This document shows positions 1 to 64,000 of a DNA stretch of 64,000 nucleotides, one piece after another. The DNA is taken from the NCBI GenBank assembly GCA_028280115.1, contig JANQMJ010000001.1, positions 1 to 64,000 of the forward strand, written 5' to 3'. The stretch is from Parvularculaceae bacterium. GTDB taxonomy: Bacteria > Pseudomonadota > Alphaproteobacteria > Caulobacterales > Parvularculaceae. Both the position numbers and the translations under genes were made by a program. Positions within the stretch are counted from its first letter, which is position 1. Each line of letters opens with the position of its first letter. The notes under the pieces were generated by a model, which did not search any database, was not told the origin of the DNA, and saw only the letters and a list, made by a program, of their open reading frames with translations.

Positions 1-987
1 GCCCTCGGCAAAAAAGGCGTCATTTCCGAGCGTATGAAAACGCTGGGCAAGATGAGCCCGGAAGAGCGCAAGGAAATGGGCCCGGCGCTCAACGGTCTGA
101 AAGACTGCATCACCCAGGCGATCGAGGCCAAGAAGGCAAAGCTCGAGGATGCGGCCCTTGAAGCGCGCCTGGCGACGGAAAAGGTCGACGTGACGCTGCC
201 CGCGCGGCCCGAAGCCAAGGGCAAGATTCACCCGGTTTCTCAGGTGACGGAAGAAATCGTCGCCATCTTCTCCGCCATGGGTTTCGACATCGCTGAAGGC
301 CCGGACATCGAGGACGATTTTCACAATTTCACGGCGCTCAACTTCCCGCCGGACCATCCGGCGAGGGACATCCACGATACGTTCTTTTTTGAACCCAAGG
401 CGGATGGGGACCGGATGCTCCTGCGCACCCATACGAGTCCCGTACAGATCCGCACCATGATGACCCGCAAGCCGCCGATCCGCATCATCATCCCCGGACG
501 GACGTTTCGCTGCGACAGCGACCAGACCCACACGCCCATGTTCCATCAGGTCGAGGGTCTGGTGATCGACCGGGAAACCCATATGGGCCATCTCAAAGGC
601 GTGCTAGAGGCCTTCGCCAAGGCGTATTTTGAAGTCGATACGGTGAAAACGCGCTTTCGGCCGCACTTTTTTCCGTTTACGGAGCCGTCCGCGGAAATGG
701 ACATCGGCTATGAGCGGGTCGGAAAGGAAATCCGCATCGGAACCGGCGCCGACTGGATGGAAATTCTCGGCTGCGGCATGGTGCATCCGAATGTTCTGAA
801 AAACTGCGGCCTCGATCCGGACGAATATCAGGGTTTCGCCTTCGGCATGGGCGTCGATCGTCTTGCTATGCTGAAATACGGCATTCCGGACCTGCGCGAT
901 TTCTTCGCCGCGGATGCGCGCTGGCTTGAACATTACGGCTTCGATCCGCTCGACCAGCCCAACCTGGCGACGGGGCTGAGCCGATGA
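1..987 (+). CDS. pheS: Phenylalanine--tRNA ligase alpha subunit (5' end outside window)
   Basis: Catalytic alpha subunit of the cytoplasmic alpha2-beta2 enzyme that charges tRNA-Phe. The reading frame is open from base 1, so the true start lies upstream; 328 residues are visible. The class II synthetase core is clear: the motif 2 region ([10 protein letters not shown], then [18 protein letters not shown]) and motif 3 near the C-terminus ([13 protein letters not shown]). Only part of the N-terminal coiled-coil tRNA-binding arm is present. The stop overlaps the next gene's start by 4 bases (ATGA), so the two are probably co-transcribed. pheT, the beta subunit, follows about 1 kb downstream instead of directly. 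Confidence 0.97.
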
Positions 988-1853
988 GTCTTCGCGTCGG
1001 TCTCATTGGGCTCGGAACCATGGGTGTTCCCATGGCGAGCAACATCGTTGCGGCGGGACTGCCGCTGTGCGTCTGGAACCGCAGTTCCGGTCCGCTGCGT
1101 GATTTCGAGGGGACCGGCGTGCGCGTCGCCGCGTCGGTTCAGGAGGTTTTCGACAATGCGGATCAGATCGTCCTGATGCTGAATACGAAAGACGCGTTTG
1201 ACGCCGTCCTGGGGCGGCGCGACGGCGCGCTTGGCGTTTCTGTCGCCGGCAAGACCGTCGTCAACACTGCGACCCTGACGCCGAAATATTCAAGCGCGCT
1301 CGGCCGCGACATTGAAAACGCCGGCGGCGCCTATGTGGAAGCGCCGGTGTCGGGCTCGCGCGGCCCGGCGGAAAGCGGCGATCTCGTCGTCATGACCGCC
1401 GGCGCGCCGGCGCCTGTCAAAGCGGCGGGACCGATCTTTGACGCCATCGGCAGGCAGACGGTTTATTGCGGCGCCATTCCCAACGCCATGGCGATGAAAA
1501 GCGCCAGCAGCGTGTTGCTGGCCGGCGTCATGGGCGGGTTCGCCGAAGCGATTTGCTTCGCGCGCGGCATGGGGCTCGATCTTGACCTCTTTTCCAAAGT
1601 GCTGCTCGGCGGGCCCATGGCGAACGATTATCTCAGGATGAAGCTGCCCCGCGCCATGGCCGAGGACTATTCGCCCCAGGCGGCGGTCAAGAATGTCGCC
1701 GACGCGCTTGACGTCATGATCGACACGGCCCGCGAAGCGGAGATCAAAATTCCTCAGGCGGTAGCCATGCGCGCAACCTGCCGCAAGGCGATTGAAATGG
1801 GCCTGGGCGAGGAAGACGTTCTGGCGCTGGTCAAAGCGCTGGGGGAGTCATGA
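984..1853 (+). CDS. NAD(P)-dependent oxidoreductase, 3-hydroxyisobutyrate dehydrogenase family
   Basis: 289 aa, the usual length for beta-hydroxyacid dehydrogenases. The N-terminal Rossmann fold has the dinucleotide loop GLIGLGTMG (residues 6-14). The substrate-loop signature [14 protein letters not shown] lies at 121-134. The expected catalytic lysine is K172 in AMAMKSASS. Most family members have an Asn pair just after this Lys, and here those positions are Ser-Ser. The substrate is unknown; hydroxyisobutyrate, tartronate semialdehyde or succinic semialdehyde are family possibilities. The gene is translationally coupled to pheS and separates pheS from pheT, which are usually adjacent. Confidence 0.85.
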
Positions 1854-1885
1854 GGGCGATGGCCGCAGGAATAGCGCAACATCGT

Positions 1886-2016
1886 TCCCTCCCCTTAAAA
1901 AGGGGAGGGCTAGGGAGGGGATCAAATCCGACCATCGCGTCTGGCATATTGATCCCCACCCGCCCGCCTTCGCACGGCGTGCTTCGGCGGGCGACCTCCC
2001 CTTTTCAAGGGGAGGT
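1886..2016. repeat. Intergenic palindromic repeat pair
   Basis: Two GC-rich hairpins of the CCTCCCCTT/AAGGGGAGG type flank about 85 bases. The first is at 1886-1909 (TCCCTCCCCTT then AAGGGGAGGG) and the second at 1994-2016 (ACCTCCCC then GGGGAGGT). The second is related to the first and together they resemble a dispersed intergenic element. No gene lies between 1854 and 2056. The element could act as a processing or attenuation structure between the dehydrogenase gene and pheT, but that is inference. Confidence 0.7.
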
Positions 2017-2056
2017 GAAAAGTAGCGTAATGAACCGCCGAAACTGAGACGTCAAA

Positions 2057-4468
2057 ATGAAATTCACCCTTTCCTGGCTCAAGGAGCATCTTGAAACCGA
2101 CGCAAGCCTCGATGACATCGTCGAGACCATGGTGGCGGTCGGACTTGAGGTCGAAGAGGTCTTTGATCCCGCCGAACGGCTTGCCGCGTTCACCATCGGC
2201 GAGGTGCTCGAAGCCGCGCGCCATCCCGACGCCGACAAGCTGCAGGTCTGCAAGGTCAGAACCAAAGATGGCGACATGCAGATCGTGTGCGGCGCGCCCA
2301 ATGCCAGAGCCGGCATCAAGGTCGCTTATGCGCCGGTGGGCTCATATGTGCCGGGCATCGACCTGACCTTAAAGAAAGCGAAAATTCGCGGGGTCGAGTC
2401 CCACGGCATGATCTGTTCGGCGCGGGAAATGGAGCTCGGCGACGATCATGACGGCATTATCGAAGCGCCGGCGGAAGCGAAAGTGGGCGATCCGATCGCC
2501 GCTTGGCTCGGCGCCGACGATCCGGTGATCGATTTTGAGGTGACGCCCAACCGGCCCGACACCAACGGCGTCGGCGGCGTCGCCCGCGATCTCGCCGCGG
2601 CGGGGCTGGGCAGGCTGATCACGCCGGCGCCGGCGCCGGTCAAAGGCGCATTTCCCTCGCCGCAGAAAATCGGCCTTCATTTTCCCGAAGGCGCTGAGAA
2701 TGCCTGCCCGACCTTCGCCGGCCGTTATGTCAAGGGCGTGCGCAACGGCCTAAGCCCGGAATGGCTGCAGGCGAAACTGCGCGCCATCGGGCTGCGCCCG
2801 ATCAACGCGCTGGTCGATGTGACGAACTACATCGCCTATGACCGCGCAAGGCCGCTGCACGTTTATGACGCTGACAAGCTCAAGGGCGAAATCCATGCGC
2901 GCCTCGGCGCCGGGGGCGAATCGTTCCTCGCCCTTGACGGGCGCGAATACGACGTCGACGAAACCATGTGCGTCATCGCCGACGATAACGGCGTGCTCGG
3001 TTTCGGCGGCATCATGGGCGGCGAAGATACGGGCTGCACGGAAGAAACCCAGAACGTTTTTATTGAATGCGCCTATTTCGATCCGTTGCGCACGGCCCGA
3101 ACGGGAAGGACGACCGGCATTCATTCCGACGCGCGCTATCGGTTCGAGCGCGGCGTCGATCCCGATTTCATCCTGCCGGGGATCGAATTGGCGACGCGCG
3201 TCATTCTCGATATTTGCGGCGGAGAGCCCAGCGATGTCGAACTTGCCGGCGCGATTCCGTCGTTCGACCGCACGGTGCTCTTTCCGCCGACGGAAGTCGA
3301 GCGCCTGACCGGCATGAAGGTCGAGCCGCAAGGCAGCGAAAGCATCCTGACCGCGCTGGGCTTTACCGTGCGCAAGAGCGATCCCTGGCAGGTCGACGTT
3401 CCAGGCTGGCGGCCGGATATCGAAGGCAAGGCCGATCTCGTCGAGGAGGTCGCGCGCATTGTCGGCTTCGATCATCTGCCGGCGGCGCTGTTGCCCATGC
3501 GAAACGCCGTCGAACCGCCCAAGCTCACCATCGCGCAAGACCGCCGCGCGTTGGCGCGACGGGCGCTGGCGAGCCGCGGCATGCTCGAAGCGGTGACCTG
3601 GTCTTTCATGGACGAGCGTCATGCCGGGCTGTTTTTGAGTGAAAACCAACTCAAGGCCCAGGGCCTTATTCTCGCCAATCCGATTGCATCCGATCTTGGC
3701 GCCATGCGGCCCTCGGTCCTGCCCAATCTGCTCTTGGCGCTGCAAAAAAACGCCGATCGCGGGCGCGACGCGCTCGCTCTGTTCGAGGTCGCGGCGCAAT
3801 ATGGCGGCGATCAGCCCGACGAGCAGATGATGATGGCGACCGGCGCGCGCCGCGGCGCGCCGGCCCGACACTGGCAAGGCGCAGCGCCCGCGCCCGACGT
3901 CTTTACCGCGAAAGCCGACGCGCTCACCGCGCTAGAGGCGGCCGGCGCGCCCCTGGCGAGCCTTCAGACCACGGACGATGCGCCGCATTATTATCACCCC
4001 GGCCGCTCCGGCGCGCTGCGGCTCGGTCCCGTCCGGCCGCTCGCTTTTTTCGGCGAAATTCATCCGCGCGTGCTCAAGGAAATGAATGTCGAAGGGCCGG
4101 CTTTCGGCTTTGAGATTTTTCTCGACATGATCCCCGAGCCGAAGAAGAAACCGACTAAGACCAGGCCGGCGCTTGATGCTTCGGAATTCCTGCCGCTGTC
4201 GCGGGATTTCGCCTTCGTGGTCGATGAGACGGTGACCGCCGAAGCGCTGCTTAAGGCGGTGCGCGGCGCGGAAAAAAAGCTGGTCACCGATGTTTTGCTG
4301 TTCGACGTTTATCGCGGCAAGGGCGTGCCGGACGGGAAAAAATCGCTGGCTGTTGAAGTCGTCATCCAGCCGCGGGAAAAAACGCTGACCGACGCGGAGA
4401 TCGAAGCGGTCTCGAGCCGCATTGTCGCCCAGGTGGAAAAGGCTTGCGGCGGCGTATTGCGGGGGTGA
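2057..4468 (+). CDS. pheT: Phenylalanine--tRNA ligase beta subunit
   Basis: 803 aa, full length for bacterial PheT. Domain order: N-terminal EMAPII-like tRNA-binding domain (about 40-150, including DADKLQVCKV and CGAPNARAG), B3/B4 editing domain (about 215-370, with RPINALVDVTNYI), B5 domain (about 400-475), a catalytic-like core, and a C-terminal FDX-ACB anticodon-binding domain (about 705-803, beginning near LPLSRDFAFVVDE). It pairs with PheS in the cytoplasm to charge tRNA-Phe and hydrolyse Tyr-tRNA-Phe. The ATG at 2057 starts a canonical N-terminus (MKFTLSWLKEHL). Confidence 0.97.
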   Translation: MKFTLSWLKEHLETDASLDDIVETMVAVGLEVEEVFDPAERLAAFTIGEVLEAARHPDADKLQVCKVRTKDGDMQIVCGAPNARAGIKVAYAPVGSYVPGIDLTLKKAKIRGVESHGMICSAREMELGDDHDGIIEAPAEAKVGDPIAAWLGADDPVIDFEVTPNRPDTNGVGGVARDLAAAGLGRLITPAPAPVKGAFPSPQKIGLHFPEGAENACPTFAGRYVKGVRNGLSPEWLQAKLRAIGLRPINALVDVTNYIAYDRARPLHVYDADKLKGEIHARLGAGGESFLALDGREYDVDETMCVIADDNGVLGFGGIMGGEDTGCTEETQNVFIECAYFDPLRTARTGRTTGIHSDARYRFERGVDPDFILPGIELATRVILDICGGEPSDVELAGAIPSFDRTVLFPPTEVERLTGMKVEPQGSESILTALGFTVRKSDPWQVDVPGWRPDIEGKADLVEEVARIVGFDHLPAALLPMRNAVEPPKLTIAQDRRALARRALASRGMLEAVTWSFMDERHAGLFLSENQLKAQGLILANPIASDLGAMRPSVLPNLLLALQKNADRGRDALALFEVAAQYGGDQPDEQMMMATGARRGAPARHWQGAAPAPDVFTAKADALTALEAAGAPLASLQTTDDAPHYYHPGRSGALRLGPVRPLAFFGEIHPRVLKEMNVEGPAFGFEIFLDMIPEPKKKPTKTRPALDASEFLPLSRDFAFVVDETVTAEALLKAVRGAEKKLVTDVLLFDVYRGKGVPDGKKSLAVEVVIQPREKTLTDAEIEAVSSRIVAQVEKACGGVLRG

Positions 4469-4511
4469 CGCTTGCCGGCCGACGCGGCGGCGGCGGCAAA
4501 GGAGCGCGCAT

Positions 4512-6113
4512 ATGGGCAAACCGATTTCTTCCGTCACGATCGTCGGCGGCGGCACGTCCGGCTGGCTTGCCGCCACTGCCCTTTCGCGTTTCGCTCAATC
4601 GGATGTGCGCGCGGGGCGATTGAAAATCACGCTTATCGAATCGCCGAAAATCCCGATCATCGGCGTCGGCGAGGCGACATCGCCGGCCTTGCCGCATCTT
4701 TTCAAAATGATCGGCCTCAACGAGCGAAGCTTCATCAAGGAGGCAAATGTCGGATTCAAATTGAGCGGCTATTTCGACGGCTGGAATCGCTGCGCCGACG
4801 GCGCGCCGCGCGTTTGGGTCAATCCGTTCATGCAGACCAATACGATCGACGGGCGCTGCGCGGGCTATTATTATACGCAGTTCGAAAGCGCGGCGCGCAA
4901 CGCCGGCGCGGATTATTCCGCGTTCGTTTCGTCATCTCCGAAAATGATCGACTTAGGGCGCGGGCCGCGACTTGCCGACACGCGAGACTATGAAACGATC
5001 ATCCCTTACGCCTATCATATGGACGCGCTGGTGCTGGCGAAAACATTATGCGCGGCCGGCAAGACGCTCGGCGTGCATCACATTCTCGACGATGTCGTAA
5101 AGGTCGATCTGGACGAGCGCGGTTATGTCTCCTCGCTTGACCTCAAAGAACATGGTCTTCACGCGGTTGAATTCATCATCGATTGTACGGGATTTGCCGG
5201 CGTCATCATCAATAAGACCCTGGGCGAGCCGTTTGAGCCGTTCGACAAATATCTGCCCAACGACCGCGCCGCGGTGATGCAAATACCCCATAAAGACCCC
5301 ACGAAAATTGCACCGATCACTCGTGCAACGGCGAAAGAAAACGGCTGGATTTTCAACGTTCCCTTGTTTAACCGGATCGGCACAGGCTATGTCTATGCAT
5401 CCCAGTTCATCAGCGATGAAGAGGCGTGCGCCGTCCTGAAAGCCCATGTTGGCGAACAGGGCGAGGGCAAGGACCCCCGCATCATTCCCATGCGCATTGG
5501 AAAATCGCGGCGATCATGGGTGAATAACTGCGTTGCGATCGGCCTGTCGAGCGGGTTCGTCGAGCCGCTGGAAGCGACGGCCATTCATTCGGTCGATCTG
5601 GCGCTGCGCTGGCTTTATACGCATTTTCCCGATTCGGATTTCGATCCCGCGTTGCGCGACCGCTATAACCGGCTGGTCGACGATTTTTACGAGGAAGTGA
5701 TCGATTTTATCGTTTTGCATTTCCATCTCAGCAATCGCGACGATTCCGAATATTGGCGCGTGGCGCGCCATGAGCGGCCCATACCGGATTCGCTTGCGGA
5801 CAATTTGGCGCTGTGGCGCTGCAAGATGCCGCGCGCGACGGATTTGCGTTCGGCGCATTTTTTCAGCGACGGGTCGTATCTCGCGGCTCTTTTCGGCAAG
5901 GGATTTTACGACGATGCGGCGCCCGAATTGCCCGGTCTTGAGGAAGCGCAGTGGCGCGCGTTCCAAAACAGCATCAGCGGTCAGATCCAGCAACTCAGCG
6001 CTCGCTTGCCGGATCACTATCCGCTCTTATGCGCCATCCGCGGCGAACCTCCGGCGGGAAACCCGCCGCCGGAAACCGACGCGCCGGCGCGATTTAACAT
6101 TTCGCTCAATTGA
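4512..6113 (+). CDS. Flavin-dependent tryptophan halogenase-like protein
   Basis: 533 aa from the ATG at 4512, chosen because a ribosome-binding site (AAGGAG) precedes it and the FAD-binding GGGTSGW loop begins at residue 12. The open frame extends upstream to 4422 without a better start. The match to PrnA/RebH-type halogenases includes GVGEATSP (51-58), a likely catalytic Lys83 in GFKLSGYF, and SSGFVEPLEATAIHS (346-360) with the conserved Glu. The diagnostic WxWxIP motif is altered to WIFNVP (279-284). The gene may encode a halogenase with another substrate, or a related monooxygenase. It needs a flavin reductase partner, and none is seen nearby. Confidence 0.85.
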   Translation: MGKPISSVTIVGGGTSGWLAATALSRFAQSDVRAGRLKITLIESPKIPIIGVGEATSPALPHLFKMIGLNERSFIKEANVGFKLSGYFDGWNRCADGAPRVWVNPFMQTNTIDGRCAGYYYTQFESAARNAGADYSAFVSSSPKMIDLGRGPRLADTRDYETIIPYAYHMDALVLAKTLCAAGKTLGVHHILDDVVKVDLDERGYVSSLDLKEHGLHAVEFIIDCTGFAGVIINKTLGEPFEPFDKYLPNDRAAVMQIPHKDPTKIAPITRATAKENGWIFNVPLFNRIGTGYVYASQFISDEEACAVLKAHVGEQGEGKDPRIIPMRIGKSRRSWVNNCVAIGLSSGFVEPLEATAIHSVDLALRWLYTHFPDSDFDPALRDRYNRLVDDFYEEVIDFIVLHFHLSNRDDSEYWRVARHERPIPDSLADNLALWRCKMPRATDLRSAHFFSDGSYLAALFGKGFYDDAAPELPGLEEAQWRAFQNSISGQIQQLSARLPDHYPLLCAIRGEPPAGNPPPETDAPARFNISLN

Positions 6114-6241
6114 CCGCTGGCGCTGGCGAAACGCCGCATCGCGCTGACACGACCGGCTGCGGGCCGGCGAAACGTATGTGGTCGGCCGGGCCCGTTTCGC
6201 CTTGCCTGGCCGCGCCCGGCGAGCTATCACCCGGCCCCTGC

Positions 6242-6317
6242 GCCGCATTAGCTCAGTTGGTAGAGCATCTCATTCGTAATGAGGGGGTCGCTGGTTCGAG
6301 TCCGGCATGCGGCACCA
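6242..6317 (+). tRNA. tRNA-Thr (anticodon CGT)
   Basis: A 76-nt cloverleaf can be folded by hand. The acceptor stem is GCCGCAT (6242-6248) with ATGCGGC (6307-6313), a perfect 7-bp match. The D arm contains GCTCAGTTGGTAGAGC. The anticodon stem TCTCA/TGAGG carries the loop TTCGTAA, giving anticodon CGT (reads ACG, Thr). The T arm has the loop TTCGAGT. The discriminator A and an encoded CCA end follow. It lies between the halogenase-like gene and the 3' end of hemC, at the left edge of the photosynthesis cluster. Confidence 0.95.
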
Positions 6318-6339
6318 GCCTTCGCGCATCTCATGATTT

Positions 6340-6360
6340 GCGCGCCTTCGCGCGCTTTAT
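6340..6360 (+). terminator. Possible terminator hairpin after tRNA-Thr
   Basis: GCGCGC and GCGCGC (6340-6345, 6350-6355) form a 6-bp stem with a CTTC loop, followed by TTTAT. The stem is short and the T tract weak, but it sits 23 bases after the tRNA, where a terminator is expected. Confidence 0.4.
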
Positions 6361-6447
6361 CGTCTGCGCGTCCGCCGGTTCCCTTCCGGCGAACTCGCGC
6401 GCGGGGCAGGCTTCGGCTTGGCAAGCCGGCCTAAGTCGCGCCTTGCC

Positions 6448-7410
6448 TCACCTTGCGCTTTCGATCAGCGCGGCGGCGCCTTTTTCAAGCAGCTTCATGC
6501 CGACCGCGCGGCCAAGTTCGCGCGGGCGATCGGCATCGCCCTGATCGGAAACCTCGATGATGGTCTCGCCGTCCAGGCTTAAGACGGTTGCGTCAAGACG
6601 GAGCCTGTCCCCGTCAAGCGCCGTATGGCCCGCGATCGGCGTATTGCAATGTCCGTTCAGCACCCAAAGGACTTCTCTTTCCGCCAGGGCGCAAATCCTG
6701 GTTTCTTCGTGGTCGATCAGTTCGAGCCGGGCGCGCGTCTTCCAGTCGCGCGCGGCGCATTCGACGGCGACGATCCCCTGTCCGATCGCCGGCAGCATCT
6801 CTCCGGGCGAAAAGACCGTCGTAATCCGATCCGCCAGTCCGATGCGTTCAAGACCGCTTTTCGCCATGACAAGGCCGTCGGCCGGGCCGACTTCGCCGCC
6901 TTCGGGCAGCTTTTGCATGGCCTGGTCGTCGAGTTTCCTGATGCGCGTATCAGCCGCGCCGCGATAGTGGATGACTTCCGCATGCGGAAAAAGCCGTTTC
7001 AGATAGGCGGCGCGGCGAACCGAGTTCGTACCGATTTTAAAGCCTTCGCCGTTTCGGGCTTTGAAATCGGCGAGCGAGCGATCGCGCCTTAATACGAGAA
7101 CGTCCTCAACCGCCTCCCGTTTCAAATAGGCGGCGAAGACGAGCCCCGGCGCTTCTTCGTCGCCGGGCGCGTCTTTGAGCGAGTGCATGGCGGCGTCAAG
7201 CGAGCCCTTGCGCATCGCATCCCTGATTTCCGCGACAAAGGCGCCGCCCTTGCCGCCATGACGGTCGAGTTTCGAGGTCTGATCGACATCGCCGCTCGGC
7301 TTGAACTTGACGATGTCGGGCGCCAGGCCGGGCGCGGCGGCGCGCAGCCGCGCGACGATTTCATTCGTCTGCGCAAGCGCCATGGCGCTGGATCGTGTGC
7401 CTATTTTCAT
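6448..7410 (-). CDS. hemC: Hydroxymethylbilane synthase (porphobilinogen deaminase)
   Basis: 320 aa. It condenses four porphobilinogens to hydroxymethylbilane in the cytoplasm, the third committed step of haem and bacteriochlorophyll synthesis. The N-terminus KIGTRSSAMALAQTN is diagnostic. The Cys in LNGHCNTPIAGH anchors the dipyrromethane cofactor, and the active-site Arg-rich stretches (GTNSVRRAAYLKR) are present. It is the last gene of the minus-strand run bchG, pucC-like, bchP, tspO, small membrane ORF, hemC, so it may be expressed with the pigment genes. No second hem gene adjoins it; hemA is 18 kb away at the end of the opposite superoperon. Confidence 0.96.
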   Translation of the reverse strand: MKIGTRSSAMALAQTNEIVARLRAAAPGLAPDIVKFKPSGDVDQTSKLDRHGGKGGAFVAEIRDAMRKGSLDAAMHSLKDAPGDEEAPGLVFAAYLKREAVEDVLVLRRDRSLADFKARNGEGFKIGTNSVRRAAYLKRLFPHAEVIHYRGAADTRIRKLDDQAMQKLPEGGEVGPADGLVMAKSGLERIGLADRITTVFSPGEMLPAIGQGIVAVECAARDWKTRARLELIDHEETRICALAEREVLWVLNGHCNTPIAGHTALDGDRLRLDATVLSLDGETIIEVSDQGDADRPRELGRAVGMKLLEKGAAALIESAR

Positions 7411-7455
7411 CGGATCGGTTGATGTATGCGCTTTGGCCGCTCGTCAACTGTTAAG

Positions 7456-7746
7456 TCATTCGGAGACGGGCCGTTCCGGCAAAAACCGCCGCGCCGCCAT
7501 GGCGAGCAATATGGCGTGGGATATGAACGCGAAGACCAGCGCCGCCGCGGCGAACGATTGAGGCGCATTGGTAAGCGCCAGCCGCACGGCGGCCAGGAGA
7601 AAGCCGCCGGACATCAGAAAGAAAAACAAGGGCGCAATCAGATGATGCGCATTTGCTTTTGCGAGGAACGTTCGAAGAAGCAAAAATTCCAGCGCGACGC
7701 CAATCAGAATAGCGTCAATCATCCAGGGAGAAAGGTCAACCATCAT
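7456..7746 (-). CDS. Small integral membrane protein of unknown function
   Basis: 96 aa from the ATG at 7746, one base after the tspO stop (TAA T ATG), which suggests translational coupling. A TTG nine bases upstream is possible but would overlap tspO. The protein is mostly hydrophobic with about three predicted membrane spans (around residues 8-25, 36-56 and 63-83) and an Arg-rich end (ARRFLPERP). I do not recognise a family. Its position between tspO and hemC suggests a role linked to tetrapyrrole traffic or membrane organisation, but this is inference from context only. Confidence 0.6.
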   Translation of the reverse strand: MMVDLSPWMIDAILIGVALEFLLLRTFLAKANAHHLIAPLFFFLMSGGFLLAAVRLALTNAPQSFAAAALVFAFISHAILLAMAARRFLPERPVSE

Positions 7747-7747
7747 A

Positions 7748-8230
7748 TTATCCAAAGGGGCCGTTCAGCTTTACAATCTTAACATTGAGATAGGCGGCGA
7801 ATGCGACCCAGAAAAGGTAAGGCAAAAGCGCCCAGGAGGCGAATTGCGAGCGCCGCCAAAAGAAAACCATAAGCGCCAATACGGACAGCCAAAGCACGAC
7901 CACTTCGGCGAGGGCCCAGTCGGGCCGCCTGAAAGTGAAAAACAGCGCGCTCCACAAAATGTTCAGCGCGGCATTGAAAAAGAACAGGCAGATCAGCCAG
8001 GCGCGCTCGGCGTTGGTGCGCATTGCGGGCCACCCTTTGACGGCGGCGATGACCGCGCAGGCGTAAATGATCGTCCAGGCCGGCGCAAAGAGCCAGTCGG
8101 GCGGGTTCAGCGCCGGTTTATTCAGACTTCGATACCAGGGACCGATTTCGGTGATGGCGCCGCCGACGATCGCAACCGCAAGCGCGGCCAGAACCGCAAC
8201 AAAGATTGGATTGCGAAACAGGCTGTTCAC
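7748..8230 (-). CDS. tspO: TspO/MBR family tryptophan-rich sensory protein
   Basis: 160 aa with five membrane spans, rich in Trp, matching the TspO/peripheral benzodiazepine receptor family. Typical motifs are ITEIGPWYRSLNKPALNPP near the N-terminus, then PAWTIIYACAVIAAV, and FFNAALNILWSALFF in the middle. In Rhodobacter TspO lies in the PGC and modulates photosynthesis gene expression in response to oxygen, probably by binding or exporting porphyrin intermediates. The start here is GTG (8230), 8 bases after the bchP stop. The next gene starts 1 base after its stop. Confidence 0.92.
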   Translation of the reverse strand: MNSLFRNPIFVAVLAALAVAIVGGAITEIGPWYRSLNKPALNPPDWLFAPAWTIIYACAVIAAVKGWPAMRTNAERAWLICLFFFNAALNILWSALFFTFRRPDWALAEVVVLWLSVLALMVFFWRRSQFASWALLPYLFWVAFAAYLNVKIVKLNGPFG

Positions 8231-8238
8231 CTTCGCGC

Positions 8239-9450
8239 CTAACGCTGCGGCGACACGACCCCGAAGAGATGCGCGAGGTCTTTAAAGAAAATCCGCGCAT
8301 GGGCCATGTGGTTCGCCTTGACAAGGCGCTTGTTCATATACGCTTCCCAGGTCAGTCGCTGCACGTCCTTGTCGCGGCAAATATTGACGAAACGCTCCCG
8401 GCGTTTGTCGCTGCGATACCAGAAATGCTGCATAATCCCGAGAATCAAAAAGACTTTGCCATGTTCTTTGAGATAGCGCTTGCGGGCGCGGGCAAGCGCT
8501 TTTGCATCGCCGGTTTCCAAAAGTTCGCACACGGCTTCCGCCGCGGTGCGCCCGCCAAGCATGCCGTAATAGATGCCCTCTCCCGAGGCGGGCGCGACGC
8601 AGCCGGCCGCGTCGCCGGCGAGAATGACGTCCTTGCCATTGTCCCACTTTTTGAGCGGTTTCAGCGGGATCGGCGCGCCTTCCGTTCTGATGGTTTCCGC
8701 ACCGGCAAGATCGGCGTCCGCGCGCAGCGCGGCCACCGCGCCGCGCAGCGAAAAGCCCTTATTGGCGCTGCCGACGCCGACGCTTGTCGTTTCGCCATGA
8801 GGAAATATCCAGGCGTAAAAATCCGGCGACAGTTTGCCTTGATAATAGATATCGCAGCGTGATCCGTCGAAATTGTCCGTAGGCGACTTAATGATTTCGT
8901 GATAGGCGAAGACGCATTTCTTTTTGTCGGCGTCTTTGACGGTCTGCAGCGCGACCTGGGATTTGGCGCCGTCGGCGCCGATAACGGCGCGTGCGCGCAC
9001 CTTACGCAGCGGCGCATCTTTGTCGTCGCCTTTCGCGCGGTAGCAGACTATGGCGGCGCCGTCATCATCGCGTTCAAGCTGCATGAATTTTCCGTCGCGC
9101 CGCTCAGCGCCGGCAGCTGCGGCGCGGGCGCGCAGCCATTCGTCGAAATGTTCGCGATCCACCATGCCGACGGAGCCGCCATTGATCGGCATGTCGACAT
9201 GTTTGTTCGACGGCGCAATCATGCGGGCGGAATTGGCGCGGGCGACGATTTGAGATTCTGGAATGTCGAAATCGCGGATCAGCCGCGGCGGGATCGCGCC
9301 GCCGCAGGGTTTGATGCGTCCCGCCTTGTCGAGCAGCATGACGTTCTTGCCTGCGCACGCCAGGTCATGGGCCGCGGTGGCGCCGGCCGGCCCGCCGCCG
9401 ACAACGACTGCGTCAAAGGTTTCTCGGATGTCTGTCGCATCGAAGGCCAT
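8239..9450 (-). CDS. bchP: Geranylgeranyl diphosphate/bacteriochlorophyll reductase
   Basis: 403 aa FAD-dependent reductase that saturates the geranylgeranyl tail to phytyl in the last step of bacteriochlorophyll a synthesis. The N-terminal FAD motif is VVGGGPAGATAAHDLACAG, followed by the family signature KPCGGAIPPRLI. The second nucleotide motif, VILAGDAAGCVAPASGEGI, lies near residue 270. An AAGGAG ribosome-binding site precedes the ATG. The gene lies 11 bases after the PucC-like gene and two genes after bchG, the classical bchG-orf-bchP order of purple bacteria. Confidence 0.97.
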   Translation of the reverse strand: MAFDATDIRETFDAVVVGGGPAGATAAHDLACAGKNVMLLDKAGRIKPCGGAIPPRLIRDFDIPESQIVARANSARMIAPSNKHVDMPINGGSVGMVDREHFDEWLRARAAAAGAERRDGKFMQLERDDDGAAIVCYRAKGDDKDAPLRKVRARAVIGADGAKSQVALQTVKDADKKKCVFAYHEIIKSPTDNFDGSRCDIYYQGKLSPDFYAWIFPHGETTSVGVGSANKGFSLRGAVAALRADADLAGAETIRTEGAPIPLKPLKKWDNGKDVILAGDAAGCVAPASGEGIYYGMLGGRTAAEAVCELLETGDAKALARARKRYLKEHGKVFLILGIMQHFWYRSDKRRERFVNICRDKDVQRLTWEAYMNKRLVKANHMAHARIFFKDLAHLFGVVSPQR

Positions 9451-9461
9451 AACCGTTCTCC

Positions 9462-10799
9462 TTATTCCGCAGGTAAATGTTCGCCGGCTGGCATGGCCGG
9501 CAGTTTCATATCATCGGCTTGCGTCCGACCGACGCGCGCGGCGAGCGCCGCCGCAACGAGGAACATCAAGCCTTCAAATCCGAAAACAAAAGCGAATGCC
9601 GACGAGACGTCGGTAAAGACGGCGCGCGTTGCGTCAATCGCAGCCGCGCCGAGAAATCCGCCAAGCCCGAAGGCGATCGCTTGCGACGCCCCCCAGATGC
9701 CCATTCGCGTGCCCTCGCGGGACTTTCGCCCGACGCTCGCAAGGGTCATCATGGAGCCGATCGCGGCGACGGCGAACGCGCCGTTGGAAAGGCCGAGCGT
9801 GAACACGTTCAGTTTCAGCGGCCAGCTCGTTCCGACCATCGCGCCGATTGCGAGCGCGATGAGCGACGCGGCCGAGGCGATGCACCCGCCCATGGTCCAG
9901 ATGCGCATGAACCTGGCGCGGGATTTGCCGATGGTCGTGCCGACAATCGCGGTGACGATCATGCCGATCAGGACGCCGCCGTTCTGGACGCCGGCAAGCT
10001 GTGTCGACTCGCCGGGGGAGTAGCCGTAAATCAAACCCGCGAACGGTTCGAGGATCAAATCCTGCGCGCTGTAGGCGAGCATCGAGACGAAAACAAAAAT
10101 TGTAAAACGGCGCGCTTGCTGTTCATCCCAGATTTCGCGGATCGCTTGTTTGAAAGGGACTTTCTTTGCGGGTGAGACCGGCGCGGAAACGGCGCCTTTT
10201 TCGATGTTCCAGACGGCGAGGCTGGCGATAAAAACAGCGACCCCCGCGACTGCACAGGTAACGACGATAAGCCGCGACATCGAGAACGGATCGAGCATGT
10301 GTCCGGCGACGCTTGCTGTCAGTACAAAGCCGAAAATCATCATGATCCAGACGATGGCGGCGGCGGCGGCCTTTCGCGCCGGCGCGGTCCGGGTTGCAAG
10401 GAGCGCAAGCAGGTTGGTGCCGGCTGCGCCGACGCCGACGCCGATCACAAAGAAAGCGACAAAAGCCGCAATAATGCCCGCTGTAACGGCGGTTTCCATG
10501 AGCGCTGTTGCGGCCGCCGCGCCCACGGCGCCCGCGCCGAGCGTCATCATGCCGCCGATAATCCAGGGGGTGCGCGACCCGCCCATATCCGAACCGTAGC
10601 CCCAGCGCGGCCGGGACATCTGGACCGCATAATGCCAGCCCACAAGCGCGCCCGGCAGCATCGCCGGAAGCGCAAGCTCGACGACCATGACGCGGTTCAG
10701 CGTAGAGGTCGTCAAAATGACCATGGCGCCGAGCGCGGTCTGCACCAGGCCCAGCCTGAACACGCCGAGCCAGCTCAGATAAGACTTATCTGCGCTCAT
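9462..10799 (-). CDS. PucC-family major facilitator protein linked to bchG-bchP
   Basis: 445 aa with about 12 membrane spans, in the PucC/BCD family of the major facilitator superfamily. Signatures are LTTSTLNRVMVVELALPA and PRWGYGSDMGGSRTPWIIGG near the N-terminus. In Rhodobacter the orthologue between bchG and bchP (orf428/bch2) is thought to help deliver or assemble bacteriochlorophyll into pigment-proteins; the transported substrate is not established. Its ATG overlaps the bchG stop (ATGA). It is a paralogue of the lhaA-like gene at 23235. No LH2 genes are present, so a pucC role in LH2 assembly is unlikely. Confidence 0.93.
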   Translation of the reverse strand: MSADKSYLSWLGVFRLGLVQTALGAMVILTTSTLNRVMVVELALPAMLPGALVGWHYAVQMSRPRWGYGSDMGGSRTPWIIGGMMTLGAGAVGAAAATALMETAVTAGIIAAFVAFFVIGVGVGAAGTNLLALLATRTAPARKAAAAAIVWIMMIFGFVLTASVAGHMLDPFSMSRLIVVTCAVAGVAVFIASLAVWNIEKGAVSAPVSPAKKVPFKQAIREIWDEQQARRFTIFVFVSMLAYSAQDLILEPFAGLIYGYSPGESTQLAGVQNGGVLIGMIVTAIVGTTIGKSRARFMRIWTMGGCIASAASLIALAIGAMVGTSWPLKLNVFTLGLSNGAFAVAAIGSMMTLASVGRKSREGTRMGIWGASQAIAFGLGGFLGAAAIDATRAVFTDVSSAFAFVFGFEGLMFLVAAALAARVGRTQADDMKLPAMPAGEHLPAE

Positions 10800-11710
10800 A
10801 AGGCGCCTCCTGCAAAGGTCCTGACCGCCATCGCCGCGACCAGCATGCCGAGCACGTATAGGGAAACACCCGTCGCATTGTACCAGGGCGCTTTGCCGCG
10901 CGGGTCTTTCAACATTTCTCTCATGCAGAAAATCTGGGCAATCAGCACTACACCAATGATGGCCGCATGAACCGGCCGGCCGAGGGCGGCAAGCCCGGCG
11001 ACAACGACGACCTGCGGAACCGCCATGACAAAACAGGCAAGCTTTGCGGCTCTTTCAGGTCCAAGTTGAACCGGCAGCGTGCGCACGCCCATGCGCGTAT
11101 CGCCTTCGATCGCCTTAAAGTCGTTGAGCGTCATAATACCGTGGGCGCCCAGCGAATAAAGCAGCGCCAATGCGACGATCGGCCAGCCAGGCATCGCGCC
11201 GAGCATCACCGCCGCGCCGGTAAACCAGGCGATTCCTTCGTAAGACAGTCCGACGGTGGCGTTTCCCCACCAGCCGTTCATTTTCAATCGAAGGGGCGGC
11301 GCGCTGTAGACCCAGGCGAGAAAAACCGCGAACACAGTTGCGACAAAGGCCCAGGTTCCAAGCACGGCGCCCAAGGCGAGCGACAGGCCGGACCAGAAGA
11401 TCGCAATGTAAAGTCCCCAGCGACCCGGGATGCGGCCCGACGGAATCGGACGGTTCGGCTCATTAATCGCGTCGACTTCTCTATCAAACCAGTCATTGGC
11501 CGCCTGGCTCGCCGCGCATACAAGCGGGCCCGCCAGCAACACGCCGCCGAGAAAGAAAAGCCATCGCTCAGAGATGGGTTGCCCCGAAGAAACCACCCCG
11601 CACATGAAAGCCCACATGGGCGCGAACCATGTGACCGGCTTGAGCAATTCCAGAACCGCCGAGGGCGCCGGCAGTGTTCTTTGTTGCAGCGCTAGGGGAG
11701 TGTTTGACAC
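10796..11710 (-). CDS. bchG: Bacteriochlorophyll synthase (geranylgeranyl transferase)
   Basis: 304 aa UbiA-family prenyltransferase with eight or nine membrane spans. It esterifies bacteriochlorophyllide a with geranylgeranyl diphosphate. Both Asp-rich motifs are visible: NDWFDREVDAINEPNRPIP (about 73-91), and DFKAIEGDTRMG in the second half. The start is GTG at 11710; the next downstream Met is too far in to leave the N-terminus intact. Two PpsR-type palindromes lie immediately upstream, and the start codon is only a few bases from the predicted -10 element. It is the first gene of a six-gene minus-strand run ending in hemC. Confidence 0.96.
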   Translation of the reverse strand: MSNTPLALQQRTLPAPSAVLELLKPVTWFAPMWAFMCGVVSSGQPISERWLFFLGGVLLAGPLVCAASQAANDWFDREVDAINEPNRPIPSGRIPGRWGLYIAIFWSGLSLALGAVLGTWAFVATVFAVFLAWVYSAPPLRLKMNGWWGNATVGLSYEGIAWFTGAAVMLGAMPGWPIVALALLYSLGAHGIMTLNDFKAIEGDTRMGVRTLPVQLGPERAAKLACFVMAVPQVVVVAGLAALGRPVHAAIIGVVLIAQIFCMREMLKDPRGKAPWYNATGVSLYVLGMLVAAMAVRTFAGGAL

Positions 11711-11713
11711 GCC

Positions 11714-11757
11714 TGTAAATTACGCCGGACGTGAATATGTGTCAATTAAAGTTGACG
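11714..11757 (-). promoter_or_regulatory. bchG promoter with paired PpsR-type operators
   Basis: Two TGT-N12-ACG palindromes at 11714-11731 and 11740-11757 lie between the ppsR stop and the bchG start, offset by exactly 26 bp. On the minus strand the upstream site ends in TTGACA, a consensus -35 box. A weak -10 (TAATTT, 11722-11717) falls 17 bases later inside the second site, and the GTG start is 6 bases beyond. The arrangement matches the bchC and crtE control regions. Confidence 0.75.
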
Positions 11758-11778
11758 CTTTGGGCCGCGATGGGCGCG

Positions 11779-13194
11779 TCAATCGCCTATGCCAAATCGC
11801 TTCAGCTTGGAGTATAAACCCTGTCGGCTCAGCCCCAGCATTTCGGCGGCGGAAGCGCGATTGTCTTCGGTGATTTCAAGGGCGGCCTCGATACACAGCT
11901 TCTCGATAAGATCCGTGGATTCCCGCACGATGTCTTTCAACGAAATTTTGCCGACAAGGCCGGTTAGTTGCTCGGCGGAACTTGGCAATTGTTCGCCGAT
12001 GCGCGAACCGCTTTCCAAACGCCGCGCCACATTGCGGATCGAAAATCCGTATATTTGCTCGTCGTCGCACGGCGCGGCGACCGCTGAGACTTCGACAGTT
12101 TCCTGAATGCCGAACTGATCCCTCAAAACCGTGGAGAAATTTCGCGCAAAACCATGGTTTTTAACATTGGAAATCAACACGTTAAGATCGGTCGGCGAAC
12201 GGCCGAGAAACTCGCCCAAATGGCGATTGACGGGCTGGCCGGCGCTCGACAATCGAACCATTTTCAAAAATGCGCGGTTGGCGGCGACAATTTGCAAATC
12301 TTCATTCGCGACTGCGAAACCGTCTGGAATGTTCTCCAAGACGCTCATCAAGGCGCGGTTCGCCTCGCTTTGATCGACGCGCGCCTTGCCGCTCGGCAGC
12401 GCTCTGACAATGATGCGGCCAGCGTCTCCCAGGCGAAACGCGGACATCATAAGGACGCAGTCTTTGCCGCCCTTAATCTTGACGTTGGCGCATTTTGCCG
12501 AACCGGAGGCCCATGCGTCTGCAATCGACCGATTAATGGCGCGCTCGAATTTTTTCAAGAATTGATCGGCTAGGCGCTCGCCAATGAGAGGCGCGTTCTG
12601 TCGAGAGAATATCTCGGCGGCGGCGGGATTGGCTTCCTCAATCTTCAAGCTGTCGGCGTCCACGATCACGACCGCATAGGAGATCGATTGAAAGAGCATT
12701 TGATACCGCGCTTCCGCTTCGCGCAGCCGATTATAGTCCCGCTCCAATCCTTGATGCGCTTCGACGAGGCGCTGCTGCAAAGCGGAAATAGAGCGCAAGT
12801 CGCGCCCAAGCGCGACAATCCGATTTTTGTCGCCCGTGTTGACGGCTGTGTATTTTATCGGAACGTCGACGCCGGTTTGAGAAGGATGATTGACTTGCCG
12901 CCACAACGGCTTGTCGGCTGGCGACGATTTTAGCAAATCTTCGATTTTTAAACGGCTTTCCACCGTTACGGTGTCGATCCACGGTTTGCCGCGCCACGCC
13001 CGATCATAGCCTTCCGCCGTCAATTCCGGATTGCCGAGCGCGATGTCGCGGACCACGCCTTTATCAATGACGAGCGCCACGTCCGCGGCTGAAGCGACAA
13101 CTTTTGCGGTGACGAAAGCATCGAGATCAGAAAGGAATCTCTTCGGACTTTTGAACGGAACTGCCCGCTCACCAGATGAGGCCGAGACGTCCAT
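11779..13194 (-). CDS. ppsR: PpsR/CrtJ redox-responsive repressor of photosynthesis genes
   Basis: 471 aa from the ATG at 13194. A longer TTG start at 13254 would overlap aerR by 26 bases and add residues unlike the family N-terminus. Domains: an N-terminal region (about 10-130), two PAS domains (about 145-250 with YQMLFQSISYAVVIVDAD, and about 270-380 with ANEDLQIVAANRAFL), and a Fis-type helix-turn-helix at the end (ASAAEMLGLSRQGLYSKL). A Cys just before the helix-turn-helix (C434 in EKLCIEAAL) matches the redox-active Cys of Rhodobacter PpsR/CrtJ. Aerobically the family represses bch, crt and puc genes by binding TGT-N12-ACA palindromes, several of which occur in this window. Confidence 0.96.
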   Translation of the reverse strand: MDVSASSGERAVPFKSPKRFLSDLDAFVTAKVVASAADVALVIDKGVVRDIALGNPELTAEGYDRAWRGKPWIDTVTVESRLKIEDLLKSSPADKPLWRQVNHPSQTGVDVPIKYTAVNTGDKNRIVALGRDLRSISALQQRLVEAHQGLERDYNRLREAEARYQMLFQSISYAVVIVDADSLKIEEANPAAAEIFSRQNAPLIGERLADQFLKKFERAINRSIADAWASGSAKCANVKIKGGKDCVLMMSAFRLGDAGRIIVRALPSGKARVDQSEANRALMSVLENIPDGFAVANEDLQIVAANRAFLKMVRLSSAGQPVNRHLGEFLGRSPTDLNVLISNVKNHGFARNFSTVLRDQFGIQETVEVSAVAAPCDDEQIYGFSIRNVARRLESGSRIGEQLPSSAEQLTGLVGKISLKDIVRESTDLIEKLCIEAALEITEDNRASAAEMLGLSRQGLYSKLKRFGIGD

Positions 13195-13228
13195 ACTGGA
13201 ACCGCAATATCCTATTTGCACCAACCGC

Positions 13229-14167
13229 TTAGCAGCGCGGTTGACTTGATGCAAGCAACTCGGCGCCGATCATCGGCGCCATTTTCGCGTCATGGGCCGC
13301 CCCGTCGGCGCCCACCGCGGAAACCAGTTCCGGGTTTTCGGCGAACAGGCGCCCGCCAACCATGATCATGACCGCTTCATTGCGCGAAGCCGACCGCAAG
13401 TCCGCGATTTCATCGGCGATATCGTCGGCGGTTACGCTGCGCGCGGCCGACAGTCCAACCATATCGAAGCTTTTTTTCGACAACATCGATTGCAGTTCGG
13501 CGCTGGCGGCGCCGGGCTCGCACGACACGCGCCAGCCGGCCCGGCGAAAAAACTCAGCGACCATGACGACGCCGAAAACATGCTGATCGCCGCATGCGGT
13601 CGCCAGCAATATTTTTGATCCATCCGAATCCGCGCCTTTGCGGATCCCCGCGCCGGCGTCAAGAACCGTGCTTTGCGCGCGCAAAATCTCGTGCAACCGG
13701 CAAAGTCCGATGGTGACGTCGGTGAAGTCGCACAGGTCCTCTTCCCACATTTCGCCCAGACGCCTGGCGGTATTGGTCAAGAGATTGAGAAACAGCGCTT
13801 CCCGGGAAAGGCCGCGCTTCACGAGCGCGTCAACATAATTGCGGGCGGCCGCGGCGTTTTCGTTCATCACCGCGTCCAAAAACCCCTCGTGATCACTCTG
13901 GGAAAGGCCGTCCTCTTCAGGCGTCGTCAGTTTTTTGGCCCGCGCATCGCGCTGATAGGCAAGCAATAGCCGCGGAATGATCTCGCCTTCAATGGTGCCA
14001 GACAGAGCCTGTGCGTCAATCTTGGATTGTTTTCTTTCTTTGTCGCGGGAATAGAATGACTTTAGTTTTTCGCCCAGACTGAAGAACGCGGAAATCGCTC
14101 GCTCGCGCGCCTGCTCCATTTGTGAGCCATCGAAACGGTCGCGCAGTTCCTGATTAATATTGTCCAT
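13229..14167 (-). CDS. aerR: AerR/PpaA-type cobalamin-binding antirepressor
   Basis: 312 aa. The C-terminal half is a B12-binding Rossmann domain with the DxHxxG motif (DQHVFG, His196) and a middle helical segment (LGEMWEEDLCDFTDVTIG) that caps cobalamin in relatives. In Rhodobacter AerR/PpaA binds cobalamin, senses light, and counteracts or modulates PpsR/CrtJ. It lies directly upstream of ppsR in the same direction, 34 bases apart, the conserved regulator pair of PGCs. It diverges from bchF across a 462-bp AT-richer spacer. Unlike AppA, no BLUF domain is seen. Confidence 0.93.
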   Translation of the reverse strand: MDNINQELRDRFDGSQMEQARERAISAFFSLGEKLKSFYSRDKERKQSKIDAQALSGTIEGEIIPRLLLAYQRDARAKKLTTPEEDGLSQSDHEGFLDAVMNENAAAARNYVDALVKRGLSREALFLNLLTNTARRLGEMWEEDLCDFTDVTIGLCRLHEILRAQSTVLDAGAGIRKGADSDGSKILLATACGDQHVFGVVMVAEFFRRAGWRVSCEPGAASAELQSMLSKKSFDMVGLSAARSVTADDIADEIADLRSASRNEAVMIMVGGRLFAENPELVSAVGADGAAHDAKMAPMIGAELLASSQPRC

Positions 14168-14513
14168 ATCACCCTTCCGGGGCAGCCACGACGCTGTCGT
14201 TCAACGCCTCGCCTCAACCGCCTTTAGTGTCTCTCGCGCTGTTACTTTCACTTCCCCCATCTTGACGCCGATTGACTGCTGCACGCGCGCGGAAACGTTA
14301 TGAACTGGGACTGTCCGCAGGAAACTTTTTGCGGATGCGAAACGCAATAGTGCGGAAATTCAAAGAGTAGCCAGTGTTACATTGTTTAAATGCTGCACCA
14401 GCGAAAACTACTCCGCACTCAACACAAATAGTTGGAAATGCCAATATAACCTTTTTCTCCGCAATTTTGGAACCAGATTTTTCAACACCGATTTTTCGCA
14501 ATTTGCGCTGGCG
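14168..14513. other. AT-richer spacer between aerR and bchF with no convincing gene
   Basis: This stretch is visibly richer in A and T than the flanking genes, especially 14320-14510. A minus-strand frame (14298-14519, 73 codons) has no recognisable domain and composition unlike the neighbouring genes, so I do not call it. The region probably carries the divergent promoters for aerR and for the bchF superoperon. On the minus strand TTGACA, 17 bases, AAAAAT (from 14519 down) could be a promoter toward aerR with a leader of over 300 bases. Confidence 0.5.
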
Positions 14514-16382
<1,869 letters not shown>

Positions 16383-16383
<1 letters not shown>

Positions 16384-17933
16384 TGCAGCTAGCGGTGTGG
16401 ACATATGAAGGCCCGCCCCATGTCGGGGCCATGCGCGTCGCAACCGCAATGAAGGACGTCCACTACGTTCTCCATGCGCCCCAGGGCGACACCTATGCCG
16501 ACCTTCTTTTCACCATGATCGAGCGCCGCGATGCGCGCCCGCCCGTGACCTACACGACGTTTCAGGCCCGCGACCTTGGTGCCGATACGGCGGACATCTT
16601 CAAGCGCGCGGCGCGCGACGCCTATGACCGGTTCCAGCCCAAAGCCATGTTTGTCGGCGCATCCTGCACCGCTGAACTCATCCAGGACGATCCGGGCGGT
16701 CTTGCAAAAGCCCTCGCCCTGCCGGTGCCGGTGGTGCCGCTGGAGCTTCCCTCCTATACCCGTAAGGAAAACTGGGGCGCGGCGGAAACGTTCTATCAGC
16801 TGATCCGCGCGCTGGCCGATCGGAACGCGGAAAAACTTTCTCAAAAAACCGACCGACCGTCCTGCAATCTGCTCGGCCCGACAGCGCTCGGTTTCCGTCA
16901 TCGCGACGATGTGAAGGAGATTTCAAATCTTCTTTTCCATCTGGGCGTTGAAATAAATGTCATCGCCCCGATGAATGCGAAGGCGGCCGACATTGCGCGC
17001 ATTCCGGCGGCGGATTTCAACGTCGTCCTCTATCCGGAAATCGCCGACACGGCGGCGCGCTGGCTCGAGCGCGAATTCAAACAGCCTTTCACCAAGACCG
17101 TTCCGATCGGCGTCGGCGCGACTCGCGACTTCATCAAGGAAGTCTCCGATCTCGCAGGCATCGATGCGCCGGATATCGAAGACGCAGGCAACATGGGCTG
17201 GTGGTCGCGTTCGATCGATTCCACCTACCTCACCGGCAAGCGCGTTTTCATCTTTGGCGATGCGACTCACGCCGTCGCCGCCGCCCGCGTAGCGTCTGAA
17301 GAACTGGCTTTCGAAGTGGTCGGGCTCGGCTGTTACAATCGCGAGTTCGCCCGCGACCTGCGCGCCGCGGCGAAACGCTACGACGTCGAGCCGTTAATCA
17401 CCGACGATTATCTCGTTGTCGAAGACGCCATTGCGAAGGCGCAACCCGAACTCGTCCTCGGCACGCAGATGGAACGGCACATCGCCAAGCGGCTCGGCAT
17501 TCCCTGCGCCGTCATTTCCGCGCCTGTCCACGTTCACGACTTTCCGGCGCGTTACGCGCCGCAGATGGGCTTTGAAGGCGCAAACGTCTTATTCGATACC
17601 TGGGTGCATCCTCTCGTTATGGGCCTGGAAGAGCACCTCCTCCACATGTTCCGGGACGATTTTGAATTCAACGATGAAGCCGGCGCCTCCCATCTTGGCG
17701 GGCATGGCGCCGCGTCAAAAGAACCGCCGACGGTCGAGGCTGACCCCGAGACTGGCCCCGAGGCTGACAATGTCATTCGCTGGGAGCCGGCGGCCGAAAA
17801 AGAACTCAAAAAGATCCCGTTCTTCGTGCGGGGCAAGGCGCGGCGCAACACCGAAAACTACGCCGCCGAACGGCAAATCCAGTTGATTTCTGTGGACACT
17901 TTATACGACGCAAAGGCGCATTATGGCCGCTAG
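16383..17933 (+). CDS. bchB: Light-independent protochlorophyllide reductase subunit B
   Basis: 516 aa. It supplies the fourth ligand of the NB cluster, an aspartate, found here at exactly D36 (QGDTYAD), which supports the ATG at 16383 ([13 protein letters not shown]). The substrate-binding core follows ([17 protein letters not shown]). The C-terminal helical domain ends with [20 protein letters not shown], typical of BchB/ChlB. A low-complexity acidic and Pro-rich stretch lies just before it (about residues 450-465). The end overlaps the bchH start by 11 bases. Confidence 0.97.
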
Positions 17934-20900
17934 GCCCGGGACACATAAAGCGCCGACGGTTCGCGTGGCGCTGATCTCTCTGGACAGCCATTTGTCCGGC
18001 GCCGTGGACCGCGCGCGCGTTCTCCTCAAGAAAGACCTGCCCGGCCTCAAGCTTTCTTTCCACGCCGCGTCGGATTGGACCCGCGAGCCGGCTTCGCTCG
18101 AACGCTGCAAGGCGGATATCGCCGAGGCCGATTTCGTCGTCGCCGCCATGTTGTTCATGGAAGATCACATCAAGGCGGTTCTGCCCGCGCTTGAGGCGCG
18201 ACGCGACCATTGCGACGCCATGGTCGGCTGCTTGTCCGCCGCCGAGATCGTCAAGCTGACGCGCCTTGGCCGCTTTCGCATGAACAAGCCTTCGTCCGGG
18301 CCGATTGAGCTCCTAAAGCGCCTGCGCGGGTCGAAAAACAAGGCAAAGGCCGGCGCCCATCAAATCAAAATGCTGCGCCGCGTGCCCAAGATTTTAAAAT
18401 TCATTCCGGGTACGGCGCAGGACGTCCGGTCATATTTTCTGTCGCTGCAATACTGGCTGGCGGGCTCCGACGAAAATGTCGCAAACCTCGTTCGGCATCT
18501 GATCGACCGATATGCGAGCGGGCCGCGCCAGGCGCTTCGCGGAACGCTGCGGCCTGCGCCGCCGGCGGAATATCCCGATGTCGGCGTCTATCACCCGCGA
18601 ATGAAGGATCGGGTCGCGACCAGCGCTGCAAAACTGCCGCTTGCCAAGAGCAAAAAGCCCGCGGTCGGTCTTCTGATCATGCGCTCTTACGTGCTGTCGA
18701 GCGATACCGGGCATTATGACGGCGTCATCGAAGCGCTCGAGGCGAGCGGCCTGCGCGTCATTCCAGCTTTTTCGAGCGGTCTTGACGCGCGGCCGGCGAT
18801 TGAAAAGTTCTTTATGAAAGACGGTGGGCCGGCGGTCGACGCCCTTGTTTCCCTCACCGGTTTTTCTCTTGTAGGCGGTCCCGCTTACAATGACGCCGGC
18901 GCCGCCGCAGACATTCTCGGCAAACTCGACATTCCCTATCTCACCGCTCAGGCGCTGGAATTTCAGTCGCTTGACGAATGGCGCGCGAGCGATCGCGGAC
19001 TGACGCCGGTGGAATCAACCATGATGGTCGCGATTCCCGAACTCGACGGCGCGACGGGTCCCGTTGTTTTCGGCGGGCGGGCGGAAAACGCCAATGACGG
19101 CCGGCGCATGCAGGTCGAACCGGAACGCGCCGACATGCTGGCGCGGCGGGTTGAAAAACTCATTCGCCTCCGAAAGACCAAACCGGCGGACCGCAAGCTG
19201 GCGATTTCGATTTTCAACTTCCCGCCCAATGGCGGCGGCGTCGGCACGGCGGCGCATCTTGCGGTCTTCGAGTCCCTGCATAACACGCTCAAGGGTCTTG
19301 CCCGCGCCGGCTACAGCGTCGATGTTCCGGCGACGGCGGACGATCTGCGCGACGCCATTCTTGCAGGCGATGCGGAACTTGCCGGCGCTGACGCCAATGT
19401 CTGCGCACGGATGTCCGTTGACGACTATATGCGCGGCGAAAAACGCCTCGCCGACATCGAAGCGCAATGGGGCCCGGCGCCGGGCCGCCACCAGACCGAC
19501 GGCCGGTCCATTCAAATCTTGGGCGCACATTTCGGCAATGTTTTCGTCGGCGTGCAGCCGGCTTTCGGCTATGAAGGCGATCCGATGCGGCTGCTCTTTG
19601 AAAAGGGCTTTGCGCCGACCCACGCCTTCGCCGCTTTCTACCGCTACATCAAAGATGACTTCGCGGCCGACGCGATCCTGCATTTCGGCACCCATGGCGC
19701 GCTCGAATTCATGCCCGGCAAACATACCGGGCTTTCGGGCGAATGCTGGTCGGACTATCTGATCGGCGATCTGCCCAACTTCTACTTCTATGCGGCGAAC
19801 AATCCGTCCGAGGCGACCATCGCCAAGCGTCGCTCGGCGGCGACGACAATCAGCTATTTGACGCCGGCGGTTACGAATGCGGGTCTTTACAAGGAACTCT
19901 CCGAACTGAAGGCGATGCTCAACCGCTGGCGGGCCGCGGACCCGGCTGCTGACGAGCGCGGCGACCTTATTGAATTCATTCAGGTGCAAGCGGTTCAGCT
20001 CGAACTTGCTGACGCGGAGCCCGCATGGAACGCCGGCAGCGAGAAAGAAATCGATGCGCTGCGCGAAAAACTCATCGAAGTCGAAAACGCGCTGATCCCG
20101 GACGGACTTCATGTCGCCGGCCAAGGCCTCACCCAAGAAGAGCGAACGGCAATGCTGGCCGCCTTGCCGATCGTCGATGACGCAGCGCTCTCCCATGATA
20201 GCGTTGAAGCGATTGCGGCGGGCGCGTCGCCGAAAGAAGTCGCCCTTAAAACTGGCGCGCGTCAGCGTCTCGACGAACTGATGCAACTGGCCGACATCAA
20301 TCGTCAGCTTTCCAGGGACTGCGAAATCCCGAGCCTTATCCATGCGCTGGACGGCGGGTTCGTCAAACCCGTGGCCGGCGGCGATCTCATTCGCGACCCA
20401 GACGTCTTGCCCACGGGGCGCAATATTCACGGCTTTGACCCCTTCCGCCTGCCCAGCGCCTACGCCGTCGCCGACGGCGCGCGCCAGGTCGACCGGCTGC
20501 TCGCGCGCCATGAGCAGGAAAGCGGCGCGCCCCCCGAAACCGTCGCCATCGTTCTTTGGGGGACGGACAATCTTAAAAGCGAAGGGGCGCAGCTAGCCCA
20601 GGTGCTGGCGCTCATCGGCGCCAGGCCGCGCTTTGACAGCTATGGCCGGCTCGCCGGCGCCGATCTTGTTTCATTGGAAGAACTCGGCCGGCCGCGCATC
20701 GATGTGGTGGCAACGCTTTCCGGCATCTTCCGCGATCTTCTGCCCTTGCAGACCCGCATGCTGGCGGAGGCGGCCTATGCCGCCGCGCAGGCAGACGAAC
20801 CGCTTGAGCAAAATTTCATTCGCAAACACGCACTCGCCTACCAGCAAGCCCATGACTGCGATCTTGAGACGGCGGCCCTTCGCGTATTTTCCAACGCCGA

Positions 20901-21612
20901 CGGCGCATACGGCTCTAACGTCAATCAACTCGTCGAAGCCGGCTGCTGGAACGACGAAGACGAACTCGCCGATGCTTTTGCAACGCGCAAATGCTTCGCC
21001 TACGGCGTTGGCGGCGCGCCGGCGCAACAATCCGCGCTTCTGGACAGCATTCTGCACGATGTCGATCTGGCTTACCAAAACCTTGAATCCGTCGAACTCG
21101 GCCTGACGACGATCGATCATTATTTCGACACGCTGGGCGGCATCGGTCGCGCGGTAAAGCGCGCGCAAGGCCGCGACGCCGCGGTCTATATCGGCGACCA
21201 GACCCGCGGCGGCGGCGCGGTGAGAACGCTTTCCGAACAGGTCGCGCTTGAGGCGCGCACGCGCACGCTCAATCCCAAATGGTATGAAGGCATGCTGCGC
21301 CACGGCTATGAGGGCGTGCGCCAGATCGAAGCCCATGTGACCAACACCATGGGCTGGTCGGCGACGACCGGCCAGGTCGATCCCTGGATTTACCAGCGCA
21401 TCACCGAAACATTCGTTCTTGATACCGACCTTCGCGATCGGCTCGCCGACCTTAACCCCAAAGCCTGCGCCAAGGTTGCGAACCGCCTGCTTGAGGCTTC
21501 GGACCGGCAATACTGGTCGCCGGACGATGAAACCCTCGAAGCCCTGCGGCGGGCGGGCGAAGACCTTGAAGACCGTATCGAAGGCGTTGCGCCGTCACGC
21601 GCGGTTGCGTGA
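17923..21612 (+). CDS. bchH: Magnesium chelatase subunit H
   Basis: 1229 aa porphyrin-binding subunit of the Mg chelatase (BchHID) that inserts Mg2+ into protoporphyrin IX, the first committed step to bacteriochlorophyll. It matches CobN/BchH throughout: an N-terminal domain ([19 protein letters not shown]), [20 protein letters not shown] near residue 585, and a C-terminal [20 protein letters not shown] block. Its partners BchI and BchD are encoded about 28 kb away. The start overlaps bchB, and bchL follows 18 bases after the stop with its own AGGAGA ribosome-binding site. Confidence 0.97.
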
Positions 21613-22533
<921 letters not shown>

Positions 22534-22536
22534 TCG

Positions 22537-23238
22537 ATGAATTCTGCGACCTACATTGAAAGGCGAAGCCAGCTCGAAACCTATTTCGACCGCACTGCCG
22601 CCGACGCCTGGGCGAAGCTGACGTCCGACGCGCCGGTGAGCGGGGTCCGCGCAACGGTGCGCGCCGGTCGCGACGCCATGCGCGCAACGCTTCTTGGCTG
22701 GTTGCCGGAAGATTTGACGGGGCGCCGCGTTCTCGACGCCGGCTGCGGCGCCGGACAGTTTTCGATCGAAGCCGCCAAGCGCGGCGCGCAGGTTGTTGCG
22801 GTCGATCTTTCCACGACGCTGCTTGATCTTGCGCGGGAGCGTTACCGCAGCGCGCATTATGGCGGCGCGATCGAATTCAGGGCCGGCGACATGTTCGATC
22901 CGGCGCTCGGACGGTTCGATCACATCATCGCCATGGACTCGCTCATTCATTATGACGCCGGCGACATTGTGCGCGTGCTTGAAGGGTTCGCGGAACGCAC
23001 GGAAATGTCCGTCCTCTTCACCGTCGCGCCGAAAACGCCGCTGCTCGCCGCCATGCATGCGGTCGGCAAATTCTTCCCGCGCGGCGATCGCGCGCCGGCG
23101 ATCGAACCGGTCGCCGAGCGTTCCCTGCGCGCGCGCATTAATGAATCGTCTGCGCTCGGCTCATGGCGTCTGGCGCAAACGCAGCGGATCAAATCCGGCT
23201 TCTACATCTCGAACGCGATGGAGCTTGCCGCCGCATGA
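22537..23238 (+). CDS. bchM: Mg-protoporphyrin IX O-methyltransferase
   Basis: 233 aa SAM-dependent methyltransferase that makes Mg-protoporphyrin IX 13-monomethyl ester, the substrate of AcsF. The SAM motif I is VLDAGCGAGQFSIEAA (about 64-79), followed by VVAVDLSTTLLDLARER and the family-specific FDHIIAMDSLIHYD. It lies between bchL and lhaA, and its stop overlaps the lhaA ATG. Confidence 0.96.
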   Translation: MNSATYIERRSQLETYFDRTAADAWAKLTSDAPVSGVRATVRAGRDAMRATLLGWLPEDLTGRRVLDAGCGAGQFSIEAAKRGAQVVAVDLSTTLLDLARERYRSAHYGGAIEFRAGDMFDPALGRFDHIIAMDSLIHYDAGDIVRVLEGFAERTEMSVLFTVAPKTPLLAAMHAVGKFFPRGDRAPAIEPVAERSLRARINESSALGSWRLAQTQRIKSGFYISNAMELAAA

Positions 23239-24671
23239 AGCCTCGCGACGCGCATAACGCCAAATGGGCCGACCTGTGGACGAATGTGGGAACGAAGTTC
23301 CTGCCCTTCGCCGACGCGGCGAGCGACACGCTGCCGCTCGGGCGGCTGCTGCGCCTGTCGCTGTTCCAGGTCTCGGTCGGCATGGCGCTGGTGCTGCTGA
23401 CCGGGACCATCAACCGCGTGATGATTGTCGAGCTCGGCGTTTCAGCAACGCTTGTCGCGCTGATGGTGTCGCTGCCCCTGGTCTTCGCCCCCTTGCGCGC
23501 CCTGATCGGCCATAAATCGGACACCCACCGGTCGGTTCTTGGATGGCGGCGGACGCCCTATATCTGGTTCGGTTCGCTATTGCAGTTCGGCGGGCTCGCC
23601 TTCATGCCTTTTGCGCTGGTCCTTCTTTCCGGCGACTACGGCTTTGTCTGGCTTGGACAGGCAACGGCTGCGCTTGCATTCCTGCTGGTCGGCGCCGGGC
23701 TTCACACGACGCAGACCGCGGGCCTCGCGCTTGCAACCGATAACGCGCCGGAAGAGGCGCGCCCGCGCGTCGTTGCGCTGCTTTATGTCATGTTGCTGGT
23801 CGGCATGGCGGCGAGCGCGATCATTTTCGGACTCCTGCTCGCCGACTTCACGCATCTCAAGCTCATCCGTGTTATCCAGGGCGCTGCGGCGGCGACAATA
23901 CTCCTCAACATGCTCGCCTTGTGGAAGCAGGAAGCGCGCAATCCGGCCCTGACCGCGTCCGACCGAACACGACCATCGTTTTTAGAGTCCTGGCGCCGGC
24001 TCACAAACCAGCCCCGCGCCAAGCGGCTGTTGATCGCCGTCGGACTTGGCGCGGCGGCGTTCTCAATGCAGGACGTGTTGCTTGAGCCCTATGGCGGCGA
24101 AATCCTTTCCCTGTCGGTCAGCCAGACGACGCTTTTAACGGCGATCTTCGCTGCAGGCAGTCTTGCCGGCTTTGCGGTTGCGGCGCGCCGATTGATGCGC
24201 GGCGGCGAGCCCCATCGCCTCGCGGGTATCGGCGCGGTTGTGGGCGTTTTCGCCTTTTCCGCGGTTATCTTCGCCGAGCCTTTAAGCTCGCCGCTCCTGT
24301 TCCGCATCGGCGCGGCGCTCATCGGCTTCGGCGGCGGTCTTTTTTCGGTATGCACCCTCACCGCCGTTATGGCGTTCGCCAAGGACAATGACAGCGGCAT
24401 CCTGCTCGGCGCCTGGGGCGCGGTGCAGGCGAGCGCGGCCGGCGCCGCGATCGCCTTCGGCGGGGCTATGCGCGATATCGTTGGAGGCCTTGCGTCAAGC
24501 GGCGCGCTTGGACCGGCGCTGACCGCCGTCAGCGGTTACAGCGTCGTCTATCACATAGAGATTTTGTTGTTGTTTTTGACCCTGGTCGCCATCGGTCCGT
24601 TGGCGCGTTATGCGCCGCCGCCTGGCGAGGGGCCGCAAAAGCAATTCGGTTTGGCCGCGTTCCCCGGCTGA
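23235..24671 (+). CDS. lhaA: LhaA-type light-harvesting 1 assembly protein (PucC family)
   Basis: 478 aa, about 12 membrane spans, in the BCD/PucC branch of the major facilitator superfamily. The ATG at 23235 overlaps the bchM stop; the open frame upstream is a bchM shadow. Conserved segments are LTGTINRVMIVELGVSA, ALIGHKSDTHRSVLGWRRTP and LGAAAFSMQDVLLEPYGGE. In Rhodobacter, LhaA (orf between bchM and puhA) is needed for normal LH1 formation, probably by handing pigment to nascent LH1 polypeptides. Its position directly before puhA is the conserved one. Confidence 0.94.
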   Translation: MKPRDAHNAKWADLWTNVGTKFLPFADAASDTLPLGRLLRLSLFQVSVGMALVLLTGTINRVMIVELGVSATLVALMVSLPLVFAPLRALIGHKSDTHRSVLGWRRTPYIWFGSLLQFGGLAFMPFALVLLSGDYGFVWLGQATAALAFLLVGAGLHTTQTAGLALATDNAPEEARPRVVALLYVMLLVGMAASAIIFGLLLADFTHLKLIRVIQGAAAATILLNMLALWKQEARNPALTASDRTRPSFLESWRRLTNQPRAKRLLIAVGLGAAAFSMQDVLLEPYGGEILSLSVSQTTLLTAIFAAGSLAGFAVAARRLMRGGEPHRLAGIGAVVGVFAFSAVIFAEPLSSPLLFRIGAALIGFGGGLFSVCTLTAVMAFAKDNDSGILLGAWGAVQASAAGAAIAFGGAMRDIVGGLASSGALGPALTAVSGYSVVYHIEILLLFLTLVAIGPLARYAPPPGEGPQKQFGLAAFPG

Positions 24672-24695
24672 TCGCATGAAGAAGGAGAGTGCGTC

Positions 24696-25478
24696 ATGAT
24701 GTTCGACAGCGAGTTCTATAGAGACATCGACATGGTTTCGGTGTACCTTTGGGCGTTCACCCTGTTTTTCATTGGGCTGATTTTTTATCTCCGGCGCGAA
24801 GACCGTCGCGAGGGCTATCCGCTCGAAAAAGACACGGACGGAAAGCTCGAAGACCAGGGCGTTATCTGGTACCCGCCGAAAAAGACTTTCACGCTGCCGC
24901 ACAATCGCGGAACCGTCACCGTACCGCACGGAAAACGAGACGAGCGCAAACATGCGCTGAAACGCTCCGCCGTCTGGCCGGGCGCGCCCTATCTGCCGAC
25001 TGGCGATCCCATGCGCGACGCGGTCGGACCAGCCTCATACGCGGAGCGCGAGGATGTTCCCGATCTCACGAACGACGGACGCAACCGTATCGTTCCCCTG
25101 CGCGTTGACGGACATATCTATGTCGCCGAAAGCAGCCCCAATCCTGTGGGCATGACGGTGTATGGCGGCGACGGGGCCCCTGCGGGGGAAGTCGTCGATG
25201 TATGGGTCGACCGCGCGGAAGCGGTCATTCGCTATCTTGAAGTCAAACTCGGCGGAGACGGCGAGGCGGCCCATGTCCTGGCGCCGATACCCTTCGTCCT
25301 GATCAGCAAGAAGCGCAATCGCGTCGACGTTGAAGCCATCTTTGCAAAACACTTTGCCGGCGTTCCAAAAACAAAATCGCCCGACAGCATCACGCGGCTC
25401 GAGGAGGACATGATCGCGGGCTATTACGCCGGCGGCAAACTCTACGCCACGCCGTCGCGCACGGAGCCGCTGGCATGA
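24696..25478 (+). CDS. puhA: Photosynthetic reaction centre H subunit
   Basis: 260 aa. It has one N-terminal membrane span (about 12-31, DMVSVYLWAFTLFFIGLIFY) followed by a large cytoplasmic PRC-barrel domain that shields the quinone sites and guides protons to QB. The motif REDRREGYPLE directly after the span and GMTVYGGDGAPAGEVVDVWVD are diagnostic. An AAGGAG ribosome-binding site precedes the ATG. The stop overlaps the puhB start (ATGA). Confidence 0.97.
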   Translation: MMFDSEFYRDIDMVSVYLWAFTLFFIGLIFYLRREDRREGYPLEKDTDGKLEDQGVIWYPPKKTFTLPHNRGTVTVPHGKRDERKHALKRSAVWPGAPYLPTGDPMRDAVGPASYAEREDVPDLTNDGRNRIVPLRVDGHIYVAESSPNPVGMTVYGGDGAPAGEVVDVWVDRAEAVIRYLEVKLGGDGEAAHVLAPIPFVLISKKRNRVDVEAIFAKHFAGVPKTKSPDSITRLEEDMIAGYYAGGKLYATPSRTEPLA

Positions 25479-26155
25479 CCCATGATTGTTTCGAAGAAGA
25501 AAAACGTATGAAAGAGCCCGTGCCCGGCCTGCCGGAAAAGCTGCCCGAGGGCGAGCAAATCATCTGGCAGGGCAAGCCGCACGCCCTGACGCTCGCCGTC
25601 CATGCGTTTCACATCCGTTTCGTTGCGCTTTACTTCGTGTTGTTCACGCTTTGGCGCATCGCCGCCATCGCGTCTCGCGACGGATCGTCTGCGGAAATGA
25701 TCGATGTCGTAACGACCTCGACCATCGCCGGGGCAGGGGGCATCGCCCTTCTTATCGGCCTTACCTGGCTGATGGCGCGGGCCACGATTTACACCATCAC
25801 CAACAAGCGCGTTGCGATGCGATACGGCGTTGCTATTCGCAAATATGTCAACATTCCTTTCGCGGTCATCGGCGCTGCGGCCCTGAAACGCCACGGCGGG
25901 GATGCGGGCTCGATCGCCCTTTCAACTTCCGAGGAAACGCGCATTGGCTATTTGCACCTTTGGCCCCATGCGCGACCGCTCCGCTTCAACAAGCCGCAAC
26001 CGATGCTGCGCGCTGTGGCCAAAGCGGACAATGTCGCACAAACGTTGTGCACAGCGATGAAAGAATTCGCGCCGGCCAGCGTTTCAATTCAATCGGAACC
26101 GTCAAATATCGCTGCGTTGGATCACGCAGCGCCAACGAAAGCCGCCGTAGCGTAA
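25475..26155 (+). CDS. puhB: Photosynthetic complex assembly protein PuhB
   Basis: 226 aa. PuhB has a bacterial pleckstrin-homology-like domain (about 75-200) following two membrane spans (about 43-60 and 80-100). Conserved features are EPVPGLPEKLPEGEQIIWQG near the start and ATIYTITNKRVAMRYGVA in the middle. In Rhodobacter capsulatus PuhB is a dimeric factor needed for efficient reaction centre and LH1 assembly. The ATG at 25475 overlaps puhA; an internal Met at 25508 is an alternative start. puhC starts 7 bases after the stop. Confidence 0.94.
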   Translation: MTHDCFEEEKRMKEPVPGLPEKLPEGEQIIWQGKPHALTLAVHAFHIRFVALYFVLFTLWRIAAIASRDGSSAEMIDVVTTSTIAGAGGIALLIGLTWLMARATIYTITNKRVAMRYGVAIRKYVNIPFAVIGAAALKRHGGDAGSIALSTSEETRIGYLHLWPHARPLRFNKPQPMLRAVAKADNVAQTLCTAMKEFAPASVSIQSEPSNIAALDHAAPTKAAVA

Positions 26156-26162
26156 GGAGAAT

Positions 26163-26621
26163 ATGGAGATGGCCCAACCGGCCGAACAAAGTCTGCGGTA
26201 CTTTCTTATCGGCGCCGGCGCGCTCGTCGCGACGTCGCTGCTTTTGACGGGCTTTGTGCGACTGACCGATATAGGCGCACAGCAAGAACCGGACGCAGTC
26301 GTCATCGAAAGCAGGCTCTTGCAGTTCAAAGACGATGCGGACGGCGGCGTTTCGGTTTACGACTTTGAAAGCGGCGCGCGCATCTGGGTGTTCGAGCCCG
26401 AAACCGGCGGCTTCGTCAGAACCGCCATGCGCGCCCTCGTGCACAGCAGAAAACTGTCCGGACATGGACAGGAAGAACCGTTCGAGCTGGCCCGAACCGC
26501 GCGCGGCCGTTTAATCATGACCGATCCGACGACACAAAAGAAACTGGCGCTCGAGTCATTCGGCGGCGCGAACGAGAACGACTTTGCGCAACTTCTAGAC
26601 CATGAGGACGGCGACGTATGA
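26163..26621 (+). CDS. puhC: Photosynthetic complex assembly protein PuhC
   Basis: 152 aa, a single N-terminal membrane span (about 11-31) and a periplasmic domain with the family pattern (RLLQFKDDADGGVSVYDFE, then FVRTAMRALVHSRK). PuhC is required for normal LH1 and reaction-centre assembly in R. capsulatus. AAGGAG lies just before the ATG at 26163. The stop overlaps the next start by 4 bases. Confidence 0.92.
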   Translation: MEMAQPAEQSLRYFLIGAGALVATSLLLTGFVRLTDIGAQQEPDAVVIESRLLQFKDDADGGVSVYDFESGARIWVFEPETGGFVRTAMRALVHSRKLSGHGQEEPFELARTARGRLIMTDPTTQKKLALESFGGANENDFAQLLDHEDGDV

Positions 26622-26920
26622 CAAGTGTAAACCCGACATCAAAGCGACGCTTCACCGTTCCCTGCACGATTACGGTCAAGCACACCACGGAAACGCTCGA
26701 AGCGCATGTGGAATTGGACGGCGACGTTGCGCCGACCCTTGGGGACCGGATTGTGGTGCATGGTCAGCATGTGGTCGTGCCGTTTGGCGAAAGCATTACG
26801 ATCCGCCGCAATGCGACGGTGACGCGCGCCAACCATCTGGAAAAGCTGTGGCTTCGCCTCAAGTCGCAGTTCGAACTAACCGAGCTCTATGAAGTGAGCT
26901 TCTCGCCCGGGAGAGTATAA
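26618..26920 (+). CDS. Small conserved-position protein between puhC and acsF
   Basis: 100 aa, soluble, no membrane span or signal peptide. Visible features are an N-terminal beta-rich half ([23 protein letters not shown]), a glycine-turn stretch ([20 protein letters not shown]), and a charged helical end. The start overlaps puhC (ATGA) and the stop overlaps acsF (TAATG), so it is translated in step with both. A small ORF is often found at this place in proteobacterial PGCs, but I know of no established function. A role linked to the AcsF cyclase or to complex assembly is a guess from position. Confidence 0.75.
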
Positions 26921-27993
26921 TGCCTGAATCATTAGAAGAACTGGCTGCGTCGAACGAATTCGACACCAATAAAGCCGCGACGACGGAAACCATCTTAAGT
27001 CCTCGTTTCTATACGACTGATTTCGACGCCATGGACAGGATCGACATTTCGCCGATCCGCAAGGAATGGGATGCGCTGATTGAAGAGCTTGAAAGCGATT
27101 TCAACAAAGGCCATTTCAAACGCACGGACGAATTCGACAATATACTGCACACATTGTCCCCGGACCTGCGCCAGGAATTTGTCGATTTTCTGGTCAGTTC
27201 GCTCACGGCGGAATTTTCCGGCTGCGTGCTTTACGCCGAAATCGTCAAGCGCGTAAAAAACCCGGATATCAAAGCGCTCTTTAAATATATGAGTCGCGAC
27301 GAAGCGCGCCATGCCGGCTTCATCAATCACGTCTTGAAAGATTTCGGCATCGGCATTGATCTGGGCTTTTTGACCAAGACGAAGAAGTATCACTTCTTCA
27401 AGCCCAAATTCATTTTCTACAGCGTCTATCTGTCGGAAAAGATCGGCTACGCCCGCTATATCACGATCTTTCGTCAGCTTGAGCGTCATCCGGAACTTCG
27501 ATTTCATCCGATCTTCAAATGGTTTGAAGAGTGGTGCAATGACGAGTTTCGCCACGGCGAAGCCTTCGCGCTTTTAATGCGCGCCCATCCGAAACTCCTA
27601 AGCGGCGCGAACAAACTGTGGATCCGTTTTTTCCTGCTGGCGGTCTACGCAACGATGTATGTTCGCGATCATCGCCGGCCGGCGTTTCACAAGGCCCTGG
27701 GGCTCGATCCCACGGAATACGACTACAGGGTCTTCCACATCACCAACGAAATTTCGCGCCAGGTCTTTCCGGTCGAACTCGATCTCGATAACCCGAAATT
27801 CCGCGCCGCCATGGAGCGCCTTCGCAATATCGCCGACGCCATTGAGGAAGCCAAGCGCCAGGGCGGATTGGCAGGCGGCGTAAAGCGCATCGGTCTCAGC
27901 CTTGCCGCGGCGGGCGCTTTCGCCAGGCTTTACTTCCTGCCGGCGAAGAAAAACGTCGCGCCGGAGAATGTGCGGCTCGCCCCTGCCTGGTGA
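26920..27993 (+). CDS. acsF: Aerobic Mg-protoporphyrin IX monomethyl ester cyclase
   Basis: 357 aa membrane-associated diiron oxygenase that forms the fifth (E) ring of protochlorophyllide using O2. The diiron ligands sit in ExxH-type motifs DEARH (127-131) and DEFRH (208-212). Proteobacterial AcsF often needs a small partner (BciE); no obvious homologue is seen here. It is the only cyclase in the window: the anaerobic radical-SAM BchE is absent, so pigment synthesis should require oxygen. The start overlaps the 100-aa ORF. Confidence 0.97.
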
Positions 27994-28021
27994 GCAAAGC
28001 AAAGGAACACAGACGGAACTC

Positions 28022-28825
28022 ATGAGCACGCTTGCGACACCCCTGATTTTTGCCGTCCTGTTCTGGTGGGCGAGCACGGGCGCCGTTCTGTGGCTGGTCA
28101 GCCGTCGACGCGACACGTTTAAGTGGACTGCGCTCGGCGCGACGCTGCTGCTCGGCGCGGCGACGGTCGCGCTGCTCGCCCTTCGCAACGAAACCGGCAT
28201 TTCCGCCGCCTATGCGGGGTTCGCCGTAGGCATCGCGCTATGGGCATGGCACGAGGTGATGTTTCTGCTCGGTTTTATCAGCGGGCCGCGAAAATCGCCT
28301 TGCCCGCCGCATCTTTCGACGTGGCGGCGGTTTATCGCCTCGGCGCAGACCGTCATTCACCACGAAATCGCCATCGCTATCCATGCTGGCCTGATTGTTG
28401 TGATGAGTTGGGGCGCGGCAAATCAAATCGCCGCCTGGACGTTTTGCCTGTTGTGGGGCATGCGCCTCAGCACGAAACTCGTCGTTTTCTTCGGCGCGCC
28501 GAATATCACCGACACGTTTTTGCCGGCCCATCTTGATTACCTCAAAACCTATTTCAGAAAACGCACCGTGGCTGCGTTCTTTCTTCCCGCGGTCATTCTG
28601 GCGACGTCGGCCGCTGGCGCGCTCGGCTATCAGGCCTGGCTCGCGCCGTCGGGATCTTTTCATGCAACTGGTTTTGCCCTCCTGGCCGTACTCGCCACGC
28701 TTGCCGTTCTTGAACACTGGGCGCTCGTTCTGCCCGTGCCCGACGCCGCCCTTTGGGGCTGGGCTGCGCCGCGTCACCCGAATTCGCAGCAGCGAAACAC
28801 CGAATCCTCGCAATGGAGAAGATGA
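28022..28825 (+). CDS. puhE: Putative photosynthetic complex assembly protein PuhE (DUF3623)
   Basis: 267 aa integral membrane protein with about eight hydrophobic spans. The ATG at 28022 follows acsF by 28 bases with AAAGGAA upstream. The family signatures are [32 protein letters not shown] and [20 protein letters not shown]. PuhE affects the amount of reaction centre and bacteriochlorophyll in R. capsulatus; the mechanism is not known. Its stop overlaps the hemA start (TGATG). Confidence 0.92.
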
Positions 28826-30039
28826 TGGAATACGAAGCATTTTTCACTGAGCAACTCGAAGCCTTGCGCGAGGAAGGCAATTATCGCGTCTTCGCCGATA
28901 TTGCGCGGTGCGCCGGCGCCTTTCCCCATGCGGCCAATTATGGCGAGATCGGCCCCGAGGAAGTCACTGTCTGGTGCTCCAACGACTATCTCGGCATGGG
29001 CCAGCACCCGAAAGTCACAAGCGCCATGCATGAGGCGATCGAAAAGTGCGGCGCCGGCGCGGGCGGCACGCGCAATATTTCCGGCACGAACCACTATCAT
29101 GTGCTCCTGGAGCGCGAACTTGCCGATCTCCACGGCAAAGAGGCCGCGCTGATCTTCACGTCCGGCTATGTCTCCAACTGGGCGGCGCTCGGCACCCTCG
29201 CTTCGCGTATTCCAGGCTGCATCGTTTATTCCGACAGCCTCAATCACGCCTCGATGATCGAGGGCATACGGCACTCGAGAGCCGAAAAACGGATTTTCAA
29301 ACACAACGATCCGGCCGATCTAGAGCGCTTAATTCAGCTCGACGACCCGGCCGCGCCGAAACTGATCGCGTTTGAATCGGTATATTCTATGGACGGCGAT
29401 ATCGCGCCGATCGCCGAGTTCTGCGACATTGCCGATCGTTACGGCGCGATGACCTATCTCGATGAAGTTCACGCCGTCGGCCTTTACGGACCGCGCGGGG
29501 GCGGCATTGCCGAGCGCGAAGGCCTGATGGATCGATTGACCGTCATCGAGGGAACGCTTGGAAAGGCCTTTGGGGTTCTTGGCGGCTATATCGCAGCGTC
29601 TGCGGCGCTTTGCGATTTCGTTCGCAGTTTTGCGTCGGGCTTCATTTTCACCACGGCCTTGCCGCCCGCCGTCGCCGCCGGCGCGCGCGCGTCAATCAAA
29701 CATCTCAAAGAGAGCGATGAAGAACGACTCGCCCAGCGCGACCGCGTCGCCAAGGTGCGGCGCAAGCTCGGCGCGATCGGCATTCCGACGATGGACAATC
29801 CGAGCCATATCGTGCCGGTGATGGTGGGCGATCCAGTCAAGTGCAAATGGATCTCCGACTGGCTGATGGCCAACCACGGCATTTATGTTCAGCCCATCAA
29901 CTATCCGACCGTGCCGAAAGGAACCGAGCGCCTGCGCATCACGCCTTCGCCGGTTCATTCCGATCTCGATATCGAGCGTCTCGTTACGGCGCTGTCGGAA
30001 ATCTGGTCGCAATGCGCCCTGGCCAGGCAGGTTGCGTAA
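28825..30039 (+). CDS. hemA: 5-aminolevulinate synthase
   Basis: 404 aa PLP enzyme that condenses glycine and succinyl-CoA to 5-aminolevulinate (Shemin pathway), the rate-setting step for all tetrapyrroles. The ATG at 28825 was chosen because GGAGA lies 7 bases upstream and [14 protein letters not shown] matches the family start. Motifs: [41 protein letters not shown], and the PLP-binding Lys in EGTLGKAFG (about residue 247). Its place as the last gene of the bchF superoperon ties precursor supply to pigment gene expression. Confidence 0.97.
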
Positions 30040-30095
30040 TAAAGAGCATTTTGCGGCTGTCGATCATCCGGCTTTTTAAGCCAGCTGTGTATCGA

Positions 30096-30255
30096 ACATA
30101 TCAACCGCTCATCCCGGACGCGTTGCAGCATCTTTGATGATGCAACGCAGAGCCGGGATCCAGAAAACAAATCAGCGGGCGAAATCCCACTTTATACTTG
30201 TAGCTGGATTCCCGCTTTCCCCCGGTCAGGTCGGAGGGAATGAGCGGTGATATGT
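30096..30255. repeat. Twin palindromic (BIME-like) element between hemA and bciA
   Basis: A 160-bp region bounded by an imperfect inverted repeat of about 20 bases: ACATATCAACCGCTCATCCC at 30096-30115, and its near complement at 30236-30255. The left unit holds a strong nested hairpin: ATCCCGG/CCGGGAT outside, and GCGTTGCAGCATC/GATGATGCAACGC (30120-30132, 30136-30148) inside. A second unit in opposite orientation begins CTGGATTCCCGC near 30213. It sits between two convergent genes and could terminate transcription from both sides. The CATCCCGG and GGATCCAG ends resemble dispersed proteobacterial intergenic repeats. Confidence 0.75.
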
Positions 30256-30276
30256 ATATGCGGTCTGCAACCGGCG

Positions 30277-31314
30277 CTAAAAAACCGCATGATCGCCGCG
30301 TTCCAGCGTGACTTCTCCGCGGACCAGTTGTTTGTAATAATCGAAAAGCGTTTCCGCGCCCGTCGAAGGCGTCAGATCGGTGCTGTACCGCCCTGTTTCC
30401 GGATTTATAACCAGCATCGACTCGGTCGCATAATAGTGCCCGATGCGCGCCATTTCCGATTTCGCCATGAGCGGCGGATATAGCCGGCCGGCCGCGGACA
30501 ACAGGCCCGCGATGACTTGCAGCATCGCCGGCGGGACTTCTTTGAACCGCGGCTTCTGGCCGAACTGTTCGAACAGAAATTCGCCTTGTTCCTTGGGCGT
30601 GATGGCGTTGCCCGGGCCGCCGATCGGCAAAATTTTGTTATGGCGATGCTCGTCGTCCACGCAGTCTGCGATGTAATGTCCAAGGTCCGCATCGCTAATC
30701 GGTTTGCACGCGGTCAGCATGCCGTCGCCGAAAATCAAATAGGGTTTTCCCTGCCGGACCCGCTCGACCTGGCCAGAAAGCGATTTAAAAAACGCCGTCG
30801 GCCTGACGATGGAATAGTCGATGCCCGATGCAATCAGTTCTTTTTCAAAAGCGAGTTTCGCTTTTTGAAATTCAAGCGTCGGCTTTTGAACGCAAATCGC
30901 CGACAAAAGCGTCATATGCGATATGCCGGCCTTTTGGGCGACGGCGAGCGCATCCGCGCTTGCTCTGTAATCGATTCGCCAGGCGTCCTGCGGCGCGCCG
31001 GTTCGAGACGCCAGACACGAAACCAGTGCGTCGAAACGCTCGCCGCCAAACCCGTCTTTTTCAAGGGATTGCGGGTCCGTCGCATCCCCGACGCGCACGA
31101 TCGCGCCCGGCAGCAATTGCGCGACATCGTCCGGCGTGAAAGCGCCGCCGACGCCGGAGCGCGGCCGGACGAAGCTGACCACTTGATGACCGCGTTTGAC
31201 GAGCGCTCGGGCGACGTTTTGACCGATCGTGCCCGTGGCGCCCAGCAACATGATGCGCTTGGGCTTTTTGTGTCGCTGCAACGCGGACGTGATAGGAGAA
31301 GTATGGTCTTTCAT
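30277..31314 (-). CDS. bciA: Divinyl (proto)chlorophyllide 8-vinyl reductase, BciA type
   Basis: 345 aa atypical short-chain dehydrogenase that uses NADPH to reduce the C8 vinyl group of chlorophyll precursors. The N-terminal nucleotide loop is GATGTIGQNVA (about 25-35). The family block SCLASRTGAPQDAWRIDYRA follows, then FFKSLSGQVERVRQGKPYLI. It transcribes toward hemA, with the twin palindrome between them. With BciA present, the 8-vinyl step does not depend only on the chlorophyllide reductase BchXYZ. Confidence 0.94.
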   Translation of the reverse strand: MKDHTSPITSALQRHKKPKRIMLLGATGTIGQNVARALVKRGHQVVSFVRPRSGVGGAFTPDDVAQLLPGAIVRVGDATDPQSLEKDGFGGERFDALVSCLASRTGAPQDAWRIDYRASADALAVAQKAGISHMTLLSAICVQKPTLEFQKAKLAFEKELIASGIDYSIVRPTAFFKSLSGQVERVRQGKPYLIFGDGMLTACKPISDADLGHYIADCVDDEHRHNKILPIGGPGNAITPKEQGEFLFEQFGQKPRFKEVPPAMLQVIAGLLSAAGRLYPPLMAKSEMARIGHYYATESMLVINPETGRYSTDLTPSTGAETLFDYYKQLVRGEVTLERGDHAVF

Positions 31315-31535
31315 GTTTTTGCAACGGCTTCGGCCGGGCCGCGGCCGGATCGCCTAACGATTGACAGCGGCGGCTGACAGGGTGAATCGGCGCTTCATGA
31401 GGGCGATTATTTTTAGCGCTTTGTCATCCGCTGATACGCGACACACGTAAATAATAAAAGAGGCGTCGCAAGCGCTTTCATCCGCGTCCGCCGAACCGCG
31501 CCGGCTTGATCGTTTTGCGGGCATGAGAGGGTTAG

Positions 31536-32036
31536 ATGCACGATCACGATCCCATTGCCGTCCAGTCCCCGCCGCATCATAGCGGCGAAAAGACCGCGAA
31601 TGCACTCTCCGATGCGATGGTCATGGTTATCGCCTGTCTTGGCGGACGCAAGCGCTGGCAGGGGCGCGTGCGCGGGCTTTTCGGCTTGTTGCGCCGGGAC
31701 GTTGACATAGAGTCCTCAGGCGCGCTTGAGGACGGCGTTTTCCTATTCCGCGAAACGCTGACATTCGACAATGGCGACCAAGAAAAACGCGAATGGCGTT
31801 TGCACGACACGCCGCACGGCGTTGCGTTGAAGGCGACCGGCATTGAGCCATTGCGCCCCGGCGGGATCGAAGATGGGTTTCTTGTTTTCAATTACGTGCT
31901 TTTGCTGAACGGATTTAAGGTCAACTATCGGGACGCATTCAGGCAAGGTCCCGACGGCACAATCAGCAATAGCGGAAGCGGCAAGGTGTTCGGCCTGCCC
32001 ATATTGACCGTCGAGATAACCGGCGTTTCCGGCTGA
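31536..32036 (+). CDS. Uncharacterised protein between bciA and pufM
   Basis: 166 aa, no signal peptide. From about residue 45 it shows an alternating beta pattern: FRETLTFDNGDQEKREWRL, then GIEPLRPGGIEDGFLVFNY, then KVNYRDAFRQGPDGTIS. This is loosely reminiscent of the DUF3833 beta-barrel family but without the usual lipoprotein start; the match is not firm. Two short hydrophobic segments (AMVMVIACLGG and FNYVLLLNGF) are present. The first 25 residues look poorly conserved, so the true start may be the Met at about residue 28. It diverges from bciA and converges on pufM. Confidence 0.6.
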   Translation: MHDHDPIAVQSPPHHSGEKTANALSDAMVMVIACLGGRKRWQGRVRGLFGLLRRDVDIESSGALEDGVFLFRETLTFDNGDQEKREWRLHDTPHGVALKATGIEPLRPGGIEDGFLVFNYVLLLNGFKVNYRDAFRQGPDGTISNSGSGKVFGLPILTVEITGVSG

Positions 32037-32098
32037 TCGCCAGACAAGGCCGCAACCGGCCATAGGGCCTTATCGCCGCAATCCCCATTTATATGAAC

Positions 32099-32125
32099 GG
32101 GGGAACCGCAAATTTCGATTCCCCC
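32099..32125 (-). terminator. Hairpin downstream of pufM
   Basis: GGGGGAA (32099-32105) pairs with TTCCCCC (32119-32125), with a 13-base loop. It lies 28 bases after the pufM stop and is the only obvious 3' structure of the bchC-pufM operon. No strong T tract follows on the minus strand, so it may protect the 3' end rather than terminate transcription. Confidence 0.45.
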
Positions 32126-32152
32126 GCCAAACGCGTTGCCGCGATGAGGTGT

Positions 32153-33082
32153 CTATTGAAGCGGCGGTGCAAACCCGGTTTCTGTCGCCCACAGATACCA
32201 GTTGTCGACCACGGTGCCGGTCAACAGGATGCCGATGCCGCCGGTCAGCGGGCACAGGATGGCGAACCACCACCCCCAACGATGGAAGGACTCGATGGTG
32301 CAGTTAAAGCCCATGGTCCAGCGCCAGAAAAGCGCTGCGCGCTCCGCCCCGGTGCCGCGATCGATAATCTGTTCCAGCTCGCGCTCGCCGCCGAACCGGC
32401 TGACCGCCAGGATCGTCGCCCCGTGCATGGCGAAAAGCAGCACCGCGCCATAAAGGAAGACGATCGAGAGCATGTGGAACGGATTGTAGAACAGGTTCCC
32501 GTAAATCAGCGAGAAGTCGTTCGTCCAATCAAGATGCGTAAAGATCCCGAACGGCACCGCTTCGCTCCACGACCCCATCATGATCGGGCGAATAAAGCCG
32601 AGCACCAGATAGAGCCAGATCGCGGACGCGAACGCCCAGGCCACATGGGTGCCGACTTTGAGCTGTTTTGCGCGGCGATATGTGCGCACCCACCACAGGA
32701 TGATGGACGCCGTCAGGAAAAAGCCGGCGATCAGCCACCAGCCGCCTTCATTGAGCGGCGGCAGGATTTTCAGCCCGTGCTCAGGCAACGGCGGATCGAG
32801 CGAAAGCCAGGCGAGCTGGCCGAAAAATTTCACCGGATCCCAGCCGACGCTCGCCCACATGTTAAGGCCGATTATTTCGATGGCGGTGAGGCCGCAGATA
32901 ATCGACGCAACCCCGGTAAAGCCGAGATAAACCGGCCCGATCTGAGCATCGCCGATCTTGCCAAGCAGATTGCTGAACATCTTGATGTGATCGCGTTCCC
33001 AATCCTCCCGCGGCAGGGGAACGCCTGGATCGTAATGTCCGCGCGCTTGAATCTGAGTTAGAATGTTTTGATAGTCAGCCAT
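32153..33082 (-). CDS. pufM: Photosynthetic reaction centre M subunit
   Basis: 309 aa with five membrane helices. The His ligands are in place: [15 protein letters not shown] and [15 protein letters not shown] (special pair, non-haem iron and quinone regions), and [19 protein letters not shown]. The length matches M subunits of species without PufC or PufX extensions. It is the last puf gene: no pufC tetrahaem cytochrome follows before the plus-strand gene ending at 32036. It starts 15 bases after the pufL stop. Confidence 0.98.
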
Positions 33083-33097
33083 TGTTCACGCGTCCCT

Positions 33098-33922
33098 TTA
33101 ATTCCAGATCGGAATGTTTTTCCACCAATCCCACCAGTCGTTCCAGGAGCCCTCATAAAGAGGTCCGGCGATCACGATGCAGATCGCGCTCCAAATGCCG
33201 GCTGACAGCGCCAAGAAGAGACCAAGGCGGTGAATGCCGATCATGCCGATCGAATATCCCATGATGTCTCGGAAAAACGAGTTTTCATGCTCCGTCGTCT
33301 TCACCACTTCGCCCCGCCCGGGATTGGTCGCGGAGAGGATGGCCCCGCCATGGAGCGCGAGCGCGAACGTCGTCGTAAAGAAGAACGTGATCGCAACCAT
33401 ATGCGCCGGATTGTAGTGGAAGTTGCCGTACTGATAGCCGGTTTCCGAAACCCAATCGAGATGGGTCATGATGCCGTAGGGAAAACCGTAGCTCCATGCG
33501 CCCATCAACACGGGGCGGATGATCACCAGCGTGACATAGGCTAAAATGGCCACGCCGAACGCCACCGGCACATGATAGCCGATGCCGAGCTTTCTGCAGA
33601 TTTCAACTTCCCTAAGCGCCCAGGAAACAAAGGCCCCAGTCGCGCAGAACGTGATGATCTGCCATAAGCCGCCTTCATTCAGCGGCGCCAGCGCCAATCC
33701 GTAACTGACGTCGGGCGGGTCAATGGTGATGAGCCACGGGTTCCAGGTATCGCCGAGCGCCGCCCCGTAAATGATCAAAGCGGTGCCAAGCGCCGAGAAA
33801 AACAGCGTCGTGACCCCGAAAAACCCGACATAAAACGGGCCGACCCAGAAATCGAAGAGGTCGCCGCCGATCAGCGTGCCGCCTCTAACGCGATATTTTC
33901 GTTCAAAACTCAATAACGCCAT
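33098..33922 (-). CDS. pufL: Photosynthetic reaction centre L subunit
   Basis: 274 aa, five membrane helices, beginning [20 protein letters not shown], the canonical L N-terminus. Chlorophyll- and iron-ligating histidines lie in [34 protein letters not shown] and [23 protein letters not shown] precedes the ATG. A strong hairpin separates it from pufA, so pufBA mRNA can persist longer than pufLM mRNA and give LH1 excess over reaction centres. Confidence 0.98.
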
Positions 33923-34016
33923 TTGCGGATCCTCTTCTGTTCAAGCGCGCGAAAATCGGCTTCCTTGGCCGTCTCGAATTGCAGGCGCTGCACTTTATTC
34001 TTCTATGCTACTGGCT

Positions 34017-34057
34017 CGTGACCGGCGCTGTCGCGAATTGCTCAAGCGCCGGTCACG
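34017..34057 (-). promoter_or_regulatory. pufA-pufL intercistronic mRNA-stabilising hairpin
   Basis: A perfect 13-bp stem, CGTGACCGGCGCT (34017-34029) with AGCGCCGGTCACG (34045-34057), and a 15-base loop, starting 7 bases after the pufA stop. In Rhodobacter a hairpin at this exact position blocks 3'-5' exonucleases and sets the LH1 to reaction centre ratio. The 3' flank is not a clean T tract, so read-through into pufL is expected. Confidence 0.85.
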
Positions 34058-34063
34058 CTGTTT

Positions 34064-34252
34064 TTAGGTCATTCGCGAAACATTCGCCGGCGCGCTGATG
34101 CTCGCCGACTCCTCAGCGGTTGCGCCGCCGAGGAAATTGAAACGCTCAGTGCTCAGCATGATGAAATGCATGAAAAGCACCATCGCAAACGCGAAGACGA
34201 GAATTGCGATCAGCGCACGGCGCGGATCGAATATTAGCCAGAGTTTCCACAT
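34064..34252 (-). CDS. pufA: LH1 antenna alpha polypeptide
   Basis: 62 aa, one membrane helix. It begins MWKLWLIFDPRRALIAILVF, the classic LH1 alpha start, with the bacteriochlorophyll-ligating His at position 29 (VLFMHFIML). A polar C-terminal tail of about 20 residues follows. AGGAG lies just before the ATG. It follows pufB by 12 bases and is followed by the stabilising hairpin. Confidence 0.97.
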   Translation of the reverse strand: MWKLWLIFDPRRALIAILVFAFAMVLFMHFIMLSTERFNFLGGATAEESASISAPANVSRMT

Positions 34253-34264
34253 GGTATCGTTCTC

Positions 34265-34507
34265 CTATGCAACAAACTGACTAATTTGTATGGCGGCATG
34301 TTTGGCGCCCTCAAGAAGCGAACCGTAAGTCCCGTCTTCGTTCGGGAACCACGGCCATCTCCAGAGTACGGCAACCAATATGTGAGCGATCACACATGCG
34401 CCTACAAAGAGCAGAAAGCTCTGCATAAAGATTTTGTGAAACTCTTGAGCCTCAGCCGGCGTCAGTCCAGACAACGACTCAGACCTAGCCGGCGTGTCAC
34501 TGGCCAT
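34265..34507 (-). CDS. pufB: LH1 antenna beta polypeptide with C-terminal extension
   Basis: 80 aa. The core is typical: [20 protein letters not shown], a membrane helix with the bacteriochlorophyll ligand His42 ([10 protein letters not shown]), and WRWPWF at the periplasmic end. A further 27 residues follow W53 ([17 protein letters not shown] and on), whereas well-known LH1 beta chains stop close to this point. A strong ribosome-binding site (AAAGGAGGT) precedes the ATG. The extension would lie in the periplasm next to the cytochrome docking face. Confidence 0.95.
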
Positions 34508-34611
34508 ATGCTACCTCCTTTATTTGACCATCGGTCTTCGTCGCACGTCTCGCCCTGCGACCCCGGGCTTTTGGCGGGCATGGGGGCCCGTCAAAACTTT
34601 GAAATCCTTAT

Positions 34612-34830
34612 TCATCGTCCCGAAAACACCCACGGGATGACGCTGTGCGCCATGTCAGCGGCCTCGTGAAAAACACTGCGGCGCGGCGCTTGTTCTTTTG
34701 AGCGCGGCAAGAGTCTGCCCAGCAATGCGGCGGTGAAGAAAAGCGGATAGGCGACGAAAAAGTAGACCCTGTATTCCGTGCGGTCGCCGGCATGGTTGTC
34801 CCGCTCGTCGTTCAAAATTGCCTGGGCCAT
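34612..34830 (-). CDS. pufQ: PufQ, bacteriochlorophyll-related membrane protein
   Basis: 72 aa with one membrane helix (about residues 22-41, RVYFFVAYPLFFTAALLGRL) and a polar tail (HEAADMAHSVIPWVF). Size, topology and position directly before pufB match PufQ, which in R. capsulatus is needed for normal bacteriochlorophyll levels and may carry tetrapyrrole intermediates. GGAGGAAA precedes the ATG at 34830. About 100 bases without a gene separate it from pufB, a usual site of mRNA processing. Confidence 0.85.
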   Translation of the reverse strand: MAQAILNDERDNHAGDRTEYRVYFFVAYPLFFTAALLGRLLPRSKEQAPRRSVFHEAADMAHSVIPWVFSGR

Positions 34831-34857
34831 GTCTTTCCTCCCATCGCCAATCCGCGG

Positions 34858-36315
34858 CTACGCCGCTCTCGGTCCGCGAATGTCTTCGTGGCTTGCCGCA
34901 ACGCGCGCCGCCGTGACGCGTTCTTCTTGCGCGCGTCGCGCTTGCGCCTCTGCATGGTCGCGAAGGCGTTTGGCGGCGGAAATGCGCGTCAGAACCGGAT
35001 AGCTTTCAACAAACTTATCGAGGCTGCGGCTCGCCTCTTCATCCCAAGGAAGCTGCCGCGCCATGCGCGACGGCGTTGCGTTCGTTTTGTCGAGATCGGC
35101 GCCCAGGGGCAGGATGTGGAAGAGCGCGTCGAACAGGCCGTTGCAATATTCCTGCACGATATAGCTGGCGCCGGCGAAGCCCATAAACGGCGTGCCGGTG
35201 CAGCGACGGATCACGGCGCCTGGGAACGATGCCGGTATGTAGACGGATCGCGCGCCGACTTCCTGCAGATACATGCGTTCGTTGAAACTGCCGAAGACGA
35301 CGAACGGCGCGTCCGACGCAATCGCATCGCGCACAGCGTCATTGTCAGGTTTGCGTCCCGCCGCCCGGGCGAACGAGAAGACGCAGGGCAGCCCTAAGTC
35401 ATTTTCAAGGAAATTGCGCACGCCGCGGGCGTAGGTCTCGTTGGCGACAATCCCGAAATTCGCTGTGCCGAAAAAGTCCTGCGTCACCGACCGCCAGAGA
35501 TCCCAAAGCGGTTTTATGGTCGTGTGCTTTTCTTTTTCGATGAAAGGTTCCGGGTCGAGCCCGGTCAGTTCGCCGAGCTTGCGCAGGAATTTCGTTGTCG
35601 AATGCAGCCCGATCGGCGCCTGGAGATAGGGCGCGCCCAGCGCCTCGCACAGGGCGCGGCCGAATTCGCGATACATGCAGATGTTGACATCGGCGTCGAT
35701 CAGCCGGCGAACGTCCGCGATGTGCTCGCCGAGCGGGAAAACCATGTTGACTTCGGCGCCGATCCCCTCAACCAGCCGGCGGATTTCATGCAGGTCCGAG
35801 GGCATGTTGAACATGCCGTAGGTCGGCCCGATGATGTTGACCTTGGGCGGTTCGCCTTCTTTGCGTTTTTTCGGTTTCGGATCGCGGCCCTTGGTCTGGC
35901 CGTATTCGGTCCACAGCCACAAAAGCGCGCGGTCGGCGCTTTGCCATTGGTCCTCGTCAATCGTGCGCGGCAGGAAGCGCTGGATGTTCGAGCCTTCCGG
36001 CGTGACGCCGCCGCCGATCATCTCGGCAATCGATCCGGTGACGACGACAGCCGGCAGTTCCGGATCGAGCGCGCCCCGCGCGCGCTTCATCGCGTTCTCG
36101 GTGCCGTGCTGGCCGAGTTCTTCTTCTGCAAGACCGGTCACGACAATCGGTAATTCATGGGGCGGCAACGCATCCGTATAGTGAAGAACCGAAGTGACGG
36201 GCAGGTTCTCGCAACCGACCGGGCCGTCGATGACGACCTGCAGGCCCTTGATCGCCGTAAAGACGTAGACGGAGCCCCAGTAGCCGCCCGCGCGGTCGTG
36301 GTCCTGGATCAGCAT
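34858..36315 (-). CDS. bchZ: Chlorophyllide a reductase subunit Z
   Basis: 485 aa from the ATG at 36315. With BchY it forms the catalytic component of the nitrogenase-like enzyme that reduces ring B of chlorophyllide a. The N-terminus [19 protein letters not shown] matches the family. Cluster-region motifs are [20 protein letters not shown] and [19 protein letters not shown]. The frame is open upstream to 36537 but only as a bchY shadow. A second copy of the first seven codons lies 68 bases upstream, out of frame, so bchZ is separated from bchY by a short extra ORF rather than overlapping it directly. Confidence 0.97.
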
Positions 36316-36383
36316 CGCGCGCCTCCGCTCGCGAAACGACCGCGCAAAACCAAAATCGTGCTGTCGTGATCCTGGATCAGCAT
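36309..36383 (-). CDS. 24-codon ORF made by tandem duplication of the bchZ start
   Basis: On the minus strand the sequence ATGCTGATCCAGGA occurs twice, at 36383 and at 36315. A similar GGAGGCGC tract lies 5 to 15 bases before each copy. The first copy overlaps the bchY stop (GGA TGC TGA) and reads [20 protein letters not shown] and four more residues. It then stops in the same overlap (CGA TGC TGA) at the real bchZ start. It would encode a truncated duplicate of the BchZ N-terminus. Its likely role is as a translational coupling relay, not a functional peptide. Confidence 0.55.
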
Positions 36384-37993
36384 CCGACCGGCGCCTCCAG
36401 ATTCGCATCGCGCTTGGCCTGGATTTCCAGCTTGCGTTTTTGCTTCTTGCGGAATGCGTGATTGACGGCGGGCTGGTCTTCCCAGACGCCCGCGACGTCG
36501 CCTTCGCCGACGCCTTCGAAAAAGGCGCGCATATCATCGAAGCGCGACTTGTTGGCGATGGCGGCGTTGACGACCTGGGCGAGCGATCCCGCGCCCGCCG
36601 GGCCCATCAAAGGCCGCGCCGAAATGAGATTGGTGAAATAAAGCGCCGGTATTGCTTTTTCTTTCGCCTTCTGCACCACCGGCGTCGTGCCGATGGCGAG
36701 ATCGGGCTTGAATTCCGCAAGCGCGGCGACATCCTGTTCAAGCGAGGCGCGATACTGGATCTGAACGCCTTTCGCTTCGAGCCATTCGCGGTCCGGATCG
36801 GACCATTTTGTGCGCGGGCAGGCGGTTCCCACATAGCGAACGTCCGCGCCCGATTCGACCAGCAATCGCGCAACAAGCAGTTCCGACCCTTCGTATCCGG
36901 ACAATGTCACCCGGCCCTTGACGGGGGAGGCGGCAAGGGCGCCGGCGATGGCCGGCAGAAACGCGTTCTTGGCGGCGTCGATGTTCGATTGTGAAACGCC
37001 GCAGGCTTTCCCGATGGCGTCGAGCCAGGCGGCGGTTCCGTCAACGCCTACCGGCGCGGAGCCGACGACGGGCCGTCCTGCCGCTTCGAATTCGCGAATC
37101 GACGCCGTGTAGAACGGATGGATCGCGGCGACCGCGGCGCAATCAAGCGCCGTATAAAGCTCGCGCCATTCCCGGGTCGGCGCCGCCGCGCCGGCGGCAA
37201 GTCCCATAGGTCTGAGCATCTGGTCGACGCCGATGGGATCGGCCGGGAACATCTCGCCAAGCAGGGTGATCTTGGGAAGATCGGTCTGATCGCCCGCCGG
37301 GCGCTGAACCGGTCCTTCCTCGGCTTCGAGACGGGCGTAATTCAGCATCGCCCCGGCGAGGATGTCTTTGGCTTCCGCATGTGTGGGCACGCCGAAGCCC
37401 GGCACGTCGATGCCGATAATACGCACGCCATTGATGTTTTTCGGCAGCAGCCGCAGGGGCACGCCGGACGCCGTGGGCACGCACAGATTCGTAATGACGA
37501 TGGCGTCGTATTGTTCCGGATCGGCCGTCTGTTCAACCGCTTCCTTGATATCTTCGAAAAGTTTGCCGGTGACCAGCGTTTCGGAATTAAACGGCACATA
37601 GCCGACGGACCGCTTGGCGCCGTAAAAATGCGACGTAAAGGTCAGTCCGTAAACGCAGCAGGCCGATCCGGAAAGGATCGTCGCCGTGCGCTTCATGCGC
37701 AGCCCGACGCGCAGCGAGCCGAACGCGGGACACATGGACTGCGGTTGATCGTGCGGACCCTGGGGATAGTCCTTTGCATATTGATCGAGGATCTCGGACT
37801 TGCCCGCAGCTTCCGCGGCCCGGCGCATCTCTTCCGCGCCGCCATGACAACCGCCGGAAGCGGCCGCGCCTGACCCTTCGGCCGGCGCACCCTCTGATTG
37901 AACCTCGCCCAAGGCGACAGGCGTCGCGCCGGCGTCGTCATAGACGGCTTCGCGCGAGTCGTTTTCGTCAATCGTGTTGATGAGTTCGGTCAC
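36377..37993 (-). CDS. bchY: Chlorophyllide a reductase subunit Y
   Basis: 538 aa, partner of BchZ in chlorophyllide a reductase. Cys ligands of the metal cluster are in [23 protein letters not shown] and NLCVPTASG. The start is GTG at 37993 ([12 protein letters not shown]), 6 bases after the bchX stop. The first 70 residues are a low-complexity Ala/Gly/Glu-rich leader ([19 protein letters not shown]). The stop codon overlaps an ATG that opens the 24-codon ORF described separately. Confidence 0.97.
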
Positions 37994-37999
37994 GGTCTG

Positions 38000-39025
38000 T
38001 CAGATGTCCTCGTAAATGACTTCAAGGGACGGCTTGTCGACCGAGTTCTTCCCGCACATATCAGCGACCGTCGCCGGCTGGAGTTCAAAATCCGCGCCGG
38101 TTTCTTCGGCGGAAAAAAGATTTAGGAGATCGTCATGGACCAGCGGCGTCGGATGGATCGGCGGCGCCGTTGCGACGTTGGTTGCAAGCTCTTCGAACAT
38201 CGGTCCCCAGCGCTCGCCGGGCCTGCCGACGATCTGATAGTTAGCGCTCTTGCGGCGAATGTCCTCGTCGGCGGGGATCGCGGCGAGCAGCGGAATGCCG
38301 ACGGCTTTGGCGAAGTTCGCCGCCTCGCCCGTGCCGTCGTCCTTGTTGATCACCATGCCGGCGACGCCGACATTGCCGCCGAGTTTGCGGAAATATTCGA
38401 CCGCGGAACAAACATTGTTGGCGACGTAAAGCGATTGCAGATCGTTTGAGCCGACGACGATCACCTTCTGGCACATGTCCCGCGCAATCGGCAGACCGAA
38501 ACCGCCGCAGACGACATCGCCCAGGAAGTCCAGGAGGACGTAATCGAAATCCCAGTCGTGAAAGCCGAGTTTTTCCAAAAGCTCAAAGCCGTGAATAATG
38601 CCGCGCCCGCCGCAGCCGCGCCCGACCTCAGGCCCGCCGAGCTCCATGGCGAAAACGCCGTCGCGCTTGAAGCAGACATCGCCGATGGAAACTTCTTCGC
38701 CTGCGTTTTTCTTCTTCGTGGAGGTTTCGATAATGGTCGGACAGGCGCGCCCGCCGAACAGAAGCGACGTCGTATCGCTTTTGGGATCGCAGCCGATGAG
38801 CAGGACCTTCTTGCCCTGTTGCGCCATCATGTAAGAAAGATTGGCGAGGGTGAAGCTCTTGCCGATGCCGCCCTTGCCGTAAATCGCAATGATCTGCGTT
38901 TCTTTGGTGACCGGCCCCGTCGATACGGGATCGGGCTCTTGCGCGGCTTCATTGCGCAGCGCCGCATCCATGTCGGCGGTCGCTTTGGACTTTGAGGGTT
39001 TTTGCTTGTCGTCAAAGGGCGCCAT
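38000..39025 (-). CDS. bchX: Chlorophyllide a reductase iron protein X
   Basis: 341 aa NifH-like ATPase feeding electrons to BchYZ. Walker A is [12 protein letters not shown]; cluster Cys residues are in GRGCGGRGI and [13 protein letters not shown]. The ATG at 39025 has GGAGGAAG 6 bases upstream, so it is preferred over the Met codon at 39043. The first 14 bases overlap the bchC 3' end. It differs from BchL by a longer charged N-terminus and the motif TSLLFGGRACPTIIET. Confidence 0.97.
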   Translation of the reverse strand: MAPFDDKQKPSKSKATADMDAALRNEAAQEPDPVSTGPVTKETQIIAIYGKGGIGKSFTLANLSYMMAQQGKKVLLIGCDPKSDTTSLLFGGRACPTIIETSTKKKNAGEEVSIGDVCFKRDGVFAMELGGPEVGRGCGGRGIIHGFELLEKLGFHDWDFDYVLLDFLGDVVCGGFGLPIARDMCQKVIVVGSNDLQSLYVANNVCSAVEYFRKLGGNVGVAGMVINKDDGTGEAANFAKAVGIPLLAAIPADEDIRRKSANYQIVGRPGERWGPMFEELATNVATAPPIHPTPLVHDDLLNLFSAEETGADFELQPATVADMCGKNSVDKPSLEVIYEDI

Positions 39026-40049
39026 GCGTCTTCCTCCAATCAAGCACCATTTTCAGACAAGCGGTGTCTTCAAAGGCGGTGCGGTAGGCCCGACTTGCCT
39101 GCGAAACGGTTTGGGAATGCGTGATGAGTCCTTTCAGCGACAAGGCGCCAGACCGGACAAGGTCAATCACGGCGTCAAGGTCGTCTTTGACCCACTCTGC
39201 AGCGATGCGAAGACGGGCCTCTTTCATGAAGGCCGGGGGAAAGGCGAAAGAGGGCCGCGTCGAATAAAATCCCGCCAACACAATCTCGCCGCGCGGGCGC
39301 ATATGCGCCATCAGATCGTCGATAATGTTTGCATCGCCGCTGACATCGTAGATGGCGCTGTAATCAGACCGTCCGTCGAATTCGGGCTCCATCACCGCAT
39401 AGCCCTCGCCGTCGGCGCGTTCCGGATCAATCTCCCAGACATTGGGCGGCGGCGCGCCCAAGGCGATCGTCACGCGCGCCAGCAGCCGTCCGAGCACGCC
39501 GTGACCGACAATGAGATCGGGCGGCGCGCCGCCGGCAATTGCGTGATAGGCCGTCGCCGCAAGGGCGAGCAGGACCGCTTCTTTTGGTTTCTCGAAGTCT
39601 ATCACAGCGGCTCGTTCGGCCGGTGCGATAATGCGCGAGGCGGAAGCGCCAAACAGTCCGTATACGTCTTTATAGCAGCTCGCGCCAGGCACGAACACGC
39701 GGCGTCCGATCATGTCTTTGCAGCCGTCCGCCCAGACAACGCGGCCAACCGCTTCGTAACCCGGCACCAATGGATAGCCCATGCCTGGGAAGGGCGGCAT
39801 CTCGCCCGACCACAAGAGTCTTTCCGTGCCGGTGCTGACGCCGCTCCATTCAACGTCAACGACAATGTCCGAAGATTGCGGCGGTTTCAGCGCAAGGCGT
39901 TTAACGCCAAGGTTTTTTGCGCCTTCGAAAACAACGGCGTCCGCTTCAAGTAAAATTTCGTCTAGCGGTTCGCTATCCGCGTTCAGGCAATGGCTGGCGG
40001 ATGGTCGTGCGTCGGAAGCCGCGCCTCGGTCAATGGAAGGAACTTCCAT
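39012..40049 (-). CDS. bchC: 3-hydroxyethyl bacteriochlorophyllide a dehydrogenase
   Basis: 345 aa medium-chain dehydrogenase that oxidises the C3 hydroxyethyl group to acetyl. Family segments: DVEWSGVSTGTERLLWSG, PLVPGYEAVGRVV, and a Rossmann loop VGHGVLGRLLARV. The only ATG at the 5' end is 40049, which adds about 35 residues before the usual BchC start; no ATG, GTG or TTG codon lies in frame between. No ribosome-binding site is seen, and the predicted -10 element ends 8 bases before the ATG, so the mRNA may be leaderless. First gene of bchCXYZ-pufQBALM. Confidence 0.95.
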   Translation of the reverse strand: MEVPSIDRGAASDARPSASHCLNADSEPLDEILLEADAVVFEGAKNLGVKRLALKPPQSSDIVVDVEWSGVSTGTERLLWSGEMPPFPGMGYPLVPGYEAVGRVVWADGCKDMIGRRVFVPGASCYKDVYGLFGASASRIIAPAERAAVIDFEKPKEAVLLALAATAYHAIAGGAPPDLIVGHGVLGRLLARVTIALGAPPPNVWEIDPERADGEGYAVMEPEFDGRSDYSAIYDVSGDANIIDDLMAHMRPRGEIVLAGFYSTRPSFAFPPAFMKEARLRIAAEWVKDDLDAVIDLVRSGALSLKGLITHSQTVSQASRAYRTAFEDTACLKMVLDWRKTHGAL

Positions 40050-40053
40050 GGGT

Positions 40054-40097
40054 TGTCATTCTAGATGTACGGTTATGATTGTCAATTCTAATTGACA
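40054..40097 (-). promoter_or_regulatory. bchC promoter with two PpsR-type operators
   Basis: A perfect TGT-N12-ACA palindrome (40080-40097) and a TGT-N12-ACG site (40054-40071) are 26 bp apart. On the minus strand the first contains a consensus -35 TTGACA (40085-40080). After 16 bases the second contains TAGAAT (40063-40058), a 5/6 match to the -10 box. The bchC ATG follows 8 bases later. Repressor bound at both sites would cover both promoter elements. Confidence 0.85.
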
Positions 40098-40107
40098 CTC
40101 AACCGCG

Positions 40108-41181
40108 TCAGGAAGCGATGACAATTCGGGTGAGCGCCGGGCGCCGAGTGCCGACCGATTTCGCATGTGCGAAGCCGGCTTCATTCAAGAATTTTTTGAT
40201 TTCCCTCAAAGAGCGCGGACGACCGGCGCCCATCGCCCAAAGATACATGTGGAAATAGGCGCCGACGGACTGCGCGCCGGGGGTTTCCGCCATGGGCTCG
40301 GCGACGAGCAACGCGCCCCCTTCAGGCAGGGCGCGGCGAATCGAAGACAACAGCATGCGGACGACATCGTCGTCATGATCATGAAGTATGCGGACGAGTG
40401 TGATAATATCCGCGCCTGACGGCAACGCTTCTTCGAGGAAGTTGCACGCAACGGCGTCCGCTTCGATCCCCTCATGCGCGAATCGCTGGCGCGCCATCGC
40501 AGCGACATTCGGCAGGTCGCAAAGGGTCGCTTTGAGATTTGGATATTGTTTCTTTGCAGCGCACAAAAATGCGCCGGCGCCGCCGCCCACGTCAATGAGA
40601 TGGCGATGCTCGGCAAAGGGATAGGCGCTCAGAATTTCGGCGGCGATGAACGCTTGAGTCTGGGCCATGAGCGCCGAGTATTCCTGCTCGCCGCCGGCGG
40701 TGTAATCCCAGAATTTCGCCAGCGCCGTATCCCGTGAGCGATTGCGCAATAGAGCGACGGGGTCGCTCAAATCGGCGTAAAGCGCCCCATGATGCTTGAT
40801 CATTTCGAATGCGGAAGGATTTCCGAGCAGCGCCGCGCCATGGGGCCCGAGCGCCCATCTTTCGCCGCGCCGCTCCAAAAGGCGCAGCGACGTAGCCGCA
40901 TGCGCCAGCCGTTCGGTTCCCGCCATCGGCAAGCCGATTTTTTGCGCGAGCGCCGCAATTTCCAGCGGCCGCGGCTGTAACGCCTCGAACAGCCTAAGTT
41001 CAACGCAGGCAAGGAGAATTTGCGAATAGACAAATCCGGCCGTGAGGTCGAAAGCCTCAACGGCGCGGCGACGCGCGATCGACCGCGTCAATGGAAATGA
41101 CGCCGCCCATTCCTGAAAATCCGGATCGGCGAGCAGCCGATTCCGCCAATCCAACAACCGATCGCGAAGGCCCGTCATCAT
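40108..41181 (-). CDS. crtF: Demethylspheroidene O-methyltransferase
   Basis: 357 aa SAM-dependent methyltransferase of the acetylserotonin-MT-like family. It methylates the C1 hydroxyl of acyclic carotenoids. It has a dimerisation and helix domain (about 1-165) followed by the SAM motif HLIDVGGGAGAFLCAAKK (about 189-206), a catalytic region VRILHDHDDDVVRMLL and the C-terminal RRPALTRIVIAS. It follows crtE by 28 bases in the same direction. With CrtC and CrtD it implies methoxylated spheroidene- or spirilloxanthin-type products. Confidence 0.94.
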   Translation of the reverse strand: MMTGLRDRLLDWRNRLLADPDFQEWAASFPLTRSIARRRAVEAFDLTAGFVYSQILLACVELRLFEALQPRPLEIAALAQKIGLPMAGTERLAHAATSLRLLERRGERWALGPHGAALLGNPSAFEMIKHHGALYADLSDPVALLRNRSRDTALAKFWDYTAGGEQEYSALMAQTQAFIAAEILSAYPFAEHRHLIDVGGGAGAFLCAAKKQYPNLKATLCDLPNVAAMARQRFAHEGIEADAVACNFLEEALPSGADIITLVRILHDHDDDVVRMLLSSIRRALPEGGALLVAEPMAETPGAQSVGAYFHMYLWAMGAGRPRSLREIKKFLNEAGFAHAKSVGTRRPALTRIVIAS

Positions 41182-41209
41182 TTTTGCGGTCGCGAAAGCG
41201 GCGGCGCGA

Positions 41210-42085
41210 TCACACGGCGGCGCTGTTGATATGTTTCGGCGTCAGGCGCTGGGCCTGGGCGTAGACCAGCGCCCGCAAGGCATCCGCGCCGGCGCAGTCC
41301 TCGGGAACCGCATCGGCGGCGTCGTTGACCAGCGCTTCGAGCTGTTCCAGCGCTCCGTCGAGCCCCAGCGAATCGACCGCATTAGGCCGCGCATTGACGG
41401 CGTCCTGACCCGCAGGCTTGCCCAGTGCGGCTTCATCCATGACGAAATCGCGGATATCGTCTGCGATCTGATAGGCTTCGCCAAGTCGCTCGCCGAGCGG
41501 CCCCCATGGCGCGTCGTCGGCCCCCATGGCGGCGGCCCCGGCGGTCGCCGCGGCGACAAACAAGGCGCCTGTTTTTTGCCGGTGATAAGCGCTCAGATCG
41601 ATTTCAGGCTCGCTTTCCCAGGCCTGCCCGGCGACGATGCCGTCCCGCGCGCCCACAGACCGTCCGACGATGTCCATGACTTTTGAAAGGCGGTCCGGCT
41701 GGCCGATGCATTCGCGGACAATGGTTTCGAAGGCCATCACGATCAGGGCGTCGCCGGCGAGCACCGCCAAGGGCTCGCCATAGGCGACATGAACCGACGC
41801 CTTGCCGCGGCGCAGGTCCGCCGCATCGAAACAAGGCAGATCGTCATGCACAAGCGATGCGCAGTGCAAGAGCTCAATCGCCGCGCCGGCGCCGGCGGCG
41901 AGGAGAAGATCGTCGTTCTGGGAACAGGCCTGCGCAACCGCAAGGCAAAGCTGGGGACGCACCCGCGCGCCGCCCGGAAAGACTGCGTGACGAATCGCGG
42001 CACCGAGCTTGGGCGGAGCGTTTGGCCCTTCTGAGGCGACAACGGCGCGCTCAATCGCACGCTCGATCAATGCGTCAGCATTCAT
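41210..42085 (-). CDS. crtE: Geranylgeranyl diphosphate synthase
   Basis: 291 aa trans-prenyltransferase that supplies C20 diphosphate to carotenoids and to the bacteriochlorophyll tail. The first Asp-rich motif is VHDDLPCFDAAD, the second is ADDIRDFVMD, with the usual GGARVRPQL lysine/arginine region (here Arg) near the N-terminus. The ATG at 42085 has AAGGAG 6 bases upstream. It is driven by an operator-fused promoter shared, back to back, with the crtD side. Confidence 0.95.
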   Translation of the reverse strand: MNADALIERAIERAVVASEGPNAPPKLGAAIRHAVFPGGARVRPQLCLAVAQACSQNDDLLLAAGAGAAIELLHCASLVHDDLPCFDAADLRRGKASVHVAYGEPLAVLAGDALIVMAFETIVRECIGQPDRLSKVMDIVGRSVGARDGIVAGQAWESEPEIDLSAYHRQKTGALFVAAATAGAAAMGADDAPWGPLGERLGEAYQIADDIRDFVMDEAALGKPAGQDAVNARPNAVDSLGLDGALEQLEALVNDAADAVPEDCAGADALRALVYAQAQRLTPKHINSAAV

Positions 42086-42099
42086 GGGCGCTCCTTGTG

Positions 42100-42143
42100 T
42101 GTCATTCTAACTAGTCAGTGATATATGTCAAATTATGTTGACG
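42100..42143 (-). promoter_or_regulatory. crtE promoter and paired PpsR-type operators in the crtE-crtD gap
   Basis: TGT-N12-ACG at 42126-42143 and a degenerate TGT-N12-TCA at 42100-42117 are offset by 26 bp. On the minus strand they supply TTGACA (42131-42126), a 16-base spacer and TAGAAT (42109-42104), the same module as at bchC. Here a short leader with AAGGAG follows. A plus-strand promoter for crtD is not clear, but the 42126 site lies 28 bases before the crtD ATG and probably controls both genes. Confidence 0.8.
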
Positions 42144-42171
42144 GTTTTTGCCTGCCGAACGTTCCAGCGCC

Positions 42172-43647
42172 ATGCGCCGTAATCCACGGATCGTCATTAT
42201 CGGCGCCGGCATTGGCGGCCTCAGCGCCGCCGCGCTTTTATCGCGCGCGTTTGACGTAACGGTTTTCGAACGCGCGCCGGCGCCCGGCGGTAAAATCCGC
42301 CAAATTGACGTCGGGGACGGGAAGATCGACGCCGGGCCGACTGTTTTCACCATGCGGTGGGTCTTTGAAGAGATTTTCGCCGAAGCCGGTCATGCGTTCG
42401 ACGCCGTCGTTAGGGCCCGCAAGCTCGATATGATTGCGCGCCATTTCTGGCGAGACGGCGCGCGGCTCGACCTCTATGCGGACACAACGCGCTCCGCCGA
42501 CGCCATTCGCGCTTTTGCGGGCGCGGACGATGCGCAGAACTATCTTTCTTTCTGCGACCGCACGCGGAAGATCTACGAAACCTTGCTTGATCCCTTCATG
42601 CTGGCGGACAAACCGAGCCTTTTAAGGCTGATGTTTCGGCGCAATCCGCTCGCGCTTGCCGGCATTAGTCCATTCGCGACCTTGTGGGGCGCGCTTTCCA
42701 AGCGGTTTCGCGATCCTCGGCTGCGTCAGCTATTTGCACGATATGCGACCTATTGCGGATCGTCGCCGTTTCATGCGCCGGCGACGCTGATGCTGATCGC
42801 CCATGTGGAACAGGCCGGCGTCTGGATGGTGGAGGGCGGCATGCAGGCGATTGCAGACGCGCTGACCGATATTGCATCACGAAATGGCGCAACCTTCGTT
42901 TATGGCGCGCATGTCGAAAAGATCCTTGCCTCGGCCGGCCGCGCCAGCGGCGTTGAACTTGCCGATAAGGAACGCATCGACGCCGATGTCGTACTGTTCA
43001 ATGGCGATCCGGGCGCGCTCGCGGCGGGCGATTTGGGCCCGGCGGTGCGCGGCGCCGTCAAGGCGCGTCTGAATGCGGTTCCTTCCCAATCGGCGATCAC
43101 CTGGACCATGCGCGTGCGCCGGCCCGCGCTCGATCTTTCCGTACACAATGTATTTTTTTCCGACCGTTATAAAGATGAATTCGATGCCGTCTTTGAAGGC
43201 CGGCGCGCGCCGAACGTTCCGACGACCTATATTTTTGCGCCCGACCGTCTCGATCCTGTGGGCGCGCGCGATGACGAACGCCTGTTTTGTCTCACCAATG
43301 CGCCGCCGGCGTCAGCGGGCGCCGTCTATAGCGAAAAGGAGATGGATAGCTGTCGCAAAGCAATGATCGATCATCTCAAGGCCTGCGGCCTGGCGCTGGA
43401 GCCTTTAGCGGGAACGGTGACGGCGACATCGCCCGCGGACTTCGCAGCAATGTTTCCGGGGAGCAAGGGCGCGCTTTACGGGATGGCAAGCCATGGATGG
43501 CGGGCCTCGTTTCAGCGGGGGGGCGTGCGAAGCCGCATGCCGGGATTTTACCTGGCGGGCGGCGGCGTTCATCCGGGTCCAGGCGTGCCGATGGCGGCGT
43601 TGTCGGGCAGGGCGGCCGCTGCGGCGATCAGGGCGGACCATGTTTGA
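42172..43647 (+). CDS. crtD: Methoxyneurosporene (1-hydroxycarotenoid 3,4-) dehydrogenase
   Basis: 491 aa FAD-dependent carotenoid desaturase. The N-terminal dinucleotide motif is IVIIGAGIGGLSAAALL, followed by GGKIRQIDVGDGKIDAGPTV, and the C-terminal substrate/FAD block is AGGGVHPGPGVPMAALSGR. The ATG at 42172 is preferred; a TTG at 42148 is the only in-frame alternative. No good ribosome-binding site is visible. It differs from CrtI by the ATLMLIAHVEQAGVWMVEGG region. It overlaps crtC by 8 bases. Confidence 0.93.
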   Translation: MRRNPRIVIIGAGIGGLSAAALLSRAFDVTVFERAPAPGGKIRQIDVGDGKIDAGPTVFTMRWVFEEIFAEAGHAFDAVVRARKLDMIARHFWRDGARLDLYADTTRSADAIRAFAGADDAQNYLSFCDRTRKIYETLLDPFMLADKPSLLRLMFRRNPLALAGISPFATLWGALSKRFRDPRLRQLFARYATYCGSSPFHAPATLMLIAHVEQAGVWMVEGGMQAIADALTDIASRNGATFVYGAHVEKILASAGRASGVELADKERIDADVVLFNGDPGALAAGDLGPAVRGAVKARLNAVPSQSAITWTMRVRRPALDLSVHNVFFSDRYKDEFDAVFEGRRAPNVPTTYIFAPDRLDPVGARDDERLFCLTNAPPASAGAVYSEKEMDSCRKAMIDHLKACGLALEPLAGTVTATSPADFAAMFPGSKGALYGMASHGWRASFQRGGVRSRMPGFYLAGGGVHPGPGVPMAALSGRAAAAAIRADHV

Positions 43648-44560
43648 CATAAACGTGCCGAATAACGGTTACGCCTGGTGGTATGTGGACGCTATCAGCG
43701 ATGACGGTGCATGCGGCATAACCCTTATCGCTTTTATCGGCAGCGTCTTCTCGCCCTATTACGCCTGGTCGAGAAAACGCGACCCGTTCGATCACTGCGC
43801 GCTGAACATCGCGCTCTACGGACCGCGCAAGAACCGCTGGGCGATGACGGAGCGCGGCAAAAATGCGGTTTCCATGACACGGGAGAGTTTTCGACTTGGT
43901 CCAAGCCGTCTTGCATGGGACGGCGCGGCGCTTGTTATCGATATTGACGAGATAACGGCGCCCGTCCCCGCGCGATTGCGCGGGTGCGTCAGGGTCGAGC
44001 CGGCTTTTGCGAGCGAAAAGGAATTCAGGATCGACGGTGCCGGCCGGCATTTCTGGCGCCCGATCGCCCCGTCGTCGCGCATCCATGTTGCGTTTAAAAA
44101 GCCGTCGCTTGAATGGTCCGGATACGGATATTTCGACGCCAACAGGGGCGACGAGCCGCTCGAAGCGGCGTTTCGCTATTGGGACTGGTCGCGCGCGATG
44201 CTGCCGGGAGGCGAAACGGCGATCTTTTATAATACCGATTTGCGGACCGGCGAGGAACGCTCGCTGGCGCTGCGGTTCGGCGCAAACGGCGATTGTGAGG
44301 AAACGCAGGCGCCGCCCCTGCAGCATCTGCCCGCAACGCCGATCTGGCGGATCGCCCGGCGAACCCGCGCCGACGAGAACACGCAGGCCGTGGTCGTCAA
44401 AACGCTGGAAGACACGCCGTTCTACAGCCGCTCGATGCTCGACACGGAGATCTTCGGCCATCGCGGCCAGTCAATACATGAATCGTTTTCCGGCGCGCGG
44501 CTTTGCTCGCCCGTTGTCAAAGCCATGCTGCCGTTTCGAATGCCGCGCATCGCACGATGA
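43640..44560 (+). CDS. crtC: Acyclic carotenoid 1,2-hydratase
   Basis: 306 aa cofactor-free hydratase that adds water to the terminal double bond of neurosporene or lycopene. Signatures: GYAWWYVDAISDDG near the N-terminus, FIGSVFSPYYAWSRKR, and ALNIALYGPRKNRWAMTERG. The ATG at 43640 lies inside the last codons of crtD. The gene converges with crtB (20-base gap). Its usual downstream partner crtA (spheroidene monooxygenase) is not present in the window. Confidence 0.94.
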   Translation: MFDINVPNNGYAWWYVDAISDDGACGITLIAFIGSVFSPYYAWSRKRDPFDHCALNIALYGPRKNRWAMTERGKNAVSMTRESFRLGPSRLAWDGAALVIDIDEITAPVPARLRGCVRVEPAFASEKEFRIDGAGRHFWRPIAPSSRIHVAFKKPSLEWSGYGYFDANRGDEPLEAAFRYWDWSRAMLPGGETAIFYNTDLRTGEERSLALRFGANGDCEETQAPPLQHLPATPIWRIARRTRADENTQAVVVKTLEDTPFYSRSMLDTEIFGHRGQSIHESFSGARLCSPVVKAMLPFRMPRIAR

Positions 44561-44580
44561 CGCAGATTTATCGTTCGGCC

Positions 44581-45615
44581 CTAGGGCGCGGTTTTTGACG
44601 CCTCTGCGCGGTCCCGTCGTTCGAGCCGCAAGATCAGGTCAAGCACCTGTTCGGCGGGGCGGGTTGCGCGTTCAATGGAGGTCTCCTGCGCCGGCTCGAC
44701 GGCGTCAACCAGAAACGCATTGGCGCGCAGCGGCGCGCCGTTGGACGGGGCGTAGGCGAAATTCGGGCCGACGACGGCGCTCGTCAACAACATAAGCTTT
44801 CGCTGGGTCGGCACGACGGCGCGCTGGCTCACCGAGTCGTATCCGTTATCGGCGATCTGTCGGCCGATATCCGCATAGATGTCGGTTGCGGCGACAATGC
44901 CGGCGCGACAGCGCATGGGCAGATAGTCAACGCCTGTCAGGCCGCGTTCATAGTAATCCGCCGCATCGCCTAACAGCCGCTCAACGACGGCGCCAATCGC
45001 CGGCGAGAAAGTCGGCGCGGCGAGAAAGCCATCACAGTCGACGCCGGCCTCGCGCAGCCATTCAAGGGGCAGATAGATGCGGCCCGCACGCGCATCCTCG
45101 CCGACATCGCGGGCGATATTGGTCAGCTGCATGGCGACGCCAAGATCGCAGGCCCTTGCGATTGCGTCTTTTTCCCGCGCGCCCATCACGACGGCCATCA
45201 TCGCGCCGACCGCGCCGGCCACGCGCGCGCAATAATCGTAGAGCGCTTCGATGGTTTCATAGCGCCGGCCGGCGGCGTCCCAGGCCAGCCCTTCGATCAG
45301 CGCGGCCGGCAGCGTCTTTGGAATGGCGTAGTCGCGCGCCACATGGGCGAACGCGCGATCGACCGACGAGTCGTCCGGCGCATTGTCGTAGGCGCGATCA
45401 AGACGCCCGCGCAGGCGCGCAATGGCGTGCGCATCGCCGCCGCCCAAATCGATCACATCATCCGAATGCCGGCAAAAGGCGTACAGCGCATAAGCGCTGT
45501 TGCGCACTTTCTTCGGCAATAAAAGCGAGGCGGCGTAAAAACTTTTCGATCCTGCCCGGATCGCCCGCCGACACGCCGCGAGATCGTTTTCCCAATCAGA
45601 CGAAGCAGCTTGCAT
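44581..45615 (-). CDS. crtB: Phytoene synthase
   Basis: 344 aa squalene/phytoene synthase family enzyme that joins two geranylgeranyl diphosphates. The first Asp motif is YAFCRHSDDVID (about 46-57), and the second region is AMQLTNIARDVGEDARAGRIY with LPLEWLREAGV, typical of phytoene synthases. It overlaps the end of crtI by 20 bases, the standard crtIB order. The C-terminal tail (RATRPAEQVLDLILRLERRD) is charged and not conserved. Confidence 0.96.
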   Translation of the reverse strand: MQAASSDWENDLAACRRAIRAGSKSFYAASLLLPKKVRNSAYALYAFCRHSDDVIDLGGGDAHAIARLRGRLDRAYDNAPDDSSVDRAFAHVARDYAIPKTLPAALIEGLAWDAAGRRYETIEALYDYCARVAGAVGAMMAVVMGAREKDAIARACDLGVAMQLTNIARDVGEDARAGRIYLPLEWLREAGVDCDGFLAAPTFSPAIGAVVERLLGDAADYYERGLTGVDYLPMRCRAGIVAATDIYADIGRQIADNGYDSVSQRAVVPTQRKLMLLTSAVVGPNFAYAPSNGAPLRANAFLVDAVEPAQETSIERATRPAEQVLDLILRLERRDRAEASKTAP

Positions 45616-47125
45616 CGGGCGCTATCTTGTCAAGGATTCGCGCTGAAGACAGCACGCCGGGCACGCCGGCGCCGGGATGGGTTCCCGCGCCGACAAGAAA
45701 GAGGTTCTTGACATTCTCCGATTGATTATGGGGTCGGAACCAGGCGCTCTGCGTCAGGATCGGTTCAAGGCTGAAGCCCGATCCCTGAAAGGCGCGCAGG
45801 CGCGTTTTAAAATCGAGCGGCGTCATCATCCGCGAGGTGATGATTTCCTTGTCCAGCCCCGGCAACAAGGTTTCGCTCAACCGCTTTTCAATAGTGCGCC
45901 GGTAAGGCTCGGCCTCGCGCCGCCAGTCAATACCGCTTGCCAGGTTGGGCGTCGGCGAGAGGACGTAAAACGCATCGCATCCTTGCGGCGCCAAAGACGG
46001 ATCGGCTTTCGTGGGCCGGTGGAGATACATGCTGAAATCGTTTGCAAGGCGTTTTCGGGCGAAAATGTCTTTTAGCAGTTGTTTGTAACGCGGCCCTAGC
46101 ATGATCGTATGATGACCGACGTCTTCGTAGCGGCGCTTGGTTCCGAAATACCAGACGAAAAGCCCCATGGAATGGCGCGCCTTTTCGACTTTCTGCTTCG
46201 ACCATTTGCGCGAAACCGTTTCCGGCAAAAGCTCGTGATAGGTGGTCGCCGCATCGGCGTTGGAAACGACGATGTCAGCGTCAACGGTTTCGCCGGTGGT
46301 CAGCCGAACCCCCGTCGCCGCGCCGTCGCGGACAAGAATTTCCGCAACATCGGCGTCAAAGACAATCGTTCCGCCCTGTCCGCGGATCAGCTTGACCAGC
46401 CCGTCGACCAGCGCGCCGGTCCCGCCCCTGGCGAAGTGAACGCCCCAGCGCCGTTCGAGATAAGGGATAAGGCCGTAGACCGCGCTGGCGCTGAAAGGAC
46501 TGCCGCCGATGAGAAGCGGATGGAAGCTGAATACGATGCGAAGCCGGGGGTCTTTAATATATTTCGATACAATACCGTATACGGACCGCAGCCCCTGCAG
46601 GCGCAAAAGCTCCGGCGCGACCCGGACCATGTCGGAAAATCTGGAAAACGGCGCGTCGCCCAATTCTTCGAACGCTTTGCGGCAAAGCTCTTCGCTGAGC
46701 CCCATGAACCGCTCATAGCCGGGCACGTCGGCGGGCGAAAAACGCGCGACTTCGGCGCGCATGTCGTCCGGGTCCCCGCTATAGGCAAAGACCGCGCCGT
46801 CGTCGAAGCGAATCCGGTAAAACGGGCTGACGGGTTCAAGCAAGACGTCATCGGACATGCGCTTTCCGCAAAGCGTCCACAACTCCTCGAACAAAAACGG
46901 CGCGGTGATGATCGTCGGGCCGCCGTCAAAGGTGAAACCGTCCTGCCGGAAGACATAGGCGCGTCCGCCAGGCGCATCGAGTTTTTCAAGAACCGTGACG
47001 CGATAGCCGCGCGCGCCGAGCCTTACCGCCGCCGCGAGCCCGCCGAACCCGCCGCCAATGACGATCGCCGTCGGCCTTCGGTCGGGCCGCGCAGCAACGA
47101 CGGTTGTGTCGGGTCGTGTCAACAT
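45596..47125 (-). CDS. crtI: Phytoene desaturase
   Basis: 509 aa FAD enzyme that desaturates phytoene to neurosporene or lycopene. FAD motif: IVIGGGFGGLAAAVRLGARG (about 22-41); then LDAPGGRAYVFRQDGFTFDG; the C-terminal block is LFLVGAGTHPGAGVPGV. The start is the ATG at 47125 (or the TTG directly after it), and no other start codon occurs before the FAD motif. This ATG lies inside a perfect PpsR palindrome and has no ribosome-binding site. The number of desaturation steps cannot be read from sequence. Confidence 0.96.
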   Translation of the reverse strand: MLTRPDTTVVAARPDRRPTAIVIGGGFGGLAAAVRLGARGYRVTVLEKLDAPGGRAYVFRQDGFTFDGGPTIITAPFLFEELWTLCGKRMSDDVLLEPVSPFYRIRFDDGAVFAYSGDPDDMRAEVARFSPADVPGYERFMGLSEELCRKAFEELGDAPFSRFSDMVRVAPELLRLQGLRSVYGIVSKYIKDPRLRIVFSFHPLLIGGSPFSASAVYGLIPYLERRWGVHFARGGTGALVDGLVKLIRGQGGTIVFDADVAEILVRDGAATGVRLTTGETVDADIVVSNADAATTYHELLPETVSRKWSKQKVEKARHSMGLFVWYFGTKRRYEDVGHHTIMLGPRYKQLLKDIFARKRLANDFSMYLHRPTKADPSLAPQGCDAFYVLSPTPNLASGIDWRREAEPYRRTIEKRLSETLLPGLDKEIITSRMMTPLDFKTRLRAFQGSGFSLEPILTQSAWFRPHNQSENVKNLFLVGAGTHPGAGVPGVLSSARILDKIAPDASCFV

Positions 47126-47160
47126 GAGTTGACATTAAACCGTGTCTTGGCGGCCGATAC
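47117..47160 (-). promoter_or_regulatory. crtI control region: PpsR operator covering the start codon
   Basis: A perfect TGT-N12-ACA palindrome at 47117-47134 contains the crtI ATG (47125-47123). A half-matching site (TGT-N12-TAC) lies exactly 26 bp upstream at 47143-47160. On the minus strand a -10-like TTTAAT (47139-47134) ends 8 bases before the ATG, with a poor -35 (TTGTAT) 17 bases further up. This predicts a leaderless or near-leaderless transcript. Confidence 0.75.
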
Positions 47161-47185
47161 AAGGCGGCGGCGTTTCTTGTCGGGC

Positions 47186-48502
47186 CTAGCCTTCGTCGTC
47201 GCGCTTTTGCTTTTCTTTCTCGGCGACAAGTTTGCGGGCCCGCCAGACGCCCAACGCTGAAAGGGCGAGCACGAAAGGCGAGGTCAATCCCATGACGACT
47301 TTTGCGTTGACAGCCCATCCCAATTGCTCGAGCCCCGCGGCGACATAGCCGATGACGCCGACCACATAATAGGTGATGGCTGCAATGGAGAGGCCTTCGA
47401 CAGTTTGCTGCAGGCGAAGCTGCAGCTTGGCGCGGCGATTCATGCTTTCGAGCACCGCCTGATTTTGTTTCTCAAGCGACATGTCGACCCGGGTCGACAA
47501 TAATTGCGCCGACCTGTCGACGCGCTCGGATAACGCTTGCAGCCGCGTCGACGCCGCCATGCAGGTGCTCATCGCCGGCGCCAGGCGTCGCTCGGTAAAC
47601 TCGCTGAACGTCTGCATTCCGGTAATGCGTTCTTCGCGCAACTCTTCATTGCGTCGCTGCACGAGGGCGTAATAAGCCGCGCTGGCGTTAAAGCGAAACT
47701 GCGTCTGCGTGTAGTTCTTTTCGATCGCCGCCTGCAACAGGGTCAGCCGGTTGAGCAGCTTTTGCTCTTCTAAGTCGCTCGTCTGCGTCATCGCGTCGGT
47801 GATTTCCGACAGTTCCGATTCCCAGGACGACAGCAGCGGATTAAGGCCCTGCGCCACCGGCAGCGGCAACAGCGCCATGATCCGGTAGGTTTCGATCTCG
47901 AGCAGGCGCTGCACGATGCGGCCGGCGTGCCACGGCGTCATTGACTGGTTGTAAACCAGAAACCGGCCAAAACCGTCCGCATGGATCCGAAAATCGGTCA
48001 GCGCAATCGCCGCGCCGCCGGACGTCCTTGAACCAATAATGGCGTTTCCGGCGAAATAACGCCCGGACGCCGCCACGACATCCTCGATATTGCAATCTTC
48101 AGCGACCATCGCCGCATGGGCGGCGGCGATCAGCTTTCCGGGAAGTTTTTCGAGCCACGCCGGTGGGGCTGCTTCAATCGCCGGATTGTCGAACGGTTCG
48201 CCTTTGCCGACAGGCGTGATGAACGTATAGCGCGTAAACTCCGTGTGACGCTCCCAGACCAGGCGAAACTCCCTGAGATCGACGCTGAAGTGTTTGGCGT
48301 CCGGCCCCGGCGGCGGCGCGCCATATTGCTTGGTCAGTTCAATGACGATCTCTCGGTCCTCGTTGCGATAGGGCCAGTCGGTCGTCATCGCAATGCAGGA
48401 AAGCTTAACCGGCGCCGTCAGCGGTTCCGGCGGACGGGCGTGGACCTCGTTGTTGAGGTCAAAACGTTGAGCATGGTTTTCCGGTAGTTTCATCGAATCC
48501 AC
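47186..48502 (-). CDS. DUF3422 family membrane-anchored protein
   Basis: 438 aa, GTG start at 48502 or ATG three codons later (48493). The DUF3422 hallmarks are NNEVHARPPEPLTAPVKLSCIA at the N-terminus, followed by a long coiled-coil-like helical region (about 225-370) and two C-terminal membrane spans (about 372-395 and 403-424) ending in a Lys-rich tail. The function is not known; the family is widespread in alphaproteobacteria. It begins 2 bases after the bchO stop, so it is probably expressed with bchIDO. That is a photosynthesis context, but a specific role is not shown. Confidence 0.85.
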   Translation of the reverse strand: MDSMKLPENHAQRFDLNNEVHARPPEPLTAPVKLSCIAMTTDWPYRNEDREIVIELTKQYGAPPPGPDAKHFSVDLREFRLVWERHTEFTRYTFITPVGKGEPFDNPAIEAAPPAWLEKLPGKLIAAAHAAMVAEDCNIEDVVAASGRYFAGNAIIGSRTSGGAAIALTDFRIHADGFGRFLVYNQSMTPWHAGRIVQRLLEIETYRIMALLPLPVAQGLNPLLSSWESELSEITDAMTQTSDLEEQKLLNRLTLLQAAIEKNYTQTQFRFNASAAYYALVQRRNEELREERITGMQTFSEFTERRLAPAMSTCMAASTRLQALSERVDRSAQLLSTRVDMSLEKQNQAVLESMNRRAKLQLRLQQTVEGLSIAAITYYVVGVIGYVAAGLEQLGWAVNAKVVMGLTSPFVLALSALGVWRARKLVAEKEKQKRDDEG

Positions 48503-48504
48503 AC

Positions 48505-49395
48505 TTAAACGATCTCGGCCTCGGACGCGACCTCGGCGATAAGGTCGGCGACAAGCGCCGGCGCTTCTTCATGGGCAAGATGGCCGAGATCCGGCAAGAC
48601 AATTTGACGGCCGTCAGGCGCAAGCCCGGCCGCTCTTTTTGCTTCCTCAGGCGGCACGGCGCGGTCGTTTTCGCCCGCGACAAAGACGCATGGAAAGGGC
48701 AGGCCGGCAAGCGCCTCATCTATCATGGTCAAATCCCAATGGGCCATCATGCCGAGCGCGCCGGCAACATGAGCGGGCCGGCGCATCAGCGCCGCATAGC
48801 GCTCAACGATATTTTCAGAAACATGCGAACCGGTTTGCTCGATCAGGCGCCTGACGCGGCGGATGTCTCTAGCGCCCTGCGCAAAAGCATATGCGGAAAT
48901 GGGGTTATAGTAGAACAGCTTCGCAATCGCCGGGAACACAGCCTGCGCCGCGCCGCCAAAAGGCGTGAGCGCGCCGTTGATGCTCACCAATGCGGCAGGC
49001 GCAAGCGCTTTGTCGATCGCCATACGGATCAAAATCGCCGCGCCGGCGGAATGGCCGGCGACAATAACGGGCTTTACGCCGATCGCGTCGACCAACAGGC
49101 CGACCTGATCGGCGACATGACGCAGGGACGGCGGCGACCAGCGCTGCGTGGACGTAAAGCCGTGCCCCGGCAGATCGAAGGCGACAACGTCGAATGACGT
49201 TGCCAGCAACGGCATGAGCCCCGCCCAGGAATGGGTTGCGGCGCCCGTGCCGTGTATCAGCAGGAGGCCCGGTCCTGAACCCATGCGCTGCACATGCCAG
49301 CGATAGTTTCCGGCCTCGATCAGCTGGCTCGCGCCGCGATGCGGCCAGGCCGCGCCTTCCGTCTCCCAGTCCGGCGTTTTTAGGAAGGAAAACAT
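48505..49395 (-). CDS. bchO: BchO, alpha/beta hydrolase of the Mg chelatase operon
   Basis: 296 aa from the ATG at 49395, which has GGAG about 7 bases upstream; a GTG at 49407 would overlap the bchD stop. It has the alpha/beta hydrolase fold: oxyanion region LLIHGTGAATHSW, nucleophile elbow AGHSAGAAIL, late Asp in AGENDRAVPP and catalytic His in LGHLAHEEAP. BchO is conserved next to bchD in purple bacteria and is thought to support Mg chelation, with no defined reaction. It follows bchD closely. Confidence 0.93.
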   Translation of the reverse strand: MFSFLKTPDWETEGAAWPHRGASQLIEAGNYRWHVQRMGSGPGLLLIHGTGAATHSWAGLMPLLATSFDVVAFDLPGHGFTSTQRWSPPSLRHVADQVGLLVDAIGVKPVIVAGHSAGAAILIRMAIDKALAPAALVSINGALTPFGGAAQAVFPAIAKLFYYNPISAYAFAQGARDIRRVRRLIEQTGSHVSENIVERYAALMRRPAHVAGALGMMAHWDLTMIDEALAGLPFPCVFVAGENDRAVPPEEAKRAAGLAPDGRQIVLPDLGHLAHEEAPALVADLIAEVASEAEIV

Positions 49396-49406
49396 CGCAC
49401 GCTCCA

Positions 49407-51203
49407 CTAACCGGCGGCGATCACTTGTTTAACGGACTGCGACACCATCTTGCTGTCGGCATAGGGCAGGGGCGTGTAGCGCGCGCCCAACGCGCCGCTC
49501 AACGCCTGCGCCTGGGGCGAGGGCCGTTTGCCGGTGTCGAAAAAAAGAACCGTCGAGCCGCTTTCGCGAAGCCGCCGACCGGCAAGGATTGCATCGGATT
49601 GCGCGGCGGCGCGGTCAGCCTCGCCGCTCAACGCAATATTGCCGCGCCCGTCCGATAAAATAACCACAAAGGGCGTTTTGCCTTTTCTTTTTTCGGTTTC
49701 GGCGAGCACGGCCGCTGCGGCGATGCCCGCCGCCAGCGGCGTCCCGCCTCCGCCCGGCAAGGCGCTCAAGGTTCGGCGAACCCGCGTCAGTGATCGCGTC
49801 GGCGGCAACAGCAGGTCGGCCTTCTCGCCGCGAAAGGCGATCAGCGCGACATGGTCGCGGCGGGAATAACAATCCGCAAGCAGCAGTTCGACGGCGCCTT
49901 TCGCCTCCGCCATACGATGCATCGCCGAAGAGCCCGACGCGTCGACGGCGAAAATGACCAGCGTTTCCGAACGCGCCTTGAAGCGTTTAATGCGAAGGTC
50001 GTTTTTATAGATTGGCAGATGAACCGAGCGATCATCGCCGCCCCGCATGTTGCGCCAGGGCGCCGCCGCGCGCAGCGTCGCCGGCAGATCAAGACGCGCG
50101 CCGTCGCGCGGTAGTCCCGAACGCGCGCCGACCGGCCGCCCTTTCCATGTCGATTCAACAAGCGCGCCTGACTTGCCGCCGGCGCCTGCGGCCCTGCGCC
50201 GGCGAAGTCCGGCCGCCGGCTTTTCCAACAGCCAGCCCAACGCCGCCGCGCGCGCCGTTGCGACCAGCATGTCTTCCATCGCCTGATCCTGATCGCCTTG
50301 CTCGGTTGACATGTCGGCTTCATCACGTTCGCCGCGCTGTTGATCAGGCGGCGGCGCTGTTTCCGGCGGCGCCATGTCCGGCGCCGCCCTCGGCCCGAAT
50401 ACAAGACAGCAAGCCGTCTCCGCGTCCGATTGAGAAACCTCGTCGCGCCCGGCAAGGGCGGCCCCCGCACGCGCCGCGCCGATTGCAAACATCAAAGCCC
50501 GCAACGAATGAACGCCAAGCGCGGCGCCGGCGGAGGTCATTGCCTCTAAGATTGCGTCGGGACAGTCGATACTCGCCAGCCTTTGCCTGGCGGCGCTGAT
50601 GGTCTTTGCAGAAATGTCGGACGGAGAGGCGTCTCTCGTCGAAACGCCATTAAGGTCGATGTGAAACGCAACCCGTTCGAGCAAAATCTGCGGCGGCGCT
50701 TCCAGCCCGTCCATCCCCTCGTCGTACAAAACACAGCAAAACTGTGTTTCGTCGCGGCGCGACACGCCGCTGCGTTCAATGGCGACAAAACCTGCATCCA
50801 TTGCGCCGGCGATCAGCCCCGCACTGGCCGGCGCCATCCGTTCCGCCATTGGCGCGATCAAGACGCCCCCGTCGGCCTCGGCGAGGAGGCCCTTTTCGGC
50901 GACCGGCCGGCCGGCGTTCAGCGTCGCCGCAAGGTCAAGGCCGCCGATAATACGGTCCCGATCGGCGCCGACGGGCAGTTTGCGAACCGGCGCATCAGCC
51001 GGCAGCAACGCAAGAAACTGCTCCGCCGACCGATCACGCACCGGACCGGGCGCCGATCGAATGCGAACGCCGCCAAGACCGATCGGATCGACAGCGAGCA
51101 ACGCCGCCGCCATTTGCGCATCTTTCCATTGCCGTTCGCCGGCCGCAATCAACTCATGGCCGTCTTGCGGTTCCGCCGTCGGCATTGCGCCCATCGCCGT
51201 CAT
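49407..51203 (-). CDS. bchD: Magnesium chelatase subunit D
   Basis: 598 aa. Three parts: an N-terminal AAA+-like domain that has lost a usable Walker A, a Pro- and acid-rich linker (about 265-300, with [19 protein letters not shown]), and a C-terminal von Willebrand A domain with the MIDAS motif [11 protein letters not shown] (about residue 415). It bridges the BchI ATPase ring to BchH. The ATG at 51203 overlaps the bchI stop (ATGA). The family-typical [20 protein letters not shown] block is present. Confidence 0.96.
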
Positions 51204-52222
51204 GGCGCAAGGACTTCGTCGACGGCTCGCGCGACGCGTGCGCCGGCGTCGGTTTCATCCAGCGGGTCCTTGCGCAAGCGATGGCGCAAAGCGAGCGGCG
51301 CCACGAGGCGCAACTCCTTGAGCGTTACGCGATCGCGACCCTCAAGCGCGGCAAGCGCGCGGGCCGCGCGCATCATCGTAAGCTCGCCGCGCAGTCCGTC
51401 AGCACCAAGCGCGATGCACAGCGAGGCCGCCTTCTGCAAGACATCGTCGGGCGTTTCGACGGTTTCGAGCGTGTCGCGCGCTTTGGCGATTTTCCGGCGC
51501 ACGGCGCTGTCCTTACGTTTCCATGTTTTCGCGAATGCGGCAGGGTCGCGCTCGAAGGCGTCGCGGCGCCGGACAACCTCAATGCGCTCGCCAATATCGT
51601 CGGGCGTGCGCACATCGACGGAAAGGCCAAAACGGTCTAGCAGTTGCGGGCGCAGCTCTCCCTCCTCAGGATTGCCGCTGCCGACGAGCACAAAACGCGC
51701 CGCATGACGCACGCTCAGGCCTTCGCGTTCAACGACATTCTCGCCGGAAGCTGCGGCGTCGAGGAGCAAGTCGACAAGATGATCGTCAAGGAGATTGACT
51801 TCGTCGATATATAAAAATCCGCGATGGGCCCGCGCCAACAGCCCCGGTTCAAATCGCTTTTCTCCCTTGACGAGCGCGCGTTCGAGATCAAGCGCGCCGA
51901 CAACCCGGTCTTCGGTGGCGCCTAAGGGCAGATCGACCACCGAGGCGGTTTCTTTTTTTACGTTTAAGGCGCCGTTTTTGCCGGCGGTCTGACAATCGGC
52001 GCAAAGCCCGTTGGGCGCTAACGGATCGCAGCGAAAGGCGCAGCCGGCGACGACATCGATCTTGGGCAAAAGCGCCGCCAACCCGCGGATCGCCGTTGTC
52101 TTGCCGGCGCCGCGATCGCCGAAAGCCAGGACGCCGCCAATATGCGGATCTACAGCCGTGAGCAAAAGGGCGCGTTTGAGTTCGTCCTGACCGACAATCG
52201 CGGAGAATGGAAATGCAGCCAC
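51200..52222 (-). CDS. bchI: Magnesium chelatase ATPase subunit I
   Basis: 340 aa AAA+ ATPase that powers Mg insertion by the BchHID complex. Walker A is [14 protein letters not shown] (about 36-49), Walker B is [18 protein letters not shown], and sensor region [20 protein letters not shown] follows. AGGA lies about 7 bases before the ATG at 52222. No PpsR-type palindrome is seen in the 100 bases upstream, unlike the other pigment operons here. Confidence 0.97.
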
Positions 52223-52264
52223 GTTCCTAAATCGCCTTTCCGGTTGAAACTATTTCATTCCGCG

Positions 52265-52298
52265 CGAAAACAAAAGCCGCCGGTTCGTTCCGGCGGCT
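52265..52298 (-). terminator. Rho-independent terminator of the cytochrome c gene
   Basis: On the minus strand AGCCGCCGG pairs with CCGGCGGCT (52275-52283 with 52290-52298) across a 6-base loop, followed by TTTTGTTTT. It lies 26 bases after the cytochrome stop and isolates that gene from bchI. Confidence 0.85.
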
Positions 52299-52323
52299 CT
52301 TATGTTCGCGATGACGAATAAGT

Positions 52324-52977
52324 TTATTCTGTTACGGAATTCAAGTAGGCGATGATGTCCGCCCGCTCCTGAGCCGAAGGAAGACCCGGAAAGATCATGC
52401 GCGTGCCCGGCATATATTCCTGCGGCGCTTCAAGATACTCGAACATGATTTCTTCGGTCCAGGTAATGCCCGAATTGGCGTTGGCGTCGGAGTAGTTGAA
52501 CCCTTCGACCGAACCTGCGTTGCGCCCGATAATGCCATAAAGCGACGGGCCCACTCGATTTTGCCCTTCCTGAACCGTGTGGCAGGAGATGCATTTCACA
52601 AAGACGCGTCTGCCCTTCGCCGCATCGCCGGTAAGCGATGCGTATTCAGAAGCGCCATCGCCGCTCTGGACCACAGCAGTCGGTTCCATTTCGTCAGACG
52701 CGTCTGCAACGGCTTGTTCAACTTCCGCCTGATCGTCCATCGCCGGCTCTGTAACATTGGCCACCTTGTCAGTCGCCGCATCTACGGGATCCTCCGAACC
52801 GTCCGCGGCGGGAACATTGTTCTGCGCCGTCGAAACGTCAGACTGCGACGCTTCGGGTTCTTCCGCGGCGCTGGGCGAGCCTTCGGTTGAGTCTCCCGAC
52901 CCGCCGCAGGCGCTGAGCAACAGCGCAGATGAGACAATAAAGACTACTGAAGTTTTATTGTGTTTGCGTTCGACCAA
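52324..52977 (-). CDS. Membrane-anchored lipoprotein c-type cytochrome
   Basis: 217 aa. A signal peptide ends in a lipobox (LLLSAC, lipidated Cys24). An acidic, Ala-rich linker (about 25-112) leads to one class I cytochrome c domain with haem motif CISCH (129-133) and probable axial Met194 in MPGTRMIF. The start is TTG at 52977 with a strong AGGGAGG site upstream. The lipid anchor plus flexible linker resembles the design of tethered electron carriers such as cytochrome cy, though that protein uses a membrane helix. With no pufC in the cluster, it is a candidate direct donor to the reaction centre; respiratory roles are equally possible. Confidence 0.9.
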   Translation of the reverse strand: MVERKHNKTSVVFIVSSALLLSACGGSGDSTEGSPSAAEEPEASQSDVSTAQNNVPAADGSEDPVDAATDKVANVTEPAMDDQAEVEQAVADASDEMEPTAVVQSGDGASEYASLTGDAAKGRRVFVKCISCHTVQEGQNRVGPSLYGIIGRNAGSVEGFNYSDANANSGITWTEEIMFEYLEAPQEYMPGTRMIFPGLPSAQERADIIAYLNSVTE

Positions 52978-53203
52978 AAGATCCTCCCTAATGGTTGGCC
53001 GGCAAGGGCGGCAATGCGGGATATATGTTCCAAAACAAACGGCCTTGTCAAATCAAGCAATTACGCAACTAAATCACATCCTTTAAGGGCAGGCCGGCCT
53101 GGTCGGCTGCTCGTGCGGAAGCATCCCGATAACCGTTCAGCTGAACAATATGCCAGCGCAGTCCTGTCTTCTTCGAGTCTTGACTTAAAACAAATTCTTC
53201 GTC

Positions 53204-54232
53204 TCACGCCGGAACGCGATCGCCAGCCCAGGTCGACGCCATGGTCAGCACCGCCGCGCCTTCGAGGCGGCCGGCGCGCAGATCGTCGAGCGCCTCATTG
53301 GCGCGGGCGAGGGGATAGGTTTTGGTCGTCGTCCGCACGCGCGCTTTCGGCGCGAGATTCAGAAATTCCTCGCCGTCGCGGCGGGTGAGATTGGCGACAG
53401 AGCGGATGACGCGCTCTTCCCAGAGGATGTCGTAGGCAAAAGCGGGGATATCGCTCATGTGAATGCCCGCGCAGACGACGGTTCCGCCCTTGCCGACGGC
53501 GCGCAATGCGGCAGGGACAAGCGCGCCGACCGGCGCGAAGATGATGGCCGCGTCAAGGGTTTCCGGCGGCGCTTCGTCGCTGCCGCCCGCCCATGTCGCG
53601 CCGAGCGCGCGGGCGAAGGCCTGTCCCTTTTCATCGCCGGGTTTTGTAAAGGCGAACAGCTTGCGGCCCTGATGCAACGCGATCTGGGCGATAATGTGCG
53701 CGGCCGCGCCGAAGCCATAAAGACCAAGCCGCGCGCCTTCGCCCGCCGCGCGCAAGGATCGATAGCCGATCAGGCCGGCGCACATGAGCGGCGCAGCCTC
53801 GACATCGCTGTAACTGCCCGGAACCGGAAATGCGTATCGTGCGTCGGCCAGGGCGTATTCGGCAAAACCCCCGTCGCGGGTGTAGCCGGTAAACTGCGCA
53901 TTGTCGCAAAGGTTTTCCCGTCCGCCCCGGCAAAAATCGCACGCGCCGCAGGTCCAGCTGAGCCAGGGGACGCCGGCGCGATCGCCTTTGGAAAAGTGCT
54001 TCGTATCAGGACCGATGGCTGCGACGGTTCCGATAATCTCATGGCCCGGCACAAGCGGCAGTTTGGGCGACTTCAAATCGCCGTCGACAATATGCAGATC
54101 GGTTCGGCAAACGGCGCAGGCGGAAACGCGGATGAGAATCTCACCGCCTCCGGGCTCGGGCCGCGCGATCTCCCTTTCGCGCAAAGGTCTGCGCTGTTGC
54201 TCCAGCACCATCGCCCGCATGGTATTGCTCAT
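53204..54232 (-). CDS. Zinc-dependent alcohol dehydrogenase family protein
   Basis: 342 aa medium-chain dehydrogenase. The ATG at 54232 (MSNTMRAMVLEQQ) is the family-like start; the longer frame to 54427 adds unrelated residues. Catalytic Zn ligands are in CAVCRTDLHI, VPGHEIIG and MCAGLIGYRS, and the four structural Zn cysteines in CGACDFCRGGRENLC. It has a GLYGFGAAAHI nucleotide loop. It resembles the AdhA/YjgB-like zinc-binding group; the substrate is unknown. It is the first clearly non-photosynthetic gene on the right side. Confidence 0.9.
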   Translation of the reverse strand: MSNTMRAMVLEQQRRPLREREIARPEPGGGEILIRVSACAVCRTDLHIVDGDLKSPKLPLVPGHEIIGTVAAIGPDTKHFSKGDRAGVPWLSWTCGACDFCRGGRENLCDNAQFTGYTRDGGFAEYALADARYAFPVPGSYSDVEAAPLMCAGLIGYRSLRAAGEGARLGLYGFGAAAHIIAQIALHQGRKLFAFTKPGDEKGQAFARALGATWAGGSDEAPPETLDAAIIFAPVGALVPAALRAVGKGGTVVCAGIHMSDIPAFAYDILWEERVIRSVANLTRRDGEEFLNLAPKARVRTTTKTYPLARANEALDDLRAGRLEGAAVLTMASTWAGDRVPA

Positions 54233-54350
54233 GACCGCGCCCAAATTTGCTTTCAAAGCGCAATGTATTGCATGGTGAGCGGCCAATACACAAAAAGACG
54301 GGTTCGAATCCAGGCCGCGAAACAGGAGGAGACTGATCCTTTTAGACGCC

Positions 54351-55895
54351 ATGAAAGAAACGCGGCCCCTGGTCTTTTGGCCGCCGGCGGCGTTATTGCT
54401 GTTGGCGCTTTCTTTCAGCCTTATCAATTTCGACGGTTTTCACGCCGCCGTCTCGGCGGCGAATAATTGGATCCTCGCTCGGTTTGACTGGCTTTTCAGT
54501 CTTGCGTCCTTCGCCGCCGTGCTGCTCGTTGTTTGGGTGGCGTTTTCGCCCCTCGGCGCCGTTCGGATCGGCGGACCCGACGCAAAGCCGATCCTAAGCC
54601 GATGGAACTGGTTCGCCATTACGCTGTGCACCACGATCGCCATCGGGATTTTGTTCTGGGGCACGGCCGAACCGATGTTTCACGTCAACGGGCCGCCCGC
54701 CTTCGCGGATGTCGAAGCGCGTTCCGACGACGCGGCGCGTTTTGCGCTGTCGTCGATGTTCATGCACTGGACGATTACGCCTTACGCCATCTACACGGTG
54801 CCGGCGCTTGCTTTTGCGCTCGCCCATTTCAATCTCGGCCGGCCATATTCTTTAAGCGGACCGTTGTCGCTGATCTTCGGCCGCGCGGCGACCGGCCGGG
54901 GCGGGGCGATTATCGACGCCATAGGCCTTTACGCCCTGGTCGCCGGGGTCGCCGCATCATTGGGCGCCGGCGTGATGACGGTCGCCGGCGGGCTCTGGCA
55001 TATCGCCGGCGTGAATGACGGCGCGCTGTTGCGCTTGGCTGTGACGGCGGCGATTGTCGCCGTGTTCGTTGCGTCTTCCATCAGCGGCATTCAGCGCGGC
55101 ATCAAATTTCTTTCCGATCTCAATATCCGGTTCTTTTTTCTCCTGTGCGCCTTCGTCTTCATCGCAGGGCCGACCCTGGCGATCGTAAAGCTCGGCGTCG
55201 GCGGGCTGGGGGAATACGCCGCGACCTTTCTGCCGCGCAGCCTCAGTCTCGGCGCGCGCGCCGGCAGCGACTGGACGCGCGACTGGACGGTGTTTTACTT
55301 CGCCAACTGGCTCGCCTGGGCGCCGATCACGGCGCTGTTTCTGGGCCGGATTTCCGTCGGCTATCGGGTGCGGGAGTTTTTGTTGTTCAATCTCGCTGCG
55401 CCGGCGGCGTTCGGCGCCTTGTGGATGACGGTGTTCGGCGGGGCCGCCATCACAATCGATCAGGCGACGCAAGGAACGCTCACCGCCGCCCTCAATGAAA
55501 AGGGCCCGGAAGCGGTCATCTACGCGCTCTTCGATGCGTTGCCGTTTACCGGCGTCGTGGTCATTGCATTTGTGTTCGTCACGTTCATTTCCTTCGTGAC
55601 GGCGATGGATTCCAATACCCATTCAATCGCCGGCGTGTGTTTAAAATCCAATACGCCAGACGCACAGCAAGGGCGCGCCGCGCTTATGGTCAAGATCTTC
55701 TGGGGCGGATTGGTCGGCGCTGTTGCCTTCGTCATGACCGCGACCACCGGCATCGAAGGCGTCAGGATGCTTTCCAATCTCGGCGGGCTGCCGGGGCTTC
55801 TTATTCTCATCGCCATGGGCGCGGTCATCATCGCCCTGCGCGCGGCCTGGTTCGACGAAGTCAAGGCGGGCGCCCAGCCTTCGTCGTCTCGATAA
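54351..55895 (+). CDS. BCCT family betaine/carnitine/choline-type transporter
   Basis: 514 aa, about 12 membrane spans. The family signature GILFWGTAEPMFHV (about 102-115) and the Trp-rich segment MFMHWTITPYAIYTVPALAF, with later DWTVFYFANWLAWAP, identify a secondary transporter for quaternary ammonium compounds or related zwitterions. It lacks the long cytoplasmic C-terminal sensor tail of osmoregulated BetP-type members, so it may serve uptake for growth rather than osmotic stress. It ends 7 bases before the convergent hydantoinase/oxoprolinase stop. Confidence 0.92.
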   Translation: MKETRPLVFWPPAALLLLALSFSLINFDGFHAAVSAANNWILARFDWLFSLASFAAVLLVVWVAFSPLGAVRIGGPDAKPILSRWNWFAITLCTTIAIGILFWGTAEPMFHVNGPPAFADVEARSDDAARFALSSMFMHWTITPYAIYTVPALAFALAHFNLGRPYSLSGPLSLIFGRAATGRGGAIIDAIGLYALVAGVAASLGAGVMTVAGGLWHIAGVNDGALLRLAVTAAIVAVFVASSISGIQRGIKFLSDLNIRFFFLLCAFVFIAGPTLAIVKLGVGGLGEYAATFLPRSLSLGARAGSDWTRDWTVFYFANWLAWAPITALFLGRISVGYRVREFLLFNLAAPAAFGALWMTVFGGAAITIDQATQGTLTAALNEKGPEAVIYALFDALPFTGVVVIAFVFVTFISFVTAMDSNTHSIAGVCLKSNTPDAQQGRAALMVKIFWGGLVGAVAFVMTATTGIEGVRMLSNLGGLPGLLILIAMGAVIIALRAAWFDEVKAGAQPSSSR

Positions 55896-55902
55896 ACGCT
55901 GC

Positions 55903-58900
55903 TTAGCGATCTGAACGGCCGTAACCGCCGCCGCCGGGCGTTTCGACCACGATCGCATCGCCGGTTTCAAGCTCGGCCTCAGCCGCGCCGGCGATGTCTT
56001 TGCGTGCGCCGTCCGCCTTTTCAATCCATTGCCGGCCGGCCGCGCCGTCCGCGCCGCCGGAAAGGCCGAAAGGCGCGACGCTCCGCCGGGAGGAAACGAG
56101 CGACACCGTGGCGGCTTCAAGCGCGCGGATGCGCCGCGCCGCGCCGTTACCGCCGGCGCGCTCACCGGCGCCGTCCGAGCCGGTCCGCACCGCAAAGGTC
56201 TCAAGCCGCAAGGGATAGCGCAATTCCAGCACCTCCGGATCGGTGATGCGGGTGTTGGTCATATGGGTATGGACGGCCGAAGCGCCGTCAAAGTCCGGCC
56301 CCGCGCCGGCGCCGCCGCAAATGGTTTCGTAATATTGAAACCGCGCATTGCCGATCAGGAGATTGTTCATCGTGCCCTGGGACGCGGCGCAGGCGCCAAG
56401 GGCGCCGAAAAGCGCGTTGCAGACCGCCTGGCTGACCTCGGTGTTGCCGGCGACGACCGCGCAGCCCGGTGCCGGCGCCAGAAAACTGCCCGCCGGCGTG
56501 ACGATCTTGAGCGGCCGCAGGCAACCGTCATTGAGCGGAATGTCGTCAGCGACCAGGCAGCGGAACACATATAGCGCCGCTGCCCGCGCAACCGCCGGCG
56601 GCGCGTTGAAATTGCCGGGTCGCTGGGGGCCGGTTCCGGAAAAGTCGATCACCGCCTCGCGGCGCTTACGGTCGACGTGGATCGAGACCTTGAGGCGGGC
56701 GCCGTCATCCATGACGTAGTCGAAACAGCCGTCGCTGAGGCGGTCGATCACCCGGCGCACGCTTTCCTCGGCATTGGTCATGACATGGCGCATATAGGCG
56801 CGCACGCCGGGCCATCCGTACCGCTCAACCAGCGCTTCGGCCTCGCGGATGCCGGCCTCGTTGGCGGCGATCTGCGCCTTGATGTCGGAAATATTCGTAT
56901 CCGGACTGCGGGCCGGAAAAGGCGCGTCGGTCAGCAGCCGGCGGAACGCTTCTTCGCAAAACACATCGCCGTCGCGAATGAGAAAATCGTCAATGACGAC
57001 GCCTTCTTCGGCGAGGGTTTTCGAATCCGGCGGCGTCGATCCCGGCGCCGTCCCGCCGATATCGGCGTGATGGCCGCGATTGCCGACGAAAAAACGAAGC
57101 TCGGCGCCAGTCTTATCGAACACCGGGGCGATCACGGTGACGTCCGGCAGATGGGTGCCGCCGTTGAAGGGGTTGTTGAGGACGACCATGTCGTCCGGCT
57201 TGAGCGTTTCTTTGCGGCTCGCCAGCACCGCGCGCACGCTTTCGCCCATGGCGCCGAGATGCACCGGCACATGCGGCGCATTGGCGATCAAGCCGCCCTC
57301 GGCGTCGAACAGGGCGCAGGAAAAATCAAGCCGCTCCTTGATATTGACGCTGGTCGCCGTGTTGCGCAGCACCGCGCCCATGCGCTCGGCGGCGGCCATG
57401 AACATATTGTTGAAAAGCTCCAGCAGCGCCGGATCGGCCGAGTTCGTTTCCGTCAGCAGACGGTGTTTCTGCGCTGCGCTGCGCCGCAAAATGAGTTCGC
57501 CGCGCTCGGCCATGCGGGCGGTCCAGCCCGGCTCGACGACCGTGGTGGCGATTTCTTCGCAGACCAGCGCGGGGCCGGGGACTTCATCGCCGGCGCCCAG
57601 GGCGGCGCGGGCGTATACCGGCGCATCATGGCTTTTGCCGCCGCTCCACAAGGAAACCCGTTCCGGGGGTTCGGGCGGCGCGCCGTTTCCTTGTGCGGCG
57701 CGCGGCTGGCGGGCGGTTTCACCGGCGAGCACGATCTCGACCGTGACGCTTTCCAGCACCAGCGCCCGGTCGCGCATGGTAAAGCCGAAACGGCGCTGAT
57801 GGGCGTCATGAAAGGCGTCGCGCATGTCGGCAAGGGCGCCGAAGGGAACCGCAAGCGCCGTATCGGTTCCGTGAAAGCGCAGATCGGCGGTCATGATGCG
57901 GGCGGTATCGGCGGTTTCTCCGGCCGACGTCTTCAGCGTGGCGATCGCCTCGCCCGCCAATGCCTCAAGCGCGTCCGCCGCGGCCGCGACAGCATCTTCA
58001 TCAAGCGGGCGTTCGATCGCCTGCCGGCGGATGACGTTTTGATCGGCAAGACCCATGCCGTAGGCGGACAGAACGCCGGCGAAGGGGTGAATGAGGACGG
58101 TTTCAAGGCCGAGCTCGTCGGCGACCATGCAGGCGTGCTGGCCGCCGGCGCCGCCGAAACATTGCAGCGCGAAGCCGTCAAGGTCATGACCCTTTTCCAA
58201 CGATATCTTCTTGATCGCCTGGGCCATGTTGGCGACGGCGATGCGCAGGAAGTCCTCGGCGATGGCGCGGGGATCTTTTTGCTCGCCAGTCGCCTTTGCA
58301 ATTTCGGCCGCCAGCGTCTCGAACCGGCGCGCCGGCGTTTCGCCGTCCAGCGGCTGATCGCCGGCGGGACCGAAAATATGCGGGAAGTAACGCGGCTGGA
58401 TCTTGCCGACAAAAATATTGGCGTCGGTGACGGTGAGCGGCCCGTCGCGGCGATAGGCGGCGGGGCCCGGATCGGCGCCGGCGCTGTCCGGGCCGACGCG
58501 AAAGCGCGCGCCGTCGAAATGAAGGATCGAACCGCCGCCGGCGGCGACCGTGTGGATCGCCATCATCGGGGTTTTAAGCTGAACGCCGGCGACTTCGGTT
58601 TCAAACACCCGCTCCAGCCGGCCGGCGTAAAGACAAACGTCTGTTGACGTGCCGCCCATGTCGAAGCCGATGATGTTCTCAAAGCCCGCGGCTTCGGCGG
58701 TGCGCGCCGCGCCGACGACGCCGCCGGCGGGGCCGGAAAGGATCGCGTCCTTGCCCTGAAACCGCGCCGCATCGGCAAGACCGCCGTTCGATTGCATGAA
58801 ATAGAGCCTGGTTCCGCCCAGTTCGCTTGCGACCCGGTTCACATATCCGCCGAGCACGGGTGATACATAGGCGTCGACGACCGTCGTGCCGGCGCGTCCC

Positions 58901-59508
58901 ACAAGACCGACCAGCGGGCTCGTCCGATGACTGACGGAAATGTCCTCAAAGCCTTCGGCGCGGGCGATGTCGGCGAGCCGCGTCTCCATCTCGGGAAATT
59001 TCCAGGCGTGGATCAGGGCGATGGCGACGGATTGAATGCCCGCCGCCCGCGCGCGGCGAAACATGGCGGCTGCTTTTGCCTCGTCCAACGGTTCGAGAAC
59101 GGCGCCGTCGGCGTCGGCGCGGCCGGCGACTTCCTCGACAATGTCATAGAGCGGCGGCGGTTTTTCGATGGCGAGATCGAACAAAGACGGCCGCGCCTGA
59201 TGGCCGATGGCGAGAAGATCGGCAAAGCCTTCATTGACCACGAGCAATGTGCGCGCGCCCTTGCGTTCAAGCAGCGCATTGGTGGCGACGGTCGTGCCCA
59301 TTCTGACCTGATCGATCAGCGTATCGGGCAGCGGCGCGTCCTGTTTCAGGTCGAGCACGGCGCGTATGCCGGCGACTGCGGCGTCGCGGTATTGCTGCGG
59401 GTTTTCCGACAGCATCTTAATGGTCGTAAAAGCGCCGTCGGGACTTCTGGCGACCACGTCCGTAAACGTTCCGCCGCGGTCGATCCAGAACCGCCAGCCC
59501 GCCGTCAT
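55903..59508 (-). CDS. Hydantoinase/oxoprolinase family protein (HyuA-HyuB fusion)
   Basis: 1201 aa, the fused form of ATP-dependent 5-oxoprolinase or N-methylhydantoinase. The N-terminal HyuA half (about 1-680) has FWIDRGGTFTDVVARSPDG and the ATPase motif GFDMGGTSTDVCLYAG. The C-terminal HyuB half (about 690-1200) has GERMGAVLRNTATSVNIKERLDFS and VVLNNPFNGGTHLPDVT, and ends in VVETPGGGGYGRSDR. The reaction is ATP-driven hydrolysis of a cyclic amide such as 5-oxoproline or a hydantoin. It starts by overlap (ATGA) at the end of the Nramp-like gene, so the two form one operon. Confidence 0.93.
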   Translation of the reverse strand: MTAGWRFWIDRGGTFTDVVARSPDGAFTTIKMLSENPQQYRDAAVAGIRAVLDLKQDAPLPDTLIDQVRMGTTVATNALLERKGARTLLVVNEGFADLLAIGHQARPSLFDLAIEKPPPLYDIVEEVAGRADADGAVLEPLDEAKAAAMFRRARAAGIQSVAIALIHAWKFPEMETRLADIARAEGFEDISVSHRTSPLVGLVGRAGTTVVDAYVSPVLGGYVNRVASELGGTRLYFMQSNGGLADAARFQGKDAILSGPAGGVVGAARTAEAAGFENIIGFDMGGTSTDVCLYAGRLERVFETEVAGVQLKTPMMAIHTVAAGGGSILHFDGARFRVGPDSAGADPGPAAYRRDGPLTVTDANIFVGKIQPRYFPHIFGPAGDQPLDGETPARRFETLAAEIAKATGEQKDPRAIAEDFLRIAVANMAQAIKKISLEKGHDLDGFALQCFGGAGGQHACMVADELGLETVLIHPFAGVLSAYGMGLADQNVIRRQAIERPLDEDAVAAAADALEALAGEAIATLKTSAGETADTARIMTADLRFHGTDTALAVPFGALADMRDAFHDAHQRRFGFTMRDRALVLESVTVEIVLAGETARQPRAAQGNGAPPEPPERVSLWSGGKSHDAPVYARAALGAGDEVPGPALVCEEIATTVVEPGWTARMAERGELILRRSAAQKHRLLTETNSADPALLELFNNMFMAAAERMGAVLRNTATSVNIKERLDFSCALFDAEGGLIANAPHVPVHLGAMGESVRAVLASRKETLKPDDMVVLNNPFNGGTHLPDVTVIAPVFDKTGAELRFFVGNRGHHADIGGTAPGSTPPDSKTLAEEGVVIDDFLIRDGDVFCEEAFRRLLTDAPFPARSPDTNISDIKAQIAANEAGIREAEALVERYGWPGVRAYMRHVMTNAEESVRRVIDRLSDGCFDYVMDDGARLKVSIHVDRKRREAVIDFSGTGPQRPGNFNAPPAVARAAALYVFRCLVADDIPLNDGCLRPLKIVTPAGSFLAPAPGCAVVAGNTEVSQAVCNALFGALGACAASQGTMNNLLIGNARFQYYETICGGAGAGPDFDGASAVHTHMTNTRITDPEVLELRYPLRLETFAVRTGSDGAGERAGGNGAARRIRALEAATVSLVSSRRSVAPFGLSGGADGAAGRQWIEKADGARKDIAGAAEAELETGDAIVVETPGGGGYGRSDR

Positions 59509-60719
59509 AAGACGCCCAGGGCTTTTAGGATCGCGCGCAGCCCCAGCCCCGCCGTGATCAGCATCACGACGCCGCCGGCGATATTGGCCAGGACGCCGTT
59601 TGTGTGCGCGCCGAGAAGACGTTTGCTGTTGGCGGCGTAAAGCAAAAAGCCGGCGATGACCGGCAGCAAAAGGCCGTTGGCGAATTGCGCGAACAAGATG
59701 ATCTCCACGGGCCGCGCGCCGGTGACGGCGACCGCGCCGCCAATGACCAGCACCGCGCCGGCGACCAAACGGAATTTCATCGCTTTGGGGTCGCTGTCAA
59801 AACCGAAAAGCTCCGCGGCTGCAAATCCCGTCGCCAGCGGCGCGGTGATGGCGGAGGAAAGCCCGGCCCCGAAGAGCCCGATCGCCAAAAGATACGTCGC
59901 GCCTGCGCCGAAGGCCGGTTCGAGCTGGCGCGCCATGTCGGCGGCGTTCGATACTTCAAGGCCGAGCGCAAACAGGCTCGCCGCCGCCGTCGAAAGCACC
60001 AGCAGCGAAACAACGCCGCCAAGGCCGATGGAAAGCCGCGCGTCGAAACGCGCTTCGGGCAGCGCGCTCGCATCCGGCCAGCGTTTGCGCGCCGCGGCCG
60101 CATGCAGAAAAAGATTGTAAGGAACGATGGTCGTGCCGATCAAGCCGATGACCAGCGTCAACGCGCCGCCGGGAATGGACGGAACGAGCGCGCCTTTGGC
60201 AAGCGCGGTCCAGTCCGGTCCGACGACGATCAGCGTTGCACCGAAGGCGGCGGTCATGAGCAGCACCGCGCCGATCAGCACGCGCTCGATGACGCGATAG
60301 CCGCCGAACAGCAAGATCGCGCCGGCGAGTGCGACAATGACGCCGGCGGTCGTTGCGCGGGGCGCCTCCGGCAGCGCCGCCTGAACGCCCAGGACGGCGC
60401 CGGCGATATTGCCGCCCTCATAAGCGGCGTTGCCGACGAACAGCGCCGAGATGATGAGCACGATCGCGCCCCATTTAAGCGCCGGCGCGGCGCCGGCGGC
60501 CTTGACGATCGCCTCGCCCAGGCCGAGCCGGCCGGCGACGCCGAGGCGCACGGCGGTTTCCTGCAGGATGATGGCGGCGAGCGTGGCGAAGACCAGCGTC
60601 CAGGCGAGCCCATAGCCGAATGCGGCCCCGGCGACGGTGGCCGTCGTTACGGTGCCGGGGCCGATAAACGCGGCGGCGGTGAGCGCGCCGGGGCCGATGG
60701 AGCGCAGGCGTTTGAGCAT
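59505..60719 (-). CDS. Divergent Nramp-family transporter
   Basis: 404 aa, about 11 membrane spans, with the Nramp fold recognisable from start (GPGALTAAAFIGPGTVTTAT) to end. In classical Nramp proteins TM1 carries DPGN and TM6 carries MPHN, which bind Mn2+ or Fe2+. Here TM1 has GPGT (20-23) and TM6 has VPYN (199-202), so the metal-binding Asp, Asn and Met are absent. The substrate may be another cation or an organic solute. Coupling to the hydantoinase/oxoprolinase gene favours a nutrient linked to that enzyme, but this is inference. Confidence 0.85.
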   Translation of the reverse strand: MLKRLRSIGPGALTAAAFIGPGTVTTATVAGAAFGYGLAWTLVFATLAAIILQETAVRLGVAGRLGLGEAIVKAAGAAPALKWGAIVLIISALFVGNAAYEGGNIAGAVLGVQAALPEAPRATTAGVIVALAGAILLFGGYRVIERVLIGAVLLMTAAFGATLIVVGPDWTALAKGALVPSIPGGALTLVIGLIGTTIVPYNLFLHAAAARKRWPDASALPEARFDARLSIGLGGVVSLLVLSTAAASLFALGLEVSNAADMARQLEPAFGAGATYLLAIGLFGAGLSSAITAPLATGFAAAELFGFDSDPKAMKFRLVAGAVLVIGGAVAVTGARPVEIILFAQFANGLLLPVIAGFLLYAANSKRLLGAHTNGVLANIAGGVVMLITAGLGLRAILKALGVL

Positions 60720-60762
60720 CCCGAAAGCCTATCGCGCGCCGCGGCGAAAAGCGAACGCCCCC

Positions 60763-60794
60763 AAAAAAACGCCCCGGCTTTAAGGGCCGGGGCG
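60763..60794 (-). terminator. Rho-independent terminator of the TPR lipoprotein gene
   Basis: CGCCCCGGC (60770-60778) pairs with GCCGGGGCG (60786-60794) across a 7-base loop and is followed on the minus strand by seven T residues. It lies 38 bases after the TPR gene stop and before the Nramp-like gene start. Confidence 0.9.
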
Positions 60795-60831
60795 GGACGC
60801 AACAGATGAACGCAACTAAGTTTCGTAGCGG

Positions 60832-61842
60832 TTAGTCGATCTCTTTGATCTGTTCTTCGTCGACCGGTTCGACCGTCGCGGAAGCTTTTGTCACCGGCGT
60901 CGGTTCGAACAGCGCGACCGGCGCGCCGTCGACTTCGTCTTCTTCTTCCGGCTTGGGTTCTTCCTTGAGCTGCGGCGTCGGCTCGGACTTCAGCGGCGCG
61001 GCCGGCGCGTCGTCGAATTCCGGCACGTCGGCGTCGGCGGCGGCGTATTCGCCCCAATAGGCGGGCTGGTTCATAAGCTGTCGGTAAACGTCGATATTGT
61101 TGTCGGCGACAACCGGCGGCAGGTCGGAGCGCGCAAGCCGTTCGGCGGCGCTCATCTCGCCGGACAGCGCCAGCACAAGCGCTAGGTTCTGGCGGATGCG
61201 CGCGTCGCCGCCGGCATTGGCCGCGGCTTCGCGCAAGGTGGCGCGCGCCATGGCGAGATTGCCGTCGATCGCGAAAGAAAGACCTTTGTTGTTGAGCACC
61301 GACACGGCGCCCGGCGCCAGTGCGAGGGCGCGGTTATATCTGGCGCGCGCTTCTTTGTGCTCGCCGATCTGGTCGAGCGCGACGCCATAGGCCGATATCG
61401 CGCTCCAGTCGGTCGGCTTTTTTGCGACGGCGTTTTCAAGATGGCGAACGGCCTCAAAGGCGCGGCCGCCCTCGACCAACGCCTTGCCGTATTCAAGGCT
61501 TACATCGGCGTTGTCCGGTTGCAGGTTGGAGGCTTTCTGCATCACGCCGACGGCCTCTTCGACCGAACCGATTTTACGCAGCGCCTGGGAAAACTTGACC
61601 GCCACGGCGGGGTCGGACTGGTCGGTGTTGTACCGCGTGCCCCAGAAGGCGGCGGCGGCGATCGAGTCCATGCCTTCGTCGGCCGCATGGCTCGAATAAA
61701 CGCCGATCGCTTCGCGATATTTATCGTCGCCAATGCCGGCCGCGGCTTGTGTCTTTTGCATTGTCCCGCAAGCTTGGAGCATAATGGCCGCGCTGGCGGC
61801 GCCGGCGAGCTTAAGGCCAAGCGGAATAGAGCGGAAAGCCAT
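60832..61842 (-). CDS. TPR lipoprotein, TadD-like
   Basis: 336 aa from the ATG at 61842. A signal peptide ends in a lipobox (IMLQACGT). At least four tetratricopeptide repeats follow (about 65-225; for example NADVSLEYGKALVEGGRAFE and DWSAISAYGVALDQIGEHKE), and the last 75 residues are an acidic, Pro-rich tail ending KEID. It resembles TadD, an outer-membrane lipoprotein of Flp pilus assembly, but no other tad gene is nearby, so a general scaffolding role is also possible. An own terminator follows. Confidence 0.8.
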   Translation of the reverse strand: MAFRSIPLGLKLAGAASAAIMLQACGTMQKTQAAAGIGDDKYREAIGVYSSHAADEGMDSIAAAAFWGTRYNTDQSDPAVAVKFSQALRKIGSVEEAVGVMQKASNLQPDNADVSLEYGKALVEGGRAFEAVRHLENAVAKKPTDWSAISAYGVALDQIGEHKEARARYNRALALAPGAVSVLNNKGLSFAIDGNLAMARATLREAAANAGGDARIRQNLALVLALSGEMSAAERLARSDLPPVVADNNIDVYRQLMNQPAYWGEYAAADADVPEFDDAPAAPLKSEPTPQLKEEPKPEEEDEVDGAPVALFEPTPVTKASATVEPVDEEQIKEID

Positions 61843-61963
61843 GGGTCTGCCTCGATCACTGAACGAATTTCGTCGGCGATCATGGCTAAAGGAGTTCAAT
61901 AAAGGCTTAACTCTATGCTTAATGTGCAATCGAATCGAGGCTTAGGACCTTAATGGAACGTTG

Positions 61964-63331
61964 ATGCGACACGAACTTTTAAACCCATTCGAAACCGCCG
62001 CCGCTGATGCGGCGAAAGCGATTCATCTCGTCCATGAGGGCGCGCTTGACGGCGCCGGGCTTTGCGACTCTTTGCGCGCGCTGGCCAGGGATAACGGCTT
62101 TGCCGGCAAGGCGGGCGCGCTCATCGCCAATCAAGACGGGGTGTTGCTTGGCGCCGGGGACGGCCGCGATCCCTTCATCATCGCCGCCGCCGCCGACAAG
62201 CTGCCTGACGGCGATTACGCGCTCGCCGGCGCGATGGAGCCCGGCGCGGCGACGCTGGCCTGTCTGGGCTGGCTCATGGGGACCTATCGATTCGATCGTT
62301 ACAAATCGCAAAGGCCGCCGACGGCGCGGTTGATCGCGCCGGAAAACGCCGATCTTGAGGCGGCGCGCCGCGCCGCTGAAGCCGTCGGGCTGGTCCGCGA
62401 TCTGGTCAATACCCCGGCCGGGGACATGACGCCGGAAGCGCTGGAAAATGCGGCCCGAAGCGCCGCCGCCGATTATGACGCCGCGATTAAGGCGACCGTC
62501 GGCGACGATCTCCTGGAAGAGAACTATCCCATGATCCATGCGGTCGGACGCGCCGCCGCCGCCGCGCCGCGGCTGATCGATCTTCGCTGGGGACCGGCAG
62601 ATGCGCCCAAGCTCACGCTTGTGGGCAAGGGCGTGTGCTTTGATTCCGGCGGGCTCAACATGAAAGGCGTCGCGGGCATGGCGCTGATGAAAAAAGACAT
62701 GGGCGGTGGCGCCCATGTTCTCGCGCTCGCCCGGATGATCATGGACGCCGGCCTCAAGGTCCGTTTGCGCGCGTTGATTCCCGCGGTGGAGAACGCCGTT
62801 TCCGGCAACGCCTATCGGCCGGGCGACATCCTGCCCAGCCGCAAGGGACTGACGGTCGAGATCGGCAATACGGACGCGGAAGGCCGGCTGATTCTCGCTG
62901 ACGCGCTTGCGGCGGGCGGCGAAGAAAACCCGGACCTGATGATTTCCATTGCAACGCTCACCGGCGCCGCGCGGGTCGCGCTTGGGCCCGAGCTTGCGCC
63001 CTATTATTGCGACGACGAAGCGTTAGCGGCCGCGCTTGAAGAATCATCCAAGCGGACCGCCGATCCGGTCTGGCGCATGCCCTTGTGGCGCAACTACGAC
63101 GCCATGCTTTCCTCGTCCGTCGCCGACGTCAATCACATCGCCGGCGGGACGTTCGCGGGATCGGTGATCGCGGCGCTGTTCTTAAAGCGTTTCACGCCGG
63201 AAGACGGGCGGTGGATGCATTTCGATATCTTCGCCTGGCGGCCCAAAGCCGCGCCGGGCCGGCCCGTCGGCGGCGAGGCCCAGGCGATTCGCGCGCTTTT
63301 CGATGCGCTGGCGGCGCGATACGGTCGATAG
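61964..63331 (+). CDS. Leucyl aminopeptidase family protein (M17)
   Basis: 455 aa cytosolic dizinc aminopeptidase. The metal and catalytic residues lie in VGKGVCFDSGGLNMKG (Lys and Asp), KKDMGGGAHV (Asp) and GNTDAEGRLILADAL (Asp, Glu, Arg). The N-terminal macro-like domain is short and divergent. The ATG at 61964 directly follows a TTG; an upstream GGAACG may serve for ribosome binding. It diverges from the TPR lipoprotein gene. Confidence 0.93.
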   Translation: MRHELLNPFETAAADAAKAIHLVHEGALDGAGLCDSLRALARDNGFAGKAGALIANQDGVLLGAGDGRDPFIIAAAADKLPDGDYALAGAMEPGAATLACLGWLMGTYRFDRYKSQRPPTARLIAPENADLEAARRAAEAVGLVRDLVNTPAGDMTPEALENAARSAAADYDAAIKATVGDDLLEENYPMIHAVGRAAAAAPRLIDLRWGPADAPKLTLVGKGVCFDSGGLNMKGVAGMALMKKDMGGGAHVLALARMIMDAGLKVRLRALIPAVENAVSGNAYRPGDILPSRKGLTVEIGNTDAEGRLILADALAAGGEENPDLMISIATLTGAARVALGPELAPYYCDDEALAAALEESSKRTADPVWRMPLWRNYDAMLSSSVADVNHIAGGTFAGSVIAALFLKRFTPEDGRWMHFDIFAWRPKAAPGRPVGGEAQAIRALFDALAARYGR

Positions 63332-63414
63332 ACCGCCGCAAGGCTCTTGCCCTTGCGGGGCGAACAGTTGCAAGCATATCGCTTGGGGCAAATACCCAGA
63401 CGGTAAGCCGGATT

Positions 63415-63768
63415 ATGGCGTCGATCGATATTCTGACCAACTGGCGAGATGTGATGTGCGACGCGGTGCGCGCCGACGGTCCGGATTTGTCCATGCGACA
63501 ATGGTCAATTCTTCTAACCGTTTACCTCAATCCGGGTCCGCATACGGTGCGCGGGCTGGCGCGCGATCTCAACGTGCCCAAGCCGGCGATCTCGCGCGCC
63601 CTCGATGCGCTGTCGATCCTCGGCTTCGTCAAGCGCGTGCGCGATCCCGGCGACAAGCGCATCGTCCTTGTACAGAAGACCCCTAGCGGGGCGGTCTATC
63701 TGGACGAGTTCGCGCGGCTGGTCGAATCGCGCCTTGAAGAGCCGGCGCTCGGCGCGCTTTACGGCTGA
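63415..63768 (+). CDS. MarR family transcriptional regulator
   Basis: 117 aa from the ATG at 63415; the upstream open frame runs into the aminopeptidase gene and is not protein-like. The winged helix-turn-helix is clear: MRQWSILLTVYLNPGPHTV, LARDLNVPKPAISRALDAL, and the wing KRVRDPGDKRIVLVQ. It is shorter than typical MarR proteins (about 140 aa), with reduced dimerisation helices. The ligand and target are unknown. It converges with the XRE gene, 3 bases apart. Confidence 0.85.
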   Translation: MASIDILTNWRDVMCDAVRADGPDLSMRQWSILLTVYLNPGPHTVRGLARDLNVPKPAISRALDALSILGFVKRVRDPGDKRIVLVQKTPSGAVYLDEFARLVESRLEEPALGALYG

Positions 63769-63771
63769 ACA

Positions 63772-63960
63772 TCAGTCTTCGAAAATCTCTTCGATCGGCA
63801 ATTTAAAGAGCCGCGCGATCTTGAACGCGAGCGGCAGGCTCGGGTCGTATTTGCCCGTCTCAAGCGCATTGACCGTCTGGCGCGACACGGCCAGCAGTTC
63901 GGCGAGCCGGGCCTGGCTCCATCCGTGCTCGGCTCTTAATGCGCGCAGCCGGTTCTTCAT
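63772..63960 (-). CDS. Small XRE-family helix-turn-helix regulator
   Basis: 62 aa, a single HTH_3 domain: MKNRLRALRAEHGWSQARLA, then LLAVSRQTVNALETGKYDPS, then a typical ending KLPIEEIFED. Such minimal Cro/C1-like proteins often autoregulate or pair with a membrane protein gene; a partner would lie at lower coordinates on the minus strand, where only the convergent MarR gene is found. No toxin gene is visible in the window. Confidence 0.88.
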   Translation of the reverse strand: MKNRLRALRAEHGWSQARLAELLAVSRQTVNALETGKYDPSLPLAFKIARLFKLPIEEIFED

Positions 63961-64000
63961 CGATAGCTGAAAACAATGATTTGCCGGATGGCGCCGAAAA

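Follow-up and report, generated by a model that had tools for sequence, protein, structure and literature searches.

In the bchC promoter of Rhodobacter capsulatus, footprinting and ChIP-exo place CrtJ palindromes at -47 to -30 and at -21 to -4, covering the -35 and -10 elements (PMC5362033). Two copies of the CrtJ/PpsR palindrome typically lie eight nucleotides apart (PMC9144470), and 18-bp sites with an 8-bp gap thus give a 26-bp distance between site starts, as published. Alphaproteobacteria are known to make leaderless mRNAs (PMC3616915; PMC3017554), and work cited in PMC3616915 reports non-AUG start codons to be inefficient on them.

The window analysed here, a stretch of 64 kb (64,000 nucleotides) from an alphaproteobacterial genome of 2.99 Mb in 30 contigs, is a photosynthesis gene cluster. 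Family profiles or position identify bchC, crtE, crtF, bchX, bchY, crtD, crtC, crtB, crtI, bchO, bchD, bchI, bchN, bchG, ppsR and an aerR-like gene. The best match to bchC is in the metagenome-assembled genome Parvularcula sp. BBD 1991-13 (71% identity). An order-level search found bchG in no more than 3 of the roughly 17 genomes sampled from the genus, and by this count the photosynthesis cluster is patchy within the genus.

Three elements of the window, at bchC, crtE and bchG, are very probably classical PpsR/CrtJ operator pairs that overlap predicted promoters, the well-known oxygen/light switch of pigment genes, with bchG, and bchC in this genus, predicted to be leaderless or nearly so.

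Probable operator pairs and predicted promoter boxes in the window

The cluster encodes PpsR. The ppsR/crtJ gene (11779-13254, minus strand) scores 395.8 bits against TIGR02040 (cut-off 275.4), carries PAS domains and a Fis-type helix-turn-helix (HTH_8), and matches the PpsR structure PDB 4hh2 with an E value of 1.2e-34. Beside it lies a gene for an AerR/PpaA-like B12-binding regulator (13229-14167, minus strand; PF02310, E 9.9e-13) with the motif GDQHVFG (DxHxxG).

All three modules lie on the minus strand, with exactly 8 nt between their sites. The bchC gene (39012-40049; TIGR01202 BchC, 406.9 bits; ATG at 40049) is preceded by TGTCAATTAGAATTGACA-N8-CGTACATCTAGAATGACA, whose sites start 26 bp apart. 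The upper (distal) palindrome, TGTCAATTAGAATTGACA (40080-40097), matches TGTCAA-N6-TTGACA at 12/12 positions and its 3' arm is the -35 box TTGACA, while the lower (proximal) one, CGTACATCTAGAATGACA (40054-40071), holds the -10 box TAGAAT; the ATG follows 4 nt past it. The sequence-only reading had missed a third site, TGTCATCGCTTCCTGACG on the minus strand (CGTCAGGAAGCGATGACA on the plus strand; 40106-40123), which lies another 26 bp upstream of the upper palindrome, matches at 9/12 positions and overlaps the 3' end of crtF. No counterpart 26 bp upstream was found in 29 relatives (best score 7/12), and we rejected a three-site array at bchC on the ground that the third site is unconserved.

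At crtE (41210-42085) the module is CGTCAACATAATTTGACA-N8-TGACTAGTTAGAATGACA, again with starts differing by 26 bp: the upper palindrome CGTCAACATAATTTGACA (42126-42143) carries the -35 TTGACA and the lower, degenerate one, TGACTAGTTAGAATGACA (42100-42117), the -10 TAGAAT. Between the lower palindrome and the ATG lie 14 nt that contain AAGGAG. The gene belongs to the polyprenyl diphosphate synthase family; its profile scores (NF045485, 187.6 bits; NF045685 CrtE, 157.8 bits) are both below cut-off, and locus position and neighbours fit the crtE assignment. Read on the plus strand towards crtD, the same module (42100-42143) shows a promoter-like TAGTCA-N16-TATGTTGACG. This plus-strand TAnnnT also occurs in two genus relatives but not generally. 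We rejected a bidirectional crtE-crtD cassette, as a reverse-strand TAnnnT is found in only 8 of 53 crtE and 6 of 79 bchC modules in relatives; such an arrangement would at most be confined to this genus.

The bchG module, CGTCAACTTTAATTGACA-N8-CGTCCGGCGTAATTTACA, has the same 26-bp difference between starts. Its upper palindrome CGTCAACTTTAATTGACA (11740-11757) matches at 11/12 positions and provides TTGACA, and the degenerate lower palindrome CGTCCGGCGTAATTTACA (11714-11731) contains TAATTT at a 17-bp spacer. The gene itself (10796-11710; TIGR01476, 356.4 bits) starts with GTG at 11710.

The sequence-only reading had proposed these three pairs, with their coordinates and 26-bp spacing, as TGT-N12-ACA-type sites. 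Coordinates and spacing are correct at all three genes; the full TGT-N12-ACA is present at 40080 only, as the sites at 40054, 11714, 11740 and 42126 end in ACG and that at 42100 in TCA. Beside the perfect palindrome, the others are mostly one base off in the six-base core. Its further proposal, that operator arms double as promoter boxes, holds at bchC and crtE, both of which read TTGACA-N16-TAGAATGACA. At bchG, for which it had given TTGACA with a weaker -10, the -35 box stands and a better -10 is the TAATTT of TTGACA-N17-TAATTT, a register conserved in relatives.

Two further promoter regions are built differently. Between bchF and bchN, two palindromes on the plus strand (14514-14547) start 16 bp apart and overlap by 2 bp, which is not the 26-bp form. 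The probable TTG start of bchF, near 14629, is closely preceded by the end of a 16-codon upstream ORF whose ATG is at about 14577. At crtI, a PpsR-type palindrome matching at 12/12 positions (47117-47134) spans the annotated start codon (ATG 47125, minus strand) and lacks a good partner at 26 bp; crtI may really start downstream of the annotated ATG.

Pairing, spacing and -10 register in related clusters

Chance accounts poorly for the pairs. At a distance of 26 bp and a summed match of at least 19/24, the window contains four site pairs and 60 first-order Markov simulations contained none, with simulated pairs of that quality at any distance from 19 to 80 amounting to 0.03 per window. The composite TTGACA-N16-TAnnnTGACA has exactly two exact matches in the 2.99-Mb genome, those at bchC and crtE. 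Single TGT-N12-ACA matches show only mild enrichment, 7 where 3.5 were expected; the signal is carried by the pairing and the composite, not by single sites.

The enrichment of 26-bp pairs in related clusters, which the sequence-only reading had named as a check, is borne out: with both sites required to match at 8/12 or more at bchC, the pair is present at 64 of 80 bchC and 32 of 56 crtE loci and at none of 229 coding controls. The next commonest distance at bchC, 13 bp, corresponds to the half-site register (27 loci). Across 73 bchC modules, the lower site has T at module position 35 in 59, A at 36 in 57 and T at 40 in 64, which together are the -10 TAnnnT; positions 35 and 36 fall in the palindrome centre, which does not enter the score. 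The same register is seen in 28 of 29 order-level bchC modules. Compared with a centre-shuffled expectation, TAnnnT lies in the lower site in 64 of 79 modules at bchC (10.7 expected), 18 of 22 at bchG (3.7) and 12 of 53 at crtE (4.4). By these counts the pair is general; bchC and bchG generally have it fused to the -10, and the crtE fusion is limited to some lineages, including this one. The operator pairs with arms doubling as promoter boxes are thus supported by spacing, relatives and published geometry, and the classical two-site CrtJ/PpsR promoter keeps one spacing across phototrophic Proteobacteria. The idea of a cluster-wide promoter cassette fails, given the different build at bchF and crtI and the low count at crtE.

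The bchG start codon

The GTG of bchG at 11710 coincides with the predicted +1. It lies 35 nt from TTGACA and about 6-7 nt past the -10, and if transcription starts as in R. capsulatus, with -4 as the last position of the lower site, +1 falls on the first base of the GTG. A start codon on +1 predicts a leaderless bchG mRNA.

This geometry recurs in relatives. The start codon lies 2-4 nt past the lower site in 33 of 37 bchG loci with a good module. With the upstream palindrome as anchor instead, 35 of the 37 have 34-36 nt from TTGACR to the start codon, and 23 of them exactly 35; at one further locus (L142) the script settled on a TTG, behind which inspection places an ATG at 36 nt. In 33 of 37 promoters, a 17-bp spacer separates TTGACR from TAnnnT. 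No Shine-Dalgarno core was found before the bchG start in any of the 37 loci, compared with 23 of 24 for crtE, which has a longer gap. The start is GTG in the window and in two genus relatives and ATG in most other relatives.

We also checked deposited chlG starts on eight plasmid records, and they are consistent with the scanned bchG geometry. The start lies 3 nt past the module in Thiodictyon, a gammaproteobacterium, and in Sulfitobacter S190, and 1 nt past the lower palindrome, with the upper site lost, in Roseobacter litoralis, Thalassococcus and Tateyamaria. By inspection, it is 2 nt past the lower palindrome in Roseinatronobacter and S. guttiformis, and Novosphingobium capsulatum reads TTGACG-N18-TAGTCT-N6-ATG.

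On balance we think it probable that bchG is conserved as a leaderless gene across Alphaproteobacteria and at least one gammaproteobacterium, with PpsR operator, promoter and start codon forming one block of about 50 bp in which repressor, RNA polymerase and ribosome entry point would share bases, and that bchC is arranged likewise in this genus and the neighbouring family. The prediction is drawn from promoter geometry; its weak point is that this genus starts bchG with GTG. In the open-access literature we found neither leaderless bch genes nor a transcription start for bchG.

A possible but less likely reading is that bchG is not leaderless and is translated from read-through RNA begun upstream of ppsR or aerR, the short promoter being weak or silent. 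The end of ppsR lies 68 bp upstream on the same strand, and the GTG start would fit such RNA better in view of the inefficiency of non-AUG starts on leaderless mRNA reported in work that PMC3616915 cites. A ribosome site would be needed on read-through RNA as well, however, and the 37 loci lack a Shine-Dalgarno core; the -10-to-start distance, moreover, is held across the class and in a gammaproteobacterium whose upstream neighbour is not ppsR. If the leaderless reading is right, many phototrophs would translate a late enzyme of bacteriochlorophyll synthesis from an mRNA without a leader. Pigment output could then be tied to conditions favouring leaderless translation, and the prediction is easily tested.

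In this genus and the neighbouring family (f140), bchC looks alike in the way its promoter meets the start codon, and in other relatives it has ordinary leaders. The window ORF offers no alternative in-frame ATG, GTG or TTG within its first 50 codons. In the genus and this family the predicted BchC would be longer at its N terminus by about 20-35 residues, which are poorly conserved; a codon-difference comparison over 33 codons of this putative extension (6 synonymous and 16 non-synonymous differences, against 125 and 70 in the remainder of the gene) showed no clear coding signature.

Proposed mechanism and comparison with known systems

From the sequences, with the spacing, conservation and gene context they show, we infer cooperative binding of PpsR to the two 18-bp palindromes across their 8-bp gap. 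PpsR occupancy at high oxygen would block RNA polymerase, because the 3' arm of the upper palindrome is the -35 box and the lower palindrome holds the -10; the AerR-like protein encoded next to ppsR would relieve or reverse the repression. In the upper site TTGACA fills positions 13-18, and in the lower site TA falls at position 9 (bchC, crtE) or 10 (bchG), so the 8-bp gap sets a spacer of 16 or 17 bp. One spacing could thereby serve both repressor cooperativity and the sigma-70 promoter, which we offer as a reason why it has been kept. At bchG, and at bchC in this genus, the promoter would run directly into the start codon, leaving the predicted mRNA with no leader or almost none.

Sequence does not fully separate the constraints on the promoter from those on the operator, which overlap. 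It is very improbable that the promoter alone is conserved, with the palindromes following from the TTGACA boxes and their neighbours and the 26 bp from the -35/-10 spacing. Such a reading would fit bchG, where -35, -10 and start codon geometry persist at four loci of relatives (L113, L115, L118, L127) despite decay of the lower palindrome; only 10 of 37 bchG modules retain the lower right arm, and the full pair may be dispensable there. The left arms (GT of TGT/CGT), however, lie outside the -35 and -10 boxes and are near invariant in the 73 bchC modules; these were picked by palindrome score, so that part of the invariance is selection, and the coding controls were free of 26-bp pairs. In addition, ppsR lies in the cluster.

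TGT-N12-ACA-like palindromes can serve other families, but that a different regulator reading TGTCA/TGACA half-sites uses these sites is likewise very improbable: bchC and crtE are known PpsR targets, the geometry of the sites is the published one, and ppsR lies in the cluster. Pairs of another type do occur outside the window: a TGTAAAGGAnCCTTGACA / TGTAAAG-palindrome pair with 37-bp spacing is present in two copies (L145, 4438-4492; L146, 7287-7341), one of them directly before an amidohydrolase-like gene. In genome coordinates, TGTAAAG-type pairs with this spacing stand at C21:64437/64474 and C23:175286/175323, by an amidohydrolase-like gene and in an unrelated region; we set them aside, as they probably belong to another regulator.

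The preferred reading, PpsR/CrtJ operator pairs overlapping promoters, brings the window close to described systems. In Rubrivivax gelatinosus, pucB and crtI have paired PpsR sites that include the TGT-N12-ACG variant, with an 8-bp gap at crtI and, at pucB, a 9-bp gap linked to redox-dependent binding (PMC4452267); no 27-bp pair of the pucB type was found within the window. For bchG, the leaderless mRNAs of S. meliloti (PMC3616915) and of the R. sphaeroides acuR-acuI-dddL operon (PMC3017554) are the nearest likeness, bchG being predicted to share the start codon on the transcription start and having no Shine-Dalgarno; those were mapped experimentally, whereas bchG here is predicted from promoter geometry, and the S. 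meliloti set is AUG only, unlike the GTG of the window. The closest counterpart is R. capsulatus bchC (PMC5362033, PMC9144470), which shares the TGT-N12-ACA-type pair with starts 26 bp apart, the upper site on the -35 and the lower on the -10, and a ppsR/crtJ gene with an aerR-like gene. Here, by comparison, most palindromes are one core base off, bchC has a third, unconserved site at a further 26 bp upstream, and at bchC and bchG the start codon stands at the very end of the promoter. The exact spacing and the fusion are therefore the arrangement already published for R. capsulatus bchC and not a new cassette; the window's modules are of the classical CrtJ/PpsR form, and what is added here is a testable prediction for the start of bchG.
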